This document shows, in pieces, positions 1-35,271 of a DNA stretch of 35,271 nt. The stretch comes from Euryarchaeota archaeon RBG_19FT_COMBO_69_17. Its GTDB lineage: Archaea; Thermoplasmatota; Thermoplasmata; RBG-16-68-12. The notes below the pieces were generated by a model. It did not search any database, was not told the DNA's origin, and saw only the letters and a program-made list of their open reading frames with translations. The position numbers were made by a program, and so were the translations under genes. The stretch covers positions 17,820-53,090 of the forward strand of contig MGWD01000003.1 of assembly GCA_001800825.1 (NCBI GenBank). The letters are read 5' to 3'. Position 1 is the first letter of the stretch, and every line of letters begins with the position of its first letter.

Positions 1-2
1 CG

Positions 3-875
3 TACGAGCGGGACACGAGCATGGTGTTCCAGAGCCTTGCCCTGTTCCCCCACCTCACGGTGGCCGGGAACATCGCCTTCGGGCTCCGGATGCGGAAGGT
101 CCCCAAGGACGTCATCTCGAAACGTGTGGACGAGAGCCTGGACCTCGTGGAGCTTCCCCACCGCAAGTACGGCCGGCGGCGGATCAACCAGCTGAGCGGC
201 GGAGAGCGCCAGCGCGTGGCCCTCGCCCGCGCCCTCGTGACGGAGCCCCGTGTCCTCCTCCTCGACGAGCCGTTCGGGGCCCTGGACCTGAAGCTCCGCA
301 AGCAGATGCAGGTGGAGACCAAGAAACTCCAGCGGCGCTTAGGGATCACGTTCATCTTCGTGACCCACGACCAGGAAGAGGCCCTGACGATGTCGAACGT
401 GATCGGGGTCGTGAACAAGGGCCGGATCGAGCAGATGGGCAACTCGAAGGACATCTACGAGCGACCCGCGACCCGCTTCGTCGCGAGTTTCATCGGCGAG
501 GCGAACATCCTGGGCGGGAAGGTGGAAGCCCTCCAGGACCCGTACGCGGTCGTCCACCAGATGTCGAAGGACGCGCCCGGGATCTCCGTCCTCGTGCCTC
601 CCGACGGATTGGCGGCAGGCCAGGACGTGTTCGTCTCCGTCCGCCCGGAGAAGCTGCGGGTGGGTCCCGACACGGACGGTTGCGTGAACGTCTACGAGGG
701 CACGGTAATCGACGAGGTGTACATCGGCCTCGCGAGCCGCATCCAGGTGCAACTCGACAACGGCCCAAGGCTCATCGCGAACGTCCAGATCTCGAACATC
801 GGCGACACGGTCCCCATCGGTACGCGGCTGCGGGTGGGGTGGAACCCGAACAACTCGATCGTCGTGCTGCGCTGA
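3..875 (+). CDS. ABC transporter ATP-binding protein, PotA/MalK-like with C-terminal TOBE domain (5' truncated by window edge)
   Basis: Frame is open from base 3 (YERDTSMVFQSLALFPHLTV). Signature LSGGERQRVALARAL, Walker B VLLLDEPFGALD, H-loop FVTHDQEEALTMS, then TOBE-like C-terminus (SVRPEKLRV, NGPRLIANVQ). Confidence 0.93.
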   Translation, partial: YERDTSMVFQSLALFPHLTVAGNIAFGLRMRKVPKDVISKRVDESLDLVELPHRKYGRRRINQLSGGERQRVALARALVTEPRVLLLDEPFGALDLKLRKQMQVETKKLQRRLGITFIFVTHDQEEALTMSNVIGVVNKGRIEQMGNSKDIYERPATRFVASFIGEANILGGKVEALQDPYAVVHQMSKDAPGISVLVPPDGLAAGQDVFVSVRPEKLRVGPDTDGCVNVYEGTVIDEVYIGLASRIQVQLDNGPRLIANVQISNIGDTVPIGTRLRVGWNPNNSIVVLR

Positions 876-918
876 CCGTTCCTCGGGCGTATTCCTTGGG
901 GGATCCGAATTCCCGGGT

Positions 919-2403
919 TCAGCTCGGCCACGGGCTCCGGCCGACGTTGATCATGACCGTCTTGACTTCGGAGAAGGCGTCGAGGGTCCACCGGCCTGCG
1001 ATCCGTCCGAGCCCGCTGTTCCGGAACCCGCCCCAGGGGTTCATGTAGTCCCAGGAGTAGACGGGCTCGTTGATGCAGATCTGCCCGGACTTCAGGCGCT
1101 TCGCCGCCTCCATGGCGACCCGGAGGTTCGACGTGTGGATCGCCATGCTCAGCCCGTACCGCGGCGCGTTTGCCATCTCGATCGCCTCGTCGAGGCTCGA
1201 GACCTCGAACACGGGAGCGACGGGTCCGAACGTCTCGACCGAGTTGAAGTCCATCTCCGGGGTGACGCCGTCCACGACCGTGGGGGCGTAGTAGAGGTCC
1301 GTGGGCATCCCGGGGATCCGCTTCCCGCCCGCGACGACCTTCGCGCCCTTGTCGACCGCGTCGGAGACGTTCTCCTCGATCTTCTTCAGGGTGGGGCGGT
1401 TGTTCACGGGCCCCATGTCGACGTCGGCATCGAGGGGGAACCCGACCTTCATCTTCCTCGTCCTCTCCGTGAGCACGCGGATCAGCCGGTCGTGAATCTT
1501 CTCGTGGACGAACACGCGCTCGTTGGCCACGCAGCAGTGTCCCGTGTTCGTGAAGCAGCCGAACATGATGTCCTCGACCGCAGGCTCGATCTTCGCGTCG
1601 TCCATGATGATCAGGGGACCGAGGCCGCCGAGCTCGAGGGTGAGCTTCTTCAGGCCCGCGCGCTTCGCGATATCGAGGCCCGTCGTCGTCTCCCCCGTGA
1701 AGCCGATCCCGTCCACGAGGGGATGCTCGACGAGGGTCGTGCCGACCTCCCCGCCAGGCCCTGTGACCATGTTGATGAACCCGGGCGGCACGCCCGCGCG
1801 GTCGACGGACTCCATGAGATGGACCGCGCTCACGGGAGTGTTGCTCGCGGGCTTCCAGACGACGGAGTTCCCGGCGAGGAACGCCTGGACGACGAATTCG
1901 GAGGGGAGGACCCAGGGGAAGTTCCATGGCGTGATGACGGCGACGGTCCCCAGGGGCTCGTGGAGGGACATGTACACGACGTCGGGCTTCGAGTAGCCCT
2001 CCTGGACGGGGGCGTCCCAGCGCTTGAGGTCCTCGACCTGCCACAGGAGGTTCGGGATGACGTCCTCGACCTCGACGATGGACTCCTTGAGGGGCTTCCC
2101 GTGCTCGAGGGAGCAGTCGACCGCGTACTCCTTCACGAACCGCCGGACCTCCTCCGCGACCCGGGCGCCGAGGCGGCAGCGCTCCTGGATCGGCATGGAG
2201 CGGACGTCGTCCTGGGCCTCCACGGCGACCTCGACGGCGCGCCTCGCGTCCTCCCGGGTCCCCTTCGGGAACGTCCCGAGGACCTCCCCGGAGGCGGGGC
2301 TTGTGAGGTCGAACGTCTCCCCGCCTTCCGAGTCGACCCACTTCCCGTCGATGTACATCTTGAACGCGCGCTTCGAGCCGCCCTTCTTCGAAGACTTCAC
2401 CAT
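919..2403 (-). CDS. NAD(P)-dependent aldehyde dehydrogenase (succinate-semialdehyde dehydrogenase-like)
   Basis: ALDH motifs: TPWNFPW, LELGGLGPLIIMDDA (catalytic Glu region), NTGHCCVANERVFV (catalytic Cys region), ETFGPVAPVFEV. 494 aa. Confidence 0.93.
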   Translation of the reverse strand: MVKSSKKGGSKRAFKMYIDGKWVDSEGGETFDLTSPASGEVLGTFPKGTREDARRAVEVAVEAQDDVRSMPIQERCRLGARVAEEVRRFVKEYAVDCSLEHGKPLKESIVEVEDVIPNLLWQVEDLKRWDAPVQEGYSKPDVVYMSLHEPLGTVAVITPWNFPWVLPSEFVVQAFLAGNSVVWKPASNTPVSAVHLMESVDRAGVPPGFINMVTGPGGEVGTTLVEHPLVDGIGFTGETTTGLDIAKRAGLKKLTLELGGLGPLIIMDDAKIEPAVEDIMFGCFTNTGHCCVANERVFVHEKIHDRLIRVLTERTRKMKVGFPLDADVDMGPVNNRPTLKKIEENVSDAVDKGAKVVAGGKRIPGMPTDLYYAPTVVDGVTPEMDFNSVETFGPVAPVFEVSSLDEAIEMANAPRYGLSMAIHTSNLRVAMEAAKRLKSGQICINEPVYSWDYMNPWGGFRNSGLGRIAGRWTLDAFSEVKTVMINVGRSPWPS

Positions 2404-2445
2404 GACGTCCCCCCGAGGGTGGCGTGCGAACCGCGCGCCCGGACG

Positions 2446-2455
2446 ATATACTTTA
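2446..2455 (-). promoter_or_regulatory. Probable TATA box of the aldehyde dehydrogenase gene
   Basis: Minus strand reads GTAAAGTATATCG about 45 nt upstream of the ATG at 2403. Confidence 0.5.
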
Positions 2456-2536
2456 CGTTCCCGCGAGAGGAGCGCGTCCGCGGCCCGTGAAAAAGGGTGC
2501 CGGCCGGGCCCTCCCGGGTCCGGCCGGGGAGGAGGG

Positions 2537-3991
2537 TTACACGCTCGGCGGCGCGGACGTCTCGCCGTATGCGGCCGCCTGCTGCTGCAACGCCTGAAGC
2601 TTCACGGGCGGGGCCCGCTCCCTCTGCCGCTTGACCTGCTTCGCGACCGCCGCGAAGCCGTTGTCCGCGACCTCGAGGGCCCATTCGACGTCCTCCTCCG
2701 TGTGGACGGCGGAGATGAAGGCCCGCTCCCCCGTGTTCGGGATCCCGAAGAGGACGTTGTTCCCGAGGCAGTGGATGAACCAGTTCCACCAGCGTTTCGT
2801 GTTCGCGCTGAAGGTGTCCCGGAACCCGCGGATCTCGTCCTTCGTCGTGAAGTACACGTTCCCGATCGAGCCGACGTATTCGACCCAGGCCGGGAGCCGC
2901 CGGTCGTCCGCGAGGTCCTGGAGGCCCCCGAACAGCTGACGGCCGAGGGAGTTCACGTGGTTATAGTACTCCGGGTGCTCCCCGAGGATCTGGAGGGCCT
3001 TGAGGCCCGCCGCCACGCTGATTGGATGCCCGTTGTACGTGCCGCCGTGATACGTCAGGTTGCGCCAGCCCTTGCCTGGCTCGAGGACGTCCATGATCTG
3101 CTTCTCGCCCCCGAACCCCGCGAGGGGAAACCCTCCGCCCGCGATCTTCCCGAAGCACGTCATGTCGGGCCGGATGTTGTAGTATTCCTGGGCGCCCCCG
3201 TACGCGAGGCGGAAGCCCGTGAGGACCTCGTCGAAGATGAGGACGATTCCCATCTTCCGGGTGAGCTGGCGGAGCTTTTTGAGGTAGTTGTTCTTCGGCG
3301 CGATCACGCCGGCCCCACAGAGGACGGGCTCGACGATGAGGGCGCCGACCTCGTCCGCGTTCTCCTCGAGGACTTGGGCGGTCCCCTCGATGTCGTTGTA
3401 TGGGTAGATCACGACCGTCTCGGAGACTTTCTTCGGGATCCCGCGGCCGTACGGGATGGGGCGGTAGTTGCCCTCCTTTCGGACGGCCCGGCTGTCCATG
3501 TCGAGGTTGTGGAGCGCGTAGTCCTGGCCGCCGTGGTAGGCGCCCTCCGCTTTCGCGATCTTGTCCTTCCCCGTGTAGGACCGCGCCGTCCGGAGGGAGT
3601 GCATCGTCGCCTCCGTCCCGCTGTTCGCGAGGCGGACCTTCTTCATGCTCGGGATCGCCTTCTGGATCGTCTCGACGTAGGCGATGTCGAGCTCCGTCGT
3701 CACGCTTAGCATGGAGCCGGACTCGAGCTGCTTGATGACCTCGAGGGCGATGTCCCGGTTGTTGTGGCCCAGGAAGAGGGACCCGAAGCCCATCATGAAG
3801 TCGAGGATTTTGTTCCCGTCCACGTCGTAGATGTACGCGCCGTCCCCGTAGTCCGCCACGAAAGGATGGGGTCGGAAGAACCGGATGTTGCTCTGGACTC
3901 CCCCGGGCATGAAGCGCGCGGCGCGGCGCCACAGCTGATGGCTCTTCTTGTGGCGCGTGACGTACTTCCGGCTGAACTTCTGGGCGGGCAA
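2537..3991 (-). CDS. Class III PLP aminotransferase, glutamate-1-semialdehyde aminomutase-like
   Basis: RAARFMPGGVQSNIRFF, DVDGNKILDFMMGFGSLFLGHNN, NSGTEATMHSLRTARSYTGK, LIFDEVLTGFR, PLP-lysine region TCFGKIAGGGFPLAGFGG. The track ORF starts at 4156, but a TTG at 3991 preceded by GGGAGGTGGT is the better start; the extra 55 residues are low-complexity Arg/Pro/Gly. Confidence 0.9.
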   Translation of the reverse strand: MPAQKFSRKYVTRHKKSHQLWRRAARFMPGGVQSNIRFFRPHPFVADYGDGAYIYDVDGNKILDFMMGFGSLFLGHNNRDIALEVIKQLESGSMLSVTTELDIAYVETIQKAIPSMKKVRLANSGTEATMHSLRTARSYTGKDKIAKAEGAYHGGQDYALHNLDMDSRAVRKEGNYRPIPYGRGIPKKVSETVVIYPYNDIEGTAQVLEENADEVGALIVEPVLCGAGVIAPKNNYLKKLRQLTRKMGIVLIFDEVLTGFRLAYGGAQEYYNIRPDMTCFGKIAGGGFPLAGFGGEKQIMDVLEPGKGWRNLTYHGGTYNGHPISVAAGLKALQILGEHPEYYNHVNSLGRQLFGGLQDLADDRRLPAWVEYVGSIGNVYFTTKDEIRGFRDTFSANTKRWWNWFIHCLGNNVLFGIPNTGERAFISAVHTEEDVEWALEVADNGFAAVAKQVKRQRERAPPVKLQALQQQAAAYGETSAPPSV

Positions 3992-4166
3992 GGGACCACC
4001 TCCCGCGGGCCGTGCGCCCGGCCTCCGGCCGGACGTCGGGGCGCGCCGGGACCGAGGAGCCGTTCCCCTCTTCAGTTCAGATCCGGACGAAGCCCGTCGT
4101 GCCCCATCCCGTGGGCAGGGACGACAAAGGCTGGAAACTATGAATAGGTTTCGCACTTAGGTGCGG

Positions 4167-4176
4167 GTTTATATAT
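4167..4176 (-). promoter_or_regulatory. TATA-box-like element upstream of the aminotransferase
   Basis: Minus strand GATATATAAACC; adjacent inverted repeat at 4152-4165. Confidence 0.45.
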
Positions 4177-4470
4177 CATATCGATTCCTAGAGAAAAATG
4201 AATGTCGAACCTATATCGTCTGTCCGACGTTCGTCCGTCACCGGCTATTTAACGGCCCTTATAAAAGCCATCCGGGCGACGTACAAAGGGGGCCTTCGGG
4301 GGCCTCGAGATGGCATCCGGCGAGCGGGGCCGAGGGATGTCCGATGTACGTTTGCGTACAATGTGAACGACCCCGCCTTGCGTCCCGTGGCCACGCGTGA
4401 AGACGGTGCGTCCCCGGCAGGGATTGGCAGCGGCCTGCGCCCGCCGCAATCCGCGCGTCGCGCGACGGGA

Positions 4471-4555
4471 TGCGTGGGGCAGGATTTGAACCTGCGAACC
4501 CCTACGGGACAGGATCCTGAGTCCTGCGCCTTTGACCAAGCTTGGCAACCCACGC
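4471..4555 (-). tRNA. tRNA-Leu (anticodon CAG), class II with long variable arm, no encoded CCA
   Basis: Reverse complement GCGTGGGTTGCCAAGCTTGGTCAAAGGCGCAGGACTCAGGATCCTGTCCCGTAGGGGTTCGCAGGTTCAAATCCTGCCCCACGCA. 7-bp acceptor GCGTGGG/CCCACGC, anticodon stem CAGGA/TCCTG with loop CTCAGGA, T arm GCAGG-TTCAAAT-CCTGC. AT-rich TATA-like element at about 4587-4594 sits about 35 nt upstream. Confidence 0.96.
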
Positions 4556-4654
4556 ACGCCGCGGATGTGCCGAATCGGACGACGCGTAATAAACTTGCGG
4601 AGACGTCGGGAATCTGTCGAATCTCTTAAGAGGCCCGCTTCCTTGTGCAGCCCC

Positions 4655-5152
4655 GTGTTCGAGAAGCGGGAGGCACGCCCCGTCCTCGGGGTCCGACGGG
4701 ACGAGTTGTGGCCCAAGGTCTGGGACTGGTGGACGCGCCAGGGATTCCAGCTCAGCCAGACGGGGCCCCACCGGTTCCACGGCACCTCCTTCTACTCCCG
4801 GATCGGTCTTCGGCGGGAGCTCGACGTGATCCTCGACGAGGCGGGGAGCGCGACGACCGTCGACCTCACGTTCCGCGCGAGCGTGACGGACGAGGGCCTC
4901 GTCGGGGGCGCCGTCACAGCGGTCCTATTCTTCCCCGTCGCCGTCCTGGGAGGGGCCCTCTCGTACTCCGAGTACGAGACGGACGCGAGGAACCTCATGG
5001 GGGCGTTCTGGCAGTTCCTGTCCGCGGCCTCGGGGCCCGGAGGGTCCGGTGCCCTCCCCGTCCCGCCCCCGCCGTGCACGGCCTGCGGCGCCGCCCTCCT
5101 CCCGGACTGGAAGGTCTGCCCCTACTGCGGCAAGGCACGACCCGTCCCGTGA
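4655..5152 (+). CDS. Small zinc-ribbon protein of unknown function
   Basis: C-terminal CTACGAALLPDWKVCPYCGKARPVP zinc ribbon; WPKVWDWWTRQGFQLSQTGPHRFHG N-terminal domain. The track start at 4532 lies inside the antisense of the tRNA, so an internal GTG (4655) or TTG (4643) start is more likely. Confidence 0.72.
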   Translation: MFEKREARPVLGVRRDELWPKVWDWWTRQGFQLSQTGPHRFHGTSFYSRIGLRRELDVILDEAGSATTVDLTFRASVTDEGLVGGAVTAVLFFPVAVLGGALSYSEYETDARNLMGAFWQFLSAASGPGGSGALPVPPPPCTACGAALLPDWKVCPYCGKARPVP

Positions 5153-5178
5153 GGCACCCCGCGCCGCACGCGGGCGCG

Positions 5179-5397
5179 TCAGCGCTTCTTCCGCATGATC
5201 TTCATCCAGCCGCCCGAATCGAAGACCTGGAGCTTCCGGTCCTCGAGGGTCCGACGGAACTCGTCCCAGTCGATGACCTCGAGCCGGTTGTTCCGCCCCT
5301 TCGTGAACTGGATCCCGTCCGTCCCGCGGACCCGTCCGGGGCGGAGTCCCTTCTTCTTCGCCTTCTCAATGGCGACCTCGACACTGATCGGTTCCAT
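5179..5397 (-). CDS. Conserved-looking small archaeal hypothetical protein
   Basis: MEPISVEVAIEKAKKKGLRPGRVRGTDGIQFTKGRNNRLEVIDWDEFRRTLEDRKLQVFDSGGWMKIMRKKR. AGGAGGG SD-like sequence upstream; TATA-like ATTAAATAG at about 5464-5473 argues against the longer start at 5454. TTG at 5403 is an alternative start. Confidence 0.65.
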   Translation of the reverse strand: MEPISVEVAIEKAKKKGLRPGRVRGTDGIQFTKGRNNRLEVIDWDEFRRTLEDRKLQVFDSGGWMKIMRKKR

Positions 5398-5542
5398 GAC
5401 CAATCCGATTCCCTCCTGACGCGCACGGGCCCGCGAGGCCCGGCGGCAGAGCATCCAGACGTCGCTATTTAATGATTGGTCAACGGAGGAAAACGCCTCG
5501 CGTCCCGAAGGGATTTCAAGGCGGGACCTCCTACCCCCGGGC

Positions 5543-6844
5543 GTGCCTCGGTTCGGCTCCTCCGGGATCCGCGGGCTCGCGAACGTCGATGTGACCCCGG
5601 ATCTCGCCTTGCGGGTCGGGCAGGTCCTCGGGGACCTCTACGGGGACGTCGTCGTGGGCCGCGACCCGAGGACGACGAGCCCCATGCTCGCCTGCGCCCT
5701 CCTTGCGGGCGTCCTGTCCTCCGGGGGCCACGGCACGGACGCGGGGCTCGTCTCGACGCCGACCCTCGCGCGGGGCGTCGCGGGGTACGGGTGCGGCGCG
5801 ATGATCACCGCGTCCCACAACCCTGCGCCGTACAACGGCATCAAACTCTGGAACCCGGACGGGATGGCGTTCGACGAGACCCAGCAGGGGGAGGTCGAGG
5901 CGGCCCTCGACGGAGGTCGGTTCCGCCGCGCGGCCTGGGACGGCGTCGGCCGTCTCCAGGAGCGGCACGACCTCGTCGAGCGGCACACGGAGGCGATACT
6001 GAAGGAGGTCGGGACCGCGAAGCTCCGTGTCGTCGTGGACTGCGGCTGCGGCGCGACGGCGACGATCACCCCGTTCCTCCTCCGGCGGATGGGCTGCGAG
6101 GTCCTCGCGATCCACGGCCAGCCCGACGGCCGCTTCCCGGGCCGGGACCCCGAGCCGACGGAGGCGAACCTCGCACTCCTTGCCTCGACCGTGCGTGCGA
6201 CGGGAGCCGACCTTGGGGTCGCCCACGACGGGGACGGGGACCGGATGGTCGCTGTGGACCGCGATGGCGCGTTCGTCGGCGGGGACAAGCTCCTCGCCCT
6301 CTTCGCCAAGCGGGAGGTCCGCTCGGGCCTCGTCGTGTCCGTCGACGCGTCGATGGTCCTCGAGGACCTCCTCCCGAAGGCGAAGGTGTGGCGGACCCGC
6401 GTCGGGGACGTCTACGTCGCCCAGGAGGTCAAGCGGCGGGGCGCGGACTTCGGGGGCGAGCCGTCGGGCACGTGGATTTTCCCGAAGGCGTCCCTGTGCC
6501 CCGACGGCGTGTACGCGGCGGCCCGCCTCGTGTCCCTCGTCGCGGAGCGGCCTCTCGCCGCCTATCTCCGGGAGATCCCGACGTACCCGATCGTGCGCGG
6601 GTCCCTTCCGTATCCTCTGGACCGGTGGGCCGCGATCCAGGAACGCCTCGATGCGGCCCTCCGGGCCCTCCCCGCCCAGCTCGACGTCGTCGACGGGTGG
6701 CGCCTCCGGTTCGAGGACGGCTGGGCCCTCGTCCGCTTCTCGGGGACGGAGCCCAAGATCCGCCTCCTGGCGGAGGCGCGCACGGAGGCCAGAGCAAAGG
6801 AGATATACGGCACGGTCCTATCGAGCGCACAAGGCGCCTCATGA
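5543..6844 (+). CDS. Phosphoglucosamine/phosphomanno-mutase (GlmM-like, alpha-D-phosphohexomutase family)
   Basis: FGSSGIRG start, active-site ITASHNPAPYNGIKLWNPDG, metal loop HDGDGDRMVAVD, GEPSGTWIF, phosphate-binding RFSGTEPKIRLLAEA. GTG start. Confidence 0.93.
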   Translation: MPRFGSSGIRGLANVDVTPDLALRVGQVLGDLYGDVVVGRDPRTTSPMLACALLAGVLSSGGHGTDAGLVSTPTLARGVAGYGCGAMITASHNPAPYNGIKLWNPDGMAFDETQQGEVEAALDGGRFRRAAWDGVGRLQERHDLVERHTEAILKEVGTAKLRVVVDCGCGATATITPFLLRRMGCEVLAIHGQPDGRFPGRDPEPTEANLALLASTVRATGADLGVAHDGDGDRMVAVDRDGAFVGGDKLLALFAKREVRSGLVVSVDASMVLEDLLPKAKVWRTRVGDVYVAQEVKRRGADFGGEPSGTWIFPKASLCPDGVYAAARLVSLVAERPLAAYLREIPTYPIVRGSLPYPLDRWAAIQERLDAALRALPAQLDVVDGWRLRFEDGWALVRFSGTEPKIRLLAEARTEARAKEIYGTVLSSAQGAS

Positions 6845-8067
6845 AGGCCGTCGTCCTTGCGGCGGGCGAGGGAACCCGGATGCGCCCCCTCACCGCCAAC
6901 CTCCCCAAACCCCTTCTGCCCGTCGCGGGGAAGCCGTTCCTGCGGCACACCCTCGAGGCGATTCGCGACGCGGGGATCGTGGACGTCACGGTCCTCGTGG
7001 GCTGGCAGGGCCACCGGATCCGGGAGCGGTTCGGGCGGGGCGAGGACCTCGGGATGCGCCTCGCGTACGAGGAGCAGACGGAGCGCCTCGGCACGGCTCA
7101 CGCGATCGGGAGCCTCCGGGCCCACGTGGACGGCCCCTTCCTCAGTATCAACGGGGACGTCGTCGTCTCGGGGGAGGCGCTCCGCGGGCTCGTCGCCCAC
7201 GCGAACAAGGTCGGAGGCCCCGGTCTCGCTGTCGCGGAGGTGCCCGACCCGAGGCCCTTCGGGGTCGTCGAGATGGACGACGGGCGGGTCGTCGCCCTCG
7301 AGGAGAAGCCCCGCTCCCCGAGGACGAACCTGATCAACGCGGGCATCTACGTCTTCGAACCTGACATCTTCCCCCTCATCGACCGGACCCCGAGGTCCCC
7401 GCGGGGGGAGTTCGAGATCACGGACACGATTCGGTCCCTCTTCGCAACCCGCGATGTGTTCGGGTACCGACTGCCCGGGGAGTGGATCGACGTGGGCAGG
7501 CCCTGGGATCTCCTCCGCGCGAACGCGGCCCTGCTGAGGGGGCTCAAGGGCGCCGTGCACGGGGACGTCGAGGCGGGCGCGACCCTCGTGGGGCCCGTCC
7601 TCGTCGAGCCCGGCGCGACGGTCCGCCACGGCTCCTACGTCGAGGGGCCCGCGATCCTGGGCCCCCGCGCGGACGTCGGCCCGAACTGCTACGTCCGCCC
7701 TTCGACGACGATCGGTCCGGGCGCGAAGGTCGGAAACGCCTGCGAGGTGAAGAACTCCATCGTGATGGCCGACACCCACGTCCCCCACCAGAACTACGTC
7801 GGGGACAGCATCCTGGGGGAGCGGTGCAACCTCGGGGCGGGCACGAAGGTCGCGAACCTCCGGCTCGACGAGTCGACGATCAAGGTCCTGTGGAAGGGGG
7901 CGGAGGTCGACACGGGCCTCCGGAAGCTCGGGGTCATCATGGGGGACGACGTCAAGGTCGGGATCAACGCGTCGATCGACACGGGGACGATCATCGGGGA
8001 GGGGTCCTTCATCGGCCCGGGGGCCACAGTCCGCGGGAACGTCGCGCCGCGGAGCCGAATCTACTGA
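6841..8067 (+). CDS. Sugar-1-phosphate nucleotidyltransferase with left-handed beta-helix acetyltransferase domain (archaeal GlmU-like)
   Basis: MKAVVLAAGEGTRMRPLTANLPKPLLPVAGKP; C-terminal hexapeptide repeats (GPGAKVGNACEVKNSIVMADTHVPHQNYVGDSILGERCNLGAGT). Starts in an ATGA overlap with the preceding gene; the track shows it merged in ORF 5476-8067. Confidence 0.93.
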   Translation: MKAVVLAAGEGTRMRPLTANLPKPLLPVAGKPFLRHTLEAIRDAGIVDVTVLVGWQGHRIRERFGRGEDLGMRLAYEEQTERLGTAHAIGSLRAHVDGPFLSINGDVVVSGEALRGLVAHANKVGGPGLAVAEVPDPRPFGVVEMDDGRVVALEEKPRSPRTNLINAGIYVFEPDIFPLIDRTPRSPRGEFEITDTIRSLFATRDVFGYRLPGEWIDVGRPWDLLRANAALLRGLKGAVHGDVEAGATLVGPVLVEPGATVRHGSYVEGPAILGPRADVGPNCYVRPSTTIGPGAKVGNACEVKNSIVMADTHVPHQNYVGDSILGERCNLGAGTKVANLRLDESTIKVLWKGAEVDTGLRKLGVIMGDDVKVGINASIDTGTIIGEGSFIGPGATVRGNVAPRSRIY

Positions 8068-8076
8068 GGCGGGACG

Positions 8077-9252
8077 ATGCGAATCGTCCAGGTGACCCCG
8101 TGGTTCGCCCCCCACCTGGGCGGCGTGGAGAGCCACGTGATGTCCCTTTCCCGCGAGCTCGTGGCCCGAGGCCACGACGTCCGCGTGATCACGACGAAGC
8201 ACGACCCCGCCATCCCCGCGATCGCGGAGGTCCACGGAATCCAAGTCGTCCGAGTGAAGCCCCGGGCGATCCTCGTGCGGACGCCGATCGCCCCCCGGAT
8301 CATGGGCGCCGTCCTGGGGACCCGCACGGAGTTCGTCCACGCCCACTCCCCGCCCCCCCTGAGCGCCCACTACGCCTCCCGCGCGGCGAAGGCCGGCGGC
8401 CTGCCGTTCGTCGTCACGTACCACTGCGACATCGAGCTGCCGTCCCTCGCGGGGCCGCTCCTCGAGGGGCTGTACCGGAGGACGATCGGCGCGACGACCC
8501 TGCGGCGGGCGGAACGGGTCATCGTGACGACTCGGACGTACGCGGCGACGAGCCGCGCCGTGTGGCGGTACAACCCCGAGGTGATCCCGAATCCGGTGGA
8601 CCACCGCCGCTTCCATCCCGACGCCGACGGGGCCTCCGTCCGGGAGAAGCTCCGGATCGATCCGGCCCGGCCCGTCGTCCTCCTCGTGGGACGGATTGTC
8701 CCCCACAAGGGGATCGAGCACCTCATCGAGGCCGCGAGGTACGTTCCCGAGGCCCTGTTCCTCGTCGCAGGGGAAGGCTCCTCGCTCGAGGGGATGCGCG
8801 CCCTCGCCCGCCGGATGGGCGTCGCGGACCGGGTCCGGTTCCTCGGGCGGGTCTCCGAGGAGGCGCTGCCCCGCCTCTACGCGGCCTGCGACGTGTTCGC
8901 ACTCCCGAGCGTCTCCCGCCTCGAGGCCTTCGGGATCGTCGCGCTCGAGGCGATGGCCTCCGCGCGCCCCGTTGTCGTTGCGGATATCCCCGGGGTGCGG
9001 GAGGTCATCGAGGACGGCCGGGAGGGGCTCCTCGCGGACCCCGTGAACCCCCAGGACCTCGCGGGGAAGATTCGCCGGCTCCTCGGCGAGCCCGACCTGC
9101 GGCGGGAGATGGGCCGGCGGGGCCGGGAGAAGGTCCTCGGGTCGTACACGATCGCGAAGGTCGTGGACCGGATAGAGGTCCTGTACGCGTCCGTCCTCGA
9201 GGGTCGCGGGGCTCAGGGGACCACGCGGAGCGGCACGCGCTCCCCCGCGTGA
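8077..9252 (+). CDS. Glycosyltransferase family 4 (GT-B fold)
   Basis: MRIVQVTPWFAPHLGGVESHVMSLSRELVARGHDV, VVLLVGRIVPHKGIEHLIEA, LPSVSRLEAFGIVALEAMASARPVV. Confidence 0.93.
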   Translation: MRIVQVTPWFAPHLGGVESHVMSLSRELVARGHDVRVITTKHDPAIPAIAEVHGIQVVRVKPRAILVRTPIAPRIMGAVLGTRTEFVHAHSPPPLSAHYASRAAKAGGLPFVVTYHCDIELPSLAGPLLEGLYRRTIGATTLRRAERVIVTTRTYAATSRAVWRYNPEVIPNPVDHRRFHPDADGASVREKLRIDPARPVVLLVGRIVPHKGIEHLIEAARYVPEALFLVAGEGSSLEGMRALARRMGVADRVRFLGRVSEEALPRLYAACDVFALPSVSRLEAFGIVALEAMASARPVVVADIPGVREVIEDGREGLLADPVNPQDLAGKIRRLLGEPDLRREMGRRGREKVLGSYTIAKVVDRIEVLYASVLEGRGAQGTTRSGTRSPA

Positions 9253-9590
9253 GTCCACGCGGCCCACGTGTCCTCCGTGTAGGGACGGCCCACGATGATG
9301 TGGATTCCCCCGAACTTGCTGAAAAGATGGAGGTCCTCGTCGGAGGGCTCGAAGACCCCGCTCGGATGGGAGTGGACGGTCCCCACGACCGTGAAGTCGG
9401 CGGGGAGCATGTGGAGCTGGAAGATCGCGTGGCGGTTCCCCGAGACGGTCCCGGGGAGCAGGAGGAGTTCCGTGATCACGCCGCCCTCCGCCCGTAGGAT
9501 CGCCCCGAACTCCCGCGGATACGTGTCCCGGGACGCCTCGAGGATCATCCGCAAGGTCTTCCGGGAGATCGCCTCGACGCGCGCGGGCAT
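9213..9590 (-). CDS. JAMM/MPN+ domain metalloprotease (archaeal JAB1-type)
   Basis: Complete HxHx7SxxD: GTVHSHPSGVFEPSDEDL, with upstream Glu in REFGAILRAEGG. Tail-to-tail 40-bp overlap with the GT4 gene. Confidence 0.88.
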   Translation of the reverse strand: MPARVEAISRKTLRMILEASRDTYPREFGAILRAEGGVITELLLLPGTVSGNRHAIFQLHMLPADFTVVGTVHSHPSGVFEPSDEDLHLFSKFGGIHIIVGRPYTEDTWAAWTHAGERVPLRVVP

Positions 9591-9599
9591 GGGACCCCG

Positions 9600-10406
9600 T
9601 CACTGCCGGGACAGCTTCTCCTCGATCCGGCGGTAGAAGTCGTCCCGGAAGCGCACGAACGTCGCCCGCCGCTCGGACCCCGTGATCGCGACGTCCTCCG
9701 TCCCCTTGAGGACGACCTCGTGCTGCCCGTCCATCACGAGGAGACACTCCCGCGGCTTCACGAGCCTCACGTGGACGTCCTGGGTGGCGGGGAAGACGAA
9801 GGGCCGCATCGCCGGCTTGAAGGGCGCGATCGCGGAGACGATGATCCCGTCGACCCCGGGGTCCACGATGGGGCCCCCCACGGCCATCGAGTACGACGTC
9901 GACCCCGTCGGGGAGGCGACGATGATCCCGTCCGCGCGGACGCGCTGGGCCACGGTCCCGCCCACCTGGATCTCGAAGTGACGGATCTTCGCGACGTGGG
10001 CCGTGTGGACGACGGCCTCGTTGAGGCAGTCGAACAGGCGCTTCCCGTCCACGGTCACCTTGAGGCGGAGGCGGGCCTCCGTGCGATAGTCCCCGCGGGC
10101 GATCCGGTCGAGGTAACCCTCGACTTCGTCCGCGTAGGCCTCCGCGAGGAAACCGAGGGATCCGGAGTTGATCCCGAAGATCTTCGCATCGGAAAGCTGG
10201 GCGGCCCGGAGGATCGTCCCGTCCCCGCCGACGGCGAGGAGGACGTCGGGGCGCATGTGGGCGAGCGGGAACCCCCTGCGTCCGATCGCCTCCGCGAGGT
10301 CCGCCTCGATGAGGGCCTCGTGCTCCCGCTCGACGTACGTGAGGATTCGGCGGGCCGCGACGAGGGCAGAAGGGATGTGGGGGTTCGCGGTGATCCCGAA
10401 CTTCAC
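9600..10406 (-). CDS. nadK: NAD kinase
   Basis: GGDGT motif (LLAVGGDGTILRAAQL), GINSGSLGFL, DGIIVASPTGSTSYSMAVGGPIVDP. Confidence 0.93.
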   Translation of the reverse strand: MKFGITANPHIPSALVAARRILTYVEREHEALIEADLAEAIGRRGFPLAHMRPDVLLAVGGDGTILRAAQLSDAKIFGINSGSLGFLAEAYADEVEGYLDRIARGDYRTEARLRLKVTVDGKRLFDCLNEAVVHTAHVAKIRHFEIQVGGTVAQRVRADGIIVASPTGSTSYSMAVGGPIVDPGVDGIIVSAIAPFKPAMRPFVFPATQDVHVRLVKPRECLLVMDGQHEVVLKGTEDVAITGSERRATFVRFRDDFYRRIEEKLSRQ

Positions 10407-11170
10407 CGGATCGCCTCCAGGACGCGGTCGTCCCCGAACGCGAGGAGGTCCGTCCGGGCGTCCGGGCGGAGGGGCATGTCGAGATCCTCCCCCCCGAGGC
10501 CCGTCACCCGGCCGCCCGCCTCCCGGACGAGGAGGACCCCCGCGGCGATGTCGACGGCGCGAAGCTTCGTCTCGTGGACTGCGCTGTGCATGTAGTACAG
10601 GTCTGCGGCGCCCTTCGCGACGAGGCCGAGGTCGAGGGACGCGGCCCCGAGGTTCCGCACCCGACGGGCACGCGAGGCGACCTCCGCGGCGGCGGGCGCG
10701 GCGTGGGTCCCCAGGTAGACGCTGAACAGGGAATCCTCGGGGTCGAACGGGCGGGCATGGATGGGCCGTCCATTGAGATGGGCGCCCTGCCCCTTTGCTG
10801 CGTAGTACGTCGCGCCGGAGACGAGGTCCCGCACGAGGCCCTCCTCGACGTCGGAGAGGCGCTCGCGCCCGATCGCGAGGGACACCGAGAAGGCGGGGAT
10901 CCCGCGGAGCGCGTTATGGGTCCCGTCGATCGGGTCGAGGACGAGAAGCCGATCGCCCCCCCGCTCCACGAGGCCCGCCTCCTCGCTCAGGACGTCGATC
11001 GCAGCGCCCTCGTACTCGAGGACCCGGAGGACCGCGGCCTCTGCGATCCGGTCGATCCGCGTGCTCGGTCCCCCGTCGGCGCCGCGGCCTACGACCTCGC
11101 CAGGGTCCCCGCCGAGCTGGCCCACGGCCTGCTGGACCGCGTCCGCGAGTCCCAGGAGGAGCGCCTTCAC
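10403..11170 (-). CDS. Inositol monophosphatase / FBPase / NADP phosphatase-like family protein
   Basis: [47 protein letters not shown]. 4-bp overlap with nadK. Confidence 0.9.
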
Positions 11171-11192
11171 GAGGCGCGCTAGGCCCTGGGCT

Positions 11193-11200
11193 CATATAGG
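11193..11200 (-). promoter_or_regulatory. Probable TATA box of the IMPase-nadK-JAMM operon
   Basis: Minus strand AATCCTATATGAG centred about 27 nt upstream of the GTG start at 11170, consistent with leaderless initiation. Confidence 0.45.
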
Positions 11201-11263
11201 ATTATCGGAGGCGGGTGGGAGGGTCCCGGGGCGCGCGGGTGCGGCCCCTCCGGGAGCGTTATG

Positions 11264-11271
11264 TTTATATA
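11264..11271 (+). promoter_or_regulatory. TATA box of the thermosome/Hsp70 operon
   Basis: TTTATATA within GCGTTATGTTTATATAGAAG; about 51 nt upstream of the ATG, leaving a leader of about 25 nt containing GGAGG. Confidence 0.65.
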
Positions 11272-11321
11272 GAAGCCCCCACATAGGCACTGGCCCGAAA
11301 ACGGCAATTGGAGGAGTACCT

Positions 11322-12968
11322 ATGATGCCAGCCGGCACACAGATTCTCGTACTGAAGGAAGGGACGCGCCGCGAGCGCGGCAAGGGAGCGCAGTTCAACA
11401 ACATCGCCGCGGCGAAGGCCGTGGCCGATGCGGTCCGCTCGACCCTCGGCCCTCGCGGCATGGACAAGATGCTCGTGGACAGCCTCGGGGACGTCGTCAT
11501 CACGAACGATGGCGTGACGATCCTCAAGGAGATCGACATCGAGCATCCCGCGGCGAAGATGCTCGTCGAGGTCGCGAAGACCCAGGACGAGGAGGCCGGG
11601 GACGGCACAACGACGGCCGTCATCCTCGCCGGGGAGCTGCTGAAGAAGGCGGAGGACCTCGTGGAGCAGAACATCCACCCGACCGTCATCGCCGCGGGGT
11701 ACCGCCTCGCGAGCGAGAGGGCCCGGGAGGTCCTCGAGAAGGTCTCCACGAAGGTCGCGATCAAGGACACGGACATCCTGAAGAAGGTCGCGATGACCGC
11801 GATGTCGTCGAAGTCGTCGAGCGGCCACAAGGAGCTCCTCGCGGACATCTCCGTCAAGGCCGTGGCCACGATCGCGGAGGAGCGGCCGGACGGCACCTGG
11901 TCCGTCGATGAGGACAACCTCCAGGTCGTGAAGAAGCAGGGCGGCTCCATCGCGGACACGGAGCTCGTGGACGGGATCATCGTCGACAAGGAGCGTGTCC
12001 ACCCCGGGATGCCGAACGAGGTGAAGGACGCGAAGATCGCCCTCGTCGACGCAGCCCTCGAGGTCAAGAAGACGGAGATCGACGCGAAGATCGAGATCAC
12101 GGACCCGACCCAGCTCCAGGCGTTCCTGGACGAGGAGGAGTCCATGCTCAAGCGGATGGTCGAGACGGTCCGGAAGAGCGGCGCGAAGGTCATCTTCTGC
12201 CAGAAGGGGATCGACGACCTCGCCCAGCACTACCTCGCGAAGGAGGGCATCTACGCCGTGCGCCGGGTCAAGAAGTCCGACATGGAGAAGCTCGCGAAGG
12301 CGACGGGCGGGAAGGTCGTCACGAAGCTCGACGAGCTCTCCAAGGACGACCTCGGGTACGCGAAGCTCGTGTATGAGAAGAAGATTGGCGAGGACGAGAT
12401 GACCTTCGTCACGGGCTGCAAGAACCCGAAGGCCGTGTCGATTCTGATCCGCGGGGGCACGGAGCACGTCGTGGACGAGGTCGAGCGGTCCCTCGAGGAC
12501 TCCACGTCCGTCGTGGCCGTGGCGATCGAGGACGGAAAGGTCATCACGGGCGGCGGATCCAGCGCGATGGAGATCGCCCTCGCCCTCCGGGACTACGCCT
12601 CGACGGTCGGGGGCCGGGAGCAGATGGCGATCGAGGCCTTCGCGGACGCGGTCGAGGTCGTGCCCCGCACGCTCTCGGAGAACGCGGGCCTGGACCCCAT
12701 CGACACCCTCATCAGCCTCCGGAAGGAGCACAAGAAGGGGAACAAGTCGGCCGGGATCAACGTCTACACGGGCAAGGTCTCCGACATGAGGCGGGAGAAC
12801 GTGATCGAGCCCATCCGCGTGGGGACCCAAGCCATTTCCTCCGCGACGGACGCGGCCGTCATGATCCTCCGCATCGACGACGTCATCGCGGCCAAGGCCG
12901 GCGAGTCCGGGAAGGGCGGCGGCAAGGGCGGCGAGGGCGGCGACGGAGGCGACGGCGAAGAGTTCTGA
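11322..12968 (+). CDS. Thermosome subunit (group II chaperonin)
   Basis: [71 protein letters not shown], Gly-rich tail [23 protein letters not shown] upstream of ATG 11322; the track start at 11061 is too far upstream. Confidence 0.97.
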
Positions 12969-12993
12969 GCGGGGTCTTCTCCGGAGGCCCCCG

Positions 12994-13392
12994 GTGGTCT
13001 CCATGGACGACGGCTTGGGCCCGACCGAGGGAGGGACGGAGGACTCCGGCGGGGACGCGGGCGGATCGCGCGCGTCCCGGCAGGGTCCGCCCGGGGTCGT
13101 CCTCGAGGCCGAACTCGAGCTCCGGGAGCCCGCCGTGGAGGCCCTCCAGAACCCCCGTCGGATCCATTTGACCGTCGAGCCTCCGGGCGCCATCCGCGAC
13201 CGGATCGACGTCACGATGACGCCGTCCCGGATCCGGATTGAGGCCCCGAGCGCGGACGGGCGGGCGTTCGCGCGGGAGCTCGAACTCCCCGACCCCGTGG
13301 ATCTGGACGGGATCGCGACCACCTACCGGAACGGCGTCCTCGACGCGACCCTGTCCGGCCGCGGGGCGTCGACTCCAGCTCCAGAGGGATGA
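12994..13392 (+). CDS. Divergent Hsp20/alpha-crystallin-like protein
   Basis: C-terminal YRNGVLDATLSGR resembles the sHSP signature (Y-x-N-G-V-L-x-V-x-L-P); ELELPDPVDLDGIATTY resembles the strand before it. GGAGG 6 nt before the GTG start. Confidence 0.6.
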   Translation: MVSMDDGLGPTEGGTEDSGGDAGGSRASRQGPPGVVLEAELELREPAVEALQNPRRIHLTVEPPGAIRDRIDVTMTPSRIRIEAPSADGRAFARELELPDPVDLDGIATTYRNGVLDATLSGRGASTPAPEG

Positions 13393-13395
13393 CCC

Positions 13396-13929
13396 ATGTC
13401 CGACGAGACGCGAACGATCGAAGACGTCCCCCGCGGGAAGCTGGAGGCTCCCCCCTCCGCGGAAGAAACCCTCCGCGAGGAGCTCGAAGCCTCCCGGAAG
13501 AAGGGGGAGGAGCTCCTCACGAGGATGAAGTACCTCCAGGCGGAGTTCGACAACTTCCGGAAGCGGACATCGAGGGAGTCGGAGGCCCTCGTGAAATACG
13601 CCCACGAGGCCCTCGTCGCGCGCCTCCTCCCCGTCCTCGACGAGCTCGAGGCGGCCCTCGGGAGTCTCGACGGGGACGCGGGGGCGGGGGTCCGGATGGT
13701 CCGGGACAACTTCTGGAGGGCCCTCGAGGAGGTCGGAGTCCAGGAGATTCCCGTGGGGGGGCGCCCCTTCGACCCGTTTCTGATGGACTGCGTGGAGCGC
13801 GTGCCCGACGCAGACCGGAAGGACGGCGACGTGAAAGAGCTCGTCCGCCGGGGGTACCGGCTCCACGATCGCGTCCTGCGTCCCGCTCAAGTCATCGTCG
13901 TGAGGAACGGAGGTGATTCGAATGCCTAA
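13396..13929 (+). CDS. grpE: GrpE nucleotide exchange factor
   Basis: LLTRMKYLQAEFDNFRKRTSRE, LLPVLDELEAALGS, GGRPFDPFLMDCVERV, GYRLHDRVLRPAQVIV. Confidence 0.93.
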   Translation: MSDETRTIEDVPRGKLEAPPSAEETLREELEASRKKGEELLTRMKYLQAEFDNFRKRTSRESEALVKYAHEALVARLLPVLDELEAALGSLDGDAGAGVRMVRDNFWRALEEVGVQEIPVGGRPFDPFLMDCVERVPDADRKDGDVKELVRRGYRLHDRVLRPAQVIVVRNGGDSNA

Positions 13930-15763
13930 GATCATCGGAATCGACCTCGGGACCACGAACTCCGAGGCCGCGTACATGGAAGGGGGAACGCCGAAGATTA
14001 TCCCGAGCGCGGAGGGCTCGACGTACGGAGGCAAGATGTTCCCGTCCGTCGTCGCGTTCACGAAGGACGGGATCCTCGTCGGGGAACCCGCGAAGCGCCA
14101 GGCTGTCCTGAATCCGGACAAGACGATCATGCAGATCAAGCGGAAGATGGGGACGGACCACAAGGAGCGGATCGACGGCAAGGACTACACGCCCCAGGAG
14201 ATCTCCGCGATGGTCCTTCGAAAGATCAAGACGGACGCGGAGGCCTACCTGGGCGACAAGATCACCCAGGCCGTGATCACCGTGCCCGCGTACTTCAACG
14301 ACAACCAGCGGCAAGCGACGAAGGACGCGGGGCGGATCGCAGGCCTCGAGGTCCTCCGACTCGTGAACGAGCCTACGGCGGCGGCCCTCGCGTACGGACT
14401 CGACAAGAAGGGCGAAGGGAAGATCTGTGTCCTCGACCTCGGCGGCGGGACCTTCGACGTCACCCTCATGGAGACGGGGGACGGCGTCTTCGAGGTCGCC
14501 GCGACCTCAGGGGACACCCAGCTCGGGGGGATGGACATGGACAACGCTCTGATCCAGTGGCTCGTGGCCGAGTTCAGGAGCGAGCACGGGGTGGACCTGT
14601 CCGCCGACCGCCAGGCGCTCCAACGCCTGCGGGACGCCGCGGAGAAGGCGAAGATCGAGCTCTCGGGCACGATGGAGGCCCCGATCAACCTGCCCTTCAT
14701 CGCCCAGAAGGCGGGCGCGCCCGTTCACCTGGACCGGAAGCTCAGCCGGACGAAGATGGAACAGCTCATCGAGCCCGTCCTCGCGCGCCTCGAGGGCCCG
14801 ATCCGCCAGGCGTTCAAGGACGCGGGCTGGTCCTCCGGGGACGTGAACCACGTAATCCTCGTTGGCGGGCCCACGCGAATGCCCGTCGTCCGGGAGCGGT
14901 TCGAACGGGTCCTGGGCCGGGGCGTGGAGCGGGGCGTGGACCCCATGCAGTGCGTCGCCCTCGGGGCCGCGATCCAGGGGGCCGTGCTTAGCGGCGAGGT
15001 GAAGGACATCCTCCTGCTCGACGTGACCCCCCTGAGCCTGGGCGTGGAGACCCTCGGCGGGGTGTACCACAAGCTCATCGAGCGGAACGCGACGATCCCC
15101 ACGAGGAAGAGCGAGGTCTTCACGACGGCCGCGGACGGGCAGACGACGGTCGAGGTCCACGTGCTCCAGGGGGAGCGGGCCATGGCTGCGGACAACGTCA
15201 GCCTGGGCCGGTTCTACCTCTCGGGGATGCCGCCGTCCCCCCGCGGGATGCCCCAGATCGAGGTCATGTTTGACATCGACGCGAACGGCATCCTGAACGT
15301 GACCGCGACGGACAAGGCGACGTCGAAGTCGGAGAAGCTCACAATCATGGCGCCCCAGCGGATGGACCAGTCGAAGATCGATCAGGCCGTCCGGGACGCG
15401 GAGGCCCACGGGGAAGAGGACCGCCGCCGGAGGGAGCTCGTGGAGACGCGGAACCTGGCGGACGGCCTCGCGTACCAGTCGGAGAAGGAGCTCGAGACGT
15501 ACGCGTCCCAGCTGTCGGACGAGACGAAGGCCGCCCTGCGGGCGAGGATTGACGAGCTCAAGAAGGCCCTCGCCGCGAACGACATCTCCGAGATCCGGAC
15601 GGCGATGGAGGGCCTGAACAAGGAGCGCCTGAAGATCGGGGTGGAGGTCCAGAAGAAGGGTCCCGGCGCCGAGGCCGCTCCGCCGCCGTCGGGGGGCGCG
15701 GCCGGGGGGTCCGACGCCCCAGGGGTCGTAGACGCGGACTTCGAAGACGTCGACAAGAAGTAG
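13922..15763 (+). CDS. dnaK: Molecular chaperone DnaK (Hsp70)
   Basis: [84 protein letters not shown]. Overlaps the grpE stop. Confidence 0.98.
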
Positions 15764-15793
15764 TCGCGCGACATGTGGTCGGAAGAGCGCGGT

Positions 15794-16933
15794 ATGGCGG
15801 ACCAGGACTACTATCGGCTCCTTGGCGTGGAGCGGACCGCGTCGAAGGAGGACATCAAGCGGGCCTACCGGAGGGCCGCGAAGAAGTACCACCCGGACCT
15901 CAACAAGGACGATGCGAAGGCCGCGGAGGAGAAGTTCAAACAGGTCTCCGAGGCCTACGAGGTCCTCGCGGACGACGAGAAGCGGCGGATCTTCGACCAG
16001 TACGGCGCAGAGGGGCTCAAGCAGCAGGTCTGGGGCGGACAAGGCTTCGACTGGTCCCGCTTCACCCACGTCCAGGACATCGAGGACATCTTCGGGCGTG
16101 GAGGGTTCGGCGGGTCCCTGTTCCAGGACTTCTTCGGCGGCCCCGCTCGACGCCGGGGCCCCGCCGCGGGCCGGGACTACCAGGTCGAGGTCGGCCTGAC
16201 CCTCGAGGAGGTCCTCCGCGGGCTCCGGAAGGAGATCCCCCTGACGTTCCCGACAGCCTGCGCGTCGTGCGGCGGCTCCGGGGCGGAAGGGGGCCGCCTC
16301 ACGACCTGCATGACCTGCGGGGGCCGGGGCCAGGCGAGCAGCGCCCAGCGCCGCGGCTACAGCCAGGTCATCACGATCACGACGTGCCCGAAGTGCCGGG
16401 GCCGCGGGCAGTGGCCCGAGACGCCGTGCCGCGCGTGCGGGGGGTCCGGGCGGGTCGCCTCATCCCGGACGGTCTCCGTCGAGATCCCCGAGGGGGTCCC
16501 GGACGGCGTCCAGCTCCGCGTCCAGGGGCGGGGGGAGGCCGGGGAGACGGGCGCACCGCCCGGGGACCTCTTCGTCGTCGTCCGGGTGAAGGACCATCCC
16601 ACGTTCTTGCGGGACGGCGAGGACGTCATCATGGAGCTGCCCGTTACGTTCAGCCAGGCGGCCCTCGGCGGGGAGATCGAGGTGCCGACCCTCGAAGGCA
16701 CCGCGCGCCTTCGGATCCCGCCGGGCACGCAGACTCACACCCTCCTCCGCCTCCGTGGCAAGGGGCTCCCCCGCTTCCGGGCGGAGGGCCGGGGGGACCA
16801 GCTCGTCCGGGTTCTCGTCACGACCCCGACCCGCCTCCGCGGGGAGGAACGGAAGCTCCTCGAGGAACTCGGCCGGCTCGAGCGAGAGTCCCGGGAGAAG
16901 CGCGGAGTCTTCGACCGGTCCCGGTCCCCCTAG
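15794..16933 (+). CDS. dnaJ: Chaperone DnaJ (type I, J domain plus four CxxCxGxG-type zinc motifs)
   Basis: [68 protein letters not shown]. Confidence 0.97.
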
Positions 16934-17076
16934 GGGAACGGGATCCCGGCGAGGAACGATACGAGCTTGATCATCCCGTAGAAGGCGGCGAGGGCGCCGA
17001 CGACCGTGAGAATCGCGAGCGCGTCTCGGACGAGCAAGCCCTTCGAATCCAGATCCTGCGCGGTCTCGGGTGGCAC
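16930..17076 (-). CDS. 48-aa single-pass membrane micro-protein (not in the ORF track)
   Basis: Hand translation: (M)[50 protein letters not shown] start with GAGGAG about 8 nt upstream; hydrophobic helix; stop interlocks with the dnaJ stop at CTAG. Confidence 0.6.
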
Positions 17077-17134
17077 GGGACGCTCCTCTTCTCTCCGAAG
17101 GAGCCTGTGGCTATGAATCGCTTATGGGACAATT

Positions 17135-17148
17135 TTCACACGTGTGAA
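17135..17148. promoter_or_regulatory. Perfect 14-bp palindrome TTCACACGTGTGAA, candidate operator
   Basis: Sequence is its own reverse complement; lies in the divergent intergenic region between 17076(-) and 17211(+). Confidence 0.5.
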
Positions 17149-17210
17149 TCATTCCTGAGAACGCCGGGACCGGCCAAGGATTATCTCCCGCGAGGCCCTT
17201 GGTCGGCCCG

Positions 17211-17966
17211 ATGCGCAAGGTCCTCGGGATCCTGACCCAGGACTTCCGGCTGTACCACGACCTCGTGGCCGCCCTCAAGGCCCGCGACATCCCGTTCACG
17301 AGCCTCTCCTTTGCCAAGCGCGTGCCCGAGAACGTCGGCGTCGTCCTCACGTCCCCCGCGGAGACCGCGAGGGTCCGCGGCCCTCACGTCGCGGTCGACG
17401 ACATCGAGAACGGCCTCGCGAAGGCCCTCCAGCTCCTCCGCGGGAAGTCCTCCTGGCGCGAGCTCCTGATCGGGATCGACCCGGGCCACGAGCCGGGCTT
17501 CGCGGTCATCGGGGACGGGGAGGTCATCGACACGCGCCTCGCGGAGAGCCCCGAGGCCGTCCTCGAGCACGTCCGCCGGAGCCTCCGGACGTTCCCCGCA
17601 GACCGAGTGAAGGTGCGGGTCGGCCACGGGGACCCCACGAACCGGAACCGCATCCTGAACACCCTGGCCCGGGAGGACCTCCGGGTCGAGGTCGTGGACG
17701 AGGCGGGGACGACCCGCCGCACAGCCCAGCCCGACGTCGACGCGGCGATCGACATCGCCCGGACGCCGGGGGTCCGGGCCGTCCCGCCCTTCGAGGTCCA
17801 CCCTACGCGAGGGGAGCTTCGGGAGATCCAGCGGCGGTCCCGACTCGGGAGCGAGGGGGAGGTCACGATCACGTCGGAGCTCGCGGGCGCCGTCGCTCGC
17901 GGGGAGGTTTCCCTCGACCAGGCGATTGCGAGACAGCGCCGGCGGGACCGTCGTTCACAGGATTAG
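17211..17966 (+). CDS. Conserved archaeal protein with RuvC/RNase H-like fold signature
   Basis: ELLIGIDPGHEPGFAVIGDGEVI resembles RuvC first strand (GIDPG); VEVVDEAGTTRRTAQPDVDAAIDIAR resembles the C-terminal acidic motif. GTG 17199 is an alternative start. Confidence 0.7.
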   Translation: MRKVLGILTQDFRLYHDLVAALKARDIPFTSLSFAKRVPENVGVVLTSPAETARVRGPHVAVDDIENGLAKALQLLRGKSSWRELLIGIDPGHEPGFAVIGDGEVIDTRLAESPEAVLEHVRRSLRTFPADRVKVRVGHGDPTNRNRILNTLAREDLRVEVVDEAGTTRRTAQPDVDAAIDIARTPGVRAVPPFEVHPTRGELREIQRRSRLGSEGEVTITSELAGAVARGEVSLDQAIARQRRRDRRSQD

Positions 17967-18368
17967 CCGGTAGCGGGCCTCGATCTCCTTCCGGCGCTTG
18001 AAGTACATCTCCTCCGCGATCTCCCCCGCCGCGAGCCTCGCCTCGAGGGCCTCGAGCTCCCGCTCGAAGTCGGCCCGGAACCCCTGGGAGTACTCCGTGA
18101 CGACGCGTTCGAGGAGCTCGAGGAGGTCCCTCCCCCGCTGGGTCGCCTGGTACACGATCCGGGGCCGCCCGCCGGCCGGGAAGACGGCGGCCCGGTCCAC
18201 GAGCCCCCAGTCGAACAGCTCGAGGAGCTGCTTGTCTACGGACGTCCGCCGGATCTTCAGCTTCTTCGCGAGGTCCTCCGGATGGTCGAACCCCTGCCGG
18301 AGGAGCCGGAGGATCTGCCGTCGGGTCTCCGAGGACGCGACCCGGACGAGTTCCAACGGCTCCGGCAT
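17955..18368 (-). CDS. wHTH (ArsR-like) transcriptional regulator with C-terminal SHOCT-like helix hairpin
   Basis: ELVRVASSETRRQILRLLRQGFDHPEDLAKKLKIRRTSVDKQLLELFDWGLVDR; C-terminus LEALEARLAAGEIAEEMYFKRRKEIEARY. Confidence 0.82.
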   Translation of the reverse strand: MPEPLELVRVASSETRRQILRLLRQGFDHPEDLAKKLKIRRTSVDKQLLELFDWGLVDRAAVFPAGGRPRIVYQATQRGRDLLELLERVVTEYSQGFRADFERELEALEARLAAGEIAEEMYFKRRKEIEARYRLIL

Positions 18369-18439
18369 GGGCGCGCCGCAAGCCGCATCGGCCTACTTCA
18401 ACGTTCGTCCGCGCGCGCCACGACGTCATCTCCCGGACA

Positions 18440-18454
18440 GGAGAGGATCTCTCC
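18440..18454. promoter_or_regulatory. Palindrome GGAGAG-GAT-CTCTCC, candidate operator in the divergent intergenic region
   Basis: Perfect 6-bp arms around 3 nt; overlaps a second hairpin CTCCGC-GCGG-GCGGAG at 18451-18466; TATA-like TTGTATAAATAAACGG lies at about 18489-18504. Confidence 0.45.
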
Positions 18455-18524
18455 GCGCGGGCGGAGCCTATCGTTTTTGTCTGCGACTCTTGTATAAATA
18501 AACGGCGAACCCTCGGTAGGCCCG

Positions 18525-18716
18525 ATGTTCGCCAACAAGTCGTCCGGCATGAGCAGGGTCCTCGCGAGCTCCTTCGAGTCCGGGGACGGCGGCTTCCTCC
18601 GCAGGCTCCGGCGCGGCCGGGGCCCCGAGATCCTCGAGCCCAGGACCCCGCCCGAGCTCCTCGCGCGCAGGGAAAGATATTTGGCGCTGACCCGTGCTCC
18701 CCGGGGGAACCCATGA
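18525..18716 (+). CDS. Possible 63-aa basic protein of unknown function
   Basis: MFANKSSGMSRVLASSFESGDGGFLRRLRRGRGPEILEPRTPPELLARRERYLALTRAPRGNP. Start about 30 nt from the TATA-like element; stop overlaps the next start (ATGA). Confidence 0.4.
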   Translation: MFANKSSGMSRVLASSFESGDGGFLRRLRRGRGPEILEPRTPPELLARRERYLALTRAPRGNP

Positions 18717-19636
18717 AGCGATCCGAGCTCCTCCAGCGGCTCGAGGAGCGCCTCGCTCGCGGCGAGATCTCCGAGGCGACGTACCTGGGCATCAAGGCCC
18801 GGTACGACGCGGAGCCCGAGGTCCCGGAGGCGGAGGCCCCGTCCCTCGAGACGACGATCGCGGACGCCGTGGCGCGGGCGACGACGGAGGCTTCCCGGGC
18901 GGGCGACGAAGCCTCCCGCGCGGTCGGCGAGGCCATGCGCGCGGTCGAGTTCTCGGGGATGGGCGTGAGGCTGAGCGACGAGGCGATCCGGATCGCGGGG
19001 GCGGGTGTCGTCACGGGGCAGCCCGTCCGCACGCGGATGTTCAAGTCCGCGGGGAGCGCCCGGGTCCAGGGGGACCTCGAGGCGGACGAGACGAAAGTGG
19101 CCGGTGCGTGCGCGTTCGAGGGCAGCGTCACGACGGACGCGTTCCGCTCCTCCGGCTCCGTGCGGGTCGCCAAGGCCCTCACGGCGGACCGCGTCGAGTC
19201 GAGCGGCTCCCTCGAGGTGGGGGAGGACCTCACCGCGGACGAGGTCGTCTCGAGCGGGAGTCTCAAGGTCGGCGGGTCCCTCCGCGCGGACCGCCTCCAC
19301 GCGAGCGGGAGCCTCGCCGTGGCGGGGTCCCTCGTCGCGGACGACGTGACCGTGGAGCTCGGCGGAAGCTCCCGGGTCGGGGATGTCCACGCGGACGAGG
19401 TCCGCGTCAAGGTCACGGGCGGGCTCCTTCGGACCCGGGGCGACCTCCGGGCCGGCACGATCCACGCCGACTCCGTCTACCTGGAGGGGACGACGGCGAA
19501 CCTCGTGCGCGGGGACCGCGTGACGATCGGCCCCCACTGCCGCATCCAGGCCGTGGAGGCGGAGGAACTCGTCGTCCACGAATCGAGCGAGGTCCTCGAG
19601 CGGCGAGGGCCGACGACGGGCGTGTCCAAGGGATGA
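18713..19636 (+). CDS. SHOCT-like N-terminal domain plus bactofilin-like repetitive beta-helix protein
   Basis: N-term LLQRLEERLARGEISEATYLGIKARYD; six consecutive 17-residue repeats (SSGSLEVGEDLTADEVV SSGSLKVGGSLRADRLH ...). Confidence 0.8.
   Translation: MKRSELLQRLEERLARGEISEATYLGIKARYDAEPEVPEAEAPSLETTIADAVARATTEASRAGDEASRAVGEAMRAVEFSGMGVRLSDEAIRIAGAGVVTGQPVRTRMFKSAGSARVQGDLEADETKVAGACAFEGSVTTDAFRSSGSVRVAKALTADRVESSGSLEVGEDLTADEVVSSGSLKVGGSLRADRLHASGSLAVAGSLVADDVTVELGGSSRVGDVHADEVRVKVTGGLLRTRGDLRAGTIHADSVYLEGTTANLVRGDRVTIGPHCRIQAVEAEELVVHESSEVLERRGPTTGVSKG
19046..19351 (+). repeat. Six 51-bp (17-aa) coding tandem repeats
   Basis: SAGSARVQGDLEADETK / VAGACAFEGSVTTDAFR / SSGSVRVAKALTADRVE / SSGSLEVGEDLTADEVV / SSGSLKVGGSLRADRLH / ASGSLAVAGSLVADDVT. 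Confidence 0.85.
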
Positions 19637-19670
19637 GCCGACCCCCGTTCGATTCCCGGTACACAAGTTT

Positions 19671-19678
19671 CTTATAAG
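19671..19678 (+). promoter_or_regulatory. TATA box of the CDC48 gene
   Basis: TTCTTATAAGCC centred about 26 nt before GTG 19700, consistent with a leaderless transcript. Confidence 0.55.
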
Positions 19679-19699
19679 CCGGAAGGTTTGGAACGCCCC

Positions 19700-21919
19700 G
19701 TGCCCGAAAGGGTCCAATTGAAGGTCGCCGAGGCGCCCCAGTCCGACGTCGGCCTGGGCCGCGCCCGCGTGGACACGAAGACCCGCGTGGCGCTCGGCGT
19801 CGACGTGGGCGAGATCATCGAGATCATCGGGAAGAAGTCGACCGCCGCGAAGCTCTTCCGCGTGATGCAGGAGGACGAGGGGAAGGGGATCCTCCGGATC
19901 GACGGCCTCGTCCGGCGGAACGTCGGCGTGAGCCTCGGGGACAAGGTCGAGGTCCGCAAGGCCGAGGTGTTCCAGGCCGAGCGCGTGACGATCGCGCCGA
20001 TCATCAGCGAGGGCCACAAGATCTCCTTTGGGCAGGGGATCGAGAACTTCGTGAAGCGAGGCCTGCTCAAGCGGCCCGTGACGAAGGGGGACGTCGTCAT
20101 CGTCCCCGGGATCGCCCTCATGGGTGGAGCCCTCCCGTTCATGGTCATCAAGACCCAGCCCAAGGGCGTCGTCCAGATCCACGACGACTCGATCATCGAG
20201 ATGAAGGAGGAGCCCGTCCGGGAAGGCGAGGTCCTCACCCCGACGGTCACCTACGAGGACATCGGCGGCCTCAAGGAGGAGCTCATGAAGGTCCGCGAGA
20301 TGATCGAGCTCCCCCTGAAGCACGCGGAGCTCTTCGAGCGGCTCGGGATCGACCCTCCGAAGGGCGTCCTCCTGTACGGCCCGCCGGGGACGGGGAAGAC
20401 CCTCATCGCGAAGGCCGTGGCCAACGAGGCGGGGGCCAACTTCTCCTCGATCCAGGGCCCCGAGATCATGTCGAAGTACTACGGGCAGAGCGAGGAGCGC
20501 CTCCGCGAGAAGTTTGAGGAGGCCCAGAAGAACGCCCCGAGCGTCCTGTTCATCGACGAACTCGACTCGATCGCCCCGAAGCGGGAGGAGGTCACAGGGG
20601 AGGTCGAGCGGCGTGTCGTCGCCCAGCTCCTGACCCTCATGGACGGCCTTTCGGGCCGGGGCCAGGTCATCGTGATCGGCGCGACGAACCGGGACGAGGC
20701 GATCGACCCCGCCCTCCGGCGGCCGGGCCGCTTCGACCGGGAGATCGAGATCGGCGTGCCGGATCGGGAAGGCCGGAAGGAGGTCCTCCAGATCCACACC
20801 CGCGGGATGCCCATCGAGGGATCTGAGGAGGAGCGCGAAGGGCTTCTCACGGAACTCGCGGACGTGACCCACGGCTTCGTCGGAGCGGACCTCGCGGCCC
20901 TCGCGAGGGAGGCCGCCATGAAGACCCTCCGGCGGTACCTGCCGGAGCTCGACCTCGAGAAGCCCATCCCCGCGGAGGTCCTCGAGCGGATGCGAGTGAC
21001 GGCGGACGACTTCAAGAACGCCCTCAAGGAGGTCGAGCCCAGTGCGATGCGGGAGGTCCTCGTCGAGATCCCGCGGATCCAGTGGTCCGACGTCGGCGGC
21101 CTCGAGGACGTGAAGATGAAGCTTCGGGAGGCCGTCGAGATGCCTCTCAAGGACCCGGAGTCCTTCCGTCGCCTCGGGATCCGGCCCCCGCGGGGCGTCC
21201 TCCTGTCGGGACCGCCTGGCAGCGGGAAGACCCTCCTCGCGAAGGCCGTCGCCACAGAGAGCGAGTCGAACTTCATCTCGATCAAGGGCCCCGAGGTCAT
21301 GTCGAAGTGGGTTGGCGAGTCGGAGAAGGCCGTCCGCATGATCTTCAAGAAGGCGAAGCAGGTCGCCCCTTGCATCGTGTTCCTCGACGAACTCGACGCG
21401 ATCGCCCACCGGCGGGGGATGGACAACGACAGCGGGGTGAGTGAACGGGTCGTGAACCAGCTCCTCACATCCATGGACGGCCTCGAGAGCCTCGAGGACG
21501 TCGTCGTGATCGGGGCGACGAACCGGCCCGACTTGATCGACCCCGCGCTCCTGCGCACGGGCCGCTTCGACCGGATTCTGCTCGTCCCGGCCCCGGACAA
21601 GGCCGCGCGGCTCGAGGTCCTCAAGGTCCACACGCGGGAGATGCCCATCGAGGGCGTCGACCTCGAGGAGCTCGCCGTGGACCTGGACGGCTACACGGGC
21701 GCGGACATCGAGGGGCTGTGCCGGGAGGCGGCGATGATCGCCCTCCGGGAGAACCGGAAGGCGAAGAAGGTCGGCATGCCCCACTTCCAGGAAGCGCTGA
21801 AGACGGTCCCGCCGAGCCTCGACGAGGACACGATCAAGTTCTACGAGGAGATCGGCAAGCGCCTCGAGCGCGGCGCGATCCGCCGGCGGCGGGAAGAGGA
21901 ACTCCCGTACCTCCGCTGA
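19700..21919 (+). CDS. cdc48: CDC48/VAT family double-AAA ATPase
   Basis: Two AAA modules: [22 protein letters not shown] with [15 protein letters not shown], and [22 protein letters not shown] with [16 protein letters not shown]-terminal VAT-N-like domain. GTG start at 19700 (TTG 19688 alternative). Confidence 0.97.
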
Positions 21920-21925
21920 TCCGGC

Positions 21926-23521
21926 CTACGCCTTGGGATGGACCGTCCTCCCGCCGACGACGGTCCGGAGGACCTTCGCCCGCGTGACCCGCTCGGGCGG
22001 GATCTCGAAGAGGTCCTCCGACAGGACGACGAGGTCCGCGTACTTCCCCGGCTCCAGGGTGCCGCGGGTGTCGTCCGCGTGGCACGCGTAGGCACCTCGG
22101 CGGGTGTAGCCGTCGATCGCCTCCGCAACGGTCAGGCGGTGGGGCGACGGGCCTCCCTCCGGGGCCTCCCGGGCGACGGCCTCCTCGATCCCGACGAGGG
22201 GGTCCATGGAGGCGACGGGCCAGTCGCTCGCGAAGGCGAGGGTCGCGCCCGTGTCCAGGAGGCCCCTCCAGGGGAACGCGATCCGGGTCCGCTCGGGGCC
22301 GATGACCTCCCGCCAGCGGGCCGTGAGCTCGGGGGACGCGTGGCGGGGCATCATGCACGGGACGACCCCGAGCCGCGCGAACCTCGGGATGTCCGCGGGG
22401 TCGAGGTTCTCGCAGTGTTCGATCCGATGACGCCGCCCCGACGTGCCGTTCGCCCGGGCGGCCGCCGCGTACGCGTCCAGGGCGATTCGGACCCCGCGGT
22501 CCCCGCACGCATGGGTGCAGACCTGGAACCCCGCGCGGTCGAGGTCCGCGACGAGGGCGTGGTACGCCTCCTCGGGATACTGGGTCGGGCCCCGCCACGA
22601 CGGGTCGCCCGCGTACGGCTCGAGGAGGGCCGCGGTCCGGGTCTCCTGGACCCCGTCGATGTAGACCTTCACCGCTCCCACGCACAAGGAGTCGTCCCGG
22701 TAGGGTCGCGCGATCTCCCCGAACGACGCCCGTTCCGCCGGCGTCGTCTCCACGGGATGGTAGATCGCGACCCGCACCCGGACCGTGAGTTCGCCCGCCT
22801 TCCACAGAGTCGCGTACGCGTGGAGGTCCGCGAGGTTCACCTGGACGTCGAACGCGGTCGTGATCCCGAGGCGGCTCGCCATCCCGACGGTCCGGCGGAG
22901 GCCGTCGAGGGACCGGCGCCGCTGGACCTCCGGGAGGTACGGCGTGAGGTCGAAGACCTCGTGGAACACCCCCGTCAGCTCGCCCGTCCGGGGGTCCCGG
23001 ACGGGCTGTCCGAGCTCCTTCCCCGCGGCACGGAAGGCCTCGAGCGCCCGTTCGACGAACCGGCCGTTCCCGAGGCCCGTGTGGCCGTCCCACGCGCTGA
23101 TCACCACGGGCCGGTCCTGAACCGCCGCGTCGAGGTCCTCCTTCCCAGGGAGCCCTTCGGGCGAGAGAGCCGCGTAGTCGAACCCGTGGCCGATGAACAG
23201 CTCCTCCTCCGGGTGCTCCCGAGCGTACCCCGCGATCCGCCGTTGCACGGTCACAAGGCTCGGGCGGTCCGTCAGGTCGATCCACGTGCCGAGCTCGAAG
23301 CCCCACATGAGGTGGACGTGGCTGTCGATCAACCCCGGGAGGATGAGGCGGCCGTCCGCGTCCACGACGTCCGTGCGGGGGCCGATCCGGGATTCGACGT
23401 CCCGACGGCGGCCCACGATGTCGATTCGGCCGCGCGACGACGCGAGGGCCTCGGCCCACGGCTCGGCGGGGTTCGCGGTGTAGATCCGGGCGTTCACGAC
23501 GGCAAAGTCCGCGGGCGCCAT
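21926..23521 (-). CDS. Amidohydrolase family 3 (YtcJ-like)
   Basis: DGRLILPGLIDSHVHLMWG, CTHACGDRGVRIALDAY, RHRIEHCENLDPADIPRF, LAFASDWPVASMDPL. ATG 23521 has GAGG 6 nt upstream; 23527 or 23551 are alternatives. Confidence 0.92.
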   Translation of the reverse strand: MAPADFAVVNARIYTANPAEPWAEALASSRGRIDIVGRRRDVESRIGPRTDVVDADGRLILPGLIDSHVHLMWGFELGTWIDLTDRPSLVTVQRRIAGYAREHPEEELFIGHGFDYAALSPEGLPGKEDLDAAVQDRPVVISAWDGHTGLGNGRFVERALEAFRAAGKELGQPVRDPRTGELTGVFHEVFDLTPYLPEVQRRRSLDGLRRTVGMASRLGITTAFDVQVNLADLHAYATLWKAGELTVRVRVAIYHPVETTPAERASFGEIARPYRDDSLCVGAVKVYIDGVQETRTAALLEPYAGDPSWRGPTQYPEEAYHALVADLDRAGFQVCTHACGDRGVRIALDAYAAAARANGTSGRRHRIEHCENLDPADIPRFARLGVVPCMMPRHASPELTARWREVIGPERTRIAFPWRGLLDTGATLAFASDWPVASMDPLVGIEEAVAREAPEGGPSPHRLTVAEAIDGYTRRGAYACHADDTRGTLEPGKYADLVVLSEDLFEIPPERVTRAKVLRTVVGGRTVHPKA

Positions 23522-23626
23522 GTCCATCCTCGGAGCGGGACCGCACGTCACGATGAAAAGGCCTCGCGAAGCTCGTCCCCCGGCGGGGTCGGACCCTTTT
23601 TATCCAAAGGGCCTGTTCGGGTCCCC

Positions 23627-24304
23627 ATGCGCGCCGCGGACGCCCTGAAGCACTGGACCCGCCTGATCCTCAAGCAAGGCCCCTCCCGCCTCGCGATCGC
23701 GGTCGGCGTCCTCTTCCTCCTGCTCGCCCTCGCGTCGCCCCTGTGGTCGTTCACGTTCAACGGGGGCGGTGGGGACTGGTCCACGCGGACGTACGGCTGG
23801 ACGACGTTCACCCAGGAGGAGTACGAGAACGGGATCTGGGACCGGACGATCGTCCAGTCGTACGCCTCCCCGAACTTCGACGACCTCTCCATCGCGGCGA
23901 CGATGGGGGCCACGTACTGGCTCACCCTCGTCTTCCTCATCGTCCTCGCCGGGGCCGCGTTCGTCCTCGCCCTCCCGCGGTTCCGGACGATGGGCCCCCT
24001 CGCCCACCTCGGGCTGAGCCTCGCCGTGATCATCCTCGGCGTGATCGCCCTGTTCTACCCTGTCGTCGTGCTCCCCGGGGGCCTCGCGACGGACCTCGCG
24101 CCCCTCCCCGTCGGAGGCGGCTATTGGGGCGGTCCCGTGGCAACAACGACACCGAACGGGGAGCTCACGTGGGGCGCAGGCCTCGGCTGGTGGGCCCTCC
24201 TGGTCGGGTTCCTCCTGGGGTCCGTCGGGGTCGCCCTGCCCTATATCCAGAGCGTCCGCTCGCTGAACCCGCCCGGGCCGAGGACCTGGCATCCGGGACG
24301 CTGA
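23627..24304 (+). CDS. Polytopic (about 4-TM) membrane protein of unknown function
   Basis: MRAADALKHWTRLILKQGPSRLAIAVGVLFLLLALASPLWSF... four hydrophobic segments; TATA-like CTTTTTATCC at about 23595-23604. In the track it is the end of ORF 21938-24304. Confidence 0.72.
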   Translation: MRAADALKHWTRLILKQGPSRLAIAVGVLFLLLALASPLWSFTFNGGGGDWSTRTYGWTTFTQEEYENGIWDRTIVQSYASPNFDDLSIAATMGATYWLTLVFLIVLAGAAFVLALPRFRTMGPLAHLGLSLAVIILGVIALFYPVVVLPGGLATDLAPLPVGGGYWGGPVATTTPNGELTWGAGLGWWALLVGFLLGSVGVALPYIQSVRSLNPPGPRTWHPGR

Positions 24305-24348
24305 ATCCCCGGCGGCGGGGTCGGAACGTTCAAATAGCGAGCGTCAGA

Positions 24349-24361
24349 TGTCTGTCAGACA
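24349..24361. promoter_or_regulatory. 13-bp palindrome TGTCTG-T-CAGACA near the predicted PRC-barrel promoter
   Basis: Perfect 6-bp arms; TTCAAATAG TATA-like element at 24329-24337. Confidence 0.42.
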
Positions 24362-24421
24362 CAGGGATGGGATCCCTTCGCGACGGGGTCGCGGGGGGCC
24401 CTCACCGGTCCGGGTGATGGG

Positions 24422-24658
24422 ATGAAGCGGTTTGCGACGGAGCTCACGGGGAAGACCGTCATGACGAACGACGGCCAGATCCTCGGGACGATCGAGAACT
24501 TCATTATAAACACGAAGACGGGGAAGCTGTCCGACGTCCTCGTCCTCCCCGCGGAGAACGTGTCCCCGAGGTCCTTCAAGACGGACCCGGAGGGGCGGCT
24601 CGTCCTGCCCTTCAACGGGATGCGCGCGGTGCGGGACGTCGTCGTGATGAACCTCTAG
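24422..24658 (+). CDS. PRC-barrel domain protein
   Basis: MKRFATELTGKTVMTNDGQILGTIENFIINTKTGKLSDVLVLPAENV... typical PRC-barrel pattern (78 aa). Confidence 0.88.
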   Translation: MKRFATELTGKTVMTNDGQILGTIENFIINTKTGKLSDVLVLPAENVSPRSFKTDPEGRLVLPFNGMRAVRDVVVMNL

Positions 24659-24828
24659 GCCGACCCCTCGTTCGATGCGGGCCGGAGGGCCTCGAGGGCC
24701 CTCCTCAGGTTGTCCGGGTCGTCCAGGAGCGCGGCCACGACGGCCTCGATGAGGGCGGCGGTGGACCAGATCTCGGTGATGAGGTCGGGGTCCCGGTGAA
24801 GGGACCACCCGACCCGCGAGGCCGCCAC
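24655..24828 (-). CDS. Possible 57-aa micro-protein downstream of flotillin (not in the ORF track)
   Basis: Hand translation from GTG: VAASRVGWSLHRDPDLITEIWSTAALIEAVVAALLDDPDNLRRALEALRPASNEGSA*. Starts 4 nt after the flotillin stop; stop interlocks with the PRC-barrel stop at CTAG. Confidence 0.5.
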   Translation of the reverse strand: MAASRVGWSLHRDPDLITEIWSTAALIEAVVAALLDDPDNLRRALEALRPASNEGSA

Positions 24829-24832
24829 GGCC

Positions 24833-26350
24833 TCACTTCGCGATGTCCTTCAGCTTCCCCGCGAGCTCCGCGAGGTCCATCCCCGTCAGGGCCTTCACGA
24901 GGGCGGGGGCCGTCGCCGCGATGTCGACGACGCTCCCGACGAGTTGGGACGGGCCTCGTTCGCCCATGATGATGAGCTTCTCCGTCCTCTCGAGGGATTT
25001 CGCCGCGTTTGCGACAATCTCGGGGAGCTTCTCCACGATGAGCTGGGTCACGGCCGCCCTGCCGTACTGCTCCCAGGCCTCCGCCTTCTTCCGCATGGCC
25101 TCGGCTTCCGCGAGTCCCTTCGCCTTGATCGCGTAGGCCTCCGCCTCGCCCTTCAGGCGTATGATGTCCGCCTCGGCGGTCCCCTCCTGGCGGATCCGCT
25201 CCGCCTCCCCCGCGGCGGTCCGGGCGAGCCGCTCCCGCTCCCCTTCCGCGACGAGGATCGCCCGCTCCTTCTCCCCTTCCGCCGTGACGATGAGCTTGCG
25301 CTTCTCGCCGTCCGCGGTCGCAGCGACCGCGTCCGCCGCCATCTTCGCGGGGACGACCTGGGCCGCGATTTGCTCCTGCTCCCGCCGCTTGACCTCCTGC
25401 TGCTGGACGAGGACCTCCTGCTCCTTGTTCCGGATGTCGATCTTCCGCTGCTCGACGATGAGCTCCTGCTGCCGCTTCGCAGTCTGGAGCTGGAAGGCGA
25501 TCTCCTTGTTCGCCCGTTCGAGCTCGACCTGCGTCTCCGACTGCTGCTTGATGATGTCCCGGTCCCGATGGTACTGGGCCACGTTGGCCTCGGCCTCGGC
25601 GTTCGCCTTCTCCGCCTGCTGGGCCGCCTGGGCCTCCGCGATCGTCGCCTCCCGGTTCGCGTTCGCCTTCCCCATCCGGGCGTCCCGCTTGACCTCCTCC
25701 GTCCGCTTGACCCCGAGGGCGTTCAGGTAGCCCATCGCGTCCTCGATCTCCTTGATCACGAAGGACCGAATGTCGATCCCCATGTTCCGGAGGTCGTTCC
25801 CCGCCATCCCGAGGATCTTCGAGGCGATCGCGTCCCGGTCCGAGTTGACCTCCTCGACGGTCAGGGTCGCGCACACCCCACGGACGTGACCCTCGAGGGT
25901 CTTCAGCGCGATCTCGTTGACCGCCTGGTCCGTCTTCCCGAGGAGGTTCTCCGCTGCAGTGTTGAGCGTCGCCTCGTCGGAGGAGACCTTGACCTGGGCG
26001 ACGGCCTTGATGTTGATCTTCGCCCCCGACCGCTTGACGTCCGTCACGATGTCTGGTACGACGAGGTCCAGCGTCCGGACGTCGAGCTTGAGCCACTCCA
26101 CGCTCTCCACGATGGGCACGATGATCTTCGCGCCGCCCGAGATGACCCGGTACCCTCGGCCCCCCATCCCCCGCTGCCGCTTCCCGTACACGACCATGGC
26201 CATGTTCGGGGGGACCTTCTTGTAGCGGCTCGCGGCGATCGCGATCGCGGCGAACACCGCGACGACGATCACGAGGATGACGAGCCCCTGGATGTCCCCC
26301 GCCGTCTGAAAGACCCATCGCTCGAAGCCAAGCCCTGCCACAACCAACAC
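24833..26350 (-). CDS. Flotillin-like SPFH/band 7 protein
   Basis: N-terminal TM, KKVPPNMAMVVYGKR..., long Ala/Glu-rich coiled coil (KANAEAEANVAQ, AEGERERLARTAAGEAERIRQEGTAEADIIRLKGEAEAYAIKAKGLAEAEAMRKKAEAWEQYG). Confidence 0.95.
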   Translation of the reverse strand: MLVVAGLGFERWVFQTAGDIQGLVILVIVVAVFAAIAIAASRYKKVPPNMAMVVYGKRQRGMGGRGYRVISGGAKIIVPIVESVEWLKLDVRTLDLVVPDIVTDVKRSGAKINIKAVAQVKVSSDEATLNTAAENLLGKTDQAVNEIALKTLEGHVRGVCATLTVEEVNSDRDAIASKILGMAGNDLRNMGIDIRSFVIKEIEDAMGYLNALGVKRTEEVKRDARMGKANANREATIAEAQAAQQAEKANAEAEANVAQYHRDRDIIKQQSETQVELERANKEIAFQLQTAKRQQELIVEQRKIDIRNKEQEVLVQQQEVKRREQEQIAAQVVPAKMAADAVAATADGEKRKLIVTAEGEKERAILVAEGERERLARTAAGEAERIRQEGTAEADIIRLKGEAEAYAIKAKGLAEAEAMRKKAEAWEQYGRAAVTQLIVEKLPEIVANAAKSLERTEKLIIMGERGPSQLVGSVVDIAATAPALVKALTGMDLAELAGKLKDIAK

Positions 26351-26360
26351 CTCCTCTCCC

Positions 26361-26891
26361 CTACGCTCTGTGCACCTTCACTGCGTTCCCCATGACGGAA
26401 TCCACGACGACGTGTTCGTCCGTGCTGATCGGATCGTCCGCGACCGCGTCCACGAGGGTGCGCCCGCGGGCCTCCGTGATAACCAGGATCTGCCCCGTCT
26501 GCCCGGGGCGGATGGGGACCATGACCTGCCCCTTCGTCCCGACGAGATCCTTGAGCTCCACTTTCGTCTCCGCCTGGGTCTTCACGAAGACGTTCATCAT
26601 GACGACCCACATCCCGCCCGCGACGAGCATCGCCCCGCCGATCGCGAGGACGGGGGTGAAGAACGGACCGAATTCCATCATCTCGAATAGGGTGCCGAAC
26701 CCTCCGAAGGCGGTCCCGAAGACGGCGATGATGGGCAGGCTGAGGGGACTGAGCCCCGTGTCGATGTCCGCGCCCACATCGGAGTCAAAGCCGAGATCCC
26801 CGATGTCCCCAAGGACGAGGACGATGAGTAGGAGGACCAAGAACGCGATCATCACCCAGGTGTACAAGCTCAGGCCAAGCACGATCGTCAT
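26361..26891 (-). CDS. NfeD-like membrane protein with C-terminal OB-fold
   Basis: Multiple TMs then VELKDLVGTKGQVMVPIRPGQTGQILV...; directly upstream of flotillin. Confidence 0.85.
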   Translation of the reverse strand: MTIVLGLSLYTWVMIAFLVLLLIVLVLGDIGDLGFDSDVGADIDTGLSPLSLPIIAVFGTAFGGFGTLFEMMEFGPFFTPVLAIGGAMLVAGGMWVVMMNVFVKTQAETKVELKDLVGTKGQVMVPIRPGQTGQILVITEARGRTLVDAVADDPISTDEHVVVDSVMGNAVKVHRA

Positions 26892-26895
26892 CGGT

Positions 26896-27423
26896 TCACT
26901 TCCACTCCCTCGTCACGCGTTCCGACTTCTGGGACGGAAGTCTGACGGCCTCCGTCGACCCCACGGACCGGGTCCCGCAATTCCAGCAGAAGGCGTCCCC
27001 CGGGTGCAGCTTCGCGCCGCAGTACGCGCAGAAGGACCCCGGGCGGGGCCGGGGCGGCTCGGCCCGTGGGGCAGGGCCCTCCGCGCTCGGCGGCGTCGGC
27101 CTCGAGCCCCTCCGGGGCTCCTCCCTCGTGGGGGTCGGCGAGGCCGCCGGGACGGGCGGGCCCGCGGCCCTCGGCCGGCGGTCGAAGACGGTCCCGCACT
27201 CCGTGCACTGGGGGGCGTCCTCCGCCACGAGGGCCCCGCAGATCGGGCACACGTAGCCTCGGAAGACGACCCCGCGGCGGCCGAAGCCGAGGTCCCGGTT
27301 CGGCTGGAACTCGAGTTGGCGGGACGAATCGAAGCTCAGGCGTCGGCCCACCTCGAACTCGAGGGACCGCCAAGGGTCGAACTCGAGGTTGCGGCTCGGG
27401 TTGAAGTTGAGTAACTCCCCCAC
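26896..27423 (-). CDS. Double zinc-ribbon protein with N-terminal octapeptide repeats
   Basis: Repeats NPSRNLEF DPWRSLEF EVGRRLSF DSSRQLEF QPNRDLGF; zinc ribbons CPICGALVAEDAPQCTECG and CAYCGAKLHPGDAFCWNCG. Confidence 0.87.
   Translation of the reverse strand: MGELLNFNPSRNLEFDPWRSLEFEVGRRLSFDSSRQLEFQPNRDLGFGRRGVVFRGYVCPICGALVAEDAPQCTECGTVFDRRPRAAGPPVPAASPTPTREEPRRGSRPTPPSAEGPAPRAEPPRPRPGSFCAYCGAKLHPGDAFCWNCGTRSVGSTEAVRLPSQKSERVTREWK
27283..27402 (-). repeat. Five 24-bp (8-aa) coding repeats, consensus [DNQ]-P-x-R-x-L-E-F
   Basis: Read directly from the translation, residues 8-47 of the zinc-ribbon protein. Confidence 0.88.
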
Positions 27424-27527
27424 GTCCGTCCCTCCGGCGCCGCCATATCCAGGGATTGGACCATAAACGTTGTGTTGGAATCCTCACGCCAGGGGCCTCA
27501 ATCGCTCCTGAGCCACAGCCTTTGGTC

Positions 27528-27986
27528 TCAGAGGAGCACGCGCCGCTCTTCCTTGACCACGTTGAGCACGACCTGGGTGTACGTGTTCTCCACGTATTCC
27601 ATGGACCCGAGGCGCTTGATGAACGCGTCGAGCTCGCGGGTATTCCGGAGGCGCACGACGACGATGGAGTCCCATTCCCCTGTGACGTCGTACACGTGGG
27701 TCACCCGGTCGTCCTTCGCGATCCTCCGCTGGACGTCGAGGAGCTTCCCCTTGTGGATCTCCACCCCGACGACGGCCATCACGTCGAAACCTAGCTTCGA
27801 TTCGTCGATGAGGGGCGCGTAGCCCGTGATGACTCCCTCCGCCTCGAGCCGGCGGATCCGGTTCGAGACCGTGCTGATGCTCGCCTTGACCTCCCGAGCG
27901 ATGTCCCGGTACGACTTCCGTGCGTCCGTGTTCAGGTGGCGCAGGATGTCCAGGTCGAGCTCGTCGAGCTTGACGGACGTCGTCAT
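27528..27986 (-). CDS. Lrp/AsnC family transcriptional regulator
   Basis: KLDELDLDILRHLNTDARKSYRDIAREVKASISTVSNRIRRLEAEGVITGYAPLID, then RAM-like domain. ATG 27986 about 30 nt from TATA-like GTATTATG (about 28013-28020). Track ORF to 28526 is over-extended. Confidence 0.94.
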   Translation of the reverse strand: MTTSVKLDELDLDILRHLNTDARKSYRDIAREVKASISTVSNRIRRLEAEGVITGYAPLIDESKLGFDVMAVVGVEIHKGKLLDVQRRIAKDDRVTHVYDVTGEWDSIVVVRLRNTRELDAFIKRLGSMEYVENTYTQVVLNVVKEERRVLL

Positions 27987-28130
27987 GGTTCCCGCCTGTC
28001 CATCGCCCCGTCGCATAATACCATTCCGGGGCCGTTCGGTTGACCGAGGGAGGCCGGATTTCGGCGCTCCTAATCGAGCATATGTACGTGAAGATGCATG
28101 GTCATTGTGCAAATGTTCGATTTCCTCTCG

Positions 28131-28147
28131 ACATACTTTATATATGT
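28131..28147. promoter_or_regulatory. Inverted repeat ACATA-CTTTATA-TATGT enclosing the TATA box of the first glutamine synthetase
   Basis: Perfect 5-bp arms around a 7-nt centre that carries the TATA element. Confidence 0.45.
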
Positions 28148-28224
28148 GCAGGAAAATCCTCCTCAGTGCAACGCCTGGGAGTCTCCGAAGCGGTGACGGG
28201 CGTCGGTTCTGAGGGAGGTGGATC

Positions 28225-29679
28225 ATGAGACCTAGGAAGGCCAACGGCATCGACGGTGTCCTCAAGCGGATCGAGTCCGAGGGAATCCGGTGGATCGACC
28301 TACAGTTCGTCGACCTCCTCGGCGGGCTCCAGCACATCACGATCCCCTCGACCTCCCTGGGCCCCGAGGAGTTCAAGCGAGGCGTGGGGAAGCTCGACGG
28401 GTCCTCGATCAAAGGCTTCAAGGAGATCCACGAGTCGGACATGGTCATGAATCCGGACCCCTCGACGTTCGCGGTCCTGCCCTGGTACACAGGGGACCAC
28501 CGGACGGCCCGAATGTTCGTGGACATCTACGAGGGCGCGACCCACGATCGGTTCACCCGCGACTCGAGGTACATCGCCCAGAAGGCGGCCCAGTTCGCCG
28601 CGGACCAGGGCTACGACACGACGTACTGGGGCCCCGAGATCGAGTTCTTCGTCTTCGACGGGATTCGCCTCACGCCGACCCCGGACCACGCCCGGAACCC
28701 CTCGTCGGGGGCCGGGTACGAGATCCTCTCCCGGGAGGCCCCCTGGCACGACAACGGCGGGAAGAACGTCCCCATCCGCTTCAAGGAGGGATACTCCCCC
28801 GCCCCGCCCGTGGACACGCTCCAGGACTTCCGGAACGAGGCGTGCAAGGTCCTCACGGACGATTTCGGGATGGTCCTCGACGCCCACCACCACGAGGTCG
28901 CGACCGCGGGGCAGTGCGAGATTGACATGCGCTACGACGAGCTCGTCCCCATGGCGGACAAGGCCATCACGTACCGGTACGTGATGAAGATGGTCGCCCA
29001 TAAGATGGACATGCTCGCGACGTTCATGCCCAAGCCGATCTTCGGGGACAACGCGAGTGGGATGCACGTCCACCAGAGCCTCTGGGCCCGCGGGAAGAAC
29101 CGGATGTACGACCCCGACGACGAGTACGCGGAGATCAGCCAGACGTGCCGGTACTACATCGGCGGGCTCATGGACCACGCACGGTCCCTCTGCGCGTTCA
29201 CGAACCCCACGACGAACTCGTACCGCAGGCTCGTGCCCGGCTACGAGGCCCCCGTGTTCATCGCCTGGTCCAAGCGGAACCGGAGCGCGAATGTCCGCAT
29301 CCCCATGTACTACAAGGGGATCGAGGCGGCGAAGCGGATCGAGTACCGAACGCCGGACCCGAGTGCGAACTCCTACCTCGCGTTCGCGGCGATGCTGTGC
29401 GCGGGCCTCGACGGGATCAAGCGGAAGATCGACCCCGGCGACCCCGTGGACGAGGACCTGTACCATCTCAGCAGCCACAAGCGGAAGGAGTACGGGGTGC
29501 GGGAGTTGCCCGGGTCCCTGAAGGAGTCCGTCGAGTACCTCCAGACGGATTACATGTTCCTGAAGACCGTCTTCACCCAGGACCTCCTCGAGAAGTATGA
29601 GGAGATGAAGCTCGACGAGCACCTCCAGACGTCTCTGCGGCCCTCCCCGTACGAGTTCTACCGGTACATGGACGCCTGA
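28225..29679 (+). CDS. glnA: Glutamine synthetase type I, paralog 1
   Basis: KLDGSSIKGF, GPEIEFFVFD, HHEVATAGQCEIDMRYD, ATFMPKPIFGDNASGMHVHQSLW, NPTTNSYRRLVPGYEAPVFIAWSKRNRSANVRIP. GGAGGTG SD. Confidence 0.96.
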   Translation: MRPRKANGIDGVLKRIESEGIRWIDLQFVDLLGGLQHITIPSTSLGPEEFKRGVGKLDGSSIKGFKEIHESDMVMNPDPSTFAVLPWYTGDHRTARMFVDIYEGATHDRFTRDSRYIAQKAAQFAADQGYDTTYWGPEIEFFVFDGIRLTPTPDHARNPSSGAGYEILSREAPWHDNGGKNVPIRFKEGYSPAPPVDTLQDFRNEACKVLTDDFGMVLDAHHHEVATAGQCEIDMRYDELVPMADKAITYRYVMKMVAHKMDMLATFMPKPIFGDNASGMHVHQSLWARGKNRMYDPDDEYAEISQTCRYYIGGLMDHARSLCAFTNPTTNSYRRLVPGYEAPVFIAWSKRNRSANVRIPMYYKGIEAAKRIEYRTPDPSANSYLAFAAMLCAGLDGIKRKIDPGDPVDEDLYHLSSHKRKEYGVRELPGSLKESVEYLQTDYMFLKTVFTQDLLEKYEEMKLDEHLQTSLRPSPYEFYRYMDA

Positions 29680-29777
29680 CGGACGCCCGCGGTCGGGTCC
29701 CCGGATGTCGCCGGCACGCGGCCGACCCGTACGGGTTCGGGTCAAAGCCTATCGTCTCGCGGCCCCATCGTGAGGCG

Positions 29778-30041
29778 ATGCGGCCTCGGAAGAGCCCTTT
29801 CGCGAAACCGGACGAGGCAGCCCCTGCCCGGGAACCTGCGTCGGGTCCCGCGTCCCTCACGGGGGACGAACGCCTCGCGGACATCCTCGCGGCGTACCCG
29901 GCCGCCGAGTTCGTCCTCCTCTCCTACGGTCTGTGCTCGTGTTGCGCGGGGGACACGACCCTGCGGACGAACGCGGAGCTCCGGGGGATCGCCCTCGGGA
30001 GGGTCCTCGAGGACCTGCGCCGTTCCCTTGACGAGGCCTAG
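29778..30041 (+). CDS. Small Cys-containing protein resembling the N-terminal domain of RIC/ScdA/YtfE (DUF542) or DUF1858
   Basis: LADILAAYPAAEFVLLSYGLCSCCAGDTTLRTNAELRGIALGRVLEDLRRSL fits the P-x-A...F...G-(I/L)-x-x-C-C-x-G pattern; no hemerythrin-like domain follows. Confidence 0.65.
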   Translation: MRPRKSPFAKPDEAAPAREPASGPASLTGDERLADILAAYPAAEFVLLSYGLCSCCAGDTTLRTNAELRGIALGRVLEDLRRSLDEA

Positions 30042-30065
30042 GGGCATCTCGGATCACGTGGGACG

Positions 30066-31328
30066 ATGCGGTACCCGTCCACCCGTCTCGCGGTCGTCTC
30101 GAGCCTCATGTTCCTCGTCCTTTGGCTCGGCTCGTCCCTCCTCGAGGCCCTCGCCTCTCTCGCCGGCCGGACGGACGTCACCGCGTTCCTGTCCCGGCGC
30201 GCGTGGACGTACGATCTGCCCCTCCTCGGCTTCATCGGACTCATGATCCTCGGGATGGCCCAGCACTTCGTCCCCATGTTCTCCGGTCGCGCGCTCTGGG
30301 ACGGGCGGGTCGCGATGGCCCAGGTCCTCGTCGCGGACGCGGGGGTCGCCCTCACCCTGACCCTGCCCCCCGAGGCGGAGTTCGTCGGCCTGGGCCTGTG
30401 GGCCCTCGCGGCCCTCCTGTTCGTCGTCCTCATCCTACTGACCCTGCGCTCGGAGGAGATCGGGGTCCGTCCCATGGAGCGCCGCCCCGGGCTCGGCCGC
30501 GTGGACCGCCTTGCGATCCCGATGACGGGGGCCGCGATCCTGTACCTCCTCGCGGCCTCCGTGGGCTTCCTCCTGGCCGCCCTCCCCGGGGACCCCGCGA
30601 GGGTCACCGTCCACTGGTTCTCCTTCCTCCACCTGTACACCCTCGGCTTCATCAGTCTCATGGTGTTCGGCGTGGGGCTCCATCTCCTCCCGCGGTTCCT
30701 CGACGCGGTCCCGAACCGCGCGGCCGTCCGGGTCCTCCTCGTCCTCGCGCTCCCCTCCCCCGCGGGGGTCGCCCTCCTGATGCCCCTCCTCCACTCGTTC
30801 GCGGACCCCCTGCGGCCCCTCTTCGTCCTCGTCGCGTCCATGGAGGCCCTCGCGGCCCTCCTGTTCTCCGCCCTCGTCGGGGTCCTGTGGTGGACGAGCG
30901 GGAAGCGTCGGCCCGCGGCCTCGTTCCATGTCCTCGCGGGCCTCTGGCTCTCCCTCGGGGTCGCCCTCGGGGTGGCCTTCGGCGTGGATCCGGTCGCCAC
31001 GCTCGGATGGGCCCCCGCCCACGGGTGGGTGAACCTCCTCGGGTTCGCGGGCTTCAGCATCCTCGGGGTCCTCGCGGAGGTCCTCCCCCCGTACGCGGCC
31101 CGCGGGCCCGCCGCGATCCGGAGGGCGACCCGGGCCCATCAGGTCCTCGGGACCCTGGGGCTCCTCCTCGTCCTCGCGGGGATCGACGCCGCTGTCCGCG
31201 GGACCCCGGGAGTCGCGGGCATCCTCTCCGTCCTCGGGTTCGCGGGCCTCCTCGCCGTCGCGGGGAGTGTCGCCGCGGGCACCCTTGGGACCCTCCTCGG
31301 GATCCGGACGGGGCGGCCCGCGTTGTAG
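30066..31328 (+). CDS. About 12-TM membrane protein, NnrS / heme-copper-oxidase-subunit-I-like
   Basis: His-bearing motifs LGFIGLMILGMAQHFVPMFSGR and LGFISLMVFGVGLHLLPRFLDA; three internal repeats; 24-nt gap from the preceding gene. Confidence 0.65.
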   Translation: MRYPSTRLAVVSSLMFLVLWLGSSLLEALASLAGRTDVTAFLSRRAWTYDLPLLGFIGLMILGMAQHFVPMFSGRALWDGRVAMAQVLVADAGVALTLTLPPEAEFVGLGLWALAALLFVVLILLTLRSEEIGVRPMERRPGLGRVDRLAIPMTGAAILYLLAASVGFLLAALPGDPARVTVHWFSFLHLYTLGFISLMVFGVGLHLLPRFLDAVPNRAAVRVLLVLALPSPAGVALLMPLLHSFADPLRPLFVLVASMEALAALLFSALVGVLWWTSGKRRPAASFHVLAGLWLSLGVALGVAFGVDPVATLGWAPAHGWVNLLGFAGFSILGVLAEVLPPYAARGPAAIRRATRAHQVLGTLGLLLVLAGIDAAVRGTPGVAGILSVLGFAGLLAVAGSVAAGTLGTLLGIRTGRPAL

Positions 31329-31401
31329 CCCACACCCACGGTACCCCCCGAACCTTTATGGCCCCCCTCCCGTTCGCGACGACATCCGTGGGAGGCGCGC
31401 G

Positions 31402-32739
31402 ATGGCCGACGACCCGAAGGAGATGCGGATCCTCGAGACCGCGAAGAAGGAGAAGGTGGGCTTCGTCCAGGTCCAGTTCATGGACCTCCTCGGCTTCGTG
31501 AAGACGGTCACGATCCCGACGACGAAGCTCGAGCGGGCCCTCACGGAAGGGGTCGTCTTCGACGGGTCCTCCGTCGTCGGCTACGCGACGATCGAGGAGA
31601 GCGACATGCGGGCGTTCCCCGTGCCCGAGACGTTCCGGGTGTTCCCCTGGACCTCGGGCGACCTGAAGACGGCGGGGATCGTCGCGAACATCTACGACTC
31701 GAAGGGGAACCGATTCGCGGGGGACCCGCGGTACGTCCTCGAGCGGGTCGTGAAGCACGCCCGGGAGCTCGGGTACGTCCCCCACACGGGCCCCGAGTAC
31801 GAGTTCTTCCTCTTCAAGCTCGACGGGAACGGACGCCCGATCCCCAAACCCTCCGACTCCGGGCGCTACTTCGAGCAGCTCCCCATGGACGCCGGGGAGG
31901 CCGTCCGCAAGAAGGTGTCCATGTACGCGAACGAGATGGGCTTCGACGCGGAGGCCTCCCACCACGAGGTTGCCCCCGGGCAGCACGAGATTGACCTGCG
32001 GTACTCCGACGCGATGACGTCCGCGGACCGGGTCATGTCCCTCAAGCACGCGATCCGGACCGTGGCCCTCGAGCACGGCCTCCACGCGACCTTCATGCCG
32101 AAACCTCTCTTCGGCGTGAATGGGAGTGGGATGCACGTGCATCAGAGCCTCCTCACCCCGGACGGGGAGAACGCGTTCTTCGACCCTACCGCGAAGCACG
32201 AGCTCTCCGAGCTCATGATGCACTACCTCGCGGGCGCCCTGGTCCACGCGAGGGAGACATGCGCCCTCCTCGCCTCCTGGGTCAACTCGTACAAGCGGCT
32301 CGTGCCCGGCTACGAGGCCCCCGTGTACATCTGCTGGGCGAACCGGAACCGCTCCGCGATGGTCCGGATCCCCCAGGGCCGCGGCATGTCGACGCGGATG
32401 GAGGTCCGGAACCCGGACCCCGCGGGGAACCCGTACCTCCAGTACGCGGGGATGATCGCCGCGGGCCTCGCGGGGATCGAGAAGAAGCTCGAGCCGCCCG
32501 GGCCCGTGGAGACGGACATCTACGCCCTCACCGCCGCGGAGCGCCGGAAGCTCGGGATCGCCTCCCTGCCGGGCAGCCTGGAGGAGGCCCTCGACGAACT
32601 CGAGGGCTCCGAACTCATGCGGGAGACCCTCGGGTCCCACATCTTCCCCCACTACCTCTACATCAAGAGGCAGGAGTGGGACGACTACCGGATCCGGGTC
32701 ACGGACTACGAACTCGACCGGTTCCTCCCCATCCTCTGA
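31402..32739 (+). CDS. glnA: Glutamine synthetase type I, paralog 2
   Basis: FDGSSVVGYATIEESDM, GPEYEFFLF, HHEVAPGQHEIDLRYSDAM, ATFMPKPLFGVNGSGMHVHQSL, NSYKRLVPGYEAPVYICWANRNRSAMVRIP. Track ORF start at 31267 is over-extended; ATG 31402 has GGGAGG upstream. Confidence 0.95.
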   Translation: MADDPKEMRILETAKKEKVGFVQVQFMDLLGFVKTVTIPTTKLERALTEGVVFDGSSVVGYATIEESDMRAFPVPETFRVFPWTSGDLKTAGIVANIYDSKGNRFAGDPRYVLERVVKHARELGYVPHTGPEYEFFLFKLDGNGRPIPKPSDSGRYFEQLPMDAGEAVRKKVSMYANEMGFDAEASHHEVAPGQHEIDLRYSDAMTSADRVMSLKHAIRTVALEHGLHATFMPKPLFGVNGSGMHVHQSLLTPDGENAFFDPTAKHELSELMMHYLAGALVHARETCALLASWVNSYKRLVPGYEAPVYICWANRNRSAMVRIPQGRGMSTRMEVRNPDPAGNPYLQYAGMIAAGLAGIEKKLEPPGPVETDIYALTAAERRKLGIASLPGSLEEALDELEGSELMRETLGSHIFPHYLYIKRQEWDDYRIRVTDYELDRFLPIL

Positions 32740-32786
32740 TGTCCCGCGGGTTTAAGTCCAACCGTGCGCTTGACGCGTCCGGGGCC

Positions 32787-33164
32787 ATGGCCGAGAATCG
32801 GGATGCGGTCACGGAAGAGCGGCGGATCCTCAAGGAGGCCCGCATCCTCGACGACAAGCTCATCGACCGGATGGACGTCTTCCCGGGCGACCGCGTGCGG
32901 CTCCGGTTCTTCTACCCTCAGCACGGCTTCGAGGAGATCCTCGGGCACTTCCTGGGCTTCTACACCCTGTACGAGGGCCCCGAGGGCGGGGGCGATCTGA
33001 ACCTCGTGGTCCGCGTGACGAAGGACGGCCGGACGACGGTCCTGTACAAGGATCGCGCGTACCTCGAGGAGTTCGAGGTCCTCGAGCCGAACCTCGACGT
33101 GCGGGAGCAGATTCGGGATCTCGACGCCCGCCACGGGCGGCACGTCGGGCACGAGTTCGGCTGA
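32787..33164 (+). CDS. Hypothetical protein
   Basis: MAENRDAVTEERRILKEARILDDKLIDRMDVFPGDRVRLRFFYPQHGFEEILGHFLGFYTLYEGPEGGGD...; TATA-like GGTTTAAGTC about 30 nt upstream. ATG 32739 is an alternative start. Confidence 0.7.
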   Translation: MAENRDAVTEERRILKEARILDDKLIDRMDVFPGDRVRLRFFYPQHGFEEILGHFLGFYTLYEGPEGGGDLNLVVRVTKDGRTTVLYKDRAYLEEFEVLEPNLDVREQIRDLDARHGRHVGHEFG

Positions 33165-33168
33165 GCCC

Positions 33169-34050
33169 TCAGTACTGATCCACGCCCCGGGCGAGGGCCC
33201 GGAGGCGAGCGACCCTCTCCTGGATCGGCGGGTGGCTGCTGAAGATCCGGACGAGCCCGCCGCCCGAGAAGGGGTTCACGATGAACAGTCCCTGGGAGGC
33301 GGGGCTGCCGAACCGCAGGGGCCGGCGACGGTTCGCGGCCTCGAGCTTCTCGAGGGCCGAGGCGAGGGAGAGCGGGTCGCCGATCGTCTTCGCTCCCGTG
33401 TGGTCCGCCTTGTACTCCCGCCCTCGGGAGATTGCGAGCTGGAGGAAGGCCGCCGCGACGGGCGCGAGGACCATCCCGACGACCGCGAGGAGGGCCGCGA
33501 GCCCGTTCCCCTCCCGGTTCCGGGAGCCCCCGAAGAGGGAGTTCCACCAGAACATCCGGGCCATGAACGAGATCGCCCCTGCGATCGTCGCCGCGACGGA
33601 CATCACGAGGACGTCCCGATTCCCGACGTGGGAGATCTCGTGGGCGAGGACGCCCCGGAGCTCATCCTCCGAGAGGAGCCGGAGGATCCCCTGGGTCACC
33701 GCGACGACGGACCGCTTCGGGCTGCGGCCCGTGGCGAAGGCGTTCGGGGTGTCCGTGGGGACGAGGGCCACGCGGGGCATCGGGAGGTTCGCCATCTGGG
33801 AGACCTGGCGGACGATCCGGTGCAACTCGGGGGCCTCCGCCTCCGTGACGATCTTCGCGCGGTAGGACCACAGGACGATCTTGTCCGACGCGAAGTACGC
33901 GAAGAGGTTCATCGCGCCGGCGAGGACGAGGAACCAGAGGACCCCGCCCACCCAGTCGTTGTACATGAGGCTCCCGATGGCCCATCCGAACACGACGAAG
34001 AGGGCTGTCAAGGCCGCGAAGAGCGCGGCGAGTCGCGCGTAGGCACCCAT
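33169..34050 (-). CDS. htpX: HtpX-like M48 membrane metalloprotease
   Basis: LAHEISHVGNRD zinc motif, SRGREYKADHTGA third ligand, PNAFATGRSPKRSVVAVTQGIL. ATG 34050; track ORF to 34728 is over-extended. Confidence 0.94.
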   Translation of the reverse strand: MGAYARLAALFAALTALFVVFGWAIGSLMYNDWVGGVLWFLVLAGAMNLFAYFASDKIVLWSYRAKIVTEAEAPELHRIVRQVSQMANLPMPRVALVPTDTPNAFATGRSPKRSVVAVTQGILRLLSEDELRGVLAHEISHVGNRDVLVMSVAATIAGAISFMARMFWWNSLFGGSRNREGNGLAALLAVVGMVLAPVAAAFLQLAISRGREYKADHTGAKTIGDPLSLASALEKLEAANRRRPLRFGSPASQGLFIVNPFSGGGLVRIFSSHPPIQERVARLRALARGVDQY

Positions 34051-34100
34051 GCCGTCCACACCCTTGGACTCGGTAGCCTTGGGGACTCGGACGTCCCTTA

Positions 34101-35271
34101 TCAAGTTGATGCGGGCCTGCCCTCGTCGACGTCCAGCCCGTGCCGCTCGAGGACGGAGAGTCCCCCCGCGGGCAAGGCCCGGACGACCTCCTCGATGGGC
34201 ACGCCGAGGGTCGCCGCGAGCCGCTTCGCGAACGCCTCCCGGTCCCCCTTCCCCGGGCCCAGGACGACGTACCGGGAGGACCGGGCCGCGAGGGCCGAGG
34301 CGGATCCGCCCATGACCTTCCGGTGCCCGTCGACCTCGACCTCTCCCACCGCGATCCGCACGGGCAGGTCGTGGAGGTAGTTCCGCTTCCCCCGGATCAC
34401 GAACGCCCCGCGGGGGAGGAACTCCCCGGACTCTGCCTGCTTCGACACCTGCTCCGGAAGGACCCAGTACGCGCTCCCGCTCGCGAGGCCCGCGGACCAG
34501 GCCTTGCTGTAGGCGAGGGCGAACTCGCACCCCTCCCGGAGGGTCGCCTCCCCCGCCCGGGAGCCCTCCTTCACGACGACGGAGGGCGCCCCATGAAGGT
34601 CCGCATGGGCGTACCGGTCCCCCTCCTTCAGGTGACGCTTCACGATCTGGTCGTTCGACCGCGCGTCCCTCCCGCCGAGGAGGAGGTGGCCCTCGGAGGA
34701 GAGGCACCAGCGGTACGCGTCGAACCACATCGCCTTCGTCGCCTTCACCCGCGGGCGACGGGCGACCTTCGCCGCCTTCGTCCGGGCGGCTTCCATTTCC
34801 GCGCGGGTCGCGACGATGGCCTCCTCGACCCGCTGGGCCTTGAGCTGGGCCTCCCGCCTTCGGTCGTAGAGGGCCTGGGCGTTCCCTGTGACGTCCTTCG
34901 TGTAGTCGAGGGTGACCGCGTCGAAGTCCCCGATCGCGAGGGTGACCGTGTGCGAGCCCCGGTCGACGGCCTTGACCTGCGTCTGGGAGGGAGGTTCCCC
35001 GCCTTCCCGGACCGTCCGGAGGAGCTCGTCGAAGGGGGCGAAGTGCGCGTAGAGGAGGTGGGCCTGGGCCTCGAGGTGGGCGATCTCCTCCCGGAGGGCC
35101 TGCAGGGTCCCCTCCTGCTGGGCAATCCGCCGCTCGTACTTCGCGGCGACGTCGTCGGGCCGGGCCTCCTCGGGGAGCGCGACCCGGAGGAAGTGGGAGA
35201 GGGCCTCGTTGAACGTCGGGAACGGCTGCCGCTCGAAGCCCGCGTACTGAGCGAGGTCGATGGGGACCGCG
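34101..35271 (-). CDS. rqcH: NFACT family protein, RqcH/Tae2/NEMF-like (5' truncated by window edge)
   Basis: AVPIDLAQYAGFERQPFPTFNEALSHFL, VTLDYTKDVTGNAQALYDRRREAQLKAQR, then NFACT-R: KAMWFDAYRWCLSSEGHLLLGGRDARSNDQIVKRHLKEGDRYAHADLHGAPSVVVKEG. Frame open to the window end. Confidence 0.93.
   Translation of the reverse strand, partial: AVPIDLAQYAGFERQPFPTFNEALSHFLRVALPEEARPDDVAAKYERRIAQQEGTLQALREEIAHLEAQAHLLYAHFAPFDELLRTVREGGEPPSQTQVKAVDRGSHTVTLAIGDFDAVTLDYTKDVTGNAQALYDRRREAQLKAQRVEEAIVATRAEMEAARTKAAKVARRPRVKATKAMWFDAYRWCLSSEGHLLLGGRDARSNDQIVKRHLKEGDRYAHADLHGAPSVVVKEGSRAGEATLREGCEFALAYSKAWSAGLASGSAYWVLPEQVSKQAESGEFLPRGAFVIRGKRNYLHDLPVRIAVGEVEVDGHRKVMGGSASALAARSSRYVVLGPGKGDREAFAKRLAATLGVPIEEVVRALPAGGLSVLERHGLDVDEGRPAST

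Follow-up and report, generated by a model that had tools for sequence, protein, structure and literature searches.

The question raised by this locus is whether two divergently transcribed genes, one encoding a winged-helix regulator (W) and the other a bactofilin-like protein (B), work as one unit through a short helical hairpin that they share. The window analyzed is the whole stretch of 35,271 nucleotides in which the pair lies. A first-pass annotation had proposed that W ends and B begins with the same SHOCT-type hairpin, and we found both ORFs, with the end and start strings that it quoted, where it had placed them. W (137 aa, ArsR-like, with a C-terminal SHOCT-like hairpin) is encoded at 17955-18368 on the minus strand and B (307 aa, a bactofilin-like beta-solenoid with an N-terminal SHOCT-like hairpin) at 18713-19636 on the plus strand, so that the two start codons stand head to head with 344 bp between them. 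The closest named relatives of the window are Thermoplasmatota, namely Euryarchaeota archaeon RBG_16_67_27 and the soil MAGs EA_*. On its other side W lies tail to tail, with a 12-nt overlap, with the gene of a 255-aa protein (17199-17966, plus strand) that has only a weak match to DUF460 and is kept as a neighbor of W in the family only.

Characterization of W and B

W matches the HTH_5 profile with 23.3 bits (cut-off 22), as do all 44 of the relatives tested (44/44), which identifies an ArsR-like winged helix, and Foldseek likewise relates its structure to ArsR/MarR-type regulators. The AlphaFold2 model (pLDDT 93.7) shows a winged helix-turn-helix followed by a long helix and a hairpin, with helices running to residue 113 and from 119 to 132. 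The search for the metal-binding cysteines of the ArsR/SmtB family found none, W (P0001) being devoid of any cysteine, and the ArsR/SmtB family model NF033788 gave 27.5 bits against a cut-off of 55. Inside the genus W proteins are 81-86% identical. The C-terminal sequence of W is ELEALEARLAAGEIAEEMYFKRRKEIEARYRLIL, and in 25 diverse members the hairpin residues L108, L112, G115, E119 and Y122 are invariant. A second W-like protein with a winged helix and a hairpin is encoded in genome G021 (L159:4975-5619, minus strand), where no bactofilin adjoins it.

The first-pass annotation had described the partner of W as a polymer-type beta-helix protein related to bactofilins, and three lines of evidence agree. 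Window B reaches the Bactofilin profile PF04519 marginally (28.1 bits, cut-off 27.9), and 38 of 44 relatives match it at E<=0.1, the best at 5.2e-16. The AlphaFold2 model (pLDDT 91.2) consists of a hairpin with helices at 3-15 and 21-33, a helix and a beta-solenoid spanning residues 84-298, and a profile comparison matched B to bactofilin A (BacA, 2n3d) with an E value of 0.0018. Of 44 B proteins, 14 matched the Toastrack-type profile DUF2807, the best at 9.9e-8, compared with the 38 that matched Bactofilin. A Foldseek search of B against the PDB returned nothing at E<0.001, probably because the number of rungs differs among long solenoids. From its sequence B is classed as bactofilin-like and cytosolic, and it probably forms filaments or scaffolds. 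It begins with MKRSELLQRLEERLARGEISEATYLGIKARYDAE, and this hairpin is the best-kept segment of the protein, with a mean pairwise identity of 52%, where the solenoid has 35% and the linker 22%.

Comparison of the two hairpins

Residues 104-132 of W (17973-18059, minus strand) and 6-34 of B (18728-18814, plus strand) align without gaps over the pattern L-x3-L-x2-G-E-[IL]-x-E-x2-Y, and in the AlphaFold2 models each segment forms a two-helix hairpin whose turn falls at the same position. An HMM of the W tail, trained without any B sequence and run against 4,473 ORFs, recovered 35 of 50 B proteins at E<=0.01; nothing outside B fell below 0.05, the best other ORF being at 0.051, and a profile of the winged-helix part of W gave no B match. 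Direct alignment of the W and B hairpin profiles by hhalign gave a probability of 96.3% (E 1.6e-9), and two control windows of W reached at most 2.5%. The proposal of one hairpin type on both proteins is borne out by these three approaches, and by homology we assign both segments to the same SHOCT-like hairpin.

That charged amphipathic helices came to look alike by chance or convergence has in its favor that the motif is short and rich in Glu, Lys and Leu. The low scores of the control windows, the absence of any other match below 0.05 among the 4,473 ORFs and a hairpin register that is the same across the class speak against it. Chance likeness is statistically ruled out at the profile level, and we regard this explanation as highly improbable. 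Recent copying of one hairpin onto the other, or gene conversion, was also rejected, as same-genome pairs are no more alike than cross-genome pairs (P 0.30). The W and B hairpins evolve as two separate lineages, and a partial Mantel test of their divergence gave r 0.19, with some control windows up to 0.45.

As to membership in the SHOCT family, hhalign gave 94.9% for W and 94.8% for B against an alignment that is thin (3 sequences of the same organisms), and the SHOCT similarity expected by the first pass was therefore found for both segments. The curated Pfam model PF09851 scored B at 18.2 bits with hmmscan and 22.9 bits in the genome search, below the cut-off of 27; B relatives reached up to 25.8 bits and 40 of 44 family members matched at E<=0.1, and no match was reported for window W at E<=1. 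Because the match to SHOCT is at about 95% at the profile level yet the Pfam scores of B stay below the curated cut-off, we name the module SHOCT-like. Compared with SHOCT proper (PF09851), the hairpin has the same pair of short helices on either side of a G-x-I-[ST]-x-E turn, but differs in its sub-threshold score, in its N-terminal position in B and in the lack of a Pfam match in window W. The C-terminal part of the gas vesicle protein GvpG (PF05120) also matches the W hairpin (P0001, residues 102-134; E 0.0038 for window W), and 19 of 44 W relatives match this profile, the best at 4e-4, which hints at this hairpin being used in GvpG as well; no gas vesicle context was seen around W and B. 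Other Thermoplasmata proteins (at L185, L189 and L180), some with transmembrane helices, end with the same hairpin type and may belong to a wider set of hairpin-tailed envelope proteins in this group.

Distribution of the pair in the Thermoplasmatota

B and W vary together across 61 relatives. A pattern scan for W over 84,980 species retrieved 51 loci, all titled Thermoplasmata, DHVE2 or unplaced Euryarchaeota/archaeon MAGs, and B was found in the same locus for 50 of these 51, the exception being a contig that ends beside W. In 29 representative neighborhoods W and B are the only conserved genes, any other being common to at most six, and DnaK/DnaJ and CDC48-type ATPase neighbors, considered as functionally linked candidates, were dropped since they are not kept beyond the family. 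The conservation in relatives on which the first-pass annotation had made its proposal depend was thus observed. W-B is a real, class-wide module in Thermoplasmatota, and its hosts include Aciduliprofundum, a genus of which a representative has been cultured.

We then related W to the hairpin itself in 300 genomes sampled from the class, of which 62 carry a hairpin-bearing B and 76 a hairpin-less bactofilin. W accompanies the hairpin-bearing B in 61 of the 62 genomes, and a strong W occurs in only 1 of the 76 with the hairpin-less form; the Fisher P of 4e-37 for this association overstates the case because the genomes are not independent. Families f17 and f22 hold both states. In 56 of the 62 genomes W is divergent from the hairpin-bearing B and within 400 bp of it, and the other six comprise four contig breaks, one insertion of a secreted beta-helix protein (G230) and one convergent arrangement (G116). 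In one genome (G272) W is present without a hairpin-bearing neighbor. At L111 (the same place as L052) a transposase-like fragment separates W and B, which face each other. In L158, whose genome belongs to the Aciduliprofundum-like family f19, W and B are separated by an inserted gene (L158:6777-8744, minus strand) for a secreted NosD-type beta-helix/fn3 protein that has a transmembrane helix at its C-terminus.

Replacement of B by a membrane protein

Three genomes (G133, G083 and G096) carry W without B, and in each of them the divergent neighbor is a secreted PKD-domain protein. The C-terminus of the PKD protein of G133 comprises a transmembrane helix, RNNKRYNHEKKKK, a basic stretch and then a hairpin, KIEELDIKLLKGEISEETYLNEITKF, that was found at E 1.8e-4 by a W-tail HMM not containing it. 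Because it follows a hydrophobic helix and a basic stretch, this hairpin should be cytoplasmic. The partners of two unpaired W proteins (L154 and L155) are cut by contig ends, which leaves just one complete hairpin-bearing swapped partner. This one, at L153 (2455-4776, plus strand), is a secreted PKD/PD40-propeller/DUF11 protein with a transmembrane helix and a cytoplasmic C-terminal SHOCT-like hairpin; it is divergent from W, and looks like a membrane partner in the place of the bactofilin. In keeping with the first-pass idea of a shared module, the loss or swap of the partner of W goes with the hairpin, as seen in the 61/62 versus 1/76 genomes and in the swapped partner of G133, and the constant feature beside W appears to be the hairpin, not the solenoid.

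How the hairpins act has more than one possible answer. Both might bind a common third partner, for example an adaptor or the inner side of the membrane, in which case W and B would be co-located or compete without touching each other. A membrane-anchoring role was proposed for SHOCT-like domains by Ravi et al. (PMC11237479), the two hairpins evolve as separate lineages, and two further SHOCT proteins in the genome of the window could share such a ligand. In addition, a SHOCT domain tested for self-association gave a negative result (PMC3581485), the sole published test that our literature search found, which makes "oligomerisation module", the term used in the first pass, a risky label for the hairpin; that assay concerned the self-association of one SHOCT domain, not of a pair. 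On the other hand, the hairpin of G133 is already joined to a transmembrane helix, and therefore membrane anchoring is not what it adds there. W is also tied near-exclusively to hairpin-bearing partners, though SHOCT proteins occur in genomes without the W-B pair as well. We thus rate a third partner as somewhat unlikely, and prefer a direct contact between the hairpins of W and its neighbor.

A palindrome between the divergent genes

Outside the genus of the window, the intergenic region contains the palindrome TTCAAC-N6-GTTGAA in 30 of 37 cases (14 exact, 8 with one mismatch and 8 with two), mostly at 23-35 bp from the W start. The exact form is present in 1-3 copies per genome (1.3-2.3 Mb) in 18 genomes, and in 15 of these 18 a copy lies at the W or the B promoter. 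In the genus of the window the letters differ but the 6-6-6 layout persists, as TCTCC-N6-GGAGA with a variable spacer, at an offset of 58-60 from the W start in all members examined (15/15). The copy of the window, ATCTCC-CGGACA-GGAGAG (18428-18445), is the single one in 35 kb and is the predicted operator; a slightly stricter form has 2-6 copies genome-wide in related genomes.

Genomes in which W and B are separated have copies of the palindrome at W, at B or at both, with sites upstream of B in L163 (exact) and L164 (one mismatch), and exact sites upstream of W in L165 and L158. The palindrome was also considered as a purely W-side element, and this was rejected on the basis of G254, which has the two genes on separate contigs and an exact site at B. 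A one-mismatch copy separates W from the PKD gene in G133. The position and palindromy of these sites lead us to predict that W binds them.

Operator evidence of this kind requires no contact between proteins, and W could be a local regulator of B with an effector of its own, the hairpins merely stabilizing or dimerizing each protein and their likeness having no functional link. Divergent regulator-target pairs are common, and SHOCT-like hairpins occur on unrelated proteins. This explanation does not, however, account for the hairpin-less bactofilins, where W is absent in all but 1 of 76 genomes, or for the swapped partner, which bears the hairpin; furthermore, two of the four such hairpins found in the genome of the window are on the adjoining W and B, in a search with a model that includes both. 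We consider it quite unlikely.

Proposed mechanism

The reading that we favor, with moderate confidence, is that W and B form a dedicated two-protein module in which W regulates itself and controls B, its activity being set by hairpin contact with B. W, a dimeric winged-helix protein by homology, would bind the 18-bp palindrome (6-6-6) between the genes, and the position of the latter suggests that W would repress itself and control the B transcript. The B scaffold or filament would expose its N-terminal SHOCT-like hairpin, and through its own hairpin W could be held or released by B according to the amount, place or assembly state of the latter, so that B transcription would track the scaffold state. 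In lineages whose W stands beside a membrane-anchored surface protein with its hairpin on the cytoplasmic side, and not beside B, W would read that protein instead. Points against this reading are the negative self-association test of a SHOCT domain, a correlation between W and B hairpin divergence (r 0.19) that does not exceed that of some control windows, same-genome hairpins that are no more alike than others, a single swapped partner with a hairpin seen complete, and the W of G272. This model builds on what was seen directly, namely the hairpin homology, the conservation of the pair, its joint loss, one partner swap and the palindrome, and from these we infer DNA binding by W, hairpin-hairpin contact, the sensed signal and the sign of regulation. 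Sensing of the assembly state by W, suggested in the first pass, would be one form of such a signal. More tentatively, W may represent an archaeal one-component device in which a winged-helix regulator reads a cytoskeletal polymer or a surface protein via matched hairpins and turns filament state into transcription.

Relation to known systems

The closest precedent for W-B is the bacterial DUF2089-Toastrack system. Ravi et al. 2024 (PMC11237479) described DUF2089 proteins, composed of a zinc ribbon, an HTH and a SHOCT-like C-terminus, that are encoded beside Toastrack proteins (DUF4097/DUF2807/DUF2154, e.g. of the YvlB type), and this pairing was proposed to couple membrane state to transcription. 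Part of the Toastrack proteins carry a SHOCT-like domain at the N-terminus, and operons that combine Toastrack with ABC transporters were described as well. In both cases an HTH protein ending in a SHOCT-like hairpin is encoded close to a beta-helical protein, at whose N-terminus such a hairpin can also be present. In contrast to DUF2089, W has no zinc ribbon or cysteines and starts directly with the ArsR-like winged helix, and B is bactofilin-like and cytosolic by prediction, not a clear Toastrack core. W-B is also archaeal, with divergent genes and a palindrome between them, and no PspC/LiaF parts were seen at the locus. At five loci from several lineages (L112, L116, L117, L122 and L125) the gene downstream of B, in the same orientation, encodes an ABC exporter ATPase, with ABC-2-like permease genes beyond, in an echo of the bacterial operons. 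W-B resembles the DUF2089-Toastrack scheme but is not a member of it. The HAAS-PadR-like dyads of the same study (PMC11237479) similarly pair a separate winged-helix regulator with a helical signaling module fused to a sensor or scaffold domain, HAAS being a three-helix domain with a GxP motif, but in W-B the same two-helix hairpin, without GxP, is on both proteins.

Among bactofilins (PF04519, BacA 2n3d and the haloarchaeal halofilins) B has the right type of repeat solenoid and variable flanking termini, and differs by a longer solenoid (about 210 residues), the SHOCT-like N-terminal hairpin and a near-obligate neighboring regulator. Bactofilins are not mentioned in PMC11237479, and our literature search found no paper treating both SHOCT and bactofilin. 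With two small proteins, a usually unique operator, relatives that naturally lack the hairpin and a partner swap that arose in nature, W-B is a minimal test case for what SHOCT-like hairpins do and for the regulation of bactofilins in archaea, a little-studied subject. On this pair one could ask directly whether SHOCT-like hairpins bind each other and carry a signal. It also suggests a link from the state of the scaffold or envelope to transcription throughout an archaeal class.

A small ORF upstream of B

Between the operator and B lies a conserved small ORF of 63 aa (18525-18716, plus strand) that begins with MFANKSSG, ends with RRERYLALTRAPRGNP and overlaps the B start by ATGA. A TATA-like element, TTGTATAAATAA (18490-18501, plus strand), which would serve a small ORF-B transcript, is aligned about 25-30 bp upstream of the first codon of the small ORF in most members of the genus. 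Among the family members, to which these counts apply, 17 of 18 have the end of the frame exactly 4 nt inside B, for lengths of 30-68 aa; in some families the intergenic region is shorter than about 160 bp and leaves hardly any space for such an ORF. In frame 0 pS exceeds pN in 12 of 12 close pairs, but not consistently so in the other frames, and the ORF is probably a translated leader peptide or a small protein coupled to B.
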